Below, in pieces: positions 1-64,000 of a stretch of 64,000 nt of DNA (positions within the stretch are counted from its first letter, which is position 1; each line of letters starts with the position of its first letter). The notes under the pieces were generated by a model that saw only the letters and a program-made list of their open reading frames with translations, was not told the origin of the DNA and made no database searches. Made by a program: the position numbers and the translations under genes. This stretch comes from Microbispora catharanthi (GTDB taxonomy: Bacteria > Actinomycetota > Actinomycetes > Streptosporangiales > Streptosporangiaceae), in assembly GCF_006334915.2 (NCBI RefSeq), contig NZ_VDMA02000012.1, positions 1-64,000 on the forward strand, in the 5' to 3' direction.

Positions 1-345
1 TCAAAGGAATCCGTCACCGACACCACAAGAGTGCCGCTATGACGGGGTCATGCATGATTCATGCACTGGCTTTTAGCACACTGTTGAGTTCTCAAGAAAC
101 GGACGCGACCACCATCACCCGAAACCCTTTGAAGAAGGTCCCGCACTCCGGGGCGTTTCACCGTTTGTTTTTCTTTTGTCTTGCTGGTCTTAATTCTTCC
201 CGACCGGCTCTTCCGTGTCAAATCCGCCCCACCGGGACTTATTTGACCCGAAACCCGCCGACCGACAGGAATTCGACCACCCCGTTTCCGGGGCAACCCC
301 TCTAACTTACCCGATTCCTGAAAGTCCGTCGAATCGTGACGAGAC
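1..345 (-). promoter_or_regulatory. Leader and promoter region of an rRNA operon running leftwards out of the window
   Basis: On the minus strand, positions 82-95 read TTGAGAACTCAACA, followed by GTGTGCT. I recognise this motif from the leaders of actinobacterial rRNA operons, where it belongs to the processing/antitermination region upstream of 16S. A promoter-like pair lies upstream of it on the same strand: TTGACA at 216-221 and AGAATT at 192-197, spaced 18 bp. There is no credible coding frame here and the base composition is less GC-rich than the genes. The 16S gene itself would start beyond position 1, so the assignment is inferred from the leader alone. Confidence 0.6.
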
Positions 346-548
346 ATCCCGAGATCGGGTCCGATGTAAGGGAGTTACTGAGAGCCTAACAGCCGATCCC
401 CCGAGGGGGGTTCAGGCTCGCCGGTCCTCAGCGCGTGCAGAAAGACTAGCACCCGTCGAGAGGTGGTGCGCACAACTTGGGCAACTTTAGGGTCCTGCCC
501 TGTCTCCGCGCCCTTCAAACCTCAGCCGCCACAAAGCCAGGAGAGCGT

Positions 549-577
549 GTGCGCCCTCGCGGCAGACGAGGGCGCAC
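549..577 (-). terminator. Terminator hairpin after valS
   Basis: A perfect 11-bp inverted repeat (GTGCGCCCTCG / CGAGGGCGCAC) with a 7-nt loop starts 12 bp beyond the valS stop codon. There is no clear U-run, which is usual for actinobacterial terminators. Confidence 0.75.
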
Positions 578-588
578 AGGACGACGGC

Positions 589-3168
589 CTAAGCCGGCAG
601 GGCGGCGAGCTGGGCCTCGAGGCGCGAGATGTCCTCGGCGGCCTGCTCGGCCCGCCGGCGCACCTTCGCCACGACATCCTCTGGCGCCTTGGCCATGAAC
701 TGCTCGTTGCCGAGCTTCGCTGTGACCTGCGCCTGCTCCTTGCGTGCCACGGCCAGGTCCTTCTCCAGCCGCTTCCGCTCGGCGACGACGTCGATGGCTC
801 CGGCCGTGTCGATCTCCACGAGCACCGTGCCGACGGTGAGCCGGGCTGTCGGGTTGAAGGTGTCCGCAGGTTCGTCCAGACGCAGCAGGACGCGGATCGC
901 ACCCTCATGGGCGGCGAGAGCCGTACCGGACAGGGACAGTCGCGCGGCCACCCGCTGGCCGGGCTTCAGGCCCTGGTCCGAGCGGAACCTGCGCACCTCC
1001 GTCACGAGGTTCTGCAGTGAGGAGATCTCCTGCTCGGCCGTGGGATCGAGCAGCCCGGGCGAGGCGGAGGGCCAGGGAGCGACCACGATCGACTCCCCGC
1101 CGGTCAAAGCCCGCCACAGCTCCTCCGTCACGAACGGCACGAGCGGGTGGAGCAGCCGGAGCAGCGCGTCGAGGACATGCCCCAGCACCCGCTTGGTGTT
1201 CTCGGCCACCGCGCCGCCCTCGGCGAACTGGACCTTGGCCAGCTCGACGTACCAGTCGAAGACCTCGTCCCAGGCGAAGTGGTAGAGGGCGTCGGAGGCC
1301 TTGGCGAACTCGAACTCCTCGAAGGCCGCGTCGACACTCGTGACGACCTCCTGCAGGCGCGACAGGATCCACCGGTCGGCCGCCGTGAGGTCTTCGGGCA
1401 GGCCGTCGGAGACGGCGCCGTTCATCAAGGCGAAGCGGGTGGCGTTCCAGATCTTGTTGCAGAAGTTGCGGGATCCGGCCGCCCAGTCCTCGCTGATCGC
1501 CACGTCGGAGCCGGGGTTGGCACCACGCAGGAGCGTGAAGCGAGTGGCGTCCGCGCCGTACCGCTCGATCCAGTCGAGCGGGTCGACGACGTTGCCGAAC
1601 GACTTCGACATCTTCTTGCCGAACTGGTCGCGCACCATGCCGTGCAGCGCCACGGTGCGGAACGGCGGCTGGCCGTCCATCGCGTACAACCCGAACATCA
1701 TCATCCGGGCGACCCAGAAGAACAGGATGTCGTAACCGGTGACGAGCACGGTCGTCGGATAGAAGCGGGCCAGATCGGGCGTGGCGTCGGGCCAGCCCAG
1801 CGTGGAGAACGGCCACAGCCCGGAGGAGAACCACGTGTCGAGGACGTCCTGGTCCTGCTCGTAACCGGCCGGCGGCTCCTCATCGGGCCCCACACAGACC
1901 ATGTCGCCGTCCGGGCCATACCAGACGGGGATCCGGTGTCCCCACCACAGCTGGCGCGAGATGCACCAGTCGTGCATGTCGTCGACCCAGTCGAAGTAGC
2001 GCTTGGCCAGCTCCGGCGGGTGGATGCGGGTGCGGCCGTCACGCACGGCGTCACCGGCGGCCTTGGCCAGCGGTGTGACGTTGACGAACCACTGCAGCGA
2101 CAGCCGCGGCTCGACCACGGTCTTGCAGCGGGAGCAGTGCCCGACGGAGTGCACGTACGGCCGCTTCTCGGCGACGATGCGGCCCTGCTCACGCAGCGCG
2201 GCGACCACGGCGGGCCGCGCCTCGAACCGGTCGAGGCCCTGGAAGGGCCCGTGGGCGGTGATGACGCCGCGCTCGTCCATGATGACGAGCGACTCCAGCG
2301 AGTGGCGGCGCCCGATCTCGAAGTCGTTCGGATCGTGCGCGGGGGTGACCTTGACCGCGCCGGTGCCGAAGGAGGGGTCCACGTGCTCGTCCGCGACGAT
2401 CGGAATGCGCCGCCCGGTGAGCGGCACCTCGACGTACTTGCCGACCAGGTGCGCGTAGCGCTCGTCGGCGGGGTGGACGGCGACCGCGGTGTCGCCCAGC
2501 ATTGTCTCGGCGCGGGTGGTGGCGACGACGATCTCCTCGTCGCCCGAGCCGTACCGGATCGAGACGAGCTCACCGTCGTCGTCGCTGTGCTCGACCTCGA
2601 TGTCGGACAGGGCGGTCAGGCAGCGGGGGCACCAGTTGATGATCCGCTCGGCGCGATAGATGAGACCGTCGTCGAACAGCTTCTTGAAGATCGTCTGGAC
2701 GGCCCGGGAGAGCCCCTCGTCCATCGTGAAGCGCTCACGCGACCAGTCCACGCCGTCGCCGAGCTTCTTCATCTGGCCCAGGATCCGGCCGCCGGACTCT
2801 TCTTTCCACTGCCAGACGCGCTCGACGAACGCCTCACGGCCGAAGTCGTGGCGAGACAGGCCCTCCTTGGCGATCTCGCGCTCCACGACGTTCTGGGTGG
2901 CGATGCCGGCGTGGTCCATGCCGGGGAGCCACAGCGTCTCCATGCCCCGCATCCGGGCTCGCCGGGTGAGCGCGTCCTGGATCGAGTGGTCGAGGGCGTG
3001 GCCCACGTGGAGCGACCCGGTCACGTTCGGCGGGGGAAGCACGATGCTGTACGGCTCGCGCCCGCTGCCCGGGTCTGCGGTGAAGTAGCCCGCCGATACC
3101 CAGCGCTCGTAGCTCCGGATCTCGACATCGGCGGGGGCGTACTGGGTGGGCAGCTCAGACGTAGTCAC
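589..3168 (-). CDS. valS: Valyl-tRNA synthetase
   Basis: Class I aminoacyl-tRNA synthetase that charges tRNA-Val in the cytoplasm and edits threonine mischarging. The HIGH-type motif appears as [12 protein letters not shown] near the N-terminus and the KMSKS motif as [14 protein letters not shown] in the middle. A zinc-ribbon-like pair (CPRC, then CSRC) and the editing domain lie between them, and the C-terminus is the coiled-coil arm rich in Lys, Glu and Arg. About 859 residues is normal for the family. I chose GTG at 3168; a TTG at 3177 would add three residues, but it lies partly inside a good -10 box. Order tig-clpP1-clpP2-clpX-valS is typical of actinomycetes; folC, the usual next gene, is missing and an rRNA leader follows instead. 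Confidence 0.97.
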
Positions 3169-3182
3169 GGTGCCCAATTCTA
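3169..3182 (-). promoter_or_regulatory. Candidate leaderless promoter of valS
   Basis: TAGAAT (3177-3182, minus strand) ends 8 nt before the GTG start, and there is no Shine-Dalgarno sequence in front of that start. This geometry fits transcription beginning at or within a base of the start codon. No good -35 hexamer is visible. Confidence 0.5.
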
Positions 3183-3250
3183 GGGACGTCCGGACGCCGC
3201 CCGAGCCGTCGCCGCACGCCCTGTGGACAACGCGCCGGCGAAGGCCCGCG

Positions 3251-4534
3251 TCAGGCCGACTTCTCCCTCGGGGTCCGCTGCTGCTTGGCCTGCAGCTGGT
3301 CGCGTGGCACCAGGGTCGGATTCACGTGCTCCAGCACGGCCTCGCGGGTGATGACGACGCGGGCCACGTCCTGGCGGGAGGGCACCTCGTACATCACGGA
3401 CTGGAGGACTTCCTCCATGATGGCGCGCAGCCCGCGGGCGCCGGTGCCGCGCAGGATGGCCTGGTCGGCGATGGCCTCCAGCGCGTCGTCGGAGAACTCC
3501 AGCTCGACGTTGTCGAGTTCGAGCAGGCGCCGGTACTGCTTCACGAGCGCGTTGCGCGGCTCGGTGAGGATCTGGATCAGCGCGTCCCTGTCAAGGTTGT
3601 GCACCGACGTGATCACCGGGAGCCGGCCGACGAACTCGGGGATCATGCCGAACTTCAGGAGATCTTCCGGCATGACGTCCGAGAAGATGTCGGAGGAGTC
3701 CATCTCCTCCTTCGAGTGGATGATCGCGTTGAAGCCGATGCCCTTCCTGCCGACCCTCGACTCGATGATCTTCTCGAGACCGGCGAAGGCGCCACCGCAG
3801 ATGAACAGCACGTTCGTGGTGTCGATCTGGATGAACTCCTGGTGGGGGTGCTTGCGCCCGCCCTGCGGGGGCACACTCGCCGTGGTCCCCTCAAGGATCT
3901 TCAGCAGGGCCTGCTGCACGCCCTCACCCGACACGTCCCGCGTGATCGACGGGTTCTCGCTCTTACGGGCGATCTTGTCGACCTCGTCGATGTAGATGAT
4001 GCCGGTCTCGGCCTTCTTGACGTCGTAGTCCGCGGCCTGGATCAGCTTGAGGAGGATGTTCTCCACGTCCTCGCCGACGTAGCCGGCCTCGGTCAGCGCG
4101 GTCGCGTCCGCGATGGCGAACGGCACGTTGAGCATCTTGGCGAGGGTCTGCGCGAGCAGGGTCTTGCCCGACCCGGTGGGGCCGAGCAGCAGGATGTTGG
4201 ACTTGGCCAGCTCCAGGCCGTCGTCACGGCCCCGCTCCCCGGACTGGACGCGCTTGTAGTGGTTGTAGACCGCTACCGACAGGGCCTTCTTCGCCTTGTC
4301 CTGCCCGATGACGTACGCGTCGAGGAACTCGTAGATCTCGCGCGGCTTGGGAAGGTTGTCCCACTTGAGCTCGGAGGACTCGGACAGCTCCTCCTCGATG
4401 ATCTCGTTGCAGAGATCGATGCACTCATCGCAGATGTAGACGCCTGGTCCGGCGATGAGCTTCTTGACCTGCTTCTGGCTCTTGCCGCAGAACGAGCACT
4501 TCAGCAGGTCTCCCCCGTCGCCGATGCGTGCCAC
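3251..4534 (-). CDS. clpX: ClpX, ATP-dependent unfoldase subunit of Clp protease
   Basis: AAA+ unfoldase that recognises substrates and feeds them into the ClpP chamber. The N-terminal zinc domain has four cysteines (C13, C16, C35, C38), followed by Walker A (GPTGSGKT), the pore loop GYVGEDVE, Walker B ([11 protein letters not shown]) and the ClpX-specific RKHPHQEF loop. At 427 residues it is full length. GTG at 4534 is preferred because AAAGGAG sits 8 nt upstream and the protein then begins [16 protein letters not shown] after the initiator, as in other actinobacterial ClpX; the open frame extends 42 codons further upstream without homology. It follows clpP1P2 but is separated from them by a strong terminator, so it probably has its own promoter. 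Confidence 0.97.
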
Positions 4535-4720
4535 CCCAGATACTCCTTTGCGTGGGACCGCCCCTGCCGCCGCGGTCGCTTCCGTCCGCACCTGCTCACG
4601 ATCCGGGCTCATGATCCTGGGCCATGAGCCAGCGATCGCGATCCGGTGCGAAAACGTCATCCCGCTCAGGTTTCGACGTTACCGTCTCTCGGGCCCTCAG
4701 TGAGCCCCCTAGCGGTGAGT

Positions 4721-4759
4721 CGCACCGGAACGTGCCCAAATGGGCACCGTTCCGGTGCG
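4721..4759 (-). terminator. Terminator after clpP2
   Basis: A long hairpin, 17 nt against 18 nt with one bulged base (CGCACCGGAACG...CGTTCCGGTGCG), with a short AT-containing loop. It starts about 10 bp past the clpP2 stop and separates clpP1P2 from clpX. Confidence 0.85.
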
Positions 4760-4768
4760 GCAACTCCC

Positions 4769-5416
4769 TCAGGAAGCGGCGACCGCCGCCGCGCGCTTCT
4801 TCCGCGACGGGATGATGTCGTCCACCAACCCGTACGCCTTCGCCTCCTCGGCGCTGAGGATCTTGTCACGCTCGATGTCCTTGCGGACCTCGTCGGGCGC
4901 CTTGCCCGAGTGCTTCGCCACGATCTCCTCGAGCAGCGACCTCATCCGCAGGATCTCACGAGCCTGGATCTCGATGTCACTGCCCTGGCCGCCGCCCTCG
5001 GTGTAGGGCTGGTGGATCAGCACGCGGGCGTTGGGCAGCGCGAACCGCTTGCCCGGCGTGCCGCCGGCCAGCAGGACCGCTGCGGCCGAGGCCGCCTGCC
5101 CAAGGCAGACCGTCTGGATCTCGGGCCGGACGAACTGCATGGTGTCGTAGATCGCGGTCATCGCGGTGAACGAGCCGCCCGGCGAGTTGATGTACATGCT
5201 GATGTCGCGGTCCGGGTCCAGCGACTCCAGCGTCAGCAGCTGCGCCATCACGTCGTTCGCCGAAGCGTCGTCGATCTGGACGCCGAGGAAGATGATGCGG
5301 TCCTCGAACAGCTTGTTGTAGGGGTTCATCTCCTTGACGCCGTACGACGTGCGCTCGACGAAGGAGGGAAGAACGTAGCGGCCGTTGATGTCACCCGGCC
5401 GGATCAGCTCACTCAT
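4769..5416 (-). CDS. clpP2: ClpP2, ATP-dependent Clp protease proteolytic subunit
   Basis: Serine peptidase subunit of the mixed ClpP1P2 tetradecamer. The nucleophile lies in [14 protein letters not shown], the catalytic His in VLIHQP and the Asp in the [18 protein letters not shown] region; the handle segment before YINSPGG is normal. ATG at 5416 is favoured because TGGAG is 8 nt upstream and the product is 215 residues. A GTG at 5434 overlaps the clpP1 stop as GTGA and would add six residues; it lacks a comparable ribosome binding site, although translational coupling could still use it. It forms an operon with clpP1. Confidence 0.95.
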
Positions 5417-5430
5417 CTGGGAAGCTCCAG

Positions 5431-6075
5431 TCACGAGACGGCGCCCTCGGAGGGCACCTGGCGGGCGCTGCGCACCACGTGGTCGATGAAGCCGTAGTCC
5501 TTGGCCTCCTCGGCCGTGAACCAGCGGTCCCGGTCGGAGTCGCGCTCGATCTGATCGAGCGGCTGGCCGGTGTGGAAAGCGATCCGCTCCGCGAGCGTCT
5601 TCTTCACGTAGAGCATCTGCTCGGCCTGGATCGCGATGTCGGCCGCGGTGCCGCCGATGCCGCCCGACGGCTGGTGCATCATGATCCGGGCGTGCGGAAG
5701 CGCGTACCGCTTGCCGCGGGCGCCGGCACAGAGCAGGAACTGCCCCATGGAGGCGGCCAGGCCCATGGCGACCGTGCAGACGTCGTTCGGCACGTACTCC
5801 ATCATGTCGTAAATCGCCATGCCCGCGGTCACCGAGCCACCGGGGGAGTTGATGTACATCCAGATGTCGCGGTCCGGGTCATCGGCGGCGAGGAGCAGGA
5901 GCTCAGCGGCCAGCCGGTTGGCCACCTCGTCGTTGACCTGGGTGCCGAGCACCACGATCCGCTCGCGCAGCAGGCGCTGGTAGAGCTGGTCCTCGAGGCG
6001 GGAGGGGCCACCCTCCGGGCTCCGGGCCTCGAAGCCGGAACCACCGGTTGGGAAGAAGGTCGGCGGGCTGGTCAC
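5431..6075 (-). CDS. clpP1: ClpP1, ATP-dependent Clp protease proteolytic subunit
   Basis: First gene of the clpP1-clpP2 operon, encoding the partner ring of the Clp protease. The catalytic Ser is in [11 protein letters not shown], the His in RIMMHQP and the Asp in the [22 protein letters not shown] segment. The chosen start is GTG at 6075 with GGAAGGTGA just upstream, giving 214 residues; the frame is open for 35 codons before it, but that part is low complexity and overlaps the promoter. A ClgR-type site and a promoter precede it, so expression is probably raised on protein-folding stress. Confidence 0.95.
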
Positions 6076-6119
6076 AGCGTCACCTTCCGATGCGTCGTAA
6101 TCGATTGGCTTTGCTTGTG

Positions 6120-6177
6120 ACCTTAACGCGCGACGCAGACAGGTCATGCCCGTGCGCCGTACTGTTCGCTGACGGCG
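6120..6177 (-). promoter_or_regulatory. clpP1P2 promoter with ClgR-type operator
   Basis: The + strand at 6164-6177 reads GTTCGC-TGACG-GCG, which fits the published ClgR consensus GTTCGC-N5-GCG of actinomycete clp and lon promoters. Downstream of it on the minus strand lie ATGACC (6142-6147) and TAAGGT (6120-6125), 16 bp apart, a plausible -35/-10 pair. The operator sits just upstream of the -35, where an activator would bind. The clgR gene is not in the window. Confidence 0.7.
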
Positions 6178-6327
6178 CATGCCCGGCCCGCCACGGGGTC
6201 CCTGCGCCGCATCGCCCGTGTTTCCCGCCGTGGCCGCACGGCCGGGGGCACAGGGATCTCAGCCGTACGATTGCTCCCCGACACGCGGTAAGAAACAAAT
6301 TTGCAGGGATTTGCCCGAACATAACCG

Positions 6328-6403
6328 GAAACCCCCGGCGCACCCGAGTGCGACGGGGGTTTCACCGTTACCGCGACACCGACCGGCCTCCCGGCCGGTC
6401 GGT
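6328..6403 (-). terminator. Double terminator after tig
   Basis: Two hairpins stand in series downstream of tig. The one at 6378-6403 has an 11-bp perfect stem (ACCGACCGGCC / GGCCGGTCGGT) with a 4-nt loop. The one at 6328-6363 has a 10-bp stem (GAAACCCCCG / CGGGGGTTTC). They insulate tig from the clpP1P2 promoter. Confidence 0.75.
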
Positions 6404-6431
6404 GGCAGAAGTCAGGCGAGAGCCTGGGAAA

Positions 6432-7826
6432 TCAGCTTTCCTCAGCCTCGTCGGCGGGCTCCCCGGCACCCGCCTCCTCCACGCCCACGGCCTCCTGCTC
6501 GGGGTTGAGCTCGGCGTAGATGGCCTTGACGTCCACCTCGTTGCCGGCCGTGTCGGTCACCTTGGCCGCGTCGCCGATGAGGGTCTTGGCCTTCTCGCGC
6601 ACGATCTCCATCATCGCCAGCGGAAGCTGGTTGTTGTCCGCGAGGTGCTGGGCCAGCGTGTTCGGCGCGACGCCCATCTGCATGGCGCGGCGCACCACGA
6701 AGTCGGTCAGCTCCTGCTCGCTGACGCCGATCTCCTCCGCCTTGACGATCTTGTCGAGCACGAAGCCCGACTTCAGCGCCTTGGCCGAGGTCGACTCGTA
6801 CTCGGCGAACAGCTCCTCCTCGGAGGTCTGCTGGAGGCGGAGGTACGCCTCACGGCTCAGGCCGCTCTCGGCGACCTGGTGCTCGAGGTTGTGCTTGCGC
6901 GCGTCGATCTCCGCCTGGAGCGCGCTCTCGGGCAGCGGAATGTCGATCTTGTCGAGCAGCGCGTCGAGCGCCTTCTCGCGGCTCTGCACGACCTGGTCCA
7001 CCAGCTTGTTGCGGCGAACCTGCTGACGGATGCTGTCCTTGAGCTCGTCAAGCGTGTCGAACTCGCTGGCGAGCTGCGCGAACTCGTCGTCGAGCTCGGG
7101 CAGCACCTTCTCCTTGACCGACTTGACGTTGATGATCACGTCGGCCTCCTCGCCGGCGTTCTCACCGCCGACGAGCGTGGTGCGGAAGGTCTTCTCGTCA
7201 CCGGCGGCCATGCCCTCCAGCGCGTCGTCCAGGCCCTGCAGGACCGAGCCCGCACCGACCTCGTACGACACGTCGGCGGCCTGCTGCTCGTCTAGGTTGC
7301 GGCCGTCGATCTCGGCACGCAGGTCCATCACGACGTAGTCGCCGGTCTGGGCCGGCCGCTCGACGCCGGTCAGCGTCGCGAAGCGCTGGCGCAGGGCCTC
7401 GAGCTGGGTGGTGATGTCCTCGTCGGTCACCTCGGCGGGGTCGACCACGACCTCGGCGCCCTGGTAGTCCGGAATGTCGAAGGCGGGACGGATGTCCACC
7501 TCGGCGGTGAACTCGACCTGCTCGCCGTCCTCGATCTTGGTGACCTCGATCTCCGGCTGGCTGACCGGAAAGACCTCGGTCTCGTCAACGGCCTGGCCGT
7601 ACAGCTTGGGCAGGGCGTCGTTCAGGGTCTCCTCGAGAACCACCGCGCGGCCGAAGCGCTGCTCGATGATCCGGGCCGGCACCTTGCCAGGACGGAAGCC
7701 GGGCACGCGCACCTGCTGCGCGACCTTCTTGTACGCGGCCTGCAGGCTCGGCTCGAGCTCCTTGAACGGCACCTCGACGGTGAGCTTGACCCGGGTAGGG
7801 CTGAGCTCCTCGACAGCGGTCTTCAC
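6432..7826 (-). CDS. tig: Trigger factor, ribosome-associated chaperone and peptidyl-prolyl isomerase
   Basis: Binds the ribosome near the exit tunnel and assists folding of nascent chains. The N-terminal ribosome-binding domain carries the signature GFRPGKVP (about residues 42-49), followed by an FKBP-type PPIase domain (GDYVVMDL...) and a long helical C-terminal chaperone domain with an acidic tail. 464 residues is typical. GTG at 7826 is chosen because AAGGAG lies upstream and the product starts KTAVEELSPTRVKL after the initiator, as in relatives; the upstream extension has no homology. It neighbours clpP1P2, as in many actinomycetes, but has its own terminators. Confidence 0.96.
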   Translation of the reverse strand: MKTAVEELSPTRVKLTVEVPFKELEPSLQAAYKKVAQQVRVPGFRPGKVPARIIEQRFGRAVVLEETLNDALPKLYGQAVDETEVFPVSQPEIEVTKIEDGEQVEFTAEVDIRPAFDIPDYQGAEVVVDPAEVTDEDITTQLEALRQRFATLTGVERPAQTGDYVVMDLRAEIDGRNLDEQQAADVSYEVGAGSVLQGLDDALEGMAAGDEKTFRTTLVGGENAGEEADVIINVKSVKEKVLPELDDEFAQLASEFDTLDELKDSIRQQVRRNKLVDQVVQSREKALDALLDKIDIPLPESALQAEIDARKHNLEHQVAESGLSREAYLRLQQTSEEELFAEYESTSAKALKSGFVLDKIVKAEEIGVSEQELTDFVVRRAMQMGVAPNTLAQHLADNNQLPLAMMEIVREKAKTLIGDAAKVTDTAGNEVDVKAIYAELNPEQEAVGVEEAGAGEPADEAEES

Positions 7827-8027
7827 GGGGTGGTCTCCTTGATCCAGCATCTGGTGATCGCGGGCACGTCGTGCACGGCAACCGCGGCACAGTAACGCGC
7901 GCCGCGCCCACGTGAAAGGCACAGGATCACCGTCTCGCCTGCACGCGACCTGTCCGGGCATGCTCGACTGTGGCGGGTGTCCAACGCCAAGGGCAGTCTA
8001 GAACAGATGAAGCCCGGTAGCGACTGA

Positions 8028-8894
8028 TCAGAGGTCGGCCATGATCTGCCGCAGCAGGTCCACCGTCTCCGTGGGGGTGGTGCTGACCGCGCAGAGGCGT
8101 TCCATGACCTCGCTGTAGCGATCGACTTCTTCCCGTTTGTCCAGGTAGAGCGCGCTGGCGAGCTGCTCGACGTACACGATGTCGGGCAGGTCGGGATCGG
8201 AAAACCGCAGGATGCTGAAAGCACCGCCCTCGGCGGCGTGTCCGCCATAGCTGAACGGGATGACCTGGATGGTCACGTTGGGCTGGTTCATCAGGTCGAT
8301 GAGGTGCTGGATCTGACCCCGCATCACCTCGACGCCGCCGATCGGGCGGCGCAGCGCGGCCTCGTCGATCACCGCCCAGAACTTCGGGCTGTTCTCGCCG
8401 TCGAGGATGCGCTGGCGTTCCAGCCGCAGGTCCACCCGCCTGGCGATCTCCTCCGGCGCCGCGCCGACCGCGCCGGCCATGATGACCGCCCGCGCGTACT
8501 CCTTTGTCTGCAGCAGGCCGGGAACGAACTGCACCTCGTAGGTGCGGATGCGCTCGGCGGCCTCCTCCAGGCCGACGTAGGCCTGGAACCACGAAGGCAG
8601 CAGGTCGTTGAACCGGTGCCACCAGCCGGGCTCGTTGGCCTGATCGACCAGGTTCATCACGACATCGCGCGTCTCCTCGTCCTCCACTCCGTAGAGGGCG
8701 AGAAGGTCGGCCACGTCGCGTTCCTTGAATCCGACCCGGCCCAGCTCCATCCGGCTGATCTTCGATTCGGACGCCCGGATGCACTGGCCGGCCTGGTCAC
8801 GGCTGATGCCCTTGCTCTCACGGAGCTTGCGGAGCTGGGAACCGAGAAGGATGCGCAGAGCCGTCGGACCCGATCCAGCCTGGATCTGTATCAC
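8028..8894 (-). CDS. XRE-family regulator with DUF5753 domain
   Basis: 288 residues. An N-terminal helix-turn-helix (about residues 17-70, LRKLRESKGISRDQAGQ...SKISRMELG) is followed by the DUF5753 domain, recognisable by PGLLQTKEYARAV, ALRRPIGG and IQVIPFSYG. Such WhiJ-like proteins occur in many paralogues per actinomycete genome and usually pair with a DUF397 small protein and/or an HATPase. Here the partner is the divergent HATPase gene at 9170; no DUF397 gene is present. The shared upstream region contains inverted repeats that could be its operator. The in vivo ligand is unknown. Confidence 0.9.
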   Translation of the reverse strand: MIQIQAGSGPTALRILLGSQLRKLRESKGISRDQAGQCIRASESKISRMELGRVGFKERDVADLLALYGVEDEETRDVVMNLVDQANEPGWWHRFNDLLPSWFQAYVGLEEAAERIRTYEVQFVPGLLQTKEYARAVIMAGAVGAAPEEIARRVDLRLERQRILDGENSPKFWAVIDEAALRRPIGGVEVMRGQIQHLIDLMNQPNVTIQVIPFSYGGHAAEGGAFSILRFSDPDLPDIVYVEQLASALYLDKREEVDRYSEVMERLCAVSTTPTETVDLLRQIMADL

Positions 8895-9035
8895 GGCGCC
8901 TCCCTCTCACCTCGGCCTTGTGTGCCGCCAAGGGACGACCCGCACGACACCCCCAGCCCACACAGTGTCACCACTTCGGGCTCCGATGACAAGGTCTGAT
9001 CTACGTGTCCCTGACGGTTAGCACTACCGCATTGT

Positions 9036-9132
9036 GCGTATGCACGTGACAATTGCACGTGCATTTGGGTCTTGCAGCGGCAGGAGGCGCTGATCCATCA
9101 TGTCTAGGTGCATATTGGGCCAAATGTGCACC
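9036..9132. promoter_or_regulatory. Cluster of inverted repeats between the XRE-DUF5753 and HATPase genes
   Basis: A 26-bp imperfect palindrome centred on GGCC at 9107-9132 matches its own complement at 22 of 26 positions, with half-site GGTGCA. GTGCGTATGCAC (9036-9047) and two copies of GCACGTG (9042-9048 and 9055-9061) lie just upstream. The shared GTGCA/GCAC half-sites suggest one DNA-binding protein, most simply the divergent XRE regulator. Confidence 0.45.
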
Positions 9133-9169
9133 AGTCCTCGATTCAGGCCAGCGGGAGGTACGGGCAACC

Positions 9170-9649
9170 ATGTCGGACGAGCCCAAACCCGGCGGCCAGC
9201 TGACCCGTGACGTGGGATTCGGCTGGTTCCGGAGGGCGGCAGGGGCGTCCGATACGACGATGTGCCCCCTGGCCCCGCAGGCCGACTCCGTCAAGACCGC
9301 ACGTGACGTCACGCGGACGACCCTGCAACAGTGGGGTCTGTCGGAACTGAGTGACGACGCGGCACTGGTCGTGAGCGAACTGGTGACGAACGCGGTTCGT
9401 TACGCGCTGTATCCGGCGAACCGCTCCGGCGACCGGCCGATAACACTGACGCTCCTGCGCATCGCCCCGCACGTGCTGCTCGCCGTCTCGGATCCGAGCG
9501 ACCAGGCGCCCTCGCCCGTGCAGCCCGACTTCGTCTCCGAGCACGGACGCGGCCTCTACATCGTCGAGACCTACAGTCAGGCGTGGGGCTGGGACGCGCT
9601 GGACGAGGGCGGCAAGGCGGTCTGGGCCCTCTTCCGCACCGGCGACTGA
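9170..9649 (+). CDS. Small HATPase_c protein (anti-sigma-factor-like kinase)
   Basis: 159 residues resembling the RsbW/SpoIIAB group of GHKL ATPases. The N-box appears as LVVSELVTNAVRYA, the next ATP-site element as LAVSDPSDQAP and the glycine box as EHGRGLYIVE. These stand-alone actinobacterial proteins are thought to inhibit a sigma factor or act in WhiJ-type regulatory pairs. The ATG at 9170 follows GGGAGG by about 11 nt; an in-frame extension back to 9053 crosses the inverted repeats and is unlikely. It is divergent from the XRE-DUF5753 gene. Confidence 0.85.
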   Translation: MSDEPKPGGQLTRDVGFGWFRRAAGASDTTMCPLAPQADSVKTARDVTRTTLQQWGLSELSDDAALVVSELVTNAVRYALYPANRSGDRPITLTLLRIAPHVLLAVSDPSDQAPSPVQPDFVSEHGRGLYIVETYSQAWGWDALDEGGKAVWALFRTGD

Positions 9650-9859
9650 CCGTTTCTCAGCGTCCGGCCGTTCCCCGTCACCTCGTCCCAGGTTTGCGAG
9701 ATCCGGGTCAGAGACAGGGCATCCGAGGAGGCTCGCCCGCCGCTCCGGAGGTCGGCCCCTTTCACTCCGCCGTTCTCCTCGGTCGCGATGACCTGCCCGT
9801 CGGGGGGTCCGTGCCTTCCATTCCCGGGAGGACGACGCCACCTGGGCCTTCGTCATCAG

Positions 9860-9903
9860 GAGCGGACGACGAGAATCGAACCCGCATAGCCGGTTCGGAA
9901 GAG
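9860..9903 (+). repeat. att-like partial copy of the tRNA-Gly 3' half
   Basis: It matches 10941-10984 with five substitutions, then the sequences diverge. The copy covers the acceptor, T and anticodon-arm part of the gene and lacks the D-arm half, so it is not a functional tRNA. The substitutions imply that the duplication is old. Confidence 0.75.
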
Positions 9904-10026
9904 TTCGGATCGCCACGGCTCAGCTGCTCCAGCGCTGGTCAGGGGCGATTTCCGGGTGTCCGCTCATACCTGCGACTGCTCCTGATTCCCCGCTATGACT
10001 GGCACGCTCGTGGCACGGTATGGATC

Positions 10027-10335
10027 ATGCAGGAGACTCGTTCGTACCTGATCAGGCCGGAGGGCGGGCCGGAATGGATCCCCATACACGCCCGAGATCT
10101 TGCGCGCGTCCTTACCCCTGACGGGTGGGAGGCTTCCCTCGTGGACGGCTGGGGCGATCACCGGATTCGGGTGCGGGATGTCGACGTCTCCTTCTCGGCC
10201 GAGGATGTCGGCTGGCAGGTGTCCATCGAAGGGGATCTCCCTGCAAACGTCGCCGATGACCTTGTGGACGTCGTAACGCGGCAGATAACGGCACACGCCG
10301 GCCTGTCAGCCGTTTGGGTGCTGCTCAGCGAGTAG
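10027..10335 (+). CDS. Hypothetical 102-residue protein inside the element remnant
   Basis: I do not recognise the family. The protein is small, acidic and Val/Asp-rich, with no membrane segment or cysteine motif; a phrase such as WQVSIEGDLP suggests a compact beta-rich fold. Codon positions show the normal GC3 bias, so it is probably a real gene. The start ATG at 10027 lacks a clear ribosome binding site. It lies between the att-like copy and the integrase fragment and may be the only intact cargo left of the element. Confidence 0.55.
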   Translation: MQETRSYLIRPEGGPEWIPIHARDLARVLTPDGWEASLVDGWGDHRIRVRDVDVSFSAEDVGWQVSIEGDLPANVADDLVDVVTRQITAHAGLSAVWVLLSE

Positions 10336-10385
10336 GCGCGCGGCCGCGAGGCGGCGCGGAGCGCCGCCCTTGACTGGAGGCCGGT

Positions 10386-10846
10386 GTGGTCCGGGTCGTG
10401 GGAGCGCTGGCCGAACTTGACGGCGGGAAGCTGCTTGATGACACACCCAAGTCGCCCGCCGGTCGTCGGGGTGTCGCCATCCCTCCGGAACTCCTTCCCC
10501 AGCTTCGGGAGCATGTCGAGCGCTACTCGGACAAGGCGGCGGACGCTGGGTCTTCATTGGCCCCAAGGGCGCTCGTCTCCGGCGCTCCAGCTTCCGCGGG
10601 ACCTGGAGCAAGGTCCGTACGGCGGTCGGTCTCCCCGATCTCCACTTTCACGACCTGCGGCACGTCGGGAACACACTGGCGGCTGCCGACGGTGCCAGCC
10701 TCAAGGAGCAGATGGCGCGCATGGGTCACTCGTCCACTCGGGCGGCCCTGATCTACCTGCACGCCACGCAGGGCCGTGATCAGGCGATCGCCAAAGCGCT
10801 CGGGCAGACGCTCAAGACGGCGGCCGGAACGAAAATCGAAAACTGA
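10386..10846 (+). pseudogene. Tyrosine recombinase (integrase) fragment, frameshifted
   Basis: Two overlapping frames together give the C-terminal catalytic half of a phage/AICE-type integrase. The first runs from 10386 to about 10550; the second continues to the stop at 10844-10846 and contains HFHDLRHVGNTLAA, MARMGHSSTRAALIYLHAT and the terminal helix. The catalytic HxxR, GH and Tyr elements are visible, while the N-terminal core-binding region is absent. A shift of one base near 10545-10550 joins the frames. It points towards tRNA-Gly, as is usual for elements integrated at a tRNA. Confidence 0.8.
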
Positions 10847-10941
10847 AGTGGCACGTATGTGGCACGGAAGATCGGAAACAGTGCCGTTAGATCACAAAGG
10901 CCAGGCTCCCCGTGCGGGGTGACCTGGCCTTTTATACTGAG

Positions 10942-11012
10942 AGCGGACGACGGGAATCGAACCCGCGTAGCCAGTTTGGAAGACTGGGGCTCTACCATTG
11001 AGCTACGTCCGC
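10942..11012 (-). tRNA. tRNA-Gly (anticodon TCC)
   Basis: Full cloverleaf on the minus strand: acceptor GCGGACG/CGTCCGC, D-arm with AGCTCAATGGTAGAGC, anticodon stem CCAGT/ACTGG enclosing CTTCCAA (anticodon TCC), and T-arm GGTTCGATTCC. CCA is not encoded. The 3' half served as the attachment site of the element remnant to its left. Confidence 0.95.
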
Positions 11013-11041
11013 GCGCGCCCGGTGTCCATCTGGTCTAGACT

Positions 11042-11791
11042 TCATCCGGTCGTCAGGGCGTAAGCGTACCGGAGTCTCGGACCGCTCGCGTACCCGACGA
11101 GACGGGGCGTGGCGCAGCTTGGTAGCGCGCTTGCTTTGGGAGCAAGAAGTCGCAGGTTCAAATCCTGTCGCCCCGACCAGCTCTCGCGTACTACATAGAC
11201 CGCTTCCGCTCGCCGGGAGCGGTCGCCCGTGGCCGCGAACGCCGCGGCCTGCTGCTGGACGAGCACGGCCAGGACCTCTGGGGAGGCACCCGGCACGGGC
11301 CGCATCCGGATCCAGTCAACGCCCACGACGTCCTCGGCCTTCGGTCGTGTTCTGCCGGGCATGGAGATCACGGTGGGCCGGCTCATACGGGTGTGCGGTC
11401 GCTGTGGTGGGCTGGGCACGGGCATGTCTTTACGCGTGACATAGAACACGATCGGCATGGTGCTCTTGAGAAGGGTTCCCGGAGCCGGTTCCTGGCCGAC
11501 CACGATCCAATCCGTCGGGACCTTCATCTCCTCGCCGTCCACGGTGTGTATCTCCGGGACGAATCCGAGAGCGGTGACCACTCTTCTCGCGGTCTCCGCG
11601 TCCTGATGCCAGAGCTCGGGCATCGTGGGCACGTCGAGGGCCGATTCCGTCGGCCGTCCCGACGCGGTGGGCGCGCGGTACGGCGTGGTGGAACCAGGGC
11701 CGGGGAGAATCAGCGCGAAGGTGGCGCTGACGGCGGCGCCGAAGGCGGCGACGATCGCAGTGATCAGAGGTATCGCCACAGAGCGCCGCAT
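11042..11791 (-). CDS. Membrane-anchored PASTA-domain protein, frame open through an antisense tRNA
   Basis: The N-terminus is one hydrophobic helix after two arginines (about residues 5-29), followed by a Pro/Thr-rich linker and a single PASTA-like domain (about 55-120, MPELWHQDAETARRVVTALG...GQEPAPGTLL). PASTA domains bind peptidoglycan fragments or beta-lactams and usually belong to Ser/Thr kinases or penicillin-binding proteins; here the domain sits alone outside the membrane. The rest is low complexity. The last 45 or so residues are encoded by the complement of tRNA-Pro (phrase NLRLLAPKASALPSCATP), so the true C-terminus is doubtful. The ATG at 11791 gives 249 residues. Confidence 0.6.
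   Translation of the reverse strand: MRRSVAIPLITAIVAAFGAAVSATFALILPGPGSTTPYRAPTASGRPTESALDVPTMPELWHQDAETARRVVTALGFVPEIHTVDGEEMKVPTDWIVVGQEPAPGTLLKSTMPIVFYVTRKDMPVPSPPQRPHTRMSRPTVISMPGRTRPKAEDVVGVDWIRMRPVPGASPEVLAVLVQQQAAAFAATGDRSRRAEAVYVVRESWSGRQDLNLRLLAPKASALPSCATPRLVGYASGPRLRYAYALTTG
11103..11179 (+). tRNA. tRNA-Pro (anticodon TGG)
   Basis: Acceptor CGGGGCG/CGCCCCG, D-arm GCGCAGCTTGGTAGCGC, anticodon stem CTTGC/GCAAG with loop TTTGGGA (anticodon TGG), and T-arm CAGGTTCAAATCCTG. A 3' ACCA is encoded. It is divergent from tRNA-Gly, 90 bp away. Confidence 0.95.
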
Positions 11792-11951
11792 GGACGATGC
11801 GTACCACGATCTTGGCGAGAGTTCGAGCCGGATGGCCCAGGTGACCGCTGATCCTGCGGGCGGGCTGCCCGCGCACCGGCGTCACCGACGTCCGGGGCCC
11901 GGCACCTTTCTATAACCTGTTCTCGCTACCCCCGGAACCCTGAGGAGCATC

Positions 11952-12713
11952 ATGGGTGACCTGGTCCTCGTCGACCGGCCCTCCGAGGCCGTCGCGGTCG
12001 TGACGCTGAACCGTCCGCGCAAGTACAACGCGATCTCCAAGGCGCTGCTCGAAGAGTTCCATGACACGCTCAAGCGGCTCGCGGAGGAGCCCGGCCTGCG
12101 CGCGATGGTCCTCACCGGGGCCGACCCCGCCTTCTGCGCGGGCCTGGACCTCGGCGAACTCGAAGCGGCGGTGAAGATCGGCCACCCCGACTCCATCCTC
12201 CCGCTGCGGAACTTCCCGGTGCCCGTCATCGGGGCGGTCAACGGCGTGGCGGTGACCGGTGGCCTGGAGTTCGCTCTCGCCTGCGACTTCAGGATCGCCA
12301 GCGAACGGGCGAGGTTCGCCGACACCCACACCCGCGTCGGCATCGTGCCCTCCTGGGGCATGACGGCCCGGCTCAGCCAGGCCGTCGGGCAGGCCTGGGC
12401 CCGGCAGATGACGTTCACCGGGGACTTCGTCGACGCTCCCCTGGCACTGCGCATCGGCCTGGTGAACGAGGTCGTCGCGCACGACCGGCTGCTGCCCCGG
12501 GCCGTTGAGCTCGCGCAGAGCATCGCGACGACGACGCCGGAGACGCTGAGCAGGATCCGGGAGATCTACGACCTCCTGCGCGACGGCACCGGCGCCGACG
12601 GCCTCCGGGCCGAACTGGAGACCGGCCGGGACGGGCTCGCCATCACCAGCCCCGAGGATTTCGCCGCCCGCAGACGCGCCGTGTTCGACCGGGGCCGGAC
12701 GCAGACCCGCTGA
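11952..12713 (+). CDS. Enoyl-CoA hydratase/isomerase family protein
   Basis: 253-residue crotonase-fold protein acting on acyl-CoA thioesters. Both oxyanion-hole segments are visible (AFCAGLDL near residue 58 and GVAVTGGLEFALACD near 98). One acidic residue, the Glu in GGLEF, is in the place of the first catalytic glutamate of hydratases; the second glutamate position, before VGIVPSWG, is occupied by His in THTRVG by my alignment, so the reaction may not be plain hydration. The ATG at 11952 follows GAGGAGC. It is convergent with the VOC gene, with only 3 bp between them. The substrate cannot be told from sequence. Confidence 0.85.
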   Translation: MGDLVLVDRPSEAVAVVTLNRPRKYNAISKALLEEFHDTLKRLAEEPGLRAMVLTGADPAFCAGLDLGELEAAVKIGHPDSILPLRNFPVPVIGAVNGVAVTGGLEFALACDFRIASERARFADTHTRVGIVPSWGMTARLSQAVGQAWARQMTFTGDFVDAPLALRIGLVNEVVAHDRLLPRAVELAQSIATTTPETLSRIREIYDLLRDGTGADGLRAELETGRDGLAITSPEDFAARRRAVFDRGRTQTR

Positions 12714-12716
12714 AAG

Positions 12717-13109
12717 TCACTCCTCCTCCACGTACGGATGGGTGAGGAACTCGATGGCGTGACCGTCGGGGTCGTCCACGTACACCCCGCGGCCGTGGTG
12801 GCGGTGGTTGATCTGCTGCGGCTCCTGGTGGTGGGGGCCGCCCCAGTAGGGCAGGCCCCGCTCGGCGATGCGGGCGCAGATGTCGTCGAACTCGTCCTCA
12901 GAGACTAGGAACGCCAGGTGCTGCATGACGATCCGGTCCCGGTCGACGATCGAGTCGGCGTAGTCGATCGTCACGCCGTTGCCGACCCGGACCGTGGCGA
13001 ACGGCCCGAACGCGCCGGGCTCGGGCTCGCCGAGCAGCCCGGTCAGGAACCGGGCGGACTCGAAGCGGTCGCTGCTGTGCACGATCGTGTGATCCAGTCG
13101 AGCGGTCAC
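12717..13109 (-). CDS. VOC superfamily (glyoxalase/dioxygenase-like) protein
   Basis: 130 residues with two beta-alpha-beta-beta-beta modules. It begins ARLDHTIVHSSD after TA and ends with YVDDPDGHAIEFLTHPY, the metal-site strand of the VOC fold; HHQEPQQINHRHHG is unusually His-rich and precedes it. I prefer GTG at 13109, which has GGAGGG 4 nt upstream; an ATG at 13139 would add 10 residues. It lies divergent from the DUF2087 gene. Members include dioxygenases, isomerases and resistance proteins, so no reaction is assigned. Confidence 0.8.
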   Translation of the reverse strand: MTARLDHTIVHSSDRFESARFLTGLLGEPEPGAFGPFATVRVGNGVTIDYADSIVDRDRIVMQHLAFLVSEDEFDDICARIAERGLPYWGGPHHQEPQQINHRHHGRGVYVDDPDGHAIEFLTHPYVEEE

Positions 13110-13159
13110 GTCGCCCTCCAGGTTTCCTACGGTCTTCATCGACGCAATACCGTGGACAG

Positions 13160-13657
13160 GTGATCGACAAGCACATCTCCCGCGTGCTCGGGCTGCTCGG
13201 GCAGGACGACACGCTCCGGGTCCTCGCCGGTCTGGTCCTGCGTCCCGGTGAGCCGCTCGACAAGGTCACCGGGCTCGACCCGGAAGTGGTGTCCAAGGCC
13301 CTGGACCGGCTGGAGCGGGGCGGCCTCGCCGCACGGGACGGGGACGGCTGGCGGGCGCGGCCCGAGACCTTCCGCGACCTGCTGCGCACGATCCCCTCCA
13401 CGCCGGCGGACCCGATGGACGCGTTCCTGGTCGGCGGGCGGCTCGTCTCCATCCCCGTGAAGAGGGCCAAGCGGCTGATGGTGCTCGACTACATCGCGCA
13501 GGTGTTCGAGGTGGGCGTGCGCTACTCGGAGAAGGAGGTCGACGTGGCGCTGCGGGCGTTCCACGACGACTACGCCGCGCTGCGCCGTTATCTGGTGGAC
13601 GAGGGGTTCCTCACCCGGGAGGCCAACGTCTATTGGCGCTCGGGCGGAACCACCTGA
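13160..13657 (+). CDS. DUF2087 domain protein with N-terminal winged-helix-like region
   Basis: 165 residues. Residues 1-75 look like a small helix-turn-helix ([11 protein letters not shown]...[15 protein letters not shown]). The C-terminal half is the DUF2087 module: [21 protein letters not shown], the YSEKEVD stretch and [17 protein letters not shown]. It is probably a transcriptional regulator, but the family has no established ligand. The start GTG has no ribosome binding site; TACCGT lies 6 nt upstream, consistent with a leaderless transcript. Confidence 0.8.
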
Positions 13658-13734
13658 CGCAGCCGCCTGACCGGGTCCGGCCACATCGGCGAACGCCCTT
13701 TCCCGATGAGCCCCCGGCGCGGACACTGGGAGTT

Positions 13735-15093
13735 ATGGGCGAGCCGACCAGGGTCCTTCTCGACGAGTCCCGGATTCCCCGGAACTGGTACAACGTCGTC
13801 CCCGATCTGCCCACGCCTCCCCCGCCGGTGCTCCACCCGGCGACGCTGCAGCCGGTCGGACCCGACGACCTCGCCCCGCTCTTCCCGGCGGCGCTGATCG
13901 AGCAGGAGGTGTCGGGTGAGCGGTTCGTCCCGATCCCTGACGGCGTCCTCGACGTCTACCGCCTCTGGCGGCCCACGCCCCTCATCCGCGCCCGGCGGCT
14001 TGAGCGCGTCCTCGGCACGCCCGCGCGGATCTACTACAAGTACGAGGGCGGCAGCCCGTCGGGCTCGCACAAGCCCAACACGGCGGTCCCCCAGGCGTAC
14101 TACAACGCGCGGGAGGGCGTGCGGAGGCTGACCACCGAGACCGGCGCGGGCCAGTGGGGCTCCGCCCTGGCGTTCGCCTGCGCACAATACGGCCTGGCCT
14201 GCGAGGTCTGGATGGTCAGGGCGTCGTACGAGCAGAAGCCCTACCGCCGCACGCTGATGAAGATCTACGGCGCGACCCTGCACGCCAGCCCGTCGGCCGT
14301 GACCACGGCGGGCAGCAGGATCCTGGCGGAGGACCCCCACTGCACGGGGTCGCTGGGCATCGCGATCAGCGAGGCGGTCGAGGTCGCCGGGCAGCACGAC
14401 GACACGCGATACGCCCTCGGCTCGGTGCTCAACCACGTTCTGCTGCACCAGACCGTGATCGGCGAGGAGGCGCTGGAGCAGTTGGCCGTCCTCGGCGAGA
14501 CCCCGGACGTGGTGATCGGCTGCACCGGCGGCGGCTCCAACTTCGCCGGGCTGGCCTTCCCGTTCCTGCGCGAGAAGCTGGCGGGGCGCATGAACCCCGT
14601 GCTGCGGAGCGTCGAGCCCGCCGCCTGCCCGTCCCTGACCCGGGGCACCTACGCGTACGACTTCGGCGACACGGCGGGGTTCACGCCGCTGATGAAGATG
14701 CACACGCTGGGGCACACGTTCGTGCCCGACCCGATCCACGCCGGCGGGCTGCGCTACCACGGCATGTCGCCGCTGCTCTCGCACATCTACGCGCTGGGCC
14801 TGGTGGAGGCCGTGGCCGTCACGCAGACCGAGTGCTTCGACGCGGGAATCCGCTTCGCCAGGGCCGAGGGGATCGTGCCGGCTCCCGAACCCTCCCACGC
14901 GGTGGCCGCGACGATCGCGGAGGCGTTGCGGTGCGCCGAGTCGGGCGAGGAGAAGGTCATCGTGATGTCCCTGTGCGGGCACGGCCACTTCGACCTGCCG
15001 GCCTACGAGAGCCGTCTCGCCGGACGCCTTGAGGATTTCACGCTTCCGCAGGAGCGGATCGACGCGGCCCTCGCGCACCTGCCCGCCGTCTGA
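13735..15093 (+). CDS. TrpB2-type tryptophan synthase beta-like enzyme
   Basis: A fold-type II PLP enzyme of 452 residues. The Schiff-base lysine is K113 in SGSHKPNTA, the glutamate/glycine motif reads [14 protein letters not shown], and the phosphate-binding loop is CTGGGSNF. The extended N-terminus ([11 protein letters not shown]) and length mark the TrpB2 subgroup, which is often found without TrpA and can make tryptophan from serine and indole; no trpA or other trp gene is nearby. The ATG at 13735 has a ribosome binding site only 2-3 nt away, so the start could lie further upstream in the open frame. Confidence 0.88.
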
Positions 15094-15255
15094 TGTGACG
15101 CATGCCCGCCGATATCCGTTTCGTCCCTTGACCGGCGGGTACGGCTGCGCCATCGCGCCGTCATACCGACCGGAGCACTCATGTCAAACGGCTGAAATGC
15201 GCGGTATCAGCTCCATACGATTCTGGAACACCATCCGCTCTCTCCGGAGAAATCG

Positions 15256-16989
15256 TTGAACCGGAACTGCGTCATCAAGGACCCCGCCCCGGGCAACCGG
15301 GCGCAGTGGCGCCGCAGCAGCGCCGCGTCCGCGCACGAGCGGCTGGCTTTCCTGAACGAGGCGAGCCGGCGGATCGGCAGCACGCTCGACTTATCCGAGA
15401 CGAGCCGGGAGCTCGTCGACGTGGCGGTCCCCCGCTTCGCCGACGCGGCGGCCGTGATGGTGCAGGACCGCCTCATGGCGGACGGCGAGTTGTCGTCCAG
15501 GCCGGTGGACGGGACCACCCTCGTACGCCGGGTCGCCTTGGGCGTGGCCGGTGCCGATCCGGACGCCTGGATGACGGCCTTTCCCGTCGGCGAGGCGACG
15601 GTCTACCCGGCGATCCTTCCGCAGGCCCAGTGCATGGCCGGCGGCAAACCGCTGATGTACCCGGCCCTCGACAAGGAGAGCGCCCGGCTGATCGGCGCCA
15701 GCCTGGACCGGGAGGAGGCGGTCGCCTCGCTCCTGACCGACTCCTCGTTCCTCGCGGTGCCCCTGCGAGCGCGGGGAAGGGTCCTCGGGTGCCTGATCTT
15801 CATCAGACACCCGGGCAGCCTGCCGTTCGAGGAGCAGGACGTGGTGGTGGCCGAGGACCTGGCCGCCCGCACCGCCGTGTGCATCGACAACGCGCGGCTG
15901 TACACCAGGGAGCGCAGGACCGCGCTGACCCTGCAGAGCAGCCTGTTGCCCGTCGAACTGCCGCAGGCGCTCGGCATGGACATCGCCTCGCGCTACCTGC
16001 CCGCCAGCGACCTGATGGGCGTCGGGGGCGACTGGTACGACGTGATCGCCCTGCCCGGGTGCCGTACGGCCCTGGTGGTGGGCGACGTCATGGGCCACGG
16101 GACCAGGGCCGCCGCGACCATGGGCCAGCTCCGCACGGCCGCGCGGACGCTCGCGAGCCTCGACCTGCCGCCCGACGAGGTGCTGTTCCGGCTCAACCTG
16201 ATGAGTCAGGACCTCGACCCGAGCCAGATCGCCACGTGCATCTACGCCGTCTACGACCCGGTGACGCGCAACTGCGCGCTCGCCCGTGCCGGGCACGTGC
16301 CGCCGATCCTGCTGCACCCCGACCGGTCGACCGAGATCATCGAGCTGCCCTCGGGCCTGCCTCTCGGCATCGGCAGCGACCCGCTGGAGTCGCGCGAGCT
16401 GATCCTGCCGGCCGGAAGCGTGCTCGCCCTCTACACCGACGGCCTCGTGGAGAGCCGGGAGCGGGACCTGGACGCCGGGATCATGGGGCTGCGCCGCCTG
16501 CTCGCCGGTCCGATCGAGGACCTGGAGGACATGTGCGATGTGATCATCAGCAGCCAGCGGTCGGGCCACGAGCGTGACGACATCGCCCTGATGGTGGCCC
16601 GGGTGCGCGATCTCGACCCGGACGAGGTGGCGACCTGCCCGTTGCCGTCCGACCCGCGGTTCGTCTCGCACGCCCGCCGCTTCGTCCGCAGCACCCTGCA
16701 AAGGTGGGGGCTGAGCGGTTTGGTGGACAGCACCCAGCTCATCGTGAGCGAACTGGTCACCAACGCGCTCAAACACGGCTGGCCGCCGATCGAGCTGCGC
16801 ATGCTGCGCGGCCGCACGCTGGTGGTCGAGGTCGTCGACGGCTCCCCCGCCGCTCCCGCCCCGCGCACGGCCACCCCCGACGAGGACACCGGCCGCGGTC
16901 TCCAACTGATCAAGCGGTTCGCCTACCGCTGGGGCACCCGGCCCACCCCGTACGGAAAGATCGTCTGGGTCGAGCAGCATCTCCCTTGA
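15256..16989 (+). CDS. GAF-SpoIIE phosphatase-HATPase signalling protein
   Basis: 577 residues in three modules. A GAF sensor occupies about residues 30-215 (ends AVCIDNARLYTRERR), followed by a PP2C/SpoIIE serine phosphatase (about 225-440) with GGDWYDVI, VVGDVMGHG and ALYTDGLVE, and a C-terminal RsbW-like HATPase (about 455-575) with LIVSELVTNALKHG and GRGLQLIKR. Having both phosphatase and kinase-like domains, such proteins are placed in partner-switching control of sigma factors. The start is TTG at 15256 with GGAGA 6 nt upstream. The GAF ligand is unknown. Confidence 0.92.
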   Translation: MNRNCVIKDPAPGNRAQWRRSSAASAHERLAFLNEASRRIGSTLDLSETSRELVDVAVPRFADAAAVMVQDRLMADGELSSRPVDGTTLVRRVALGVAGADPDAWMTAFPVGEATVYPAILPQAQCMAGGKPLMYPALDKESARLIGASLDREEAVASLLTDSSFLAVPLRARGRVLGCLIFIRHPGSLPFEEQDVVVAEDLAARTAVCIDNARLYTRERRTALTLQSSLLPVELPQALGMDIASRYLPASDLMGVGGDWYDVIALPGCRTALVVGDVMGHGTRAAATMGQLRTAARTLASLDLPPDEVLFRLNLMSQDLDPSQIATCIYAVYDPVTRNCALARAGHVPPILLHPDRSTEIIELPSGLPLGIGSDPLESRELILPAGSVLALYTDGLVESRERDLDAGIMGLRRLLAGPIEDLEDMCDVIISSQRSGHERDDIALMVARVRDLDPDEVATCPLPSDPRFVSHARRFVRSTLQRWGLSGLVDSTQLIVSELVTNALKHGWPPIELRMLRGRTLVVEVVDGSPAAPAPRTATPDEDTGRGLQLIKRFAYRWGTRPTPYGKIVWVEQHLP

Positions 16990-17076
16990 CTCGGACGTTC
17001 CCTCCCCTGCGAGCGTGTATGACTGATCGTCGAGAAGAGTTACGGTCGAATGGGGAGTTCGTGGCGAGGAGGGGAC

Positions 17077-17643
17077 ATGATCGACATCCGTGACGCGTAC
17101 CGCAGGGCGCTGGACGGTTTCGGAGACCGCCTCCATCTCGTCCGCCGCGGACAGTGGGAGCTGCCGACTCCTTGTGTCGACTGGGACGTCCGGGGGCTCG
17201 TCAACCACGTCGTGGCCGAGAACCTGTGGGCCCCCGAGCTGCTGTCCGGCCGTACGGTCGCCGAGGTGGGGGACGCCTTCGAGGGCGACGTGCTCGGCGA
17301 CGACCCGCTCAAGGCGTTCGAGGCCTCCGCGCAGGGCGCCGTCCAGGCGGTGTACGCCGAGGGCGCCCTGACCAGCGTGGCCCATCTGTCCTTCGGCGAC
17401 GTGCCGGGCGAGGAGTACATCACCGAGCTGTTCGCGGACGTGCTGATCCACACCTGGGACCTGGCACGTGCCATCGGCGGGCCGGAACGGCTCGACCCCG
17501 AACTCGTCGCCTCCTGCTCGGAATGGTTCGAGAAGGCGCGGGAGGACTACCGCGAGGCGGGGGTGATCGGGGACGAGCGAGGCGTTCCGGCCGGCGCCGA
17601 CCAGCAGACTCATCTGCTTGCCGCCTGGGGCAGGAACCCGTAG
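17077..17643 (+). CDS. TIGR03086 family protein, DinB-like maleylpyruvate isomerase fold
   Basis: 188 residues. The N-terminal four-helix DinB-like bundle includes WELPTPCVDWDVRGLVNHVVAEN, with a His that is a metal ligand in the family, and a later ELFADVLIHTWDLARAIG supplies another. Relatives are mycothiol-dependent isomerases and transferases, which suits an actinomycete, but the substrate is unknown. The ATG at 17077 is preceded by GAGGAGGGG. An upstream GTG/ATG region in frame would add 9 residues. Confidence 0.85.
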   Translation: MIDIRDAYRRALDGFGDRLHLVRRGQWELPTPCVDWDVRGLVNHVVAENLWAPELLSGRTVAEVGDAFEGDVLGDDPLKAFEASAQGAVQAVYAEGALTSVAHLSFGDVPGEEYITELFADVLIHTWDLARAIGGPERLDPELVASCSEWFEKAREDYREAGVIGDERGVPAGADQQTHLLAAWGRNP

Positions 17644-17663
17644 GTCCTGTCGCAGGGCCAGGG

Positions 17664-17745
17664 CTACCGCACGGTCCTATCGCAGCGCCTACCGCACGGT
17701 CCTATGGCAGGGCTACCGCACGGGTCCTATGGCAGGGCTACCGCC
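17664..17745. repeat. Three tandem 24-25 bp repeats plus a partial copy
   Basis: Units start at 17664, 17689 and 17713, with a partial copy at 17738, each beginning CTACCGCAC and most containing GGTCCTATGGCAGGG. The unit boundary falls on the stop codon of the bL37-like gene, so each unit reads as the region around a TAG stop on the minus strand. It occupies the space between the TIGR03086 gene and bL37 and has no coding frame of its own. Confidence 0.8.
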
Positions 17746-17815
17746 CTGTGGGCCGCCTGCCGTGGTTGGCCTTCTTCTTCTTGCGTGCCTTGGACTTGCG
17801 TGCGCGCCTGCCCAT
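17738..17815 (-). CDS. Ribosomal protein bL37-like micro-protein (25 aa)
   Basis: A tiny, extremely basic protein starting GRRARKSKARKKKK after the initiator and containing KANHGRRP, the hallmark of the 24-25 residue large-subunit protein bL37 first seen in mycobacterial ribosome structures. It would bind 23S rRNA. The ATG at 17815 is preceded by GGAAGG about 8-10 nt upstream. It is easily missed because a longer frame continues through it antisense to the DeoR gene. It stands alone and divergent from the DeoR-type regulator; downstream come the tandem repeats. Confidence 0.75.
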   Translation of the reverse strand: MGRRARKSKARKKKKANHGRRPTGR

Positions 17816-17954
17816 CACGACCGCCTTCCGTCGAGTACGGCTTTCGCTCACTGTCCTCCCCCGGACCGCCGGCGGCAAGTACCCGGACCCCAACTCAACA
17901 TGTCTCCACGTGCGTGAGGCATAATTTGTTTGAATCTGTTGACAGGAGTGGTGG

Positions 17955-18758
17955 ATGCTGGCCCAGCAACGGCAGCAGGCGATCCTGGAGAGGGTACGCA
18001 GAACCGGCGGGGTGCGCGTCGCGCAGCTCGTGCGCGACCTCGGGGTCTCGGACATGACGATCCGCCGCGACCTGGAGGTCCTCGCGGAACGCGGCCTGAT
18101 CGTCAAAGTGCACGGCGGGGCGACCGCCACCGGCACCGGCTCGACGGAGGAGCCGGGCTTCGCGGCCAAGTCGGTGCGACAGCAGGCCGAGAAGGAGGCC
18201 ATCGCCCGCCGGGCCGCCATGCTCGTACGGCCGGGCAGCTCCGTCGCCCTTTCGGCCGGGACCACGACCTGGACACTGGCCCACCACCTGGTGGACGTGC
18301 CCGAACTGACCGTGATCACCAACTCCGTCCAGGTGGCCGACGTCTTCCATCGGGCGGGACGGCCCGACCAGACCGTGGTGCTGGTGGGAGGCGTCCGCAC
18401 GCCCTCCGACGCGCTGGTCGGCCCGGTGGCCGTGGCGGCCGTCCGCTCCCTGAACGTCGACACGCTCATGCTCGGCGTGCACGGCATGAGCGTCCGGGCC
18501 GGTTACACCACGCCGAACCTGCTGGAGGCGGAGACCGACCGCGCCCTCATCGCGGCCGCCCAGCAGCTCGTGGTCCTGGCCGACCACACCAAGTGGGGGA
18601 CGATCGGCATCAGCACGATCGCCGCCCTCGGCGAGGCCGGCGTGGTCGTGAGCGACGTCGGCCTGCCGGAGGAGGCGCGCGCCGCGCTGTCGGAGCACGC
18701 AGGCGAGCTCCTCCTCGCCGATCCGTCCGGGGAGACCGAGCTGGAGACCGCACTGTGA
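17955..18758 (+). CDS. DeoR-family transcriptional regulator
   Basis: 267 residues. The N-terminal DeoR helix-turn-helix occupies about residues 5-58 (RQQAILERVRRTGGVRVAQLV...DMTIRRDLEVLAERGL), joined by KVHGGA to the sugar-phosphate sensing domain with LSAGTTTWTLAHHL, TNSVQVADV and LADHTKWG. Such regulators respond to phosphorylated sugars. The galT gene 94 bp downstream on the same strand is the obvious candidate target. The ATG at 17955 follows ACAGGAG. The T-rich stretch TTTGTTTGAATCTGTTGACA in front could hold its own operator. Confidence 0.92.
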   Translation: MLAQQRQQAILERVRRTGGVRVAQLVRDLGVSDMTIRRDLEVLAERGLIVKVHGGATATGTGSTEEPGFAAKSVRQQAEKEAIARRAAMLVRPGSSVALSAGTTTWTLAHHLVDVPELTVITNSVQVADVFHRAGRPDQTVVLVGGVRTPSDALVGPVAVAAVRSLNVDTLMLGVHGMSVRAGYTTPNLLEAETDRALIAAAQQLVVLADHTKWGTIGISTIAALGEAGVVVSDVGLPEEARAALSEHAGELLLADPSGETELETAL

Positions 18759-18832
18759 CGCCGGACCTCTGCAGGAAGCCCGCTGTGCCCCCGGACATCT
18801 GGAAGCCCGCTGTGACCCGGGACACCGCACCG
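18753..18832 (+). repeat. Imperfect tandem repeat between the DeoR gene and galT
   Basis: Three copies of a 23-30 bp unit, starting CTGTG at 18753, 18783 and 18810; the first two end GGAAGCCCG and GAAGCCCG. The first copy includes the deoR-type stop codon and the third ends at the upstream GTG candidate of galT. Each copy provides a GTG triplet, which makes the galT start ambiguous. Confidence 0.65.
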
Positions 18833-18852
18833 TGAAGCTGGAGAACCGCTCT

Positions 18853-19911
18853 GTGAAGCGCACCATCACCCATCTCGCCGACGGCCGTGAGCTGATCTAT
18901 TTCGACCGGCGCGACGACGCCGACCACAGCGCCACCGACACCAGGGACCTGCCGCCGCGTCCGCTCGCCTCCGAGTTGCGCTACGACCCCCTGATGGACG
19001 AGTGGGTGGCCGTGGCCCGGCACCGCCAGACGCGCACCCACCTGCCGTCCGCCGATGAGTGCCCGCTCTGCCCGGGTCATCCCGGCTCGGAGGTCCCCTC
19101 GCCGTACGAGGTGGCGGTGTTCGAGAACCGATTCCCGTCGTTCAGCTTCAACACCGGTGCGTACGAGCAGGTGGGCGGGCTGAGCGAGGTGCGGCCGGGG
19201 ATCGGGCGCTGTGAGGTCGTCTGCTTCACCTCCGACCACGACGCGTCGTTCAGTTCACTGAGCGACGAGCAGGCCGAGCTGGTCGTCGAGGCGTGGGCCG
19301 ACCGTACGGCCGAGCTGTCCTCGCTGCCCGGCGTGGAGCAGGTCTTCTGCTTCGAGAACCGCGGCGCCGAGATCGGCATCACGCTGCCGCACCCCCACGG
19401 CCAGATCTACGCCTATCCGTACGTCACGCCGCGTACGCGGCAGATGCTGGACGCTGCCGCCCGCCATCAGGGCGGCAACCTGTTCGCGGACGTCCTGGCC
19501 GCGGAGCGGAGGGGCCCCCGGGTGGTGGCCGCCAACGAGCACTGGACGGCCTTCGTCCCGGCCGCCGCGCGCTACCCGTTCGAGGTGCACGTCTACCCGC
19601 ACCGTCAGGTGCCCGACATCCCCGCGCTGTCGCCCGAGGAGCGGGCCGCCTTCGCGCCGCTCTACATCGAGGTGCTGCGCCGCCTGGACGGACTGTTCGG
19701 CGTCGTCATGCCGTACGTCGCGGCCTGGCACCAGGCCCCGGTCGCCTACCGGCGCGACCTCGCCTACCTCCACCTGCAGCTCTTCACGATCCGGCGCGCG
19801 CCGAACAAGCTGAAGTACCTGGCCGGATCGGAGTCGGCCATGGGCGCGTTCGTCAACGACGTGCTGCCTGAGGAGGCCGCCCGGATGCTTCGCGAAGCGA
19901 TAACGGCTTGA
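18853..19911 (+). CDS. galT: Galactose-1-phosphate uridylyltransferase
   Basis: Leloir-pathway enzyme that swaps UMP between UDP-glucose and galactose-1-phosphate. The active-site segment is GITLPHPHGQIYAYPY with the HxHxQ nucleophile motif. A zinc-type CPLCPG pair lies near residue 70, and the second half carries VHVYPH and the AWHQAP and LHLQL segments. GTG at 18853 gives 352 residues beginning KRTITHLADGREL after the initiator, as in relatives, with GGAG 10 nt upstream; GTG at 18832 is an alternative. galK and galE are not adjacent. The preceding DeoR-type gene probably regulates it. Confidence 0.93.
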   Translation: MKRTITHLADGRELIYFDRRDDADHSATDTRDLPPRPLASELRYDPLMDEWVAVARHRQTRTHLPSADECPLCPGHPGSEVPSPYEVAVFENRFPSFSFNTGAYEQVGGLSEVRPGIGRCEVVCFTSDHDASFSSLSDEQAELVVEAWADRTAELSSLPGVEQVFCFENRGAEIGITLPHPHGQIYAYPYVTPRTRQMLDAAARHQGGNLFADVLAAERRGPRVVAANEHWTAFVPAAARYPFEVHVYPHRQVPDIPALSPEERAAFAPLYIEVLRRLDGLFGVVMPYVAAWHQAPVAYRRDLAYLHLQLFTIRRAPNKLKYLAGSESAMGAFVNDVLPEEAARMLREAITA

Positions 19912-19986
19912 TCTCCGGTTGGTTGCGACTTTGGTGGCAGCCACGGTTTCTTTACCACTAGTATCCCTGACACCGGCCGTCACAAC

Positions 19987-20117
19987 CGGTACGCCTAATC
20001 CCGGGCGCCCCGCCCGGGAGCCGGGGACCCAATCACGCACCTGGGGTCAAGGCAGTTGCCTGCCCGGGCTCCTCCAGCCCGAACCCGTCAGCTAACCCGG
20101 TCGGCAGATGGAGAGGA
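19987..20117 (+). ncRNA. ydaO/yuaA-type cyclic di-AMP riboswitch
   Basis: The segment carries the conserved blocks of actinobacterial ydaO RNAs in order: CGCCTAATCC, a GC hairpin (CCCGGGCG/CGCCCGGG), GAGCCGGGGACCCAATC, CTGGGGTCAAGG, a hairpin, then CGAACCCGTCAGCTAACCCGGTCGGCA and a purine-rich GGAGAGGAG. In actinomycetes this class binds c-di-AMP and turns off cell-wall hydrolase genes. A -10-like TAGTAT lies upstream at 19959-19964. It controls the secreted protein that begins about 8 nt after it. Confidence 0.88.
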
Positions 20118-20124
20118 GTGGGCT

Positions 20125-21066
20125 CTGCCCCGCGCGTTCCCCCTGGCTGTCGGCGTGCTCGCCTCCGCCGTCCTCGTGTTCGGCACGACCGCGCCTGGTG
20201 CCGCCGACCCCAAACCGACGGAGAAGCAGCTCAAGAAGGAGCTGTCGGACCTGCGGAAGAAGGTCGACCGGTTGATCGGCGACTACAACGCCAAACGCGT
20301 CGCCCTCGCCAAGGCCCGCGTGGACGAGAAGGCGGCCCGAGGCCGGCTGGCCAAGGCGGAGGCCGACTACGAGGCCGCCAGCGACGCCGTACGGCAGCTG
20401 GCCGGGCTGCGCTACCAGACCGAGAGCGCGATGGCGCTGCCCGACATGAACACCGCCGCGCTGAACTACCAGCTCAAGGAGGAGCAGGCCGCCAGGCTCG
20501 CGCACTTCGACCAGGTCCGCACCGAACGGCAGCGGGCCGCGGACGCCGCCAAGACGCTGACCGGGCAGCTGAAGACGCAGGCCGCCGAGGTCGCAGGACA
20601 GCGCGAGGACGCCGAGGATCTCATCGACGAGATCAAGGACAAGCTCGACGCGCTGATCCCGATCGCGCCGGGAAAGCGCGCGGGCGGGTCGTGGGCGCCG
20701 GAGCTGCCCAGCGGCTCCGACAACATCACGCCCCGGATGCGGCTCACCCGCAGCGAGGTCGAAAAGAACTTCGACCTGCGGTTTCCGGTCGGCTGCTACC
20801 GCGCGGAGAACAGCGGCGAGCACCCCCTCGGGCGCGCCTGCGACTTCATGATGAGCTCGGGCGGCGCCATACCCTCGCCCGAGATGAAGGCGCTCGGCGA
20901 CAGCCTGGCCGCCTGGGCCATCAAGAACGGGCCGAAGCTGGGCGTGATGTACGTGATCTGGCAGCAGCGCATCTACAACCTCGGCCATCCGGGCTGGCGG
21001 ACCATGTCCGACCGCGGCGGAATCACCGCCAACCACTACGACCACGTGCACATCTCGATGTACTAG
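20125..21066 (+). CDS. Secreted coiled-coil protein with M15/VanY-like metallopeptidase-type domain
   Basis: It has a signal-peptide-like N-terminus (FPLAVGVLASAVLVFGTTAPGAA), then a Lys/Glu/Ala-rich coiled coil (about residues 30-195). The C-terminal domain of about 115 residues has EHPLGRACDF and NHYDHVHISMY, a His/Asp plus HxH pattern like zinc DD-peptidases and ARB_07466-like domains. A role in peptidoglycan cutting or remodelling is inferred and fits the c-di-AMP riboswitch in front. No ATG, GTG or TTG lies in frame between the riboswitch and the signal peptide; CTG at 20125, 6 nt after GAGAGGAG, is the best-placed start. The in-frame TTG at 20056 lies inside the aptamer. Confidence 0.75.
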   Translation: MPRAFPLAVGVLASAVLVFGTTAPGAADPKPTEKQLKKELSDLRKKVDRLIGDYNAKRVALAKARVDEKAARGRLAKAEADYEAASDAVRQLAGLRYQTESAMALPDMNTAALNYQLKEEQAARLAHFDQVRTERQRAADAAKTLTGQLKTQAAEVAGQREDAEDLIDEIKDKLDALIPIAPGKRAGGSWAPELPSGSDNITPRMRLTRSEVEKNFDLRFPVGCYRAENSGEHPLGRACDFMMSSGGAIPSPEMKALGDSLAAWAIKNGPKLGVMYVIWQQRIYNLGHPGWRTMSDRGGITANHYDHVHISMY

Positions 21067-21150
21067 GTCCACAAGCCGCGTGCCTGAATGTTTGGTCTCG
21101 ACATCTTCGAACGCGGCGTCCTTGCCGAACGTGACCGAGGTCGGGGCAGC

Positions 21151-21648
21151 ATGACCGATCACGCTGAACGCCCACTGCTCTTCCTCGACGTCGACGGACC
21201 GCTTCTCCCCTTCGGCGAGGACCCGCAACGCGCACCGCGGGGCACTACACCGGACTGGCGCTTGGCGCGGCTCACCTCCGAGGTGGGGAGTCGGCTGGCA
21301 GCGCTGCCCTGCGAACTCGTCTGGGCGACAACCTGGGAAGAGGAGGCGAATGTCGAGATAGCACCCCGGATCGGGCTGCCGCGACTGCCTGTCGTGAGCT
21401 GGCCGGAGCCAACCGACCAGCACAAACGTGAGGACCAATGGTTCGGGCTCTGCTGGAAGACCCGCACCCTCGTGAACTGGGCGGGCGGACGCCCGTTCGC
21501 CTGGGTCGACGATGAGATCACCGACGTCGATAGGGAGTGGGTCTCCGTACACCACAGCGGTCGGGCTCTCCTTCACCACGTGGAGTCATACAGGGGACTC
21601 GCCGACGAAGACTTCGCCGTCCTCGATCAATGGTTTCGAGCCTTTTGA
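21151..21648 (+). CDS. HAD-like domain protein (Swiss-Army-knife RNA-repair type)
   Basis: 165 residues. The N-terminal LLFLDVDGPLLPFG is the HAD motif I with the two catalytic aspartates, ELVWATTWEEEAN provides motif II, and PFAWVDDEITDVDREW the later acidic motif. This arrangement matches small HAD proteins annotated as HAD domains of Swiss-Army-knife RNA repair proteins; the actual substrate is not known. The ATG at 21151 gives the core, and an in-frame upstream ATG at 21088 adds 21 non-conserved residues. It has a slightly lower GC content than its neighbours. Confidence 0.75.
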   Translation: MTDHAERPLLFLDVDGPLLPFGEDPQRAPRGTTPDWRLARLTSEVGSRLAALPCELVWATTWEEEANVEIAPRIGLPRLPVVSWPEPTDQHKREDQWFGLCWKTRTLVNWAGGRPFAWVDDEITDVDREWVSVHHSGRALLHHVESYRGLADEDFAVLDQWFRAF

Positions 21649-22091
21649 ATCACCCGCGATCCACAGAATTCGACCTGTAGGTCCACGTGCACCACCCTCT
21701 TGACGGCCCCGCGAGGTTCCTCAGGTTGCTGGGTGGTGCAGTTGGAACGCAACGGTGAAGACGTCATCTGGCTGAGCTTGGACCCCACCGCGACGAGGAT
21801 CACGGACATCGAGGTCTGTGACGGACGTGACCTTGGCCCGGCAAGCCGCCGGCGGGGCGTCTCTCCGTGACGAACTGCGTGACAACGCTCGCGGACGATG
21901 GTGGACACCCCGTGGGCGACGGTGGACGGCCCGGAAAGGTTAGGCACCCACGATGTCGCCGATACTGCCGGTGATGACCGCCGGCTCGTAGCCCGACGGC
22001 GGCGGGCTGGTCGGCCACGCGAGGAACATCCGCACCCGCGAGGAGTGGTTCGTAGACGGCGGGTAGCGGGGCGACCCGGCTGGAGCCGACG
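21649..22091. other. Gene-poor stretch with degraded coding traces
   Basis: I find no intact gene in these 443 bp. Short open runs are interrupted by stops: around 21735-21840 a + frame reads like protein (VIWLSLDPTATRITDIEV), and around 22005-22071 a + frame ends NIRTREEWFVDGG and a stop but has another stop a few codons before it. These look like remnants of decayed genes, which I cannot name. Confidence 0.4.
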
Positions 22092-22643
22092 TCAAGACGA
22101 CAGAGTTCCTCTGGCACCGGCGATGATCAATTCGAGGCCGTCATGAAAGGCGCGGTCCCGGCGCTCTCTGGGCCAGCCGTCGACTCCGGTCTTGCGGGCC
22201 TGTTCCTCGATCGTGTAGCCGTTGACGTAGGCCAGGACGGTGTCCACGGCGATGGTGGCCGTGTCGGCCGGGACACCCGCGGCGATCAGGGCGGCGATGA
22301 GACGCCTGAAGGTGGCGACGGCCTCGTCGCCCGGGTGGTGGAAGCCGGATATGAGGCGGGCGCCGTCGCGGTGGGCCAGCATGACCTCGCGCACGCCGGA
22401 CGCCACGCCGCGCAACAGCTCGTCCCAGGGGGCGTCGGAGAGCGGAACGACGTCGTCCGCCGGGCTGACCAGGTGCGTGACTATGGCGTCCAGCAGGGCC
22501 TGCTTGCTGGGGTAGTGCCGGTACAGGGCACTCGCTCGCACGCCGAGCCGGCTCGCCAGCAGCCGCATGGTGAGAGCGTCCAGGCCTACCTCGTCGAGCA
22601 GCTCGATCGCCGCCTGCAGCACCTCGGTGCGCCGCTGCCCCAT
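22092..22643 (-). CDS. TetR-family transcriptional repressor
   Basis: 183 residues. The N-terminal TetR helix-turn-helix spans about residues 8-50 (VLQAAIELLDEVGLDALTMR...LGVRASALYRHYPSK); the C-terminal ligand domain resembles the TetR_C group (GARLISGFHHPGD, VLAYVNGYTIEEQA). The ATG at 22643 has AGGAGG 6 nt upstream; the frame extends 24 codons further into the operator. It is divergent from the FAD monooxygenase/hydrolase pair across a near-perfect palindrome, so it most likely represses both directions until an inducer, perhaps the monooxygenase substrate, binds. Confidence 0.92.
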   Translation of the reverse strand: MGQRRTEVLQAAIELLDEVGLDALTMRLLASRLGVRASALYRHYPSKQALLDAIVTHLVSPADDVVPLSDAPWDELLRGVASGVREVMLAHRDGARLISGFHHPGDEAVATFRRLIAALIAAGVPADTATIAVDTVLAYVNGYTIEEQARKTGVDGWPRERRDRAFHDGLELIIAGARGTLSS

Positions 22644-22685
22644 CGCGTCCTCCTGAATCGGGGTTGACAGTCCTTCCCCGCCTAC

Positions 22686-22715
22686 GTGAACAATGTACAC
22701 GTGAACATCGTTCAC
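22686..22715. promoter_or_regulatory. 30-bp palindromic TetR operator
   Basis: A 30-bp inverted repeat centred on CACGTG, with outer arms GTGAAC/GTTCAC and inner ATGT/ACAT; 26 of 30 positions are symmetric. It lies between the divergent TetR and monooxygenase genes, overlapping where both promoters must be; TTGACA at 22664-22669 is a likely -35 for the rightward genes. Confidence 0.8.
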
Positions 22716-22731
22716 CTAGCAATGGAGGATC

Positions 22732-23880
22732 ATGATGACACGTGTCCTGGTGATCGGGGCAGGGCTCGGCGGACTGACGCTCGCGCACGCCCTCATCCGT
22801 GCGGGCCTCGACGTACGCGTGTACGAGGCCGACGACGGCACCGGCGAGCGGGCTCAGGGCTACCGGATCGGACTCGCGCCGCCGGCGATGGAGGCATTAC
22901 GCGTCAGCCTGCCGCCACGGCTGTACGAATTGGCCGAAGCCACCAGCGGCAGCCTGACCGGGCCGGGGTTGCTGTTCGACCAGCGGCTCACGCTGCTCGG
23001 CGACGACCTGCCCGGATCGGAGGAGTCCAGGGCGTTCGACCGGCAGGTGCTGCGGCAGATCCTGCTCGGCGATCTGGACGGCCGGGCCTCCTTCGGCAAA
23101 CGGCTGAAGAGCTTCGTGGAAGGGGCGGACGGGACCGTCACCGCGCTCTTCGCCGACGGCACGCGGGCCACGGGTGACGTCCTGGTCGGAGCCGACGGCG
23201 GGAACTCTGCGGTGCGGCGCCGGTTGGTGCCCGAGGTCAAGCTCATCGACGCCGACCTGTGCGGGGTGATGGGCCGCACCCCCGCCGCCGACCGCTTCCT
23301 GGCACTCGTGCCGGGGCGCGGCACGATGGTCAAGGGACCGGGCATCACACTGATGCTGGGAAGGATGCAATTCGGCAGGGAACCCTGCGAAGCCGCCGCC
23401 GAACTCGTTCCCGGCCTGCCCATGCCCCGCAGAGAGAGCTATGTGAGGTGGGTGCTGCTCCTACCGCCGGACCATCCGGCGGCCACCATGCCGGGCCGGG
23501 AGGACGCCCGCGAACTGGTGCTGGAGTTGATCGGCGACTGGCACCCCGACCTGCGGGACCTGATACGCAGCGCCGACATGAGCGGTGTGGGCCGCTCCAA
23601 GGTCCACGACCGCCCGATGCCGCCGTGGCAGGTGGGCCGCGTCACGCTGCTGGGCGACGCGGCCCACCTGACGCCGGCCAGCGGCGGGAACGGCGCCGGC
23701 ACCGCGATGCTGGACGCCGTACGGCTGAGCGCGCGGCTGGCCGAGGTCGATCAGGGCCGGCGGGACCTGATCTCGGCTCTGGACGAATACCAGCACGAGC
23801 TGCTGGAACGCGGGAACGCGGCGGTGGAGGCCGGCAAGCGGGCGATGCACATGTTCGTCCCGGCTGCAGGCGCGCGATGA
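22732..23880 (+). CDS. FAD-dependent aromatic-ring-hydroxylase-type monooxygenase
   Basis: 382 residues with the para-hydroxybenzoate hydroxylase fold. The Rossmann start is RVLVIGAGLGGLTLAHAL, the DG motif reads VLVGADGGNSAVRR (about 150-163), and the GD motif is RVTLLGDAAHLTPASGGNGAG near residue 305. Such enzymes hydroxylate aromatics, polyketides or antibiotics with NAD(P)H and oxygen. It overlaps the following hydrolase by 4 bp (ATGA), so they are co-translated. Two ATGs in a row follow GGAGG. Regulation is by the divergent TetR protein. Confidence 0.9.
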   Translation: MMTRVLVIGAGLGGLTLAHALIRAGLDVRVYEADDGTGERAQGYRIGLAPPAMEALRVSLPPRLYELAEATSGSLTGPGLLFDQRLTLLGDDLPGSEESRAFDRQVLRQILLGDLDGRASFGKRLKSFVEGADGTVTALFADGTRATGDVLVGADGGNSAVRRRLVPEVKLIDADLCGVMGRTPAADRFLALVPGRGTMVKGPGITLMLGRMQFGREPCEAAAELVPGLPMPRRESYVRWVLLLPPDHPAATMPGREDARELVLELIGDWHPDLRDLIRSADMSGVGRSKVHDRPMPPWQVGRVTLLGDAAHLTPASGGNGAGTAMLDAVRLSARLAEVDQGRRDLISALDEYQHELLERGNAAVEAGKRAMHMFVPAAGAR

Positions 23881-24737
23881 AGGATTCGCCGCGCACCGTG
23901 CGCGAACAGGTTCGTTCGGCCGACGGAACCGTGATCGGCTACCGCCGCAGTGGCCACGGTCCCGGACTGATCCTCGTACACGGCGCGATGCTGGCGTCGC
24001 AGCACTTCACGAAGCTCGCCGCCGCCCTGTCGACCTCATTCACCGTGTATGTGCCCGACCGGCGCGGACGGGGGCTGAGCGGCCCTCACGGCGCCGACTT
24101 CAGCGTCGAACGGGAGGTCGAAGACCTGCAGGCGCTCGTCACGGCGACCGGCGCGTCGCAGATCTTCGGCCTGAGCGCGGGCGCGCTCGTCACCCTGCGT
24201 ACGGCCCTGGTCATGCCCGCCCTTGACCGGATCGCCCTGTATGAGCCTCCATTGTCAATCGGCGGCTCGGTGCCGACGGACTGGTTGGCGCGCTTCGACC
24301 GCGAGATCGCCGCGGGAAGATCCGCCTCCGCTCTGGTCACGGGGATGAAAGGCTTGGACGCCGAGCCGTCGTTGTTCACCAGGGTCCCCCGCTTCGCCCT
24401 CGTGCCGCTCCTGGCGATCGGCGCGCGCCTGCAGGGCGACGGATCCCCCGATGAGGTGCCGGTCGAGGCGCTCATCCCGACGCTGCGATTCGACGTACAG
24501 GTGATCAGGGAGACGGCCGACACGGTCATGGACTACGCGGCGCTCGATGCGCGGGTGCTGCTCCTCGGCGGCACGAAGAGCGCGGCATACTTGCGTCTCG
24601 CGCTCCGGAAACTCTCCGAGGTGCTCCCGCACGCGCGAAGCATCGACCTGCCGGGGGTCGGACATTCGGGGCCGGAGGACGACGGAGCTCCGCTCGTCGT
24701 GGCCCAGGCTCTGCGTGAGTTCTTCGGCGCGCGATGA
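23877..24737 (+). CDS. Alpha/beta-hydrolase fold protein
   Basis: 286 residues. The oxyanion segment is ILVHGAML, followed by the DRRGRGLSGPHG loop, the nucleophile elbow FGLSAGALV (Ser) and a C-terminal GVGHSGPEDDG supplying the His. The acid residue is less certain. The start ATG overlaps the monooxygenase stop, so the two probably act in one pathway: oxidation of a compound followed by hydrolysis of an ester, lactone or C-C bond. The substrate is unknown. Confidence 0.88.
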   Translation: MKDSPRTVREQVRSADGTVIGYRRSGHGPGLILVHGAMLASQHFTKLAAALSTSFTVYVPDRRGRGLSGPHGADFSVEREVEDLQALVTATGASQIFGLSAGALVTLRTALVMPALDRIALYEPPLSIGGSVPTDWLARFDREIAAGRSASALVTGMKGLDAEPSLFTRVPRFALVPLLAIGARLQGDGSPDEVPVEALIPTLRFDVQVIRETADTVMDYAALDARVLLLGGTKSAAYLRLALRKLSEVLPHARSIDLPGVGHSGPEDDGAPLVVAQALREFFGAR

Positions 24738-24907
24738 CGGGCGGAGGCTGTCAACGGCACCCGCGCACCCGGCGGCACCACCCGTATCGCCGCCTGGTGG
24801 AGCAGGGGGTCGCTCAGAGCCGCACGTCGGTGCTGTCACGTAGTCGGTCATGCTGCATGCCATGCTTGCCTGAGCCGTGCCCGGTTCGGATATCTGAAGG
24901 GGGCGTC

Positions 24908-25378
24908 ATGAGTTATGACGTGCAGGGGGTAATCGCAAGCACCCGGCTGCTGCGCACCGTGACCGTCACACTCACCCATACACGGCTCGGTTCACTGCGA
25001 CAGGGCTTTTCGCTTCTGCCCATCACCGACGAACTTTTCGACTCCGTGGTCGACTATACGGCTGATCGTATGCAGGAGTTTCGGCGCCTGCCCAATGGGT
25101 TCGATCGCACCATTGCCGGCTGGTCACAGGCCGGGCCCGTAGCGTACGTGGAGGCAGAATATTTTGGCGGAACAGGCGAACAGCGCGCAGCAGTCTGGCA
25201 CGACGGGCGTCTGGTTCTCGGGCCGCTCAAGGTGGGCGAGAAGGAACCCTTCCCGGTAGAAGGTAGCCCCATCTCGCAAGCACTCCGATACCTCGGCGCC
25301 CGGAACGACGGCTTGTTCGACGAATTCAGTTCCGTCGGCCTCGGAGAGCATCGCAGTAATGAGGGCTGGGTTTCCTGA
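24908..25378 (+). CDS. Hypothetical 156-residue protein
   Basis: I do not recognise the family. It is soluble, with beta-rich segments (ASTRLLRTVTVTLTHTRLGS), a conserved-looking WSQAGPVAYVEAEYFGGTGEQ and an acidic end. The pattern recalls small immunity-type proteins found next to toxins, but no toxin gene is visible, so this is only a resemblance. GC content at third positions is lower than in flanking genes, which hints at transfer. The ATG at 24908 follows GAAGGGGG. The 170 bp in front and 160 bp behind hold no other gene I can support. Confidence 0.65.
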   Translation: MSYDVQGVIASTRLLRTVTVTLTHTRLGSLRQGFSLLPITDELFDSVVDYTADRMQEFRRLPNGFDRTIAGWSQAGPVAYVEAEYFGGTGEQRAAVWHDGRLVLGPLKVGEKEPFPVEGSPISQALRYLGARNDGLFDEFSSVGLGEHRSNEGWVS

Positions 25379-25540
25379 CCGGCCTGCTGAATGGAGCCCA
25401 TACTCGTGTGCGCCGTCGGCAGACCATGGGATTCCTCACCTCCACACCGGTTCTGGAGGCATGACCCAAGGATGCAGCGATATCGCGTCCTGTCCCGGAC
25501 AATGCCTGAGCAGAACCGGATGGGCTGAAGGGGTCACGCC

Positions 25541-26095
25541 GTGGCTGAACTCATAGCGGACGTGTTCGTGTCGATGGACGGCTTCGCCGCCGGCGTGGAC
25601 GTGGGACCCTTCTTCGGCTACTCGGGTCCGGGCCTCGACGCCTGGATACGCGAGGCGACCGAGCAGCCGCAGCTGATGCTCATGGGGCGCGTCACCTATG
25701 AGGCGCTGGCGGCCATCTCGTCCACGGCCGCCGACGAGGCGAGCACCCGGATGAACGACCTGCCGAAGGCCGTCTTCTCCAACACCCTGCGAGAGCCGCT
25801 CGCCTGGAAGAACACCCGGCTCGTACGCGGCGACCTCGCCGAGCGGATCACGGCGCTCAAGCGGGAGTCGGACGTGCCGCTGCGCTCGATCGGCAGCCTC
25901 ACGCTGGTGAGAAGCATGATGGAGCTCGGGTTGGTCGACCGGCTCCGGGTGATGGTCTTCCCCCTGACGCTGGGCGGCGACGGCCGGGAGCCCGCCTACG
26001 CCGGCTACCCCCGCACCGGGCTGGAACTGGCCGGCACCAGGGTCCTCGACTCACGCGTCGTCCTGCTCGAATACCGGCCGGCGAGCTTCAATTGA
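25541..26095 (+). CDS. Dihydrofolate reductase-like (RibD C-terminal) protein
   Basis: 184 residues of the RibD_C/DHFR-like fold. It opens LIADVFVSMDGFAAG, typical of the family, then has LMLMGRVTYEALA for the nucleotide-binding helix and RSIGSLTLVRSMMELGLVDRL plus VFPLTLGGDG near the end. Such stand-alone proteins are predicted NADPH reductases of unknown substrate, not true folate or riboflavin genes. The start is GTG at 25541. It sits with the DUF664 gene in a loose rightward pair. Confidence 0.85.
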   Translation: MAELIADVFVSMDGFAAGVDVGPFFGYSGPGLDAWIREATEQPQLMLMGRVTYEALAAISSTAADEASTRMNDLPKAVFSNTLREPLAWKNTRLVRGDLAERITALKRESDVPLRSIGSLTLVRSMMELGLVDRLRVMVFPLTLGGDGREPAYAGYPRTGLELAGTRVLDSRVVLLEYRPASFN

Positions 26096-26131
26096 CATGA
26101 CTCCGCGCCGCGGCTCGGGCAGGATGCCAGG

Positions 26132-26641
26132 ATGACCGACACACGTATCGATCCCCCTGTCGTCGCGGGAGAGCGCGCGATGCTGCGCGCCTGGCTGGAC
26201 TGGCACCGTGAGACCCTCGCGGTGAAGTGTGAGGGCCTCACGGAGGAGCAGCTACGGCTGCGCTCCGTGCCGCCCTCCAGCATGTCGCTGCTCGGCCTTG
26301 TACGGCACATGGCCGATGTGGAGCGCTCCTGGTTCCGGCGGCGGCTGAACGGCGAGGACCTCGGCGGCATCTACTACAGCGACGACGACCCGGACGGCGA
26401 GTTCGACAACGTGGACACAGCGTCCGCCGAGGAGGCCTTCGCGACCTGGCACGCGGAGATCGAGCACGCGCGGGCGGCCGAGGAGGCCTGCGCCGACCTG
26501 GACGCGATGACGAAGACGGACCGCCAGGGCGTCCACTACTCGCTGCGCTGGATCATGTGCCACATGATCGAGGAGTACGCCCGCCACAACGGCCACGCCG
26601 ATCTGCTGCGCGAACGCATCGACGGGGCGACGGGCGAGTAG
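26132..26641 (+). CDS. DinB-family protein (DUF664)
   Basis: 169 residues forming the predicted DinB four-helix bundle. LGLVRHMADVERSWFRRRL gives one metal-ligand histidine, and MCHMIEEYARHNGHADLLRE the C-terminal pair; WHRETLAVKCEGLTEEQL is the usual N-terminal helix. Members are thought to be thiol-dependent (mycothiol or bacillithiol) transferases. The ATG at 26132 has no strong ribosome binding site. It is convergent with rip1, 19 bp apart. Confidence 0.88.
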   Translation: MTDTRIDPPVVAGERAMLRAWLDWHRETLAVKCEGLTEEQLRLRSVPPSSMSLLGLVRHMADVERSWFRRRLNGEDLGGIYYSDDDPDGEFDNVDTASAEEAFATWHAEIEHARAAEEACADLDAMTKTDRQGVHYSLRWIMCHMIEEYARHNGHADLLRERIDGATGE

Positions 26642-26659
26642 CCCCCTGCCCGGCGGGGC

Positions 26660-27964
26660 TCAGCCGGACAGGCGGACCGGGTTGACGAGGTCGGCGTAGA
26701 TGAGAAGGCCGCCCATGACGACCAGCAGGGCCGCCATGACGTACGTCAGCGGGAGCGCCTTGGCCACGTCCACGTAACCGGGGACGGGCCGGCGGCGCAC
26801 CCGCGCGAAGGCCCGCTTGACGCCCTCCCACAGCCCGCCGGCGATGTGACCGCCGTCCAGCGGCAGCAGCGGGATCAGGTTGAACATGCCCACGGCGAGG
26901 TTCAGCCCGGCCAGCAGGTTGATGAAGATTTCGATCTTGTTTTCGACCGAGAGGTCCGAGGCGGCGATCTCACCGCCGATGCGGCCGGCCCCGACGATGC
27001 CGATCGGCCCGTTCGGGTCGCGTTTCTCGCCCGAGAACGCGGCGTTCCACACGCCGACCATCTTCTTGGGGATGTTGACCATCGCGACGGCGGTGCGCTC
27101 GGTCAGGTCCCACATCTGCCCGACGACGTAGCCGGGGCCCTTCTTCTCGACGACGGCGGTCGGGCTCACGCCCAGGAAGCCGACGTTCTTCTCGACCTTG
27201 TCGGGATCGGTCAGCGAGGGCATGTCCTGCGCGATCAGGTCGACACTCACATCGGTCCGCTGCCCGCCCCGCTCGATGCCGAGCGTCGTCACCCCCGAGC
27301 CGTGCTCGCGGATCAGCCGCTGCGCGGCCTCCCAGTCGGCGACCGGCGCGCCGCCGACGGCGACGATGTGGTCGCCGGGCCGCAGACCGGCCTTGGCGGC
27401 GGGCGTCAGGGGATCGCTCGGCCGGCAGTCGCGGTGCTCCGCCTCGGCTGCGGGGATGGCGCACTTGGACACCGAGGACACGACCGGCGTCAGCTCACGG
27501 ACGCCGAAGCCCATCATCACGACCGCGAACAGCACGAACGCGAGCACGAAGTTCATCGCCGGGCCGCCGGCCATGATGATGACCTTCTGCCACCAGGGCT
27601 TGCGGTAGAAGACCCGGTCCTCGTCGCCCGGCCGGATCTCCTCGGACGCGACCGCCCGCGCGTTCTCGATCAGGCCCTGCCAGGGACCGGTGGAGACGCT
27701 GCGCAGCTTGCCGGGCGCGTCGGAGGGACGCGGCGGGAGCATGCCGATCATGCGGATGTAGCCGCCGAGCGGAACCCACTTCACGCCGTATTCGGTCTCG
27801 CCGCGCCTGCGGGACCACATCGTGGGCCCGAAGCCGACCATGTATTGGGTCACGCGGACGCCGAAGAGCTTGGCGGGCACGAGGTGGCCGATCTCGTGAA
27901 GCGCGATCGAGACCAGCAGACCGACGAAGAGGATCCCGAATCCGGCCACGAAGAGCCAGCTCAT
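26660..27964 (-). CDS. rip1: Rip1-type site-2 intramembrane metalloprotease (M50/RseP)
   Basis: 434 residues. The first membrane segment carries the zinc motif HEIGH (H23, E24, H27), a PDZ domain lies in the middle (AKAGLRPGDHIVAVGG), and the C-terminal membrane segments include NLIPLLPLDGGHI, the LDG motif that completes the active site. Homologues cut anti-sigma factors within the membrane in a stress cascade. The ATG at 27964 is chosen; the frame is open for 127 codons before it, without homology and antisense to the response regulator. In most actinomycetes rip1 lies between dxr and ispG; neither is here. Confidence 0.93.
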   Translation of the reverse strand: MSWLFVAGFGILFVGLLVSIALHEIGHLVPAKLFGVRVTQYMVGFGPTMWSRRRGETEYGVKWVPLGGYIRMIGMLPPRPSDAPGKLRSVSTGPWQGLIENARAVASEEIRPGDEDRVFYRKPWWQKVIIMAGGPAMNFVLAFVLFAVVMMGFGVRELTPVVSSVSKCAIPAAEAEHRDCRPSDPLTPAAKAGLRPGDHIVAVGGAPVADWEAAQRLIREHGSGVTTLGIERGGQRTDVSVDLIAQDMPSLTDPDKVEKNVGFLGVSPTAVVEKKGPGYVVGQMWDLTERTAVAMVNIPKKMVGVWNAAFSGEKRDPNGPIGIVGAGRIGGEIAASDLSVENKIEIFINLLAGLNLAVGMFNLIPLLPLDGGHIAGGLWEGVKRAFARVRRRPVPGYVDVAKALPLTYVMAALLVVMGGLLIYADLVNPVRLSG

Positions 27965-28154
27965 CAGCGCGTACCCCCGAATCGGAGAAGGTGCCCTGGC
28001 GGACGAAGCACCCTTCGAGCGTAGCCCACCCGCACGAGGGTGAAGACTTTTCCGGGACGGGTGCGGCTTGCCCATGTGTGACCGATTGGGGACACTTCGT
28101 TGACAGTACGCAATTGGTCGATCACCCTTTGAGAGACGTCCAGAGGGGAGAACC

Positions 28155-28760
28155 TTGATCCGGATCCTGGTGGCCGAACACCTTCCGTTGGTACGGCGAG
28201 GCCTGGTCGCGTCCCTCGACGGGGAGGACGACCTGCGGGTGGTCGCGGACGTCGGGTCGGGCGAGGACATCGTGCCCGCGGCCCTGGACGTGCGGCCGGA
28301 CGCCGCCGTCATCGACGCGGACCTGCCCGGAGTGGACGGGCTCACCGCGGCCGCGCGGCTGGGAGAGAAGGCGCCACGCTGCCGCGTGATGCTGCTGTCG
28401 GCGCAGCCCAGCCCGGGTCACTTCAAGCGGGCATTCGCGGCGGGCGTCCTCGGCTACCTGAGCATCGAGGTGGCCCCCGAGCATCTCGCCGACGGCATCC
28501 GCCGGATGGCCGCCGGGCGCCGGGTCGTCGACTCCGAGCTGGCGGTCGCCGCGCTGGAGGCCGCCGACTGCCCGCTGACGCCGAGGGAGCACGAGGTGCT
28601 GCGGCTCGCGGCGGGGGGCGGGCACTCGAAGGACATCGCCGCCGAGCTGGGCCTGTCCGTCGGCACCGTGCGCAACCACCTGTCGCGCATCCTCGTCAAG
28701 ACGGGAGCGCGCAACCGCGTCGACGCCGTGAGAATCGCCACCGACTCCGGCTGGCTGTAG
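28155..28760 (+). CDS. NarL/LuxR-type response regulator with atypical receiver
   Basis: 201 residues: a receiver domain (1-120) and a LuxR-type helix-turn-helix (about 140-195, LTPREHEVLRLAAGG...VGTVRNHLSRILVKTGARNR), closest in style to DesR. The phosphoacceptor D54 is present (VIDADLPG), but the acidic pair reads E8-H9 instead of an acidic pair and the conserved Lys is replaced by Ile (GYLSIEV). Phosphorylation may therefore be altered or lost. No histidine kinase is adjacent. The start is TTG at 28155 with AGAGGGGAG just upstream; TTGACA at 28100-28105 may be the -35. It is convergent with the SpoIIE gene. Confidence 0.9.
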   Translation: MIRILVAEHLPLVRRGLVASLDGEDDLRVVADVGSGEDIVPAALDVRPDAAVIDADLPGVDGLTAAARLGEKAPRCRVMLLSAQPSPGHFKRAFAAGVLGYLSIEVAPEHLADGIRRMAAGRRVVDSELAVAALEAADCPLTPREHEVLRLAAGGGHSKDIAAELGLSVGTVRNHLSRILVKTGARNRVDAVRIATDSGWL

Positions 28761-28764
28761 GAAC

Positions 28765-29877
28765 TCAGGGCCGCCAGATCAGGACGAGCGCGCAGTCGTC
28801 GTTGTGGCCGGATGACATCGACTGGACGAGCTGCCGGGCCTTGTCGCGGAATCCCGACGGCAGCAGCCGCTCGGCCTCGCCCAGCAACCGGTCGAGCCCG
28901 GCGTCGATGTCCCGGCCGGGCTGCTCGATCAGCCCGTCGGTGAACAGCATGAGCGCGTCGCCCTTGCGCAGCACCCCGCTGTCGGTCTCGCAGGCCAGGT
29001 CGGGCACCACCCCGAGCACGACGCCCTTCGCCGTGGAGACCCGCCACGTGCCCGACCCGGAGTCGAACCGGACCACGGGCGGGTGCCCGGCCGAAGTGAT
29101 CGTGTACTCCCCCGTGGACAGGTCGAGCTCCAGGTGGACGGCGGTGACGAACCCCTCGTCGCCGAGCTGGCGGTGCAGGTAGGAGTTGCACGCGACGAGG
29201 AAGTCGTCCACCGAGCCGAGCAGGCCGCCGAAGGTGCCCGACAGCATGAGCGCGCGGGTTCCCGCGTCCACTCCCTTGCCGGACACGTCGACGACCGCCA
29301 CCCGGACCCGGTCGCCCTCCCGCATCGAGACGACGAAGTCGCCGCCGAACGACGATCCCCCGGCCTGCTTCAGCACCACCTTGCCGCCCCAGTCCTTGGG
29401 CAGCGGCGGCAGCTCGCTCTGCCGCTTGAGCCGGTCGCGCAGCTCCAGCAGCATCGCGTCGCCGCGCAGGCCCTGGACGCCGAGCTTGCCCCGCGTCCGC
29501 GCCATCATCCAGGCCAGCGCGGCGGTGAAGGCCATCGTGATCAGCAGGCCGGGGCCGACGCTGAGCACTCCCCTGATCGGTCCCATGTACGCCAGGGACG
29601 CCACGACCACGCACAGCAGGATCGCGAGGCTGCGCAGCCGGAGCTGGAGGCCGCCGATCAGCGTGAAGAGGATCAGCAGCGAGGGCGAGAACCAGTACGG
29701 CGACACCTCCGCGTCGAGCACGCCGATCACGACGGTGAGCACGACGAGGGCGATGAGGAGGTACCGGTCCTTCGACCAAACCTTCCTGACAAAACGGACC
29801 AACGGCACCAGGAGTGGCACGCGCGCCAGGAGCGCGCGCAGCCGAGGAGGGATCAGCGGCGCCGGACGGGAAGTCAT
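28765..29877 (-). CDS. Membrane-bound SpoIIE-type PP2C phosphatase
   Basis: 370 residues. The first third has four or five hydrophobic segments (for example LLIALVVLTVVIGVL, and LAILLCVVVASLAYM); the remainder is a PPM/SpoIIE phosphatase with GGDFVVSM, VAVVDVSGKGVDAG, TSAGHPPVV and LMLFTDGLIEQPG, whose aspartates bind metals. It probably dephosphorylates an anti-anti-sigma factor in response to a membrane signal, by analogy with RsbU/SpoIIE. The start is ATG at 29877. It is convergent with the response regulator, with stops 4 bp apart. Confidence 0.9.
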   Translation of the reverse strand: MTSRPAPLIPPRLRALLARVPLLVPLVRFVRKVWSKDRYLLIALVVLTVVIGVLDAEVSPYWFSPSLLILFTLIGGLQLRLRSLAILLCVVVASLAYMGPIRGVLSVGPGLLITMAFTAALAWMMARTRGKLGVQGLRGDAMLLELRDRLKRQSELPPLPKDWGGKVVLKQAGGSSFGGDFVVSMREGDRVRVAVVDVSGKGVDAGTRALMLSGTFGGLLGSVDDFLVACNSYLHRQLGDEGFVTAVHLELDLSTGEYTITSAGHPPVVRFDSGSGTWRVSTAKGVVLGVVPDLACETDSGVLRKGDALMLFTDGLIEQPGRDIDAGLDRLLGEAERLLPSGFRDKARQLVQSMSSGHNDDCALVLIWRP

Positions 29878-29994
29878 GATGGCCTCGACTGTATCCGGCC
29901 ATCCCAGGTGGCGGCACCTGCTTGACCAACGTCTAGATCATCCGGCACGGATATTGGGTCGCCTCACCCGGCGGCCCGCTTCTACGGTGATCTG

Positions 29995-31224
29995 GTGAGC
30001 ATCACCGTTCGTCGCATCGGGGAATCCGAGTGGCCGGCCTTCGTCGCCGTCGACTACGAGGCGTTCAGCGCCACCTATCCCGTGGAGATGGCCGACCGCT
30101 GGCGCGAGGTCCTGGAGCTCGACCGCCTGCTGTCCGCCTTCGACGGCGATCTGATGGTCGGCTGCGCCGGCGCGCTGTCCTTCGAGATGACGGTCCCCGG
30201 CGGGCCGATCCCTGTGGCCGGCGTCACGTCGGTGGGCGTGCTCCCCTCGCATCGCCGCCGCGGCGTGCTGACCGCGCTGATGACCCGGCAGCTGCACGGC
30301 CTGCACGAGGACGGGCGTGAGGCCGTGGCCGCGCTCTACGCCAGCCAGGCGGGCATCTACGGGCGTTTCGGGTACGGCAGGGCCGCCGACACCTTGTCCT
30401 TCCGCATCCCCACCCACGGCTCGGCCTTCACGCGCTCGGCCCCCGCCGATCCCGCGCTGCGCCTGCGCGTGGCCGATCCCGCCGACGCGCTGCCCGGCCT
30501 TCGGCGGGTCTACGACGCCGTACGGCCCGGCCGTCCCGGCATGTACGCGAGGTCCGACGGGTTCTGGCGGACTGAGATCATCCCGGACACCGAGCACGAC
30601 CGGGGCGGGATGGGTCCGCTGCGCTGCCTGCTCGCGGAGGACGCGACGGGGGCGCGCGGCTACGCCCTGTTCCGGGCGAAGGCCGACTGGAACCAGCACG
30701 CCGTGCCGGACGGGGAGGTCCGGCTCCTGGAGCTGATGGCCTCCGATCCCGCGGCGTACGCGCTGGTCTGGCGCGGCGTCCTCGACCGGGACCTGTGCTC
30801 GGTCGTCCACGCCGGGCGGCGGCCGGTGGACGACCCGATCATGCACCTGCTGACCGAACCCCGGCAGCTCAACGCGGTCTGGTTCGACGACCTGTGGATC
30901 CGCCTGGTGGACGTGGACCGGGCCCTGGCCTCCCGCGCGTACGCGGCCCCGGCCGACCTGGTGCTGGAAGTCGAGGACGAGGTCTGCCCGTGGAACGCCG
31001 GCCGCCGGCGACTCGTCACCGACAAGGCGTCCTGCGAACCGACCGGCGCGCCCGCCGACCTCACGCTGCCGGTCGACGTGCTGGGCGCGGCGTACCTCGG
31101 CGGGCGGCCCCTGCGGGCGGCGGCGGACGCCGGGCTGGTGCGGGAGCACCGGCCGGGGGCCCTGCGCGAGCTGTCGGCCGCGATGGCGTGGGACCCGGCC
31201 CCCTGGGGCTGCCGGGTGTTCTGA
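29995..31224 (+). CDS. eis: Eis-like GNAT N-acetyltransferase
   Basis: 409 residues with the tripartite Eis architecture: an N-terminal GNAT domain (VTSVGVLPSHRRRGVLTALM as acetyl-CoA loop; AALYASQAGIYGRFGYG including the catalytic-region Tyr), a central second GNAT-like domain, and a C-terminal SCP2-like domain ending in Phe, whose carboxylate acts in catalysis in mycobacterial Eis. Homologues acetylate aminoglycosides at several positions, peptides or proteins; the physiological substrate here is unknown. The start is GTG at 29995. It is divergent from the SpoIIE gene, about 120 bp apart. Confidence 0.88.
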   Translation: MSITVRRIGESEWPAFVAVDYEAFSATYPVEMADRWREVLELDRLLSAFDGDLMVGCAGALSFEMTVPGGPIPVAGVTSVGVLPSHRRRGVLTALMTRQLHGLHEDGREAVAALYASQAGIYGRFGYGRAADTLSFRIPTHGSAFTRSAPADPALRLRVADPADALPGLRRVYDAVRPGRPGMYARSDGFWRTEIIPDTEHDRGGMGPLRCLLAEDATGARGYALFRAKADWNQHAVPDGEVRLLELMASDPAAYALVWRGVLDRDLCSVVHAGRRPVDDPIMHLLTEPRQLNAVWFDDLWIRLVDVDRALASRAYAAPADLVLEVEDEVCPWNAGRRRLVTDKASCEPTGAPADLTLPVDVLGAAYLGGRPLRAAADAGLVREHRPGALRELSAAMAWDPAPWGCRVF

Positions 31225-31278
31225 GACGCACCGCCGACAGCCGGGGCGCGGGCGTCGAAACCGCGTAGGCTTCGAGGC

Positions 31279-31440
31279 ATGGCGCTGCAGAGTTTGCAGA
31301 TCACCGCGATCACGGCCATGCGGGCCCGCGACGTGTCCCGGCCCACGTCCGAGCAGCAGGAGGCCGCCGACCAGCGGCCGCTGCGCGACGAGACGCCCCG
31401 GCGGGAGCCCCGCCGGGGCCGGGACAGGGACACCCACTAG
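31279..31440 (+). CDS. Small hypothetical protein (53 aa)
   Basis: Short frame beginning MALQSLQITAITAMRARDVS and ending in a strongly charged Arg/Glu/Asp tail. Third codon positions are almost all G or C and the frame closes just before the convergent rpiB gene. The phrase MRARDVSRPT recalls small uncharacterised actinobacterial proteins, from memory only. It has no clear ribosome binding site. It could be a chance frame in GC-rich DNA. Confidence 0.45.
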   Translation: MALQSLQITAITAMRARDVSRPTSEQQEAADQRPLRDETPRREPRRGRDRDTH

Positions 31441-31462
31441 CCAGAGGTACGGCCAGAGGTGC

Positions 31463-31933
31463 TCAGGCGGGCAGCGGCGGCAGTTCGCCCGTGGTCTCGT
31501 AGTCGGCGAGCTGGCGGATCCGCCGGGCGTGCCGCTCGGCCCCGGAGAACGGCGTGGCCAGGAAGAGGCCGACGAACCTGGCGGCCTCCTCCGGCGTGTG
31601 CTGGCGGGCGCCCAGGCTGATCACGTTGGCGTCGTTGTGCTCGCGGGCCAGCTTCGCCGTGTCCTCGTTCCAGGCTAGGGCCGCGCGCACCCCCCGCACC
31701 TTGTTGGCGGCGATCTGCTCGCCGTTCCCCGATCCGCCGATCACGACCCCGAGGCTGCCCGCGTCGCCGGCCACGCCCTGCGCGGCCCGCAGCACGAACG
31801 GCGGGTAGTCGTCCTCCGCGTCGTAGACGTGGGGACCGCAGTCCTCCACCTCGTGGCCCTGCTCCTTCAGCCAGGAGACCAGGTGATTCTTCAGCTCGTA
31901 GCCGGCATGGTCGGCACCGATGTAGACACGCAC
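31463..31933 (-). CDS. rpiB: Ribose-5-phosphate isomerase B
   Basis: 156 residues of the RpiB/LacAB family. The protein starts with VYIGADHAGYELK, then has the phosphate-binding VVIGGSGNGEQIAANKV and HNDANVISLGARQH. The catalytic residue position in GSGNG is Ser/Gly-type, as in actinobacterial RpiB, which interconverts ribulose-5-P and ribose-5-P in the pentose phosphate pathway. The start is GTG at 31933, without a Shine-Dalgarno. It is divergent from def. Confidence 0.93.
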   Translation of the reverse strand: MRVYIGADHAGYELKNHLVSWLKEQGHEVEDCGPHVYDAEDDYPPFVLRAAQGVAGDAGSLGVVIGGSGNGEQIAANKVRGVRAALAWNEDTAKLAREHNDANVISLGARQHTPEEAARFVGLFLATPFSGAERHARRIRQLADYETTGELPPLPA

Positions 31934-32040
31934 GGCACAAGTTTCCCAGAAAGCCTCTGGCGAAGACGACCCCGGGCTCCACTAAAGTAATAGCCAAGAC
32001 GGGCCTCCGTCCCTTACACCTCCGGCCTGACAGGAGTGTC

Positions 32041-32529
32041 ATGCGCGAGCTTCGTTATGTCGGCGACCCGGTCCTGCGCACCCCCGCGGAACCGGTGACG
32101 GACTTCGACCGCGAACTGCGCCGGCTGATCGACGAGATGTTCGCGGTCATGTACCAGGCCGACGGCGTCGGGCTCGCAGGGCCGCAGATCGGCGTGGGCC
32201 GGCGGCTGTTCGTCTACGACATCAGCAACCGCAAGGGCCACGTGATCAATCCGGAGCTGACGATCGACGACCCCGAGCAGGTCGTCGAGGAGGAGGGCTG
32301 CCTGTCGGTGCCCGGCAAGGAGACCGGCAAGCCGCTGTACGCCCCGACCGCCCGCGCCGCCGGAGTGACCGTGCGCGGGGTCGACAAGCTCGGCCGGCCC
32401 GTCATCGTCAAGGCCCGGGGCATGCTCGCCCGGTGCTTCCAGCACGAGTTCGACCACCTCGAGGGCACGCTGTACGTCGACCGGCTGGGCAAGGACGAGC
32501 GCCGCAAGATCCTCCTGCAGACGCCCTGA
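32041..32529 (+). CDS. def: Peptide deformylase
   Basis: 162 residues. All three deformylase motifs are intact: GVGLAGPQIG, EEGCLSVPG (Cys metal ligand) and QHEFDHLEG (two His ligands and the catalytic Glu). It removes the formyl group from nascent N-terminal methionine. The start ATG has AGGAG 5 nt upstream. It is convergent with the aldehyde dehydrogenase gene (4 bp gap), and is probably transcribed alone from the rpiB-def intergenic region. Confidence 0.96.
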   Translation: MRELRYVGDPVLRTPAEPVTDFDRELRRLIDEMFAVMYQADGVGLAGPQIGVGRRLFVYDISNRKGHVINPELTIDDPEQVVEEEGCLSVPGKETGKPLYAPTARAAGVTVRGVDKLGRPVIVKARGMLARCFQHEFDHLEGTLYVDRLGKDERRKILLQTP

Positions 32530-32533
32530 CGTC

Positions 32534-33949
32534 CTACAGCTGGATGGCCTTGACCTCCAGGAACTCGTCCAGGCCGAACTCGCCGAGCTCGCGGCCGATC
32601 CCGGAGTGCTTGTAGCCGCCGAACGGCGCCATCGTGTTGAACCGGCCGCCGTTGATCGCCACCTGCCCGGTGCGCAGGCGGCGCGCGACCGCGAGCGCCT
32701 TGTCCTCGGTGCCCGCCCACACCGCCCCCGACAGCCCGTACGGCGTGCCGTTGGCGATCTCGACGGCCTCGTTCTCCGACGCGAACGGGATGATCGACAG
32801 CACCGGGCCGAAGATCTCCTCCTGCTCGATCGACATGCCGGGCGAGACGCCCGCGAAGATCGCGGGCTCGACGTAGTAGCCCCGTTCCATGGGGTTGTCG
32901 GTCCCGCCGAGCACGAGGCGGGCGCCCTCCTCCTGGCCGCGGTTGATGTACCTGACGACCCGGTCGCGCTGGGCGGCGGACACCAGGGGCCCGAGGCGGG
33001 TGCCCTCGGCGAACGGGTCACCGGGGACGTAGGCGCCGGCCGCCTCCACGGCGAGCCGCACGGCGTCGTCGTACTGGTCCCAGTGGACGAGCATCCGGGT
33101 CAGCGCCGAGCAGGTCTGGCCCGCGTTGAGGTAGGCGCCCGCGACCCCGTTCTTCACCGCCTTCTCCAGGTCGGCGTCGGGGAGGATGATGTTCGCCGAC
33201 TTGCCGCCCAACTCCAGGGCCACCCGCTTGACCGTCTCGGCCGCGAGGGCCGCGACCCTGCGCCCGGCCCTGGTGGACCCGGTGAACGAGACCATGTCGA
33301 CGTCCGGATGGGCGGCGATGGCCTCGCCGACGACCGGCCCGTGGCCGCTGACCATGTTGAACACGCCGGGCGGCAGCCCGATCTCGTGGAAGATGTCGGC
33401 CAGCGCGTACGCCGCGAGCGGCGCGACCTCGCTCGGCTTGAGCACGACGGTGCAGCCGGCCGCGAGAGCCGGGGCCACCTTGCACACCACCTGGTGGAGC
33501 GGGTAGTTCCACGGCGTGATCGCGCCGACCACGCCGACGGGCTCCCGCACGATGAGCGAGTTGCCCACGCGGCCGCCGTCGAACTCGTACCGCTTGGCGA
33601 GGTCGGCGTAGGAGGCCAGCACCTCGGCGGGCATCAGCGTCTGCACCTTCAGCGCGAGCGTGAGCGGGGCGCCCATGTCGGTGGCGATCGTCGCCGCGAT
33701 CTCCTTGGCACGCTCCTGCAGCAGCCCGGCCGCCGCCCCCAGGAACGCGGCGCGTTCCGCCGGTTCCAGGGCCGACCATGCGGGGAAGGCGGCGCGGGCG
33801 GCGGCGACGGCGGACTCGACGTCGGCGGGCGCCCCTGCGGGCACCCGGTCCACGACCTCCTCGGTCGCGGGGTTGACGACGTCGACGGCCTCGCGGGAGG
33901 AGGACGGGACCCAGGCTCCGTTCACGTAGAGGTGACGCATGTCACTCAT
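32534..33949 (-). CDS. NAD(P)-dependent aldehyde dehydrogenase
   Basis: 471 residues of the ALDH superfamily. [10 protein letters not shown] and KPSEVAPLA form the cofactor site, [11 protein letters not shown] the nucleotide turn, ELGGKSANI supplies the general-base Glu, and [12 protein letters not shown] the catalytic Cys; the C-terminal [13 protein letters not shown] is typical. It oxidises an aldehyde to an acid; the substrate is not predictable. ATG at 33949 (or ATG at 33940, which has better spacing from AAGG) is the start. It follows the Rv2466c-like gene on the same strand, and a redox link between the two is possible but unproven. Confidence 0.93.
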
Positions 33950-34035
33950 CCTTGCGCCTCCGCTGTCAGATGGCGAGCCTTCCAGCGGAAACCTTTCCGG
34001 TCGGTTCGCACGAGGGTGAAGGAGCCTGTGAAGTC

Positions 34036-34644
34036 TCAGGAGAAGATCGGGTCGCGGGTCCTCGACCTCTTCAGCTCGAAGAAGCCGTCGGTGCCGGCGA
34101 CGAGCAGGACGCCGTCCCACAGGCGCGCGGCGGCCTCGCCCCTGGGGATGGGCGACACGACGGGGCCGAAGAACGCCGCTCCCTCGACGGCGATGACAGG
34201 CGTGCCGACCTCCTGGCCGACCAGGTCGATGCCCTCGCCGTGCGAGCGCCGGATCGCCTCGTCGTACTCGTCCGAGTCGTGGGCGGCCACCAGCGCGGGG
34301 TCGAGCCCGGCGGCGGTGAGGGCCTCGGCGATCGTGTCCCGGTCGCGCTCGCGCCCCTCGTCGTGGAAGCGCCTGCCGATCTCGGTGTAGAGGTCGCCGA
34401 GGACCTCCTCGCCGTACTTGTCCGCGGCGGCGGCCAGCACCCGTACGGCGCCGAGCGTCTGCTTGACCCGCTCGCGGTAGTCGGCGGGGATGTCCTTGTC
34501 CTCGTTCAGCACCGCCAGGCTCATGATGTGCCAGCGCACGTCGACGGGACGGAGCGCGGCCACCTCGTGGATCCAGCGCGAAGTGATCCACGCCCAGGGG
34601 CAGGCGGGGTCGAACCAGAAATCGACAAGCTTTCGGTCGGACAC
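34036..34644 (-). CDS. Rv2466c-like mycothiol-dependent reductase (DsbA family)
   Basis: 202 residues that align along the whole length with mycobacterial Rv2466c from memory: [18 protein letters not shown] at the start, [11 protein letters not shown], then [24 protein letters not shown] and the ending [12 protein letters not shown]. Rv2466c is a mycothiol-dependent nitroreductase/disulfide reductase that activates the prodrug TP053. Here the active site is CPWA (C15 to A18), not CPWC, so only the attacking Cys remains and a monothiol mechanism is expected. The start is ATG at 34644. It precedes the aldehyde dehydrogenase. Confidence 0.88.
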
Positions 34645-34826
34645 TGTGGCACCCTCTCGAACGGACTATGGTTCCCTCGGTCGTCAACCCGGGCAGGAAA
34701 TCTCCTATTCCAGGTAGGAGCGATCTCGAATCCGCCGTGTCGCCGCGGCGTGGCAGGATTCATGCAATCCCTGACGCGACGGGGCGGCGGGGATCGGGGG
34801 CGTTGATCATGCGATGAGGAGCGGGT

Positions 34827-37391
34827 GTGGCAGGGAATCTGACACGGGACGAGGCTCGGGAGCGTGCTCGGTTGCTCTCCGTCCAGTCCTACCAGGTCGA
34901 ACTCGACCTGACGGAGGGCGAGGAGCGGTTCGAGAGCGTCACGACGGTCCACTTCACGTCGGACCGCGAGGGGGCGGACACGTTCATCGACCTCCACGGC
35001 GCGCACGTGCGGAAGGTCGTGCTCAACGGCAGGGAGCTGGACGTCAGCACCTATGACGCCGAGAAGGGCCGCATCCCGCTGCCGGGGCTGGCCGGGCACA
35101 ACGAGCTGCGCGTGGACGCCGACTGCTCCTACATGCGCACCGGTGAGGGCCTGCACCGCTTCGTCGACCCCGTGGACCAGCAGGTCTACCTGCACAGCCA
35201 GTTCGAGACGGCCGACGCGCACCGGATGTACGCCTGCTTCGACCAGCCGGACCTCAAGGCGACCTTCGAGCTGACCGTCCTCGCCCCCGGCGACTGGGAG
35301 GTGGTGTCCAACGCCGCCCCCGACGCGGCCGAGGCGCTCGAGGAGCACCGCGGGCGGCACGGCACGCTGCAGGCCGCCAAGCGCTGGCACTTCCCGCCGA
35401 CCCCCGTCATGTCGACGTACATCACGGCCCTCATCGCCGGGCCGTACGCGGTCGTGCGGGACGAGCACGACGGGATCCCGCTCGGGATCTACGTGCGGCG
35501 CTCGCTCGCGCAGTACCTCGACCCCGACAACATCTTCGAGGTCACCAAGCAGGGCTTCGACTTCTTCCACCGCGTCTTCGGCCTGCGCTACCCCTTCGGC
35601 AAGTACGACCAGTTGTTCGTGCCGGAGTTCAACGCGGGCGCCATGGAGAACGCGGGCGCGGTGACGTTCCTGGAGGACTACGTCTTCCGCTCGCGCGTGA
35701 CCGACGCGCTCATCGAGCGCCGCGCGGAGACGATCCTGCACGAGATGGCGCACATGTGGTTCGGCGACCTCGTCACCATGCGCTGGTGGGACGACCTGTG
35801 GCTGAACGAGTCGTTCGCCACCTACATGTCCGTGCTGTGCCAGGCCGAGGCCACCCGGTGGGGCCAGGGCGCGTGGACGACGTTCGCCAACGTCGAGAAG
35901 GCCTGGGCCTACCGGCAGGACCAGCTGCCCTCCACCCATCCCATCGCCGCCGACATCCCGGACATGCAGGCCGTCGAGGTCAACTTCGACGGCATCACGT
36001 ACGCCAAGGGCGCCTCGGTGCTCAAGCAGCTCGTCGCGTACGTGGGGCTCGACAACTTCCTCGCCGGGGTGCGCGACTACTTCAACGAGCACGCCTGGAA
36101 GAACACCACCCTGCAGGACCTGCTGTCGGCGCTGGAGCGCACCTCCGGGCGCGAGCTGTCGTCCTGGTCGAAGGAGTGGCTGGAGACCTCGGGCGTCAAC
36201 ACGCTGCGGCCGTCGTTCACCACCGACGACGAGGGCCGGTTCCTGAGCTTCGACGTGCTGCAGGAGGCCACGCAGGAGCACCCGACGCTGCGCTCGCACC
36301 GGGTGGCCATCGGCCTGTACTCCCTGCGCGAGGGCGTGCTGACCAGGACCAAGCGGGTCGAGCTCGACGTCGTCGGCGCGCGCACGGCCGTGCCCGAGCT
36401 GGTCGGCGAGGTCCAGCCCGACCTGGTGCTGGTGAACGACGACGACCTCACCTACGCCAAGATCCGGCTCGACGAGCGGTCGCTGCGCACCCTCGTCGGC
36501 GGCGGGATCACCGCGTTCACCGAGTCGCTGCCCCGCGCGCTGTGCTGGTCGGCCGCCTGGGACATGACGCGGGACGCCGAGATGGCCACCCGCGACTACG
36601 TCAAGCTGGTCGTCTCCGGCATCGACTCGGTGCGCGACATGACCGTCCTGCAGACCGTGCTGCGCCAGGCCCGCCAGGCCGTCCAGCAGTACGCCGACCC
36701 GGCGTGGCGGGCCACCGGCCTGGCCGAGCTGGCCGGCGCGCTGCGCCGCCTCGTCGCGGCGGCCGAGCCGGGCTCGGACCACCAGCTCGCGTACGTCAAC
36801 GCCCTCGCCGCGACCGCCACCTCGTCCGAGGACCTGGCGTTCCTCAAGGGCGTGCTCGACGGCACCGAGGCGCCCGAGGGCCTGGCCGTCGACGCCGACC
36901 TGCGCTGGACGCTCATCCAGGCGCTCGTGTCCGGCGGCGTCCTCGGCGCCGGGGACATCGACGCCGAGCTGGCCAGGGACGCCACGGCGACCGGCGAGCG
37001 CTCGGCCGCCACCAGCCGGGCCTCGATCCCGACCCCGGAGGCCAAGGCCGAGACCTGGGCGACGATCGTGGGAGGGAAGCTGAGCGGCGCGCTGCTGCGC
37101 GCCACGATCCTCGGCTTCGTGGACCCGCACCACCCCGAGCTGCTGGAGCCGTACGCCGACCGGTACTTCGAGGAGGTCGGCCGGGTCTGGAGCGAGTGGA
37201 CCTCCGACATGGCGCAGAACTTCGCCATCGGCTGCTACCCCGCGCTGCTGATCCGTCCGGAGACCGTGGCCCGCACGCAGGACCACATCAGCGCCAAGCA
37301 GCCGCCGCACGCGCTGCGCCGCCTGCTGCTTGAGGGCGCGGACGGCGTCAGCCGGGCGCTGCGCGCCCGGGCCCGGGACGCCTCCGCCTGA
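34827..37391 (+). CDS. pepN: Aminopeptidase N (M1 metallopeptidase)
   Basis: 854 residues, full length for the actinobacterial PepN. The substrate-recognition motif GAMEN is at residues 271-275 and the zinc site HEMAH at 305-309 with the third ligand E328 (WLNESFA). An N-terminal beta-saddle domain (1-190) precedes the catalytic domain, and a long helical ERAP1-like C-terminal domain follows. It removes N-terminal residues from peptides in the cytoplasm, downstream of Clp-type proteolysis. The start is GTG at 34827 with GAGGAG upstream. A strong terminator follows. Confidence 0.95.
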   Translation: MAGNLTRDEARERARLLSVQSYQVELDLTEGEERFESVTTVHFTSDREGADTFIDLHGAHVRKVVLNGRELDVSTYDAEKGRIPLPGLAGHNELRVDADCSYMRTGEGLHRFVDPVDQQVYLHSQFETADAHRMYACFDQPDLKATFELTVLAPGDWEVVSNAAPDAAEALEEHRGRHGTLQAAKRWHFPPTPVMSTYITALIAGPYAVVRDEHDGIPLGIYVRRSLAQYLDPDNIFEVTKQGFDFFHRVFGLRYPFGKYDQLFVPEFNAGAMENAGAVTFLEDYVFRSRVTDALIERRAETILHEMAHMWFGDLVTMRWWDDLWLNESFATYMSVLCQAEATRWGQGAWTTFANVEKAWAYRQDQLPSTHPIAADIPDMQAVEVNFDGITYAKGASVLKQLVAYVGLDNFLAGVRDYFNEHAWKNTTLQDLLSALERTSGRELSSWSKEWLETSGVNTLRPSFTTDDEGRFLSFDVLQEATQEHPTLRSHRVAIGLYSLREGVLTRTKRVELDVVGARTAVPELVGEVQPDLVLVNDDDLTYAKIRLDERSLRTLVGGGITAFTESLPRALCWSAAWDMTRDAEMATRDYVKLVVSGIDSVRDMTVLQTVLRQARQAVQQYADPAWRATGLAELAGALRRLVAAAEPGSDHQLAYVNALAATATSSEDLAFLKGVLDGTEAPEGLAVDADLRWTLIQALVSGGVLGAGDIDAELARDATATGERSAATSRASIPTPEAKAETWATIVGGKLSGALLRATILGFVDPHHPELLEPYADRYFEEVGRVWSEWTSDMAQNFAIGCYPALLIRPETVARTQDHISAKQPPHALRRLLLEGADGVSRALRARARDASA

Positions 37392-37417
37392 TCCGCGTAC
37401 GGCCGCACGATCACGAT

Positions 37418-37452
37418 CCCGAGGGCCCCGGCACACCGCCGGGGCCCTCGGG
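37418..37452 (+). terminator. Terminator after pepN
   Basis: Perfect 15-bp inverted repeat (CCCGAGGGCCCCGGC / GCCGGGGCCCTCGGG) with a 5-nt loop, 26 bp beyond the pepN stop. It is one of the strongest hairpins in the window. Confidence 0.9.
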
Positions 37453-37588
37453 CATGCCAGGGGACAGGCGGCGCGGCGGGAGCGTGAAAGCGGGGCGCAA
37501 GCCCGGTGCAAGGCATCGGGGGTGCCATGGGCGCGCCGGGCCGTTCACAGGGTGAACGGGCCGGGACCACCGTCCGTGCAGAAGGCCC

Positions 37589-38149
37589 GTGATCGCCATG
37601 ATCCCTATGATCGTCGTCCTCGCCGTCGTGGCCGTCCTCGTCGCGGCGCTCGTCTCCGCCTACAACCGCCTCGTACGCGCCCGCAACAACGTCGACAACG
37701 CCTGGGCGCAGATCGACGTGCAGCTCAAGCGCCGCTACGACCTGATCCCCAACCTCGTGGAGACGGTCAAGGGCTACGCCGCCCACGAGCGGGCCACACT
37801 GGAGGCCGTCGTCGCGGCGCGCTCCCAGGCCATCGGCGCCCGGGGCCCCGAGGAGCGGGCGGCGGCCGAGAACATGCTGTCCGGCGCGCTGAAGAGCCTG
37901 TTCGCGGTGGCCGAGGCCTACCCCGACCTCAAGGCGAGCGCCGTCTTCGCCGAGCTCCAGGAGGAGCTGGCCGCCACGGAGAACCGGATCGCCTACTCCC
38001 GGCAGTACTACAACGACGCCGTCCTGACCTACAACAACGCCATCCAGACGGTTCCCGCCAACATCGTGGCCGGCATGACGGGCTTCACCCCCCGCGAGTA
38101 CTTCCGGGCGCCCGGCGAGGAGCGCGGCCCCGTACAGGTCAGGTTCTGA
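37589..38149 (+). CDS. LemA family membrane protein
   Basis: 186 residues. An N-terminal hydrophobic segment (MIVVLAVVAVLVAALVSAYN) is followed by the LemA core: LVRARNNVDNAWAQIDVQLKRRYDLIPNLVETVKGY, with helical coils and the terminal NAIQTVPANIVAG...FTPREYF. Most of the protein is outside the membrane. The biochemical role of LemA is unknown; it is commonly paired with a DUF2207 protein, as here (next gene 2 bp away). The start is GTG at 37589, or ATG at 37598. Confidence 0.92.
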   Translation: MIAMIPMIVVLAVVAVLVAALVSAYNRLVRARNNVDNAWAQIDVQLKRRYDLIPNLVETVKGYAAHERATLEAVVAARSQAIGARGPEERAAAENMLSGALKSLFAVAEAYPDLKASAVFAELQEELAATENRIAYSRQYYNDAVLTYNNAIQTVPANIVAGMTGFTPREYFRAPGEERGPVQVRF

Positions 38150-38151
38150 TC

Positions 38152-39621
38152 ATGGCCTTCTGGATGGCCGCGGCGGCGGCGACCGGCCTGTGGCTGCTGC
38201 TCCTGCTCGCGCTCGCCGTGGCGACGAGGAACCCGGACGTCGAGCCGGGGCCGGCCACCCGGGAGCTCGCCGGGCAGTCCCCCGCGGTGGTCGACCTGAT
38301 CACCGGCGACTGGCGGTTGTGCGACGAGGCGGCCTCCGCCACCCTGCTCGACCTGGCCGCCAGGGGCGTCGTGGCCGTCGAGGAGATCGGCCCCGAGCTG
38401 TCCCTCGTACGGCTGCGCGGAGAGCCGGGCGGCCTGAGGCCGTATGAGCGGCTCGTCTACGACCACGTGCGCGCGCTGGCCGTCGACGGCGTGGTGGCGA
38501 CCGGGGCGCTGGCCGAGGGCTCGCGCGACCTGCGCCGGTGGTGGAAGAGCTTCCGCAAGAAGGTGATCGTCGAGGCGCGGGAGCAGGGTCTGTCCCGGCC
38601 GCGCTGGAGCCGGGCCCACGCGCTGCTCCTCGGCGCGGCGGCGGTCGTCCCCGCCGTGGCGATCGGCATCGCGGTCTCCGCCGACGACGCCCGCGCGAAC
38701 CACGACGGCGGGCCCGGCGCGGCGATCGTGTCCTTCGCCCTGCTCATGGCGTTGATGGGCAGACTGAACGGGGAGCGCGGCACGGCCGAAGGGGCCAGGG
38801 CCGCCGCGCACTGGCTCGGCGTCCGCGAGCACCTGCGGGCGACCGGACGGTTCGCCGAGCAGCCGGCCGCCTCGGTCGCGATCTGGGGCCGCCACCTCGC
38901 GTACGCCGCCGCGCTCGGGCTCGCGCCGCGGTCCGTCGGAAGCCTTCCGGTCAGCACCCCTGCGGACGACAACCGGGCCTGGTCCGACTACGGCGGGATG
39001 TGGCACGTCGTGAACGTCCGCTACCCCTCACGCCTGCTGTGGGGCCGGCCGCCGGGGGCGACGATCCTGCGGGGCCTCGCGGCCGGCTGGTTCGCCGGGT
39101 TCTTCGCCTGGATCCTCCTGGTGGTCGCCACCGCCTTCGGCGTGTGGCCGGACGGGCTGGTCCTGCCCGCCGCCCTCGCCGCAGGCCTGGCGGTCGCCGG
39201 TCTGCCGGTCGTCTACGCGATCGCCGACCTCGGCGGCGCGGCGACCGTCGAGGGCCGGATCGTCCGGCTGCGTCGCTTCCGGGACGGCGGCAAGGCGAAC
39301 GACACCGCCAAGTGGACGTACTGGTGCGCGATCGACGAAGGGGGCTCCCGCGAGGTCAGGGCCATGGGCCTGAGCGAGGAGATGTGGCGCCCCCTGCGGG
39401 AGGGCGACAAGGTGCGGGCCGCGGCGGGGCGCAGACTCGGCTGGATCAGGCGGATCGACGTGATCGAGGGCTCCCGGCTGCGGGCCTCTTACGACGACAC
39501 GGGCGAGCATCTGGTGGACGCCCCGGAGAACCTCGGCGAGGTGCGCGTCCTGCCCGACCACCCCGCGCGTGCGTCCCGAGCCGAGGACGGCAGGGCGGAT
39601 GACTGCCGGCGCCCTGAGTAA
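38152..39621 (+). CDS. DUF2207-type membrane protein, partner of LemA
   Basis: 489 residues. One N-terminal membrane segment, a soluble helical domain with charged residues (about 45-155), two central membrane segments around residues 165-205, two more around 300-355 and a soluble C-terminal tail. The region after the first segment (SPAVVDLITGDWRLCDEAASATLLDLAARG) matches the DUF2207 C-terminal part; the secreted N-terminal beta domain of longer family members is missing. The ATG at 38152 directly follows the LemA stop. Function is unknown, perhaps an envelope complex with LemA. Confidence 0.8.
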   Translation: MAFWMAAAAATGLWLLLLLALAVATRNPDVEPGPATRELAGQSPAVVDLITGDWRLCDEAASATLLDLAARGVVAVEEIGPELSLVRLRGEPGGLRPYERLVYDHVRALAVDGVVATGALAEGSRDLRRWWKSFRKKVIVEAREQGLSRPRWSRAHALLLGAAAVVPAVAIGIAVSADDARANHDGGPGAAIVSFALLMALMGRLNGERGTAEGARAAAHWLGVREHLRATGRFAEQPAASVAIWGRHLAYAAALGLAPRSVGSLPVSTPADDNRAWSDYGGMWHVVNVRYPSRLLWGRPPGATILRGLAAGWFAGFFAWILLVVATAFGVWPDGLVLPAALAAGLAVAGLPVVYAIADLGGAATVEGRIVRLRRFRDGGKANDTAKWTYWCAIDEGGSREVRAMGLSEEMWRPLREGDKVRAAAGRRLGWIRRIDVIEGSRLRASYDDTGEHLVDAPENLGEVRVLPDHPARASRAEDGRADDCRRPE

Positions 39622-39630
39622 GGTCGTCGG

Positions 39631-40602
39631 GTGCACTCAGCCCACGACCTGTTGATCGCCCTGGCCGGGAGGTACTCGTTCGGCGACGTCGGCGCGCTCG
39701 CGCCGGCCGTGCTCGGGGAGGGCGGGCGGGCGGCCCTGGTGGCGTCGGTCTGCGAGTTCGGCCAGCGGCTGCTCACTCTCGACGCGGAGGACTTCCACAC
39801 CGAGATCGACGCCCAGACAGTGCCGGCCGACCTGCGCAGGCGCGCCCGCGCGTGCCACATGCCGCAGACGCCGAGGGAGCAGCCGCGCGGCGCGCTCGAC
39901 TCGCTGCGGCCGGCGTACGCGCTGCTCCTCGAGGTCGTCGAGGCCCGCTGGCGGCGGCGCGAGCTCAGCTCCATGATCGCGGCCGTGCACATCTGCAGCG
40001 AGTATCTCCCGCTGCTCGCCTTCGAGCCCGCGCTCGGCCACGCGGGCGACCCGGTTCGCTGGCCGGAGGGCCTGCGCGCCCCCGGCAGCCGGTTCGGGGT
40101 CATGCCCGACCGGGAGTGCGACCATACGAGGGCGGAGCGGTCGGCGGCCGAGCGGACGCTGCGGGTGGCCGTGGAGCCGCCCGCGGGCTGGCGGGCCTAC
40201 TTCGACCGGCAGCACAGCCAGGTGGCGGGGGCCCTCGCCACCTGCGCGGGCCGGTGCCGCACCCCCTGCCCCGCCCTCGACTGGGTGCCGGACCTCGACG
40301 GCCTGTCCGCCCGTTGCCGGATCGCGCTGGCGTTCGCCGAGACCCCGCTCGTACGGCTGCGCCACGCCGCCCCCGTCGGCCACGGCTTCGGCGTGCCGTC
40401 GCCGGAGGAGGTGCTGGAGGCGTGGGAGCGCAGCCGCGCCGCGCTGGCCAAGCACGAGGCGGCCGCCGCGGTCAGCGCCGACGACGGCTTCCCGCTGCCG
40501 GGGCTTCCCGCCCTGTTCTCCGCCGTCGCGGCGGCGCCGGTGCGGCCGGCCACGCTGCTCGCCGACGTCTCGGCGTACGTCGTCGAACTGCTGCGGGGAT
40601 AG
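39631..40602 (+). CDS. Hypothetical 323-residue protein
   Basis: I do not recognise a family. The protein is soluble, Ala/Arg-rich and mostly helical with several cysteines and histidines (RARACHMPQT, CAGRCRTPCPALDW, ECDHTRAE) that might form a metal site. Codon bias is strong and the start GTG at 39631 is 9 bp after the DUF2207 stop, so it may belong to the lemA operon. It is convergent with the amidase gene, with stops 3 bp apart. Confidence 0.7.
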   Translation: MHSAHDLLIALAGRYSFGDVGALAPAVLGEGGRAALVASVCEFGQRLLTLDAEDFHTEIDAQTVPADLRRRARACHMPQTPREQPRGALDSLRPAYALLLEVVEARWRRRELSSMIAAVHICSEYLPLLAFEPALGHAGDPVRWPEGLRAPGSRFGVMPDRECDHTRAERSAAERTLRVAVEPPAGWRAYFDRQHSQVAGALATCAGRCRTPCPALDWVPDLDGLSARCRIALAFAETPLVRLRHAAPVGHGFGVPSPEEVLEAWERSRAALAKHEAAAAVSADDGFPLPGLPALFSAVAAAPVRPATLLADVSAYVVELLRG

Positions 40603-40605
40603 CCG

Positions 40606-42033
40606 TCACCAGACCGGCGGCCTGCGGTCCCCCCAGAAGCCGCCGACCGACGCCTCCACCTGGGACGACAGCGAGATGAGCGTCCCCTCGTCGCCGTACC
40701 TGCCCGCCAGCATGACGCCGATGGGGAGGCCGTCGGGCGTCCAGTAGAGCGGGAGGTTCACCGCGGGCTGGCCGCTCACGTTGTAGATGGCCGCGAAGGG
40801 GGCGAAGCGCATCATCCGCTCGAACGTCTCCTCGGGCGACTCGACGTCCTCGAACCAGCCCACGGGCACGGGCGGCTGGGTGACGGTCGGCGAGAGCACC
40901 GCGTCGTAGGCGTCGGTCACGAGCAGCGCGAACCGGGTGGCGAGCTGGAGCGTCGACTGCGCCTGGAGGAACTCGGGGGCCGAGATCGCGTGGCCGCGCT
41001 CGCGCAGCCACGCGGTGAGCGGGCGCAGCTTCGGCTCCAGTTCCTCCGTCACGGGGTGCATGCAGGAGAAGCTGAACCACATCTTGACGAACTCGGGCAC
41101 CACGTCCGGGCCGAACGGCGGCGCGATCTCCTCGACCTCGTGGCCGAGCGACTCCAGCACCGCCGAGGCGCTCTCGTACGCCGCCAGCACGTCGGGGTGG
41201 ACCTCCGCGCCGGGCACGGCGGGTGTGGCGAACCTGGCGATCCGCAGGCGGCCCGGGTCCCGGCCGGCGTAGGCCGAGAACGACCCGAGCGCCGGCGCCG
41301 GGGCGTGGTAGAGGTCGCCGGGATTGTTGTGGGCCATGACGTCCAGCAGCGCCGCGGCGTCGGCGACGTTCCTGGCCAGCGGCCCGTTGGTCGACAGCCC
41401 CGCGAGGTCGGGCATGATCGGGGCCGCGGAGATGCGGCCACGGCTGGGCTTGATGCCGTACAGGCCGCAGACGGAGGCGGGGATGCGGATCGAGCCCGCG
41501 CCGTCGCTGCCCTGCGCGGCGGGCGCGAGACCGGCCGCGACGGCGGCCCCCGCTCCCCCGCTCGATCCCCCGGCCGACCGCGTGGTGTCCCACGGCGTGC
41601 GGGTGGGCTCGTGCAGGTAGGTCTCCGTGTAGCAGGGCATGCCGAACTCGGGGGTGCTGGTCTTGCCCAGCATGATCGTGCCGGCGTCCCGAAGGCGCTC
41701 GACCATGCTGTCGTCCGCGGGCGCGACGAACCCCTCGTACGCGGCCGAGCCGAAGTAGACCGGCACGTCCTTGACGAAGTTGAGGTCCTTGATGGGGATC
41801 GGCACGCCCAGCAGCGGGGGCAGGTCCTCCGCGTCGCCGGCGGCGAGCCGGGCCTCCTGTTCGCGGGCCTGGGCCAGGGCCCGGTCGGCGGTCACCGTGA
41901 CGAACGCCCCCAGGCCGGGGTCGAGCCGCTCGATGCGCTCCAGGTAGTGCTCGGTGATCTGGACAGGAGAAAGTTCACCCGTACGTACGGCTGCCGCCTG
42001 CTCAAGGGCGGTAAGATCGTGAATGTGCGCCAC
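40606..42033 (-). CDS. Amidase (amidase signature family)
   Basis: 475 residues. The Ser-cisSer-Lys triad is visible: Lys in [11 protein letters not shown], the cis-Ser in [14 protein letters not shown], and the nucleophile Ser in [14 protein letters not shown]. Members hydrolyse amides such as acetamide, aryl amides or 6-aminohexanoate cyclic dimer; the specificity is unclear. GTG at 42033 is the likely start; a palindromic operator immediately precedes it, and the in-frame extension to 42096 would run through that operator. Regulation by a TetR-type repressor is likely. Confidence 0.9.
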
Positions 42034-42034
42034 G

Positions 42035-42048
42035 CTACCGAACGGTAG
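42035..42048. promoter_or_regulatory. Palindromic operator at the amidase start
   Basis: Perfect 14-bp palindrome (CTACCGAACGGTAG on the + strand), 1 bp before the amidase GTG. On the minus strand TACCGT within it fits a -10 box 8 nt from the start codon, so a repressor bound here would block a leaderless transcript. The same core appears at 58103-58114. Confidence 0.55.
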
Positions 42049-42168
42049 GTCCTCGGGCGACGGATATCTAGAGAAGATACCCGCACTTCCGCGCAACGAA
42101 TCGGCTCAAGCAGGCCACAAAAGTATGAACCATCCAACACTAGGCAAGCCGCTGACGGCTCAACTACC

Positions 42169-43008
42169 GTGAGTGATGTGGATACCGGTCTAGCGCCAGA
42201 AGACGGTCACGATACGTCACCTATCTGGGTGAGTGACCAATCGTCAGAGCAGGCGGAACGCCCTTCGGCGCCACCTGAGGCGCCGGCGTCTCCCACGTAC
42301 GCTCCAGTCGAGCGCACATCGCTGAGCAGCCTGTGGCAGGACACGCGATACCGCCACCTGCGCCGCCGAGCCGTGATCGCGGTCGCGGCGGGCGTGGTGT
42401 TCGGCGTGCTCTTCGCCAGCTGGCGGCTCGGGCTCACCGCGGCCATCCTCGCGTGCGTCGCCGACGCCGTCTACCGGGCGAGGACGGTCTCCTCCATCCC
42501 CGCGTGGCGGCGCGCCTCCGCGGCGGAGCGTCAGACGGAGGCCCAGCTCAAGAAGCTGGAGCGCAACGGGTACAAGACGCTGCACGCCCGAGCCATCCCC
42601 GGCAGCGAGGCGCAGATCGACCACCTGGTGGTCGGGCCCACCGGCGTGTACGCGGTGGACTCGGAGAAGTGGGACAAGCGGCTGCCCGTAAGGGTCCAGT
42701 CGCACCGCAAGCTCTTCCACGGCCCGTTCAACCAGAAGCCGCGGCTCGACGAGGCCCGGTGGGAGGCGGCGCAGGCCAGCGACCTGATCAGCAAGGCGCT
42801 CGGCCGGGAGATCACCGTGGTGCCGTCCCTGGCCATCTACGGGCCGCCGATCCCGTGGCGCATCCTCAACATCCGTGAGGTGGACGTCTTCTCCGGCGGG
42901 CTGGTGCGCAAGTGGATCACCAAGCGGGAGAGGTCGCTCACCACCGCGGAGATCGACGCGATCTACCGGGCCGCCGAACGCGTGCTGCCCTCGCGGTATC
43001 CCGAGTAG
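42169..43008 (+). CDS. NERD nuclease-like domain membrane protein
   Basis: 279 residues. The N-terminal region of 60 residues is disordered, followed by one or two hydrophobic helices (about 68-100, VIAVAAGVVFGVLFASW), then a NERD domain: AQLKKLERNGYKTLHARAIPGSEAQIDHLVVGPTGVYAVDSEKW. The D and ExK-like residues of restriction-fold nucleases appear as QIDHLV and VDSEKW. NERD proteins are predicted nucleases linked to DNA or RNA processing, without a defined role. The start is GTG at 42169. It is divergent from the amidase. Confidence 0.82.
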   Translation: MSDVDTGLAPEDGHDTSPIWVSDQSSEQAERPSAPPEAPASPTYAPVERTSLSSLWQDTRYRHLRRRAVIAVAAGVVFGVLFASWRLGLTAAILACVADAVYRARTVSSIPAWRRASAAERQTEAQLKKLERNGYKTLHARAIPGSEAQIDHLVVGPTGVYAVDSEKWDKRLPVRVQSHRKLFHGPFNQKPRLDEARWEAAQASDLISKALGREITVVPSLAIYGPPIPWRILNIREVDVFSGGLVRKWITKRERSLTTAEIDAIYRAAERVLPSRYPE

Positions 43009-43099
43009 ACACGTCCCGACTCGTGGACAGCGGGTCTCGGCAGCCGGGCACTGGCCGTACCATTTGAAGACTCAGTAGTCTCCGGATGGGGGTCCCTCG

Positions 43100-44938
43100 A
43101 TGCCCGCTCTCAGGTCCCGCACTGTCACTCACGGCAGGAACATGGCCGGCGCCCGCGCGCTGCTCAGGGCCACGGGCGTAGCGGGGAGCGACCTCGGCAA
43201 GCCGATCGTCGCGGTGGCCAACAGCTTCACGCAGTTCGTGCCCGGCCACGTGCACCTGCGCGAGGTCGCCGAGGTGGTGGCCGGCGCGGTCCGCGAGGCG
43301 GGGGCCATCCCGCGCGAGTTCAACACGATCGCCGTGGACGACGGCATCGCGATGGGCCACGGCGGCATGCTCTACTCGCTGCCGTCCCGCGAGCTGATCG
43401 CCGACGCGGTCGAGTACATGGTCAACGCCCACTGCGCCGACGCGCTGGTCTGCGTCTCCAACTGCGACAAGATCACGCCCGGGATGCTGCTCGCCGCCTT
43501 CCGGCTCAACATTCCCACGATCTTCGTGTCCGGCGGCCCGATGGAGGCCGGCAAGATCCCCGGCCGCAAGCTCGACCTGATCGACCCGATGATCGCCTCC
43601 GCCGACGCGAGCGTGTCGGACGCCGACCTCCTGGAGATGGAGGAGAACGCCTGCCCGACCTGCGGGTCCTGCAGCGGCATGTTCACCGCCAACTCCATGA
43701 ACTGCCTCGCCGAGGCGATCGGCCTGGCCCTGCCCGGCAACGGCACCACGCTGGCCACCCACAAGGCCCGCAAGACCCTGTTCGAGAACGCGGGACGGCA
43801 GATCGTCGACCTCGCCCGGCGCTACTACGAGGACGACGACGAGTCGGTCCTGCCGAGGAGCATCGCCACCCGCGAGGCGTTCGAGAACGCGATGGCCCTC
43901 GACGTCGCCATGGGCGGATCGACCAACACGATCCTCCACATCCTGGCCGCCGCCCGTGAGGCGGGCGTCGACTTCGGGCTCAAGGAGATCAACGAGCTGT
44001 CGCTGCGGGTGCCGTGCCTGTGCAAGGTCGCCCCCGCGACGATGAAGTACCACGTCGAGGACGTGCACCGGGCGGGTGGCATCCCCGGCATCCTCGGCGA
44101 GCTGGACCGGGCCGGCCTGCTCCACCGCGACCTGCCGACCGTGTCCTCCTCCTCCATGGCCGAGTACATCGCCAAGTGGGACCCGAAGTCTCCGGAGGTC
44201 ACCGAGGAGGCCCTGGAGCTGTGGCACGCGGCGCCCGGCAACGTGCGGACCGTCAAGGCCTACTCCCAGGACGCCCGCTGGGAGTCGCTCGACCTCGACC
44301 GCGCCGAGGGCTGCATCCGCGACCTCGACCACGCGTACACCAAGGACGGCGGCCTCGCCGTGCTGTACGGGAACATCGCGCAGGACGGTTGCGTGGTCAA
44401 GACCGCCGGCGTGGACGAGTCGATCTGGCGCTTCTCGGGCCCGGCGGTCGTGTTCGAGTCGCAGGAGGAGGCCTCCGAGGGCATCCTCGGCGGCAAGGTC
44501 AAGGCCGGCGACGTGGTCGTCATCCGCTACGAGGGCCCCAAGGGCGGCCCGGGCATGCAGGAGATGCTCTACCCGACGAGCTTCCTCAAGGGCAAGGGCC
44601 TGGGCAAGGCGTGCGCGCTGATCACCGACGGCCGCTTCTCGGGCGGCACGTCGGGCCTGTCCATCGGCCACGCCTCCCCGGAGGCCGCCGAGGGCGGCAC
44701 GATGGCCCTGATCGAGGACGGCGACATCATCGAGATCGACATCCCGGGCCGCTCGATCGAGCTCAAGGTGGCCGAGGACGTGCTGGCCGCCCGCCGCGAG
44801 CGGCTGCTGGCCGACCTCGGCGGCTACCGGCCACGCGACCGGCAGCGCCCGGTGTCGGCCGCCCTGCAGGCGTACGCCGCGCTGACCACCTCGGCCTCGA
44901 CCGGCGCGTCCCGCGACCTGTCCCAGCTCTCCCGGTAG
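43100..44938 (+). CDS. ilvD: Dihydroxy-acid dehydratase
   Basis: 612 residues, the E. coli-type [4Fe-4S] enzyme that makes the keto acids in isoleucine and valine synthesis. Cluster cysteines lie in [11 protein letters not shown] (C122) and [12 protein letters not shown] (184-190); [14 protein letters not shown] near the C-terminus carries the catalytic serine region. The N-terminal [15 protein letters not shown] is diagnostic. No other ilv or leu gene is adjacent. The start is ATG at 43100 after a G-rich stretch; a terminator follows. Confidence 0.97.
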
Positions 44939-44945
44939 GTCGTGT

Positions 44946-44971
44946 GGGGCCGCCTCGCCGGAGGCGGCCCC
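44946..44971 (+). terminator. Terminator after ilvD
   Basis: Perfect 10-bp stem GGGGCCGCCT / AGGCGGCCCC with a 6-nt loop, 7 bp after the ilvD stop. Because the next gene converges, it may act on both strands. Confidence 0.85.
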
Positions 44972-44986
44972 ATGTGTTCATCCCGG

Positions 44987-45469
44987 TCAGCTGTAGGAAA
45001 CCGACTGCACGCTGCAGTTCGTCATCCACGGACCGGGATAGACCGGGGCCGTCGTGCAGCCCCAGGTGGCGGTCACGGTGGTGGTTCCCGCAGGGATGCT
45101 GACGCCGCCCGCGGAGCCGGCGAAGTCGTACGTATGGCCCTCGCTGCACATGGCGGAGACGCTGACGGACGTCGTCCCACTGGGCAGCGTCTGTGTGAAC
45201 TGCCACGCGTGCGTGGCCGGGACCGCGACCATGCTGGTGTAGGGCACCGTCCCCCCTCCGCCGTACGGTGAGGCGCCGACGGACGGGGAGATGGGGTACC
45301 AGTCCCTGGTGTCCCCGAAACTGTTGTAGTTGAGGCAGTCCACCGTGGCCTGCAGCGTGACGGTGCCGGCCATGGCAGGGCTGGGGGCGAGCGCCAGGCT
45401 CAGCACGCCGGTCGTGACGAGCGCCGCACCGAGCGCGAGCACCCTCCGGGCTGGATTCACAGCGAACAT
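44987..45469 (-). CDS. Small secreted protein with four cysteines
   Basis: 160 residues with a Sec signal peptide: two arginines (NPARR), a hydrophobic core (ALVTTGVLSLALA) and a probable cleavage site after PAMA. The mature part is about 125 residues, rich in Thr, Ser, Gly and aromatic residues, with four cysteines (VDCLNY, AMCSEG, WGCTT, NCSVQ) that could form two disulfides. A beta-sandwich is likely; I know no close family. The ATG at 45469 has AAGGGA 6-7 nt upstream. It is probably an extracellular binding or inhibitor-like protein, but that is a guess from form only. Confidence 0.75.
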   Translation of the reverse strand: MFAVNPARRVLALGAALVTTGVLSLALAPSPAMAGTVTLQATVDCLNYNSFGDTRDWYPISPSVGASPYGGGGTVPYTSMVAVPATHAWQFTQTLPSGTTSVSVSAMCSEGHTYDFAGSAGGVSIPAGTTTVTATWGCTTAPVYPGPWMTNCSVQSVSYS

Positions 45470-45734
45470 TGGTGTCCCTTCTCCCGCATTTGCAATCAGC
45501 CACAGCGAATGCACCACCTCCCCCAGGAGCGGTCAATCACCTGCGTTTTCGGCAGGCCGGAACATCGTGCCGACTGAAAGTGCGCTCCACAGAGGGCCCG
45601 AAACGCGGTTGCGGCTGATCACGCAGCCGAAATCCGATACGCAGCGGCGATCGCGGCAATTTTACGAGCGATTCGGCGAAATGTTTCGAATGCCCGGCTC
45701 GCCGTGATTTCCGGGCGGAGCCCGGCCGGTGAAA

Positions 45735-45971
45735 GTTTCAGCGCGTCATCCGTCGCGGCACTCGCGAAGCCGTCCGGCGGCGCCCCGATCTCGCGGCGCA
45801 TGGCGTCGCTGCCGGTGTGGCCTGCGTCGTCCACCACGACCAGGCGCGCGTCCGGCCAGGCCCGGGCGAGCTGCCAGGCGGTCTCCAGCGGCCCCCCAAG
45901 TCGAGGCGGCCGTGGACGAGCACGCCGGTGTCCATATACCCGTGGTCGTACGGCTCGACGGGTGGATACAC
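45735..45971 (-). pseudogene. Remnant of a prolyl iminopeptidase-type alpha/beta-hydrolase
   Basis: Two frames joined at a run of six C (45892-45897) give the C-terminal part of a proline iminopeptidase: DTGVLVHGRLDLGG in one frame and PLETAWQLARAWPDARLVVV then DDAGHTGSDA in the other, matching the usual GRYD...SAWDLHRAWPEA...DAGHS order. The N-terminal two thirds, including the nucleophile, are missing. The surrounding 45470-46134 otherwise has no gene I can support. Confidence 0.7.
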
Positions 45972-46134
45972 GCCGGAGAAACCGCAGCGGCCGGCATAGG
46001 CGGGAAAAGCGGTTTCCCACGTCGGCGGCCAAGCGTCCCGGGCAGGAAACGATGACCAGGAGGACAGACCAACCTATCGCTCTTCCCGAGCGCGCGTTCG
46101 GAAAAATGTCAGTCCTCGTCGCTATTGTCGAGGT

Positions 46135-46629
46135 ATGGCCAACGTCATTCGGCACTCGCTGACCGCCGAGGAACTCGCCGCCCTCGCCCTGTCGCTCGCT
46201 CATCTCGGTGCCGGCCCGCAGTCGGTCACCGCCCGGCGCGGTCTGCGCCACGCCTTCGAGCACCTCGATCTGGACGACGACGTCATCGCCACGACCCTGA
46301 CCACCCTGACCACTCCGCTGCCCACCGACGTCGCCCGGCGGGCGCGGGCGGTGGCCAACGCGATCACCGCGCGCCTGGTGATCCGCATCCAGTATCACGA
46401 CGCCGCAGGCCGGATGACGGTCCGCGACGTCGAGCCGGTGACCTGCCTGGTCCACGGCGAGTTCTGGTACCTGGTGGGCTGGTGCCGCATGCGCCGGTCG
46501 ATCAGGGCCTTCCGCTTCGACCGCATCCTGGCGGTCGAGCCGACCGACCTGCCGGCCCGTGCCCACCTGCCGCAGCGCTACCTGCCGTTCCAACGGCGCT
46601 CGCGGGCCAGTCGCCCGTCCGCGGCCTGA
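46135..46629 (+). CDS. WYL-domain protein without DNA-binding domain
   Basis: 164 residues. The C-terminal two thirds are a WYL domain: the strand region ITARLVIRIQYHDAAGRMTVRDVEPV, then GEFWYLVGWCRMRRSIRAFRFDRI, where the WYL-type WYL triplet is present. The typical N-terminal helix-turn-helix of WYL regulators is missing; only a 70-residue helical region precedes. It may bind a ligand or nucleic acid alone, or be a shortened regulator. The ATG at 46135 has GTCGAGGT upstream. A strong bidirectional hairpin follows. Confidence 0.82.
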   Translation: MANVIRHSLTAEELAALALSLAHLGAGPQSVTARRGLRHAFEHLDLDDDVIATTLTTLTTPLPTDVARRARAVANAITARLVIRIQYHDAAGRMTVRDVEPVTCLVHGEFWYLVGWCRMRRSIRAFRFDRILAVEPTDLPARAHLPQRYLPFQRRSRASRPSAA

Positions 46630-46636
46630 CGCCGCT

Positions 46637-46674
46637 GCCCGCGGGCGTGGCGCCTGGCGCCCACGCCCGCGGGC
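46637..46674. terminator. Bidirectional terminator between WYL and FmdB genes
   Basis: 14-bp inverted repeat GCCCGCGGGCGTGG / CCACGCCCGCGGGC around a 10-nt loop that can extend the pairing. It lies 8 bp after the WYL stop and before the convergent FmdB gene's stop. Confidence 0.85.
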
Positions 46675-46717
46675 CGCAGGCGGCCGGACACGGACGCACG
46701 GCCGGAAACCGCTCGGA

Positions 46718-46942
46718 TCAGCCGCCGCAGCAGCCACCTCCGCAGCAAGCGCCGCCCGCGCCGCTCGACGGACGGGCGGCGGGAGCCCCGGACGCCCTGC
46801 CCGTGACGGCCACGGTGGACAGCAGCTTCACGGTGTCGTCGTGGCCGGAGGGGCACACCGCCCGGTCGCCGGCCTCCGCCATGGGACGGTTGAGCTCGAA
46901 CGTCGATCCGCACGCGCGGCAACGGTAGTCATAGCGAGGCAT
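46718..46942 (-). CDS. FmdB-family zinc-ribbon protein with cysteine-rich tail
   Basis: 74 residues. It opens PRYDYRCRACGSTFELNRPM, the FmdB zinc-ribbon start with CxxC. The second half of the ribbon reads CPSGH, where most relatives have CPxC, so the fourth zinc ligand may be His. The tail ends GGACCGGGCCGG, with four cysteines among glycines, which could bind another metal or be flexible. The biochemical role of FmdB is unknown. ATG at 46942. Confidence 0.85.
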   Translation of the reverse strand: MPRYDYRCRACGSTFELNRPMAEAGDRAVCPSGHDDTVKLLSTVAVTGRASGAPAARPSSGAGGACCGGGCCGG

Positions 46943-47005
46943 GCGTCCAGATTACGGCCCGGCGCGGCGACCGCGAGCGCCCCCGGGGAAGCACCGGGAA
47001 ACACC

Positions 47006-47821
47006 TCAGGTGAAGTGGATGGTGGCGTAGTCGGCGATGGGCCGGTAGCCGAGCCGCTGGTAGACGGAGTTCGAGGTGGGGTTGCTGAGATCGGTGAACA
47101 GCAGCACCTCGGTGGCGCCGTCGTCGAGCGCCTTCCTGCTGGCCGCGTGGCTGACGGCGCTGCCGTACCCGCGTCCACGCAGATCGGGCGGGGTGTAGAC
47201 GGGCCCGATTCGCGACATGCCGGCGATCGGCGCGGAGACTCCGGCGATGGACACGGGCCGGTCGTCGTCCTCCCACCAGATCAGTTCCTCGCGATTGACA
47301 CGCGCGGCGACGACGGGAGTCGGGTCGGCCGTCCGCTCGACGTGTGCCTCGTGCTGGAACTCCTGGAAGAAGCGCACGGCCGTGGGCAGGTCGTCGGGGC
47401 CTGCGACGCGAGGCTTCCCCGGCGCGGAGGGAGCCCGCAGCGAACCGAGGCGGTAGAGCCGCTCGGCCCGGCGGCGTGTCTCAGGCCGCCACCAGGCGCG
47501 TGCGAACGCCTCGGCGACGGCCGCAGGACCGCCGACCGCGGGCACGTCGTGGTCCATCTCGATCAGGTCGCGCGCCAGCAGGGGAAGCGCCGCGAGCGGG
47601 ACGTCGCCCAGCGCGAGCGGATAGGGCGGCGTCTGGCAGGCCGCCCCCGCCACCGTGTCGCCGTCCTCCAGCCAGGCCAGCAGGGGATCGATCGTGAACT
47701 GGCCGCTGCGGATCCCGCGCAGCACGGTCAGCATGACCGTGTTGCGGACGGGATCGCGCAACAGCCAGGGCTCGGCCGCCGCGGCGTACTCCTCCACGTC
47801 GGCGGTGATCGTCCACTTCAT
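47006..47821 (-). CDS. GNAT-family N-acetyltransferase, two-domain
   Basis: 271 residues. The C-terminal half is a GNAT domain: SRIGPVYTPPDLRGRGYGSAVSHAASRKALD is the acetyl-CoA loop, and YQRLGYRPIADYATIHF closes the fold. The N-terminal half resembles a degenerate second GNAT-like domain, as in DUF4081-type enzymes. It probably acetylates a small molecule. The ATG at 47821 lies 12 bp after the HNH stop, so the two genes share a transcript. Confidence 0.85.
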   Translation of the reverse strand: MKWTITADVEEYAAAAEPWLLRDPVRNTVMLTVLRGIRSGQFTIDPLLAWLEDGDTVAGAACQTPPYPLALGDVPLAALPLLARDLIEMDHDVPAVGGPAAVAEAFARAWWRPETRRRAERLYRLGSLRAPSAPGKPRVAGPDDLPTAVRFFQEFQHEAHVERTADPTPVVAARVNREELIWWEDDDRPVSIAGVSAPIAGMSRIGPVYTPPDLRGRGYGSAVSHAASRKALDDGATEVLLFTDLSNPTSNSVYQRLGYRPIADYATIHFT

Positions 47822-47832
47822 GACGTCATCCG

Positions 47833-48342
47833 TCAGGCCGCCGTCTCCGACAGGTAGGGCGCCCACTGCGGATCGCCGTCGAGTTGCGCGCCGATGAGCC
47901 GCCAGTGCGCGCCGTGCGGCACCACGGGGGGCACGCTCAGCGCCCACCCGATCTCCTCCAGCAGCCTGTCGGCCTTGCGGTGGTTGCACGGCATGCACGA
48001 GGCGACGCAGTTCTCCCAGGTGTGGGGGCCTCCCCTGGATCGCGGGATGACGTGGTCGATGGTCTCGGCCCGCTGACCGCAGTAGGCGCAGCGGAAGTTG
48101 TCCCGGCGCATCAGCGCCGCCCGGGTGAGCGGGATGCGCGTCCGGTAGGGAATGCGGACGTAACGCCGCAGCCGGATCACCGACGGGACGTCGAGCGTGC
48201 GAGTGGCCGAGCGCAGGACCGCGCCCCGGCCGTCGCGGTGGACGACGTCCGCCTTCTCCCTCAGCACCAGGATGACGGCCCGGTGCAGGGAAAGCGTGGT
48301 CAGCGGTTCGTATGTGGCGTTGAGTAGCAGGACTTGGCGCAT
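47833..48342 (-). CDS. HNH endonuclease family protein
   Basis: 169 residues. The N-terminal part (VLLLNATYEPLTTLSLHRAVIL) is characteristic of a chromosomal HNH family in actinomycetes. The HNH module is FRCAYCGQRAETIDHVIPRSRGGPHTWENCVASCMPCNHRKADR, with two CxxC zinc pairs and the catalytic DHV...N...H residues. This family is conserved in place and is not tied to phages. The cellular role is unsettled. The start is ATG at 48342. Upstream, 48343-48643 has promoter material but no other gene. Confidence 0.9.
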   Translation of the reverse strand: MRQVLLLNATYEPLTTLSLHRAVILVLREKADVVHRDGRGAVLRSATRTLDVPSVIRLRRYVRIPYRTRIPLTRAALMRRDNFRCAYCGQRAETIDHVIPRSRGGPHTWENCVASCMPCNHRKADRLLEEIGWALSVPPVVPHGAHWRLIGAQLDGDPQWAPYLSETAA

Positions 48343-48643
48343 CAGCCGGCCTCCACAGCGGTCTCGGCTGTGCGCCTGGGTTGTGGCCCCGTCGGTTGGG
48401 ACCCGGGTGCTTCCGTCACAGGGACCTCCGCCGGACGGCCCAGCGGATCGTCACCACGGCACCGCCCTTCACCAAAGTGTGGCCTTTTCGGCGGCCCCTT
48501 CGCCACCCCATAAAAAGGGTCCGTGAGGTGAACGACTGGAACGCCTGCTGCTTCTATGCCCAGCAGTTCACCCCTTTATTCCCGTCTTGGCCGGGTACGG
48601 ACGATGTACCGTCGCAGTCGCCCGGCTGATTTAAAGTGCCAGC
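48343..48643. promoter_or_regulatory. Divergent promoter region of the HNH and S9 peptidase genes
   Basis: This 301-bp gap holds no gene I can support. On the + strand TAAAGT (48632-48637) ends 6 nt before the ATG of the peptidase gene, with no Shine-Dalgarno sequence: a strong leaderless-promoter pattern. An inverted repeat-like stretch GTGAACGACTGG...CCAGCAGTTCAC (48530-48571) lies upstream and could be regulatory. Confidence 0.55.
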
Positions 48644-50707
48644 ATGAGCCGAGTGCCGTACCCGCCAGCCCGCCGTGACGACATCGTCGACGATCTCCAC
48701 GGAACGCCCGTCCCCGACCCGTACCGGTGGCTGGAGGATCCGGACGATCCGGCGACGAAGGAGTGGCTGGACGCGCAGGAAACCCTGTTCCGGTCAGCCG
48801 AACTCGAAGGGCGCGACCACTTCCGCGAGCGCATCGCCGAACTGCTGCGGTCCGGGTCGGTGGGGACACCGTCCTGGCGCGGCGAACGCCGCTTCTTCAC
48901 CCGCCGGGCCCCCGACCAGGAGCACCCGGTCCTGTACGTCGCGGACGGTGACGGCGAGCGCGTGCTGCTCGATCCCACCGCCCTCGACCCCTCGGGCCTG
49001 ACCACGCTCGACTCCTACCAGCCGGACAAGGAGGGCAACCGGCTGGCGTACCAGATCTCGATCGGCGGCGACGAGGAGTCGCGCCTGTACGTGGTCGACG
49101 TGACGACCGGAGAGGTCGTCGAGGGGCCGATCGACCGCTGCCGCTACTCCCCCGTGGCATGGCTGCCCGGCGGCGAGGCGTTCTACTACGTGCGAAGGCT
49201 GGCGCCCTCGCTGGTCCCGGTCGGCGAGGAGCAGTACCACCGCCGCGTCTACCTGCACCGCGTCGGCACCTCCCCCGACGAGGACGTGCTGATCTTCGGC
49301 GATGGCCTGGAGAAGACCAACTACTACGGGGTGTCGGTCTCGCTCGACGGCAGATGGCTGTCGATCTCCGCCTCGCGGGGGACCGCCCCGCGCAACGACC
49401 TGTGGGTGGCCGACCTGGTCGCCTCGTCGCCGCGGGCGCCGGAACTGGTCACCGTGCAGCAGGACGTCGACGCCCAGACCGGGCTCCACTTCGGCCGCGA
49501 CGGGCGGCTCTACGTCTTCACCGACCTCGACGCCTCGCGCGGGCGGGTCTGCGTCACCTCTCCGGAGACGCCCGGCCCCGAGCACTGGCGCGACCTCATT
49601 CCCGAGGACGCCGAGGCGGTGCTGTCCGACTTCGCGATCCTCGACGGCATGGCAGAGCCGGTCCTGCTCGTCGGCTGGACCCGGCACGCGATCGGCGAGA
49701 TCTCCGTCCACGCGCTGGAGACCGGCGAGCGGATCGGCGAGGTCCCGCTGCCGGGGCTCGGCTCGATCGGGGGGATCTTCGAGCGTCCGGAGGGCGGGCA
49801 CGAGGCGTGGTTCAGCTACACCGACGGCATCACTCCGACCGCGGTGTACCACTACGACGCGCTGACCCGCGAGACCTCGCTCTGGGAGGCGCCTCCCGGC
49901 GCGGTGGAGGTGCCCGAGGCGACGACCGAGCAGGTGGTCTACCGATCCAAGGACGGCACCGAGGTGCACATGCTGGTCACCTCACGCCCCGGCTCCGGGC
50001 CCCGTCCCACCATCCTGTACGGCTACGGCGGCTTCGGGGTCCCGATGAACCCCGGGTTCTCCGCCACGACGCTGGCGTGGGTCGAGGCGGGCGGCGTCTA
50101 CGCGGTCGCCCAGCTTCGCGGCGGCGGCGAGGAGGGCGAGCAGTGGCACCGGGCCGGCATGCTCGGCAACAAGCAGAACGTCTTCGACGACCTGCACGCC
50201 GCGGCCGAGCACCTCATCGCCACCGGTGTCACCAGCCCGGACCGGCTCGCCATCTCCGGCGGCTCCAACGGCGGCCTGCTCGTCGGCGCGGGGCTCACCC
50301 AGCGCCCCGATCTGTACGCGGCCGTCGTCTGCGTGGCCCCGCTGCTCGACATGGTCAGGTATGAGAAGTTCGGCCTCGGGGCGACCTGGAACGTCGAGTA
50401 CGGCTCGGCCGACGTGCCGGAGGAGTTCGCCTGGCTGTGGGGCTACTCGCCGTACCACCACGTGCGTGAGGGGGCGTCGTACCCGGCCACGCTGTTCGCC
50501 GTGTTCGCCTCCGACACCCGCGTCCACCCGCTGCACGCGTGGAAGATGGCGGCGGCCCTGCAGCACGCGCAGGCGGGCGACCGGCCGATCCTGCTGCGCA
50601 ACGAGACCGAGGTGGGGCACGGCGCCCGGGCGGTGAGCCGGTCGGTCGAGCTCTCGGCCGACCAGCTCGCGTTCCTGGCCCGGCACACCGGCCTGCGGGT
50701 CGGCTGA
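48644..50707 (+). CDS. Prolyl oligopeptidase-type serine peptidase (S9A)
   Basis: 687 residues. The N-terminus [26 protein letters not shown] is the classic S9A start, a seven-bladed propeller fills the middle, and the catalytic domain has [14 protein letters not shown] with Ser541, the Asp in [12 protein letters not shown] and the His in [11 protein letters not shown]. It cleaves peptides after proline in the cytoplasm; no signal peptide is present. The ATG at 48644 is probably leaderless. It is convergent with purU, with stops 11 bp apart. Confidence 0.95.
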
Positions 50708-50717
50708 GGCGTACAGG

Positions 50718-51566
50718 TCAGCGCGGGAAGATGACGGTCTTGTGGCCGTCCAGCAGCACGCGGTGCTCGGCGTGCCAGCGGACGGCCCGGGCCAGCGCCT
50801 GGCATTCGAGGTCGCGGCCGATCGCGGCGAGGTCCTCGGGCGAGTGGGTGTGGTTCACCCGCGCGACCTCCTGCTCGATGATCGGCCCCTCGTCGAGGTC
50901 GGGCGTCACGTAGTGCGCCGTGGCGCCGATCAGCTTCACGCCCCGGGAGTACGCCTGGTGGTACGGCTTGGCGCCCTTGAACGACGGCAGGAACGAGTGG
51001 TGGATGTTGATCATGCGCCCGGCGAGCTTGGCGCACATCTCCTGCGAGAGCACCTGCATGTAGCGGGCGAGCACGACCAGATCGGCCTGGTAGTGGTCGA
51101 CCAGCGTGAGGATCTCCGCCTCCTGCCGCGGCTTGGTGTCCGCGGTGACCGGCAGGTGGTGGTAGTCGACGCCGTACGACTGGGTGAGGGGACGCAGGTC
51201 GGGGTGGTTGGACGCGACGCCCACGATCTCGATGGGCAGCAGGCCCGAGCGAACCCGGTAGAGCAGGTCGTTGAGGCAGTGGTCGAACCGGCTGACGAGC
51301 ACCAGCGCCCGCGTCCGCACCGCGAGGTCGAAGAGCTGGAACTCCATGGCGAACTCCGACGCGAGCGAGGCGAACGCTGCTCGCAACTCGTCGACGGCGC
51401 TCCCGCCGGAGAACTGCACGCGCATGAAGAACCGCTCCTCGACCGGGTCGCCGAACTGCTGGCTCTCGATGATGTTGCAGCCCTTCCCGGCCAGCAGCCC
51501 GGAGACGGCCGCGACCACTCCGGGCCGGTCCGGACAGGACAGGGTCAGCACATATTCAGCGCTCAT
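50718..51566 (-). CDS. purU: Formyltetrahydrofolate deformylase
   Basis: 282 residues. An N-terminal ACT domain (VLTLSCPDRPGVVAAVSGLLA) precedes the formyltransferase-like hydrolase domain, with NIHHSFLPSFKGAKPYHQAY (His/Asn of the active site) and TPDLDEGPIIEQEV (catalytic Asp). It hydrolyses 10-formyl-THF to formate and THF, balancing one-carbon pools. The ATG at 51566 has GAGG 8 nt upstream; the long open frame before it is not conserved. Confidence 0.95.
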   Translation of the reverse strand: MSAEYVLTLSCPDRPGVVAAVSGLLAGKGCNIIESQQFGDPVEERFFMRVQFSGGSAVDELRAAFASLASEFAMEFQLFDLAVRTRALVLVSRFDHCLNDLLYRVRSGLLPIEIVGVASNHPDLRPLTQSYGVDYHHLPVTADTKPRQEAEILTLVDHYQADLVVLARYMQVLSQEMCAKLAGRMINIHHSFLPSFKGAKPYHQAYSRGVKLIGATAHYVTPDLDEGPIIEQEVARVNHTHSPEDLAAIGRDLECQALARAVRWHAEHRVLLDGHKTVIFPR

Positions 51567-51699
51567 GCTCAGATCCTCGACGGGTGACGGTGTCGGCTTC
51601 AAGGGTAGGGCCAGCCGATCGCAGGGTGCGGGCAGGTGCGGGCAGGTGGAGGCGGGGCGGCGGACGACCGGCCGGCCGCCCGCCGTGAGCGTCCCCGCG

Positions 51700-53709
51700 T
51701 CAGCCCTCCTTCTCGTGCCGCTGCAGCGCCGCGCGTACATCGGGGTCACCGGGGGCCAGGGACAGCGCCCGGCGCAGGTCGAGCAGCGCCTCCCGCCCCC
51801 GGCCGAGCGCGTCGAGCGCGGTCGCCCGGTTGAAGTACAGGGCCGCGTCCTCGCCCAGCTCGATCGCCCGGGTCAGGTCGTCGACGGCGCCCCGCGCGTC
51901 GCCGGTCTCGAACCGCAGGGTCGCGCGGTTCGCCCAGGCCGAGGCCAGGCGGGCGTCGGCGGCCAGCGCCGCGTCGAAGGCCAGGGCGGCCTCCGCGTAG
52001 CGGCCCGCCTCGGTCTCCAACTGCCCGAGCACGCCGTGCAGGTGCGCGTTGCCGGGGTCGAGGGCGAGCCCCGCCTCGACGTCGCGCCTGGCGGCCTCGT
52101 GCTCGCCGAGCATCTCCAGCACACCGGCCCGGTTGACGTACGCGTCGAGGTAGCCGGGGTCGAGGTCGAGCACATGGTCGAGGTCGGCCCGGGCGCCGTC
52201 CAGGTCCCCGGCGGCCAGGCGCAGCTCCGCCCGGTTGTAGTACGCCTCGGGCAGCGGCGGGCTCACCCGCATCGCCGTCTCGTAGTCGGCCAGCGCCTCG
52301 TCCGTACGTCCCATCTCGAACAGCAGGTTGCCCCGGTCGAGATAGTGGTCGGGGAAGCCCGGGTCGATCGCGACGGCGCGGTCGAAGTCGGCCAGCGCCT
52401 CCTCCCCGCGGCCCAGGCGCGCGAGGAGCTGCGCGCGGTTGGCGAACAGCACCATCCGGTGCACGGGGTGGGCGTCCGGTGGGAGATCACGCTCGGCCAG
52501 GTCGATGGCCGACCGCACCAGGCCGAGCGCCTCGTCGATACGCCCCTCCCGCAGCTCGATCAGCGCGCGGCCGTTCTGGTCGAATCCGAGTTTGAAGGCT
52601 CGCGTCCGCCGGTCAGGCAGCAGCGTGGAGATCGCTATCGCCTCGTTGATCCAGGCTCTGGCCCTGGTCAGGTCGCGCCGCGCCGGATCGCGGTCGCGCG
52701 CGTCGAGCATCGCCGTGCCGTACGCGGCGGCGGCGTGCACGGCCGGATCGACGCTGACCCTCCGGGCCTGGTCGTACAGCTCCTGCGCGTGCGCCCGCCG
52801 GCCCAGCCCCGCCAGGGCGGTCGCGGTGCGGTGGGTGAAGCGCCACCACAGGTCGGAACCCGGCTCCACCAGTCGCAGGCCGCGCGAGCCCAGCTCCACG
52901 ACCGCGTGCAGGAAACCCTCGGTGACGCAGTGGTCCACCGCCGCCCACAGGGCCTGCGCCGCCGCGTCCATATCGCCGCCGTGCTCCAGGTGGTACGGCA
53001 CCGCGCCCAGCGCGTGCTCCGAGGCCGCGGCGTCGGCCCGCAGTTCGGCGACACGCCGGTCGTGCCGGCGCGCCCGTTCCTCCGGCGGCAGCGACAGGTA
53101 CGCCCGGTAGGCCCGGGGGTCGTCGGAGGTGCAGTCCGAGACGACGTAGTCGTCGGGCGGGCCGCCCTGGACCCGGGCCTCCATCAGCCGCGTGCCCTCC
53201 CATTGGGGCTCCGCGGAGGCCAGGACCAGCGTCAGATCCGGCACCCGGCGCGCCAGGACGCGCAGCAGTTCGCGGTCGGCCGGATCCGCCTCGTGCAGGT
53301 TGTCCACCAGCAGCGTCCGCGGCTCTTCGAGGCAGTCGCGGACGAACTCGGCGATCCCGTTGGCGATCCGCAGCGTGCGGCGCGGCGCGGGCACGAGGAT
53401 CCGCTCGTCCTCCGTCAGACGCGCCTCGATGGTCTGCCGCCGCGCGGGCACCAGAGGGCGCAGGCTGGGAGCGACGGCGCGGATCTCGATGTCGTGTTCC
53501 GCCACCAGGCCCGGGGAACGCTCCAAGGCGACCGGGACGAGGGCGCGCAGGATCGCGCCACCGATCGTGTACGGACCGCGTAGCCGGCGGTGCCCGTTGA
53601 CGACGGGCGCCATGGGAGGCGGCACCTCCAGAGCAAGCGCGCGGAGGGCCGCCACGCGGTCCCGGGAGAGGTCTCCCCGGACCCAGATGTGGCTCGGGTG
53701 GTCCCTCAC
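51700..53709 (-). CDS. TPR protein with degenerate ATPase-like N-terminus
   Basis: 669 residues. Residues 1-190 resemble an AAA/NACHT-type domain: RTLLVDNLHEADPADRELLRVLA is a Walker-B-like strand, but I see no Walker A GxxxxGKT. Residues 230-400 are helical repeats and residues about 400-660 are seven or eight classic TPRs (AEAYYNRAELRLAAGDLDGA, ADYETAMRVSPPLPEAYY style). The architecture suits a peptide- or protein-binding scaffold or regulator. The GTG start overlaps the stop of the 25-residue peptide gene as GTGA, so translation is coupled. I know no characterised relative. Confidence 0.8.
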   Translation of the reverse strand: MRDHPSHIWVRGDLSRDRVAALRALALEVPPPMAPVVNGHRRLRGPYTIGGAILRALVPVALERSPGLVAEHDIEIRAVAPSLRPLVPARRQTIEARLTEDERILVPAPRRTLRIANGIAEFVRDCLEEPRTLLVDNLHEADPADRELLRVLARRVPDLTLVLASAEPQWEGTRLMEARVQGGPPDDYVVSDCTSDDPRAYRAYLSLPPEERARRHDRRVAELRADAAASEHALGAVPYHLEHGGDMDAAAQALWAAVDHCVTEGFLHAVVELGSRGLRLVEPGSDLWWRFTHRTATALAGLGRRAHAQELYDQARRVSVDPAVHAAAAYGTAMLDARDRDPARRDLTRARAWINEAIAISTLLPDRRTRAFKLGFDQNGRALIELREGRIDEALGLVRSAIDLAERDLPPDAHPVHRMVLFANRAQLLARLGRGEEALADFDRAVAIDPGFPDHYLDRGNLLFEMGRTDEALADYETAMRVSPPLPEAYYNRAELRLAAGDLDGARADLDHVLDLDPGYLDAYVNRAGVLEMLGEHEAARRDVEAGLALDPGNAHLHGVLGQLETEAGRYAEAALAFDAALAADARLASAWANRATLRFETGDARGAVDDLTRAIELGEDAALYFNRATALDALGRGREALLDLRRALSLAPGDPDVRAALQRHEKEG

Positions 53710-53783
53710 CCCTTGTGGATGACGCTCGAGGTACCGCTGAGCTTGGTCGTTCCCGGCTTACGGATAATGATCTTCTTCATCAT
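53706..53783 (-). CDS. Candidate micropeptide gene (25 aa) coupled to the TPR gene
   Basis: A short frame with two starting ATGs (53783 and 53780) preceded by GGGGAAAGAGG, encoding a basic peptide with KKIIIRKPGTTKLSG and a Ser/Thr-rich tail ending in HKG. Its TGA (53708-53706) overlaps the GTG start of the TPR gene. It has no cysteine and no membrane segment. The hydrophobic-basic head and short hydroxy-residue tail resemble the form of small RiPP precursors or signalling peptides, but I cannot name a family. The position, ribosome binding site and overlap argue that it is translated; without conservation data this is not proven. Confidence 0.6.
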   Translation of the reverse strand: MMKKIIIRKPGTTKLSGTSSVIHKG

Positions 53784-53860
53784 GCCTCTTTCCCCACTCT
53801 TGCGGACAAGGCACAAGTATTCGCAGGGATCAGCTATCCGCCAAGGGATGGAAGCATTAT

Positions 53861-54427
53861 CTATCGGGAGAAAAGCGGAGAGACTACGGCATTCAGCTGC
53901 TTCTCGATATAAATCACCACGTTGTCACCGCGTACCTCGCGCCGCAGCTCCCGCCACCCGGATTTGCGATAGAGCTCAAGCGCGGCGACCTGACGCAGGG
54001 TGGTGTCACCGCGCAACGTCCTGTAGCCGAGCCGGCGCGCCCGATCCTCGAGCTCCTCCGTGATCTGGGCGCCGTAGCCGCGCCGCTGGTGATCGGGGTG
54101 GACCCGGAGCCGGCACATCTCCGCCGTGTCGGCGTCGATGCGCCGCAGGCCGCCCATCGCGACGAGCCCCGCCCCGGACACCTCGCCCACCAGGAAGTCA
54201 CCCCCGGCGGCCAGGTAGACCTCGGTGATCCGGGGGAAGTCGTCGTCGTAGTAGACGCCGTCACCCGGCACCACGCCCACCTGGGCCAGGCCGATCTGAT
54301 GGAGGGACCACACCGCGTCGAGGTCGGACCAGCGGTATCGCCGGATCCTCAGCGGCGCGGCCCCGCTCTCCCCGCCTCTCACGGGATCTCCCGGATCGAG
54401 ATCTCCCGCCAGCGCGTCTCCTGCCAC
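53861..54427 (-). CDS. GNAT-family N-acetyltransferase
   Basis: 188 residues. The core begins LRIRRYRWSDLDAVWSLHQ, contains MCRLRVHPDHQRRGYGAQI as the acetyl-CoA loop and ALELYRKSGWRELRR at the end; the motif pattern is that of a single-domain GNAT. The substrate is unknown; it could modify the micropeptide or a metabolite of the cluster, which is speculation. The start is GTG at 54427, 22 bp after the XRE-TPR stop, so the genes are likely co-transcribed. Confidence 0.85.
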   Translation of the reverse strand: MAGDALAGDLDPGDPVRGGESGAAPLRIRRYRWSDLDAVWSLHQIGLAQVGVVPGDGVYYDDDFPRITEVYLAAGGDFLVGEVSGAGLVAMGGLRRIDADTAEMCRLRVHPDHQRRGYGAQITEELEDRARRLGYRTLRGDTTLRQVAALELYRKSGWRELRREVRGDNVVIYIEKQLNAVVSPLFSR

Positions 54428-54448
54428 ACGTCCTCCTCGGTACCCACG

Positions 54449-56038
54449 TCACCCGGCGTCCCGGAGCAGCTCCGGCGGGACCGTGACCCGGCTCTGCTTG
54501 ATCACCTCGCAGAAGGCCTGAAGCCGGGGCGAGTCGCCGTGCTTGGCCTTGACCTCCTTCGCCAGGTCGTACGCCGGTTTGAGCAGCAGGTCGGTCCGGT
54601 AGTCCTTGTCGACCAACTCGATGGCCTCCTGGCCCAGCTTGAGCGCTGCCTCGACGTCGCCGTCGATGAGCCGGCACATCGCCCGGTCGAACCGGATCAG
54701 GGTCTGGTCGAGCAGGTCCTCGTCCGTGTACTTCTCGAGCGCCTGCTGCAGGATCACGTCGGCCTCCACCGTCTGCCCCAGCTTCACCAGGACGTCGCCC
54801 TGGTAGAAGTAGAGCTGCCGCTCGGTGTAGCCGAACGCCGGGTCCTCCCGGTCGCTGTCGTTCATCTGCTGGAAGGCCGCCCTGGCGCGATGCAGGGCCC
54901 GCTTGGCCTGCTCGACCACCTCGTGCCGCGAGCCGTTGACACCGGCGATCTTCGCCAGCGCCCTCGCCTCGACGACGGGCGCCATGGTCCGCGCGGCACA
55001 GGGGGTGTGGCCGGCCAGGTCGCGGCTCTTCTTCGCCAGCGTGAGCGCCTCGCGCGGGTCGCCGTAGTAGAGCGGGACCAGCGCCTCGCGGGCGGTGACC
55101 CAGGCGCGCAGGGCCCGGTCGCCGGTCTCGTCCGCCGCCATCCGGCCCGTGCGGAAGAACGAGCGGGCCATCCGCTGGTCCCCGAGGTCGATCATGATCA
55201 TCCCCGAGAGCCCGGCGAGCTGGGCCGCCATCCGGCACAGCCGCTCCTGCACGTCGATGGGCTGCCGGCGGTCCAGGGCCTTGCGTACAGCGGTGAACTC
55301 CAGCATGACGTCGCAGAGCAGCCGTACGGGCGGGGTGTTCATGTACTGCCGCCCGAAGCCGAACGTGGCCTGCTCCCACTGGTCGAGCATCGCCGGCGAG
55401 ACGGTGGCCGTGACCATCGTCTCGTCCATCCGCCGGCGGAGGTTCTCCACCGCGCCGAGCACCTCTTCGTTGAGCTCCTTGAGCCCAACCGCCCCGACGG
55501 TGCCGCCGGCGAGGAGCCTCAACAGCGTCCTCCGTAGCACGTTCTCGTCCTCCTCGCCCCCGTCCACCGGATGGGTGCAGCCGCCCGACGGGGGCGGCGC
55601 ACCCCACGGAGCGGGTGAAGTGATAGGTCTGTCCTGTTCTGGGTCACCGCCACCTGATTCGGCCAAGTGTCCGTGGCCGCAGATACACGGGCTTTCGAAC
55701 CCGAGGGCCAGGGGCTCCACCCGGTAGACCGAGCACAGGTAGTGGAGATACTCCGGGCCGGGCCGCTTCATGCCCGACTCGTACGCGGACAGTAGCGTCT
55801 CGCCGATGCCGGGGATGGCTTTTCCGTCCCTCTCGAAGAGCGCGCGCACCTGCTCGATCACGTCGGCGAGCGCCACACCGTGCGAGAGGCGATGCGCCTT
55901 GATCCGAGTCGTGCCGAACTGTGGTCCGCAGTCGTTGTGGATCTCCTGGGCGATCTCGGCCAGGCTGCGCCCGGCGGCCAGGCCCCGCGCCCGGATCCGG
56001 CGCGCGATTTCCGTCTCCCTGTGTTGCCTGCCGGACAT
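54449..56038 (-). CDS. XRE-type regulator with TPR sensor domain
   Basis: 529 residues. The first 140 residues form an unusual helix-turn-helix region with SLAEIAQEIHNDCGPQFGTTRIKAHRL and a second DNA-binding-like part (GETLLSAYESGMKRPGPEYLHYLCSVYRV). A CICGHGH metal-like motif and linker follow, and residues 190-520 are helical TPR-type repeats (ARSFFRTGRMAADETGDRAL, YFYQGDVLVKLGQTVEADVI). Such regulators often sense peptides or proteins. The ATG at 56038 has GAGAGGGG upstream. It is divergent from the 86-residue protein gene and heads the cluster with the GNAT, micropeptide and TPR genes. Confidence 0.88.
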   Translation of the reverse strand: MSGRQHRETEIARRIRARGLAAGRSLAEIAQEIHNDCGPQFGTTRIKAHRLSHGVALADVIEQVRALFERDGKAIPGIGETLLSAYESGMKRPGPEYLHYLCSVYRVEPLALGFESPCICGHGHLAESGGGDPEQDRPITSPAPWGAPPPSGGCTHPVDGGEEDENVLRRTLLRLLAGGTVGAVGLKELNEEVLGAVENLRRRMDETMVTATVSPAMLDQWEQATFGFGRQYMNTPPVRLLCDVMLEFTAVRKALDRRQPIDVQERLCRMAAQLAGLSGMIMIDLGDQRMARSFFRTGRMAADETGDRALRAWVTAREALVPLYYGDPREALTLAKKSRDLAGHTPCAARTMAPVVEARALAKIAGVNGSRHEVVEQAKRALHRARAAFQQMNDSDREDPAFGYTERQLYFYQGDVLVKLGQTVEADVILQQALEKYTDEDLLDQTLIRFDRAMCRLIDGDVEAALKLGQEAIELVDKDYRTDLLLKPAYDLAKEVKAKHGDSPRLQAFCEVIKQSRVTVPPELLRDAG

Positions 56039-56373
56039 TCCGGCCCCTCTCTCGTGGCCGGCCGCACTCGCAGCCCGTGGTCTCGAGCGGTCCTCACCTC
56101 GTGACGGAGAGTGACTTACTCGTCGCGCTCCGACCACACCATAATGATGGACCATAGTTGGCGCGGCCAAGCCCCCAACATGAACGTGCCGACTAAGGAT
56201 CGTCTCCCGATAGGGGTTTTCTTTCAACCGACATGGGTTTTCCTCCACCGCGGCCGCTTCCCGCCCTCGTTGACCCGAGCACTTCCGTGAGCCATCTTGG
56301 GCGCACCAGAGTGAACAGACGGGAACGCAAAGTACACATTCCGCCCGCGAACGGAAATGAAGGAGGACCTACG

Positions 56374-56634
56374 GTGGGGGAGGACGATTTCCGGCGCCTG
56401 GAACATTTGGTGGCCGAACTCGACGCGCGGGGTCTACTCGCGCGAGTCGTGCGCACCCCGTCGGGCCGCGCCTACGTACGCGTGATCAACCCCGACGCGA
56501 CGAGCCTCACGGAGAACGTGGTCTGCCAGGCGGCCGACTACTGGTGGTCCTGGGGTGAGCGGATGCACCGGGCGGACGACCCCGCCGGAGCGGCCACGAA
56601 GGTGGCCCGCGTGCTTGCCGCGGTGAGCGAGTAG
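56374..56634 (+). CDS. Small conserved-looking protein (86 aa) divergent from the XRE-TPR gene
   Basis: Soluble, mixed-charge protein: DFRRLEHLVAELDARGLLARVV, then GRAYVRVINPDATSLTENVV and the aromatic ADYWWSWGERMH. I recognise the general type as small actinobacterial proteins that sit next to XRE regulators, but have no function for it. The start is GTG at 56374 with AAGGAGGA 6 nt upstream; the frame extends upstream without support. The intergenic region (56039-56373) is AT-richer and contains the ACCATAAT...ACCATAG imperfect repeats near 56137-56160 and probable promoters for both directions. Confidence 0.75.
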   Translation: MGEDDFRRLEHLVAELDARGLLARVVRTPSGRAYVRVINPDATSLTENVVCQAADYWWSWGERMHRADDPAGAATKVARVLAAVSE

Positions 56635-57088
56635 GGGAAGGCGGCGGCCCGGGTGAGAGTGCAGTCGCCGTGGACCGCCGCATCCACCGCGGCCTCAGGG
56701 GGCGGGCAGGACGCCCGGTGCGGAGCGTGGCCGTCGCGCCGCCCCGGCGCGACGGCGACGCTGCGGCGTCCCGCCCGCCCCGACCCCGTCCGAATCTCGC
56801 GGCCGACCGGCTCGCCGGTCGTCATTGACCGCCGTCCGGCCCTGTCGAGCAGGTGGGGCCGGACGGTGATCGGGGGGGATCCCCACTTGGAGAACGGCGC
56901 CGGGCGCGCTTCCGGGTGCGCGCCCGCGCCCTGCCACACCGTCACTGGAGCGTGTCCGGTCCGCCCTCCGCGGCCCCGGACGGGACACGCTTCCGTCTTC
57001 CCCGGCGATGTGACGGAGGCCGGATCAGTCGGCAGTATTGGCTACGTTCAAGAACTGCCGTTGATCCGATCCGGGGGGGATCCACCTC
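56635..57088. other. Intergenic stretch before mscS
   Basis: 454 bp with no gene I can support; frames exist on both strands but are low-complexity Arg/Pro/Gly-rich translations of GC-rich DNA. It holds a small palindrome (GACCGGCTCGCCGGTC, near 56803-56822) and two copies of GGGGGGGATCC-like sequence (56874-56883 and 57072-57082). A promoter for mscS must lie in the last 150 bp, with no convincing hexamers. Confidence 0.45.
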
Positions 57089-58099
57089 GTGTTACCGCTG
57101 TCGCCCGCGACGCCCAGTCCCGCGCCGACCGTGCCCGACCTGACCGAGGCGGCCGCGGCTGTGACGAAGGCGTGCGAGAAGAGCGAGGGCGTCTTCTGCA
57201 CGGTTCTCAACAGTGCCTTCCCGGACCGGGACTTCCCGGCCTGGGTGCAGCTCGTGGCCGGCGTCGTCGACGTGCTCGTGATGCTCGTGCTGATCCTGGC
57301 CGGAGCGCTCATCGTCCGGAACGTCGTGCACCGGCTGATCACCCGGCTCACCATGCGGGCCAGCGTCGGCGTGCTGCCGGAGCGGCTGCGCGGCAAGACC
57401 GTGCTGACGAGCACGGAGGCCGCGGTGGCGATCATGACGGAGCGCCGCAGGGCGCGCGCCGAGACGATGGGCTCGGTGCTGCGGAGCCTCGCGTCCGTCG
57501 TGATCCTGGGCACCGCGGCGTTAATGATCTTCGCGAAGCTCGGGGTCGAGCTGGCGCCGCTGCTCACGAGCGTCGGCATCATCGGTGTCGCGGTCGGCTT
57601 CGGCGCCCAGGAGCTGGTCAAGGACTTCATCGCCGGCATGTTCATGCTCCTGGAGGACCAGTACGGCGTCGGCGACGTGATCGACACGGGGGTGGCCGTC
57701 GGCACGGTGGAGGCCGTCACGCTCCGCATCACCCGCCTGCGCGACGCCGACGGCAAGGTCTGGTACGTGCGCAACGGCACGATCACCAGGATCGGCAACG
57801 AGTCGCAGGGCTGGTCGAGGGCCCTGGTGGACGTGCCGGTGCCGTACGACAGCGACGTGGCGACGGTCCGCGAGCTGCTCAACGGCCTCGCACACGACCT
57901 GTGGGAGGACCCGGAGTATCGGGACACGGTCATCGTCGAGGAGCCGCAGGTCTTCGGCCTGGAGTCGGTCTCGGGCTCGTCCGTCATCTTCCGGATCAGC
58001 GCGAAGACCGTGCCGGCGCGGCACCTGGAGGTCGCCCGTGAGCTGCGCCTTCGGGTGAAGCGGGCCTTCGACGAGAAGAGTCTCGCCTTCGCCGCCTGA
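57089..58099 (+). CDS. MscS-type mechanosensitive ion channel
   Basis: 336 residues. Membrane segments lie at about residues 52-78, 130-150 and 158-178; the third is the pore helix in LLTSVGIIGVAVGFGAQELVKDFIAGMFML, the MscS signature. The cytoplasmic beta domain follows (EDQYGVGDVIDTGVAVGTVEAVTLRITRLRD). It releases solutes upon hypo-osmotic shock. The start is GTG at 57089, with a G-rich stretch upstream. Confidence 0.92.
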   Translation: MLPLSPATPSPAPTVPDLTEAAAAVTKACEKSEGVFCTVLNSAFPDRDFPAWVQLVAGVVDVLVMLVLILAGALIVRNVVHRLITRLTMRASVGVLPERLRGKTVLTSTEAAVAIMTERRRARAETMGSVLRSLASVVILGTAALMIFAKLGVELAPLLTSVGIIGVAVGFGAQELVKDFIAGMFMLLEDQYGVGDVIDTGVAVGTVEAVTLRITRLRDADGKVWYVRNGTITRIGNESQGWSRALVDVPVPYDSDVATVRELLNGLAHDLWEDPEYRDTVIVEEPQVFGLESVSGSSVIFRISAKTVPARHLEVARELRLRVKRAFDEKSLAFAA

Positions 58100-58102
58100 C
58101 CT

Positions 58103-58133
58103 TACCGATCGGTAGCTGACTTAGGCTGAAACC
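58103..58133 (+). promoter_or_regulatory. Leaderless promoter and palindromic operator of glbO
   Basis: TAGGCT (58122-58127) ends 6 nt before the GTG start with no Shine-Dalgarno. A perfect 12-bp palindrome TACCGATCGGTA lies at 58103-58114, in the spacer where a repressor would compete with polymerase. The palindrome shares its TACCG/CGGTA arms with the amidase operator at 42036-42047. Confidence 0.55.
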
Positions 58134-58517
58134 GTGACCAGCGAGCAGACCCTGTCCTTCTACGAGGCGATCGGCGGTGAGGAGGCCTTCGAGCGCCTCG
58201 TCCGCCGGTTCTACGAGGGCGTCGCGGAAGACCCCCTACTGCGCCCGATGTACCCCGAAGAGGACCTCACCGGCGCGGAGGAGCGGCTGCGCCTGTTCCT
58301 CATCCAGTACTGGGGCGGCCCGAGGACCTACAGCGAGCAGCGCGGCCACCCCCGGCTGCGGATGCGGCACGTGCCGTTCGTCGTCGACGAGGCGGCACGA
58401 GATGCCTGGCTCAGGCACATGGGCGACGCCGTGCGTTCCCTCGGCCTGCCGGCCGAGCGCGAGAAGGAGCTGTGGGACTACCTCGTCTACGCCGCCCACA
58501 GCATGGTCAACGCATAA
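58134..58517 (+). CDS. glbO: Truncated haemoglobin, group II
   Basis: 127 residues of the 2-over-2 globin fold. [23 protein letters not shown] opens the family pattern, [26 protein letters not shown] contains the conserved YxxxxxL and group [17 protein letters not shown] supplies the proximal His, and DAWLRHM the group II Trp. It binds oxygen or NO, perhaps for detoxification. The start is GTG at 58134 and is probably leaderless. The downstream GH13 gene starts 30 bp later and may share its transcript. Confidence 0.93.
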
Positions 58518-58547
58518 GTAACGGAAGCAGCGGGCAGCCCAAGACTC

Positions 58548-60098
58548 ATGGAAACAACCCCCTGGTGGCGTGATGCCGTTGTCTATGAGATCTACGTCCG
58601 CAGTTTCGCCGACGCCTCCGGCGACGGTACGGGCGACCTGGCGGGAATCCGCGACCGCCTGCCGTACCTCGCCGAGCTCGGCGTCGACGCGATCTGGCTG
58701 ACCCCCTTCTATCCCTCCCCCATGGCCGACGGCGGCTACGACGTGGCGGACTACCGCGACGTCGATTCGTTGTTCGGGTCGCTGGCCGACTTCGACGACC
58801 TGGTCGCCGACGCGCACGCGCACGGCCTGCGGCTGATGGTGGACATCGTGCCGAACCACAGCTCGTCGGCCCACCCCTGGTTCCAGAAGGCCCTGGCGTC
58901 CCCCAGGGGCTCCCAGGAGCGCGAGCGGTACATGTTCAGGGACGGCGGTCCCGAGGGCCGCGGAAGCGGCCACGGAGAGCCGAACAACTGGCTGTCGACC
59001 TTCGGGGGCCCGGCGTGGACCCAGGTGCCCGACGGGCAGTGGTACCTCCACCTGTTCGCACCCGAGCAGCCCGACTTCAACTGGCGCAACCCCGAGGTGC
59101 GGGAGGAGTTCCTCGACATCCTGCGGTTCTGGCTCGACCGGGGGGTGGACGGCTTCCGGATCGACGTCGCGATGGGCCTGATCAAGGCGGAAGGGCTGCC
59201 CGACACCGATCCCGGCTTCACCTCGAGGTCGCCGATCTGGAGTCAGCCGGAGGTGCACGACATCTATCGCGACTGGCGGCGGGTGCTCGACTCCTACCCC
59301 GGCACCCGTGTCGCCATCGGCGAGGTCTGGACCGACTCGGCCGAGGACCTCGCGTTGTACGTGCGGTCCGACGAACTGCACCAGAGCTTCAACTTCGCCT
59401 GGTTGGAGGCCCCCTGGTCGGCCACGGCCTTCAGGAAGGTCATCGACGACACCCTCAAGGCCGTCACCTCGCCGACCTGGGTGCTGTCCAACCACGACGT
59501 CGTACGGCACGTGACCCGCTACGGCCAGGGGTCGCTCGACCCGGAGGCCGGTCTGGCCCGGGCCCGCGCGGCGTTGCTCGCCATGCTCGCCCTGCCGGGG
59601 TCGGCCTACCTGTACCAAGGTGAGGAGCTCGGGCTGCCCGAGGTCACCGACCTGCCTCCGGAGGCGCGGCAGGACCCGATCTTCGCGCGGTCGAACGGCG
59701 AGCTGCCGGGCCGCGACGGCTGCCGGGTGCCGCTGCCCTGGTCGGGCACCGAGCCGCCGTACGGCTTCGGGTCCGGCGGGTCGTGGCTGCCGCAGCCGGC
59801 GAACTGGGCGGACCTCACGGCCGAACGGCAGGCAGCCGACCCGTCCTCGACGCTGTGGTTCTACCGCCGGGTGCTGCAGACGCGGCGAGAGCTGCGCGGC
59901 ACGCTGCCCGACGCGATCACCTGGCTGGAGTCGCCGGAGGAGACGCTGTTCTTCCAGCGGGGCCCGCTGCTCTGCGTGATCAACTGCGGCGAGGGCGCGG
60001 TGGCGCTCCCGCCCCACCACCAGGTGCTGATCACCAGCGGCCCGCTCGACGGCACCGCCCTCCCTGCCGACACGGCGGCCTGGCTGCTCACCGGCTGA
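58548..60098 (+). CDS. GH13 alpha-glucosidase / alpha-amylase family enzyme
   Basis: 516 residues. The barrel is complete, with D206 as nucleophile (GFRIDVAMG), E259 as acid/base (AIGEVWTD) and D317 as the third acid (LSNHDVVR). The N-terminal WWRDAVVYEIYVRSFADASGDGTGDL is typical of oligo-1,4-alpha-glucosidases rather than extracellular amylases. There is no signal peptide, so it acts on oligosaccharides inside the cell. It is probably involved in maltose or sucrose use. The terminator after it is shared with the thioesterase gene. Confidence 0.93.
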   Translation: METTPWWRDAVVYEIYVRSFADASGDGTGDLAGIRDRLPYLAELGVDAIWLTPFYPSPMADGGYDVADYRDVDSLFGSLADFDDLVADAHAHGLRLMVDIVPNHSSSAHPWFQKALASPRGSQERERYMFRDGGPEGRGSGHGEPNNWLSTFGGPAWTQVPDGQWYLHLFAPEQPDFNWRNPEVREEFLDILRFWLDRGVDGFRIDVAMGLIKAEGLPDTDPGFTSRSPIWSQPEVHDIYRDWRRVLDSYPGTRVAIGEVWTDSAEDLALYVRSDELHQSFNFAWLEAPWSATAFRKVIDDTLKAVTSPTWVLSNHDVVRHVTRYGQGSLDPEAGLARARAALLAMLALPGSAYLYQGEELGLPEVTDLPPEARQDPIFARSNGELPGRDGCRVPLPWSGTEPPYGFGSGGSWLPQPANWADLTAERQAADPSSTLWFYRRVLQTRRELRGTLPDAITWLESPEETLFFQRGPLLCVINCGEGAVALPPHHQVLITSGPLDGTALPADTAAWLLTG

Positions 60099-60114
60099 CC
60101 TCGCCCCGCCTCCG

Positions 60115-60148
60115 GACCGGCCGCCGGCTCCGGCCGTCGCGGCCGGTC
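60115..60148. terminator. Bidirectional terminator between GH13 and thioesterase genes
   Basis: 10-bp perfect stem GACCGGCCGC / GCGGCCGGTC with a 14-nt internal region that can form its own small hairpin. It lies between convergent genes; its right arm touches the thioesterase stop codon. Confidence 0.75.
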
Positions 60149-60584
60149 ACGGAGCGAGGGCGGAGAACCGCTTGAGGTATGCGAGCTCGTCCTCGTCGAG
60201 CCTGCGGGGGCGGGCCGCCGCGGCGTCGTAGGCGACCATGACCGTGCGCGCCTCGACGTAGAGCGTCTCGTCGTCGCGGATCTCGTACGCGAGCGTGAAG
60301 CGGACCCTGGAGATCTCGGTGACCCACACCTCGACGCGGACGGGATCGGAGCGGAAGGTCAGGGGCCGCCGGTAGTCGATCTCATGTCGCGCGACCACCA
60401 GGTCCTGCCGGCGGCCGGTGATCTCACGCGGCCGCTCCCACAGCATGGACACCCGCGCGTCCTCGAGGTAGTCGAGGAAGCGGACGTTGTTGACGTGGCC
60501 GAAGCTGTCGATGTCGGCGAAGCGCACCTTGCGCTCGAAGACGAAGCGGGTCAGCCGCTCTGGAGGATGGCGTAGCTCGGTCAC
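60147..60584 (-). CDS. Acyl-CoA thioesterase, hotdog fold (FadM/YbgC-like)
   Basis: 145 residues. VRFADIDSFGHVNNVRFLDYLEDAR contains the catalytic Asp and the HVNN signature of the 4HBT family; RHEIDYRRPLTFRSDPVRVEVWV forms the central strands. It hydrolyses acyl-CoA thioesters; chain preference is unknown. The start is GTG at 60584. It lies downstream of ettA on the same strand but is separated by a terminator. Confidence 0.9.
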   Translation of the reverse strand: MTELRHPPERLTRFVFERKVRFADIDSFGHVNNVRFLDYLEDARVSMLWERPREITGRRQDLVVARHEIDYRRPLTFRSDPVRVEVWVTEISRVRFTLAYEIRDDETLYVEARTVMVAYDAAAARPRRLDEDELAYLKRFSALAP

Positions 60585-60605
60585 CGGTCAAACCTAACGG
60601 CCCCC

Positions 60606-60631
60606 CGTCCCCCGCCCGGCGGCGGGGGACG
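60606..60631 (-). terminator. Terminator after ettA
   Basis: 11-bp perfect stem CGTCCCCCGCC / GGCGGGGGACG with a 4-nt loop, about 40 bp beyond the ettA stop. Confidence 0.85.
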
Positions 60632-60669
60632 CAGGCGGCAGGCCCGCGAACAGCGGAAGGGGACTCGGG

Positions 60670-62334
<1,665 letters not shown>

Positions 62335-62347
62335 ACCTTCAAGCCTA
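62335..62347 (-). promoter_or_regulatory. Candidate leaderless promoter of ettA
   Basis: TAGGCT (62342-62347, minus strand) ends 7 nt before the ettA ATG, and its first three bases are the stop codon of the diguanylate cyclase gene. There is AAGG close to the ATG, but too close for a normal Shine-Dalgarno. Expression could therefore be separate from the upstream gene. Confidence 0.5.
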
Positions 62348-63646
62348 GGGGATCGCACCGGCAGCGCCGTCCGCGCTGCGGGGAGGTGGGGCCACTGGGG
62401 CGGCGGGGAGGCAGACCCTGTCCCTGCCGAGCTCCTTGGCACGGTAGAGCGCGAGGTCGGCCGCCGCCAGCAGCTCGATCAGGTCCTCACCGTGAACGTT
62501 CATGATGGCCACCCCGGCGGAGACCGTGACCGTGACCGTCGCCTGCTCGGCGGGGACCACCATCCGGCCGACCCGGGTGCGCAGCCGCTCGGCCACCCGC
62601 CTCGCCTCATGCACGTCGGCGCCGGGCAGCAGCACGACGAACTCCTCGCCGCCGAACCGCCCCACCACGTCGTACTCACGCAGCTGCGTACGGAGGGTGG
62701 CCGCCACCTGGGCGAGGACCTGGTCGCCCACCAGGTGGCCGTAGGTGTCGTTGACCTTCTTGAAGTGGTCGATGTCCACCAGGACCAGCGCGAGGGCCTC
62801 CCCCGTCCGCTGGGCCCTGACGATCTCCGTGTCCGCCTCCCGCTGCCAGGCGGCCGCGTTCAGCAGGCCCGTCTTCGGGTCCGTGCGGGCCGCGGCCTGG
62901 AGCTGGGCGTGCAGCAGGCTCCGCTGGAGCAGCACGACGGGCGGCAACACGAGCAGCAGCAGCGCCAGGTTGAGGCCGCAGACGACCGCGACGAGGACGC
63001 CGAGGCAGAGTTCGACCGCGTCGAGCAGGACGCGTTCGCGGTCCCACAGGACCTCGCCCCAGCGGCCCTCCGGGTCGGACGCGTGCGCCGCGACCGCGAT
63101 CAGCGCGGTGTTGAGCACCGTGAACAGCACCGCGCAGGCCGCCGCGACCGCGATCGGCTCGCCCTCCCCCGCGGACAGGTGCACGGGGACGGGGACCCAG
63201 CGATGGAAGACGGCCGAGGCGGAGGCCGCCGCGAGCCCGATCGCCGCCGCGCTGAACACGCGGCGATACAGCACGGTCGCCCGGACCCTGAGCTGCAGCA
63301 GGATCTGCATCGGTATGGGCGCGAGCAGGGCATAGACCGGCGGAAGCAGGAACGCCACCGGCAACCACCAGGCGGACAGCAGGTCACGGGACACACCGGC
63401 GGGCATGCCGAGGCGACGGGTCGCCTCGATGCACACCGCACCGCACACGGTGAGCGCCCCGAACATGGCGAGGTGGTGGGCGTGGAACGCGGTCGACTTC
63501 GCCAGCACCGCGATCAGGACCGCGTCGAACGCCACGATCGCGCACACGTAGGACACGAGGGCGGGCGGCTGGGCGAGCAGCGGCCAGCGACTTCGCGAGT
63601 AGATCGCGCTTCGCGGCCTGGCCGAGGTCTGACCGGTAGCCGTCAT
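62345..63646 (-). CDS. Membrane-bound diguanylate cyclase (GGDEF)
   Basis: 433 residues. The N-terminal 230 residues form about seven hydrophobic segments (MFGALTVCGAVCIEATR, LLSAWWLPVAFLLPP, ALIAVAAHA). The GGDEF domain spans about 250-415: DPKTGLLNAAAWQRE, ALVLVDIDHFKKVNDTYGH, and the active-site loop RFGGEEFVVLL. An intact inhibitory I-site, REYD, is five residues before GGEEF. It makes c-di-GMP and should be product-inhibited; the membrane part may sense a signal. There is no EAL domain. ATG at 63646. Confidence 0.92.
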   Translation of the reverse strand: MTATGQTSARPRSAIYSRSRWPLLAQPPALVSYVCAIVAFDAVLIAVLAKSTAFHAHHLAMFGALTVCGAVCIEATRRLGMPAGVSRDLLSAWWLPVAFLLPPVYALLAPIPMQILLQLRVRATVLYRRVFSAAAIGLAAASASAVFHRWVPVPVHLSAGEGEPIAVAAACAVLFTVLNTALIAVAAHASDPEGRWGEVLWDRERVLLDAVELCLGVLVAVVCGLNLALLLLVLPPVVLLQRSLLHAQLQAAARTDPKTGLLNAAAWQREADTEIVRAQRTGEALALVLVDIDHFKKVNDTYGHLVGDQVLAQVAATLRTQLREYDVVGRFGGEEFVVLLPGADVHEARRVAERLRTRVGRMVVPAEQATVTVTVSAGVAIMNVHGEDLIELLAAADLALYRAKELGRDRVCLPAAPVAPPPRSADGAAGAIP

Positions 63647-63883
63647 CCCGCCCCCCAGTAGCCGAAGCCCATCTCACGATGAGTAACACAATAGTTGCGG
63701 AGTGTGCGATGCGCGACGGGAACCGCTACCTTGGCACGATGGCCATCTGCATCTGATGGGCTAAGGAGGCATCTGCGGCGGATTGCCCGACCCGCGATTC
63801 ACGCAGCTCCCGCCGACCCCGTGGTGTCGCCCGGAGGGGTGTCGCCCGGAGGCAAGAGCAGGCCGGCTCCACCCGGCCGGGTG
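63647..63883. other. Intergenic stretch with a hairpin and a short tandem repeat
   Basis: Two copies of GTGTCGCCCGGAGG stand in tandem near 63824-63852. A hairpin (GGCCGG / CCGGCC, 63861-63878) lies close to the stop of the last gene and may be its terminator. A five-codon frame preceded by TACCTT lies at 63739-63756 (see rejected items). No other gene is visible in these 237 bp. Confidence 0.45.
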
Positions 63884-64000
63884 TCATGCGGTGTGTGGAA
63901 GCGGCGGCAGCGGCAGCGGCAGACCTGGCAGGCCGTCGATACTGGTCGCGACGTGCTCCTTCTTGTGGAAGTACGCGTCGAGCGACTCGTCGGTCTCGCG
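63884..64000 (-). CDS. C-terminal end of an unidentified protein, cut by the window edge
   Basis: The frame covers the last 38 residues, reading TDESLDAYFHKKEHVATSID and then a Leu/Pro-rich tail, with the TGA at 63884-63886. The rest lies beyond position 64000, so no family can be assigned. The Pro/Leu-repeat tail (LPLPLPP) is of low complexity. A terminator-like hairpin follows. Confidence 0.6.
   Translation of the reverse strand, partial: RETDESLDAYFHKKEHVATSIDGLPGLPLPLPPLPHTA

Follow-up and report, generated by a model that had tools for sequence, protein, structure and literature searches.

The window analysed here is a stretch of 64,000 nucleotides of Microbispora catharanthi, and its minus strand carries a micropeptide gene of 24 codons plus TGA (53706..53780, MKKIIIRKPGTTKLSGTSSVIHKG) followed by the gene for a TPR protein of 669 residues (51700..53709). 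A 25-codon version of the short frame (53783-53706, minus strand), which reads MMKKIIIRKPGTTKLSGTSSVIHKG, begins at an extra in-frame ATG at position 53783. The start is probably at 53780, because the second Met is the only one conserved among the homologues. A purine-rich ribosome-binding site (GGGGAAAGAGG, 53785..53795, minus strand) precedes the frame, many homologues of the peptide also have a purine-rich stretch ahead of them, and the TGA of the peptide gene overlaps the GTG of the TPR gene in the tetranucleotide GTGA (53706..53709, minus strand). The original prediction had described the 25-codon frame, its ribosome-binding site and the overlap, and reading of the sequence bears out all three. 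The micropeptide is shorter than the usual gene-length cut-offs, and gene finders easily miss such a frame. The window peptide gave no match to Pfam or NCBIfam models.

Upstream on the same strand, a GNAT acetyltransferase (53861..54427; Pfam PF00583, 51.6 bits against a cut-off of 20.7) and an NsdA-family XRE/TPR regulator (54449..56038; NCBIfam NF053720, 150.2 bits against a cut-off of 75) are present, as had also been predicted. For the XRE gene, 56038 is one possible start; its longest ORF begins at 56248. A terminator-like site lies upstream of the XRE gene at 56356-56339. No sigma-70 promoter was found within 53600-56400, an absence which says little for actinomycetes.

The original prediction had proposed searching for the peptide beside homologues of the TPR protein in other actinomycetes, and a peptide of the family is indeed found upstream of 146 of the 150 TPR matches listed. 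In 120 of these the listed peptide lies on the same strand, no more than 800 nt upstream, and inspection of the remaining 30 matches added 26, the type C ones having an intervening gene. The four matches without an adjacent peptide include two at or near contig ends (G069 and G094) and two where it is apparently truly missing (G051 and G248). Among the 120 listed pairs, the peptide-to-match gap measures -1 to 23 nt in 52 and about 500 nt in most of the others, largely because the match begins late in the TPR protein. Three gene orders are seen: XRE-GNAT-peptide-TPR (type A, to which the window locus belongs), peptide-TPR (type B), and peptide, a membrane protein with an HExxH motif and TPR (type C); one genome (G119) contains all three. 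The type A order is kept in 27 of 27 loci (L063-L089), a count which omits a 28th locus (L090), the TPR of a Chloroflexi MAG with 36% identity. Stop and start codons overlap in many type A loci; in types B and C, peptide and TPR genes are loosely spaced. In the 35 type B loci, read with short flanks, the commonest neighbour apart from the TPR gene occurs in 13 and the next in 10, and we take these recurring neighbours for shared chromosomal context; by eye, the two look FtsY-like and agmatine-deiminase-like.

Peptide matches at E<=10 are present in 153 of 297 sampled family genomes, the best at 4.9e-11, and matches near E 1 may be chance. For type A, 24 of the 27 loci, with 20 unique sequences among them, give a pN/pS of 0.24 in the called frame versus 1.37 and 1.77 in the two alternatives; L070, L075 and L077 were dropped as their peptide was missed by the pattern. 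The in-frame value is 0.37 for type B and 0.30 for nine peptides that have lost their TPR gene, excluding L205, where the stop is lost; alternative-frame values, computed for type A and these orphans, range from 0.98 to 1.77. The C-termini of type A and type B peptides are likewise conserved and not diversified. A chance frame, which the original prediction had named as the outcome if TPR homologues lacked a similar, conserved short frame at this place, is ruled out by the family matches, the synteny and the in-frame pN/pS: the homologues do carry such a frame, and it is conserved at the amino-acid level. As judged from these substitution patterns, the micropeptide is a genuine protein-coding gene under purifying selection, shared by a group of actinomycetes from soil.

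The TPR partner is recognised by Pfam TPR models, and its AlphaFold model has a mean pLDDT of 89.4 and a pTM of 0.84. Residues 1-245 (52975..53709, minus strand) appear as a degenerate AAA+/STAND-like domain, with all 18 members scanned matching AAA_16 (E down to 3.4e-6), the match of the window protein scoring 23.3 bits, below the cut-off of 32.6, and with weak fold matches to RFC, RuvB and MalT. The best VIA rows for this domain are AAA+ proteins, with Z up to 9.7 (rmsd 3.0, 104 aligned), and the Foldseek E values are at least 0.042. Inspection of the domain found no Walker A motif (GxxxxGK[ST]), the region reading NGHRRLRGPYT, and the Pfam and NCBIfam scans found no DNA-binding domain in the protein. 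Residues 247-669 (51703..52971, minus strand) form a TPR superhelix according to alignment and fold matches, in which Asn residues at 379, 424, 492, 526 and 627 are identical in all 22 proteins aligned, which represent types A, B and C. This alignment started from 25 proteins, three of which (L105/G057, L110/G027 and L184/G153) were left out as the ORF finder gave none; the 22 are 566-825 aa long, with starts chosen by script. Asn ladders are common in TPR proteins, and the TPR domain of O-GlcNAc transferase, which also has one, ranks first for the superhelix in Foldseek and is one of several tied at the top in VIA-align. The VIA-align comparison took in Foldseek's highest-ranked chains only, and the absence of a family from the fold matches is no evidence. 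As in O-GlcNAc transferase, the window protein has a long superhelix with an Asn ladder; unlike it, no glycosyltransferase domain was found. In MalT, a ligand-sensing TPR-like superhelix comes after an AAA+ domain. The window protein shares this order of an AAA+-like domain and then a TPR superhelix with MalT and the STAND regulators (8bob_C, VIA Z 8.1, rmsd 4.4, 201 aligned), but differs in that no Walker A motif or DNA-binding domain was found in it and in its presumed ligand, an encoded peptide.

All 22 TPR proteins are acidic, with net charges of -9 to -39. We set aside an acidic groove as evidence, as the window TPR protein, at -3.3 net charges per 100 aa, lies within the range of other genes and six of the 27 called window genes of at least 300 aa are more acidic. 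A defence-system reading was rejected too: of four proteins scanned with PADLOC, the two with TPRs matched through their TPR region only (PrimPol and two further matches) and the remaining two gave no match.

Type C extends to other families and to one Streptomyces plasmid. Of 394 genomes sampled across the class, those outside the family with the TPR N-terminal domain are G305, G386 and G524, which also have the top three peptide scores outside the family and in each of which the peptide, HExxH and TPR genes are consecutive. The other weak peptide matches outside the family are treated as chance, because no genome outside the family but these three matched the TPR N-terminal domain in a sample of the same kind; some of those loci were inspected, and the filter also missed true peptides. 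The type C peptides combine the N-terminal block common to the family with tails containing Cys, Tyr or Trp (e.g. in G305, G386, G524 and G153); one of them, scanned against NCBIfam, gave no match. The gene of about 1.2 kb that separates peptide and TPR encodes HExxH in nine of nine aligned proteins and in 15 of 15 loci, the latter searched by that motif. Its product matches Pfam PF02163 (M50) weakly (E 0.066 in one of four scanned), with membrane segments assigned by reading only, and NF033530 (PqqD-like RRE) also weakly (E 0.067 in one of nine members); no PqqD chains are among its PDB matches. In the 15 type C loci of the family that were read, a flavin oxidoreductase is present in seven and a divergent SARP-like regulator in 11. 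Type C looks like a peptide-maturation operon, and these loci, unnamed by the family models scanned, are candidate biosynthetic or signalling clusters. In a TPR tree rooted on C_G305, types A and B form one group separate from C with support 1.0. Because of this root placement and the wider occurrence of C, type C is probably ancestral, with A and B its descendants. The window pair resembles a reduced relative of a peptide-processing system of three genes.

The type A peptide is present without its TPR gene in ten genomes, where XRE-GNAT-peptide is kept, and nine of these peptides are intact. Among the type A copies read, 37 of 39 with a coupled TPR gene carry Arg at residue 7, and 10 of 11 without one carry His (Fisher p 1.2e-8, kinship not corrected); all ten orphan genomes have His. 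Three copies break this pattern: G221 and G009 have a TPR but carry His and Cys, respectively, and the apparently decayed peptide of G101 carries Arg although no TPR is present. For this comparison 53 genomes were entered, of which G178, G077 and G039 were dropped, their peptide being missed by the pattern; it excludes other type A genomes, loci L063-L089 and a decayed copy in G070, and it counts G069 as coupled despite the peptide and TPR lying on different contigs. The XRE+GNAT tree indicates at least two separate residue-7 transitions. A second TPR gene is located elsewhere in all ten orphan genomes and was read as type B in six (L094, L098, L181, L182, L188 and L192). Some of the constraint on the orphan peptides may predate the TPR losses.

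In our estimate, the chance is about even that the micropeptide product serves the TPR protein of the adjacent gene as its dedicated ligand or partner. The basic segment MKKII(R/H)KPGTxxL would lie extended in the Asn-laddered TPR groove, and its binding would set the state of the degenerate, P-loop-less AAA+/STAND-like head, as an inducer does for MalT, with regulation, assembly or peptide delivery as possible outputs. In type C, the HExxH membrane protein may recognise and cut a peptide precursor; types A and B, where its gene is absent, would have retained a fixed peptide and its receptor. A rival account, possible but doubtful to us, makes the peptide a RiPP-type precursor or scaffold, with the N-terminal 15 residues as leader, a modified or released C-terminus and the TPR protein as carrier or assembly platform. 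The common N-terminal block and Cys/Tyr/Trp tails of the type C peptides suit this, as do the HExxH protein, flavin oxidoreductase and SARP-like regulator of their operons, the GNAT adjoining the peptide in type A and the maturation of epipeptides and pearlins by M50 proteases, as described in PMC10885120. However, the GNAT is separable from the pair, no type B neighbour except TPR exceeds 13 of 35 loci within the short flanks, the RRE assignment is weak and the A and B C-termini do not diversify. That the peptide instead stays permanently bound to the TPR protein as a small subunit, or acts as its assembly factor, with no signalling role, is unlikely: the near-obligate coupling and the stop/start overlaps, which suit balanced synthesis, speak for it, but ten genomes keep the peptide without its own TPR, and types B and C are loosely spaced.

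The arrangement of the locus allows two further explanations. The original prediction had placed the XRE, GNAT, peptide and TPR genes in one cluster; taken as a single regulatory unit, the GNAT would acetylate the peptide, which is Lys-rich, and the XRE protein would be the output. The complete synteny of type A and the retention of XRE-GNAT-peptide after TPR loss agree with such a unit, but XRE and GNAT occur without peptide or TPR in 4 of 30 XRE loci (L261, L263, L267 and L269, with about 1 kb downstream covered), 74 of the 120 family genomes sampled have an XRE match at E<=1e-60, and the type B and C loci gave no match to either XRE or GNAT. Since the two genes are separable from the pair and unmatched in those loci, the cluster in the window is in part neighbourhood, and we hold the single unit to be quite improbable. 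Still further down the scale, at the edge of the credible, is a leader ORF that serves only to couple or time TPR translation. Its one attraction is the GTGA overlap in the window; the conservation is of amino acids and not of nucleotides, the peptide is still conserved where no TPR gene follows, and in type C a whole gene lies between the two. Pure translational coupling was accordingly rejected as the main reading on the in-frame pN/pS, the conserved orphans and the intervening type C gene.

The dedicated-ligand reading recalls the RRNPP systems (Rap, Rgg, NprR, PlcR, PrgX), in which a short peptide gene also adjoins the gene of a presumed peptide-binding TPR protein. A paper on RRNPP detection (PMC10075063) gives as criteria a propeptide of 10-100 aa, a TPR receptor of 250-500 aa, adjacent genes and secretion through Sec or PptAB. 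The window peptide falls within the size range, its partner carries TPRs, and the genes are adjacent in the window and most of the listed matches, with one gene between in type C. However, the TPR partner is too long, the peptide shows no secretion signal by inspection (its longest nonpolar run is three residues), a degenerate AAA+-like domain stands where no DNA-binding domain was found, and the peptide's family also occurs in an operon encoding an HExxH protein. A system of the Rap/Rgg/PlcR type, to which the original prediction had pointed, is therefore not upheld; its wider suggestion of a peptide-signalling or modified-peptide system fits type C, where peptide and TPR flank the HExxH membrane protein, and signalling itself would be one possible role.

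The FxSxx-COOH systems of actinobacteria, which comprise a peptide, a zincin metallopeptidase and an AP-ATPase with TPRs according to PMC7159879, share with type C the small peptide, the HExxH protein and a STAND-TPR logic. They differ in that here the peptide N-terminus is conserved with no C-terminal FxSxx in any peptide inspected, the HExxH protein is a membrane protein and the ATPase-like domain has no P-loop. Epipeptide and pearlin maturation is similar in the membrane HExxH protein beside a small peptide gene, in type C only; the window locus is without such a protein. Among the open-access titles and abstracts listed, this peptide, pair or triad is not described.

The RRNPP detection paper (PMC10075063) also states that signals in Actinomycetota are typically small molecules; therefore a conserved peptide/TPR pair could open a new kind of circuit, which would lie in the main antibiotic-producing bacteria. 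A broader scenario, which we offer tentatively, is an RRNPP-independent Actinomycetota peptide-receptor family, in which a RiPP-like operon would have shed its processing gene to become a ligand-receptor unit and then paralogous channels, with residue 7 as a switch and the orphans recaptured by a paralogue. Residue 7 may decide which TPR paralogue recognises the peptide, and the His7 orphans may therefore act in trans with the second TPR. The natural orphans and residue-7 variants provide a ready set for specificity tests. On the receptor side, candidate specificity positions are 95, 100, 101, 310 and 336, which are acidic in type A and hardly so in type B, and 267 and 486, which are fixed differently; as they come from seven A versus seven B sequences over about 669 uncorrected columns, with G009 left out, they serve as a lead only.

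The locus in the window lies on the minus strand, where an NsdA-family XRE/TPR regulator (54449-56038) is followed by a GNAT (53861-54427), the micropeptide gene and, last in the gene order, the gene of the 669-residue TPR protein (51700-53709). The original prediction placed the stop codon of the micropeptide over the start of the TPR gene, downstream of the GNAT and the regulator, and our analysis confirms this layout, the overlap being GTGA at 53709-53706. The predicted frame of 25 codons is a real coding gene. However, two neighbouring ATG codons are present at its 5' end and relatives keep the second one only, so the gene most likely has 24 codons (MKKIIIRKPGTTKLSGTSSVIHKG). The frame is conserved at the amino acid level, as predicted: among 20 unique coding sequences of type A, the XRE-GNAT-peptide-TPR arrangement seen in the window, pN/pS is 0.24 in frame, whereas the other two frames give 1.37 and 1.77. 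This gene order is kept, with PurU next, in all 27 related loci (L063-L089). An 86-aa ORF on the plus strand (56374-56634), divergent from the XRE gene, is present in the same 27 loci with 71-100% identity and has no match in Pfam or NCBIfam.

Within the family Streptosporangiaceae, the micropeptide is matched in 153 of 297 genomes (E<=10) and the TPR protein in 140 (E<=1e-30), counts that rest on very different thresholds. Pairing was analysed with 150 listed matches for each. A listed peptide on the same strand lies -1 to 800 nt upstream of 120 of the listed TPR matches, and inspection of the remaining 30 reveals a family peptide upstream in 26, some of them diverged and those of type C separated from the TPR gene by one intervening gene. 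A similar short frame upstream of TPR homologues, whose absence was originally named as the refuting case, is found for 146 of the 150. The four without an adjacent peptide are in G051, in G248 (peptide 2.6 kb away on the opposite strand), in G069 (near a contig end) and on contig C504 of G094 (at the contig end). Of the 30 listed peptides without a listed TPR match, 13 have a TPR gene directly downstream in the locus DNA and 10 are orphans, i.e. type A loci with the peptide and without the TPR gene; the others are in G070 (decayed), G069 (contig edge), G051 and G248, together with three outside the inspected loci (G106, G245, G294). At the G070 locus (L107), peptide and TPR gene are both broken at the syntenic site.

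Comparison of the loci reveals three ARRANGEMENTS of the peptide-TPR locus, named types A, B and C, and one genome (G119) carries all of them (A in L033, B in L092, C in L168). In type B, the peptide has the tail ASPKHVG or similar and lies upstream of the TPR match, from overlapping it to ~260 nt away, and there is no XRE or GNAT; its pN/pS is 0.37 in frame (36 sequences; the in-frame value alone was computed). Among 132 genes called in 35 type B loci, none apart from TPR recurs in more than 13. Type B pairs recur in two kinds of chromosomal surroundings (for example L091, L096, L211 and L094, L181, L185), with FtsY-like genes in 13 and agmatine-deiminase-like genes in 10 of the 35 loci (gene names by eye). 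Type C, read in 15 genomes, has the order peptide (such as MKKIKIRKAGPVRLTAAACSIYKNPN), HExxH membrane protein and TPR gene.

The N-terminal domain of the TPR protein is present in 18 of 394 genomes of a class-wide sample. Three non-family genomes carry it (G305, G386, G524); these also have the best non-family peptide scores, with a type C row in each. The same triad is located on the Streptomyces plasmid NZ_CP109482.1 (L276), where a related peptide motif occupies the C-terminal part of a 57-aa protein annotated as hypothetical. The surrounding IS4, IS5 and IS701 transposases, together with the plasmid location, suggest horizontal movement of this triad. In a tree of 22 TPR proteins, types A and B are grouped apart from C (support 1.0); within their group, B_G115 branches first and the rest splits into a B clade (1.0) and an A clade (0.71). 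The tree was rooted with a type C protein, since type C is what occurs outside the family. With this root the simplest history would be a single loss of the HExxH gene, while a different root would permit its gain.

The predicted model of the window TPR protein (pLDDT 89.4, pTM 0.84) contains a TPR superhelix in its C-terminal two thirds, whose best match in Foldseek is the TPR domain of O-GlcNAc transferase (E 4e-13). In VIA-align, the first row is 2pl2_A (Z 23.7, rmsd 2.4, 183 aligned) and 1w3b_A, the O-GlcNAc transferase TPR, is among the tied top rows (Z 22.8, rmsd 6.8, 385 aligned). Asn ladders of TPR proteins bind the peptide backbone, and all 22 aligned TPR proteins of the three types share Asn 379, 424, 492, 526 and 627. 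All 22 are acidic (net charge -9 to -39) and the peptide is basic; however, this counts for little because several other window genes are as acidic as the window TPR protein or more. The N-terminal 245 residues, predicted separately (pLDDT 84.7), are best called a degenerate AAA+/STAND-like domain. They align in VIA-align with AAA+ proteins (RFC at Z 9.7, with rmsd 3.0 over 104 residues) and with MalT (8bob_C at Z 8.1, with rmsd 4.4 over 201 residues); the Foldseek E-values are weak, 0.042 at best. Each of the 18 members scanned has a match to Pfam AAA_16. For the window protein this match does not reach the cut-off, and it spans profile positions 91-161 of 167, the half that follows the P-loop. 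Inspection reveals no Walker A motif in this domain.

Orphan loci occur in ten genomes of two genera (L100, L101, L202-L209). The peptide is intact in nine (the stop is lost in L205), and these have pN/pS of 0.30 in frame, compared with 0.98 and 1.17 for the alternative frames; the gap between the peptide and the PurU match is only ~220 nt in L206 and L207. All ten orphans carry His at residue 7, and this residue is Arg in 37 of 39 tabulated coupled type A genomes, where the TPR gene is present, with His in G221 and Cys in G009; G069, entered as coupled, has its peptide and TPR on separate contigs. A further uncoupled peptide with Arg7 (G101) looks decayed, the otherwise conserved His22 being missing; with this copy counted among the uncoupled ones, Fisher p is 1.2e-8 (kinship ignored). 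At this locus (L266) the drifted peptide is followed by no TPR within ~0.9 kb. In the XRE+GNAT tree (midpoint root), genus g6 has coupled copies scattered among uncoupled ones, and in g59 the same split separates G058 and G095; therefore, there were at least two independent transitions. A second TPR is present elsewhere in all ten orphan genomes, read as type B in six, and type B peptides have His at the residue-7 place in all copies of one set read and, with one Tyr exception (L213), in those of a second. We infer that residue 7 may contribute to the choice of TPR partner.

To the reading that micropeptide and TPR protein would be a ligand and its receptor, with kinship to a peptide-processing operon, we give roughly even confidence, on the basis of sequence comparison. 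Neither the charge of the TPR protein nor the rooting of its tree contributes much to this estimate. By the RRNPP criteria of PMC10075063, the pair shares the small peptide, the TPRs and gene adjacency with these systems but fails in receptor length and, by inspection, in secretion. It is therefore not classed as RRNPP, and the analysis does not support a system of the Rap/Rgg/PlcR kind, to which the original prediction had pointed. The closest published logic seen is that of the FxSxx-type system, with a peptide, a zincin and an AP-ATPase/TPR protein; from the system described in PMC7159879, the present one differs in the peptide, the HExxH protein and the ATPase domain. No description of the peptide, pair or triad was found among the listed titles and abstract openings of the open-access papers searched. 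That the peptide yields a modified-peptide product is possible, though unlikely. The overlap of stop and start, as in the window, would also suit a peptide that is a bound subunit of the TPR protein, an improbable reading since ten genomes keep the peptide where its TPR gene is missing. The same overlap would suit a translation leader, which the in-frame conservation and the orphans leave nearly excluded.

The original prediction also clustered the XRE and GNAT genes with the pair, and a four-gene regulatory cluster, which we consider very doubtful, would extend this. The clustering stands in so far as the order is kept in the 27 related loci. However, GNAT is found without peptide or TPR in 4 of 30 XRE loci (L261, L263, L267, L269; ~1 kb downstream examined, with PurU inside it in L263 and L267), and a match to the XRE regulator (E<=1e-60) is present in 74 of the 120 genomes sampled from the family. 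XRE and GNAT are, judged from these four loci, separable neighbours whose membership in the system is unproven.

In the type C partner, the HExxH membrane protein, H195, E196 and H199 are invariant in a hydrophobic stretch (alignment of nine). The labels PqqD-like and M50-like come from reading together with weak matches (NF033530, E 0.067; PF02163, E 0.066), and a profile search with this protein gave no credible PDB relative. A divergent SARP-like gene adjoins the triad in 11 of 15 loci and an FMN oxidoreductase relative follows it in 7 of 15, some loci being cut short. In L168-L170, L176, L178, L196 and L197, the protein encoded after the triad is related to flavin oxidoreductases of the old-yellow-enzyme type, with the SARP-like regulator facing, as in a biosynthetic cluster.

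Two proteins distantly related to the type C HExxH protein are encoded in the genome of the window itself (C13:97524-98660 and C65:136997-138133; L239, L240), each grouped with a ThiF-family-like gene and a DUF6879-like gene (domain scan on L239 only). The ThiF-family neighbour of one relative is confirmed by Pfam, and the two look like additional peptide-maturation loci. A small ORF of G003 (MKIEIKRVENTRLTQLIHPDS from the last start) precedes another distant HExxH membrane protein (L244:5715-6953 and 150 nt upstream) and is possibly a member of another precursor peptide family.
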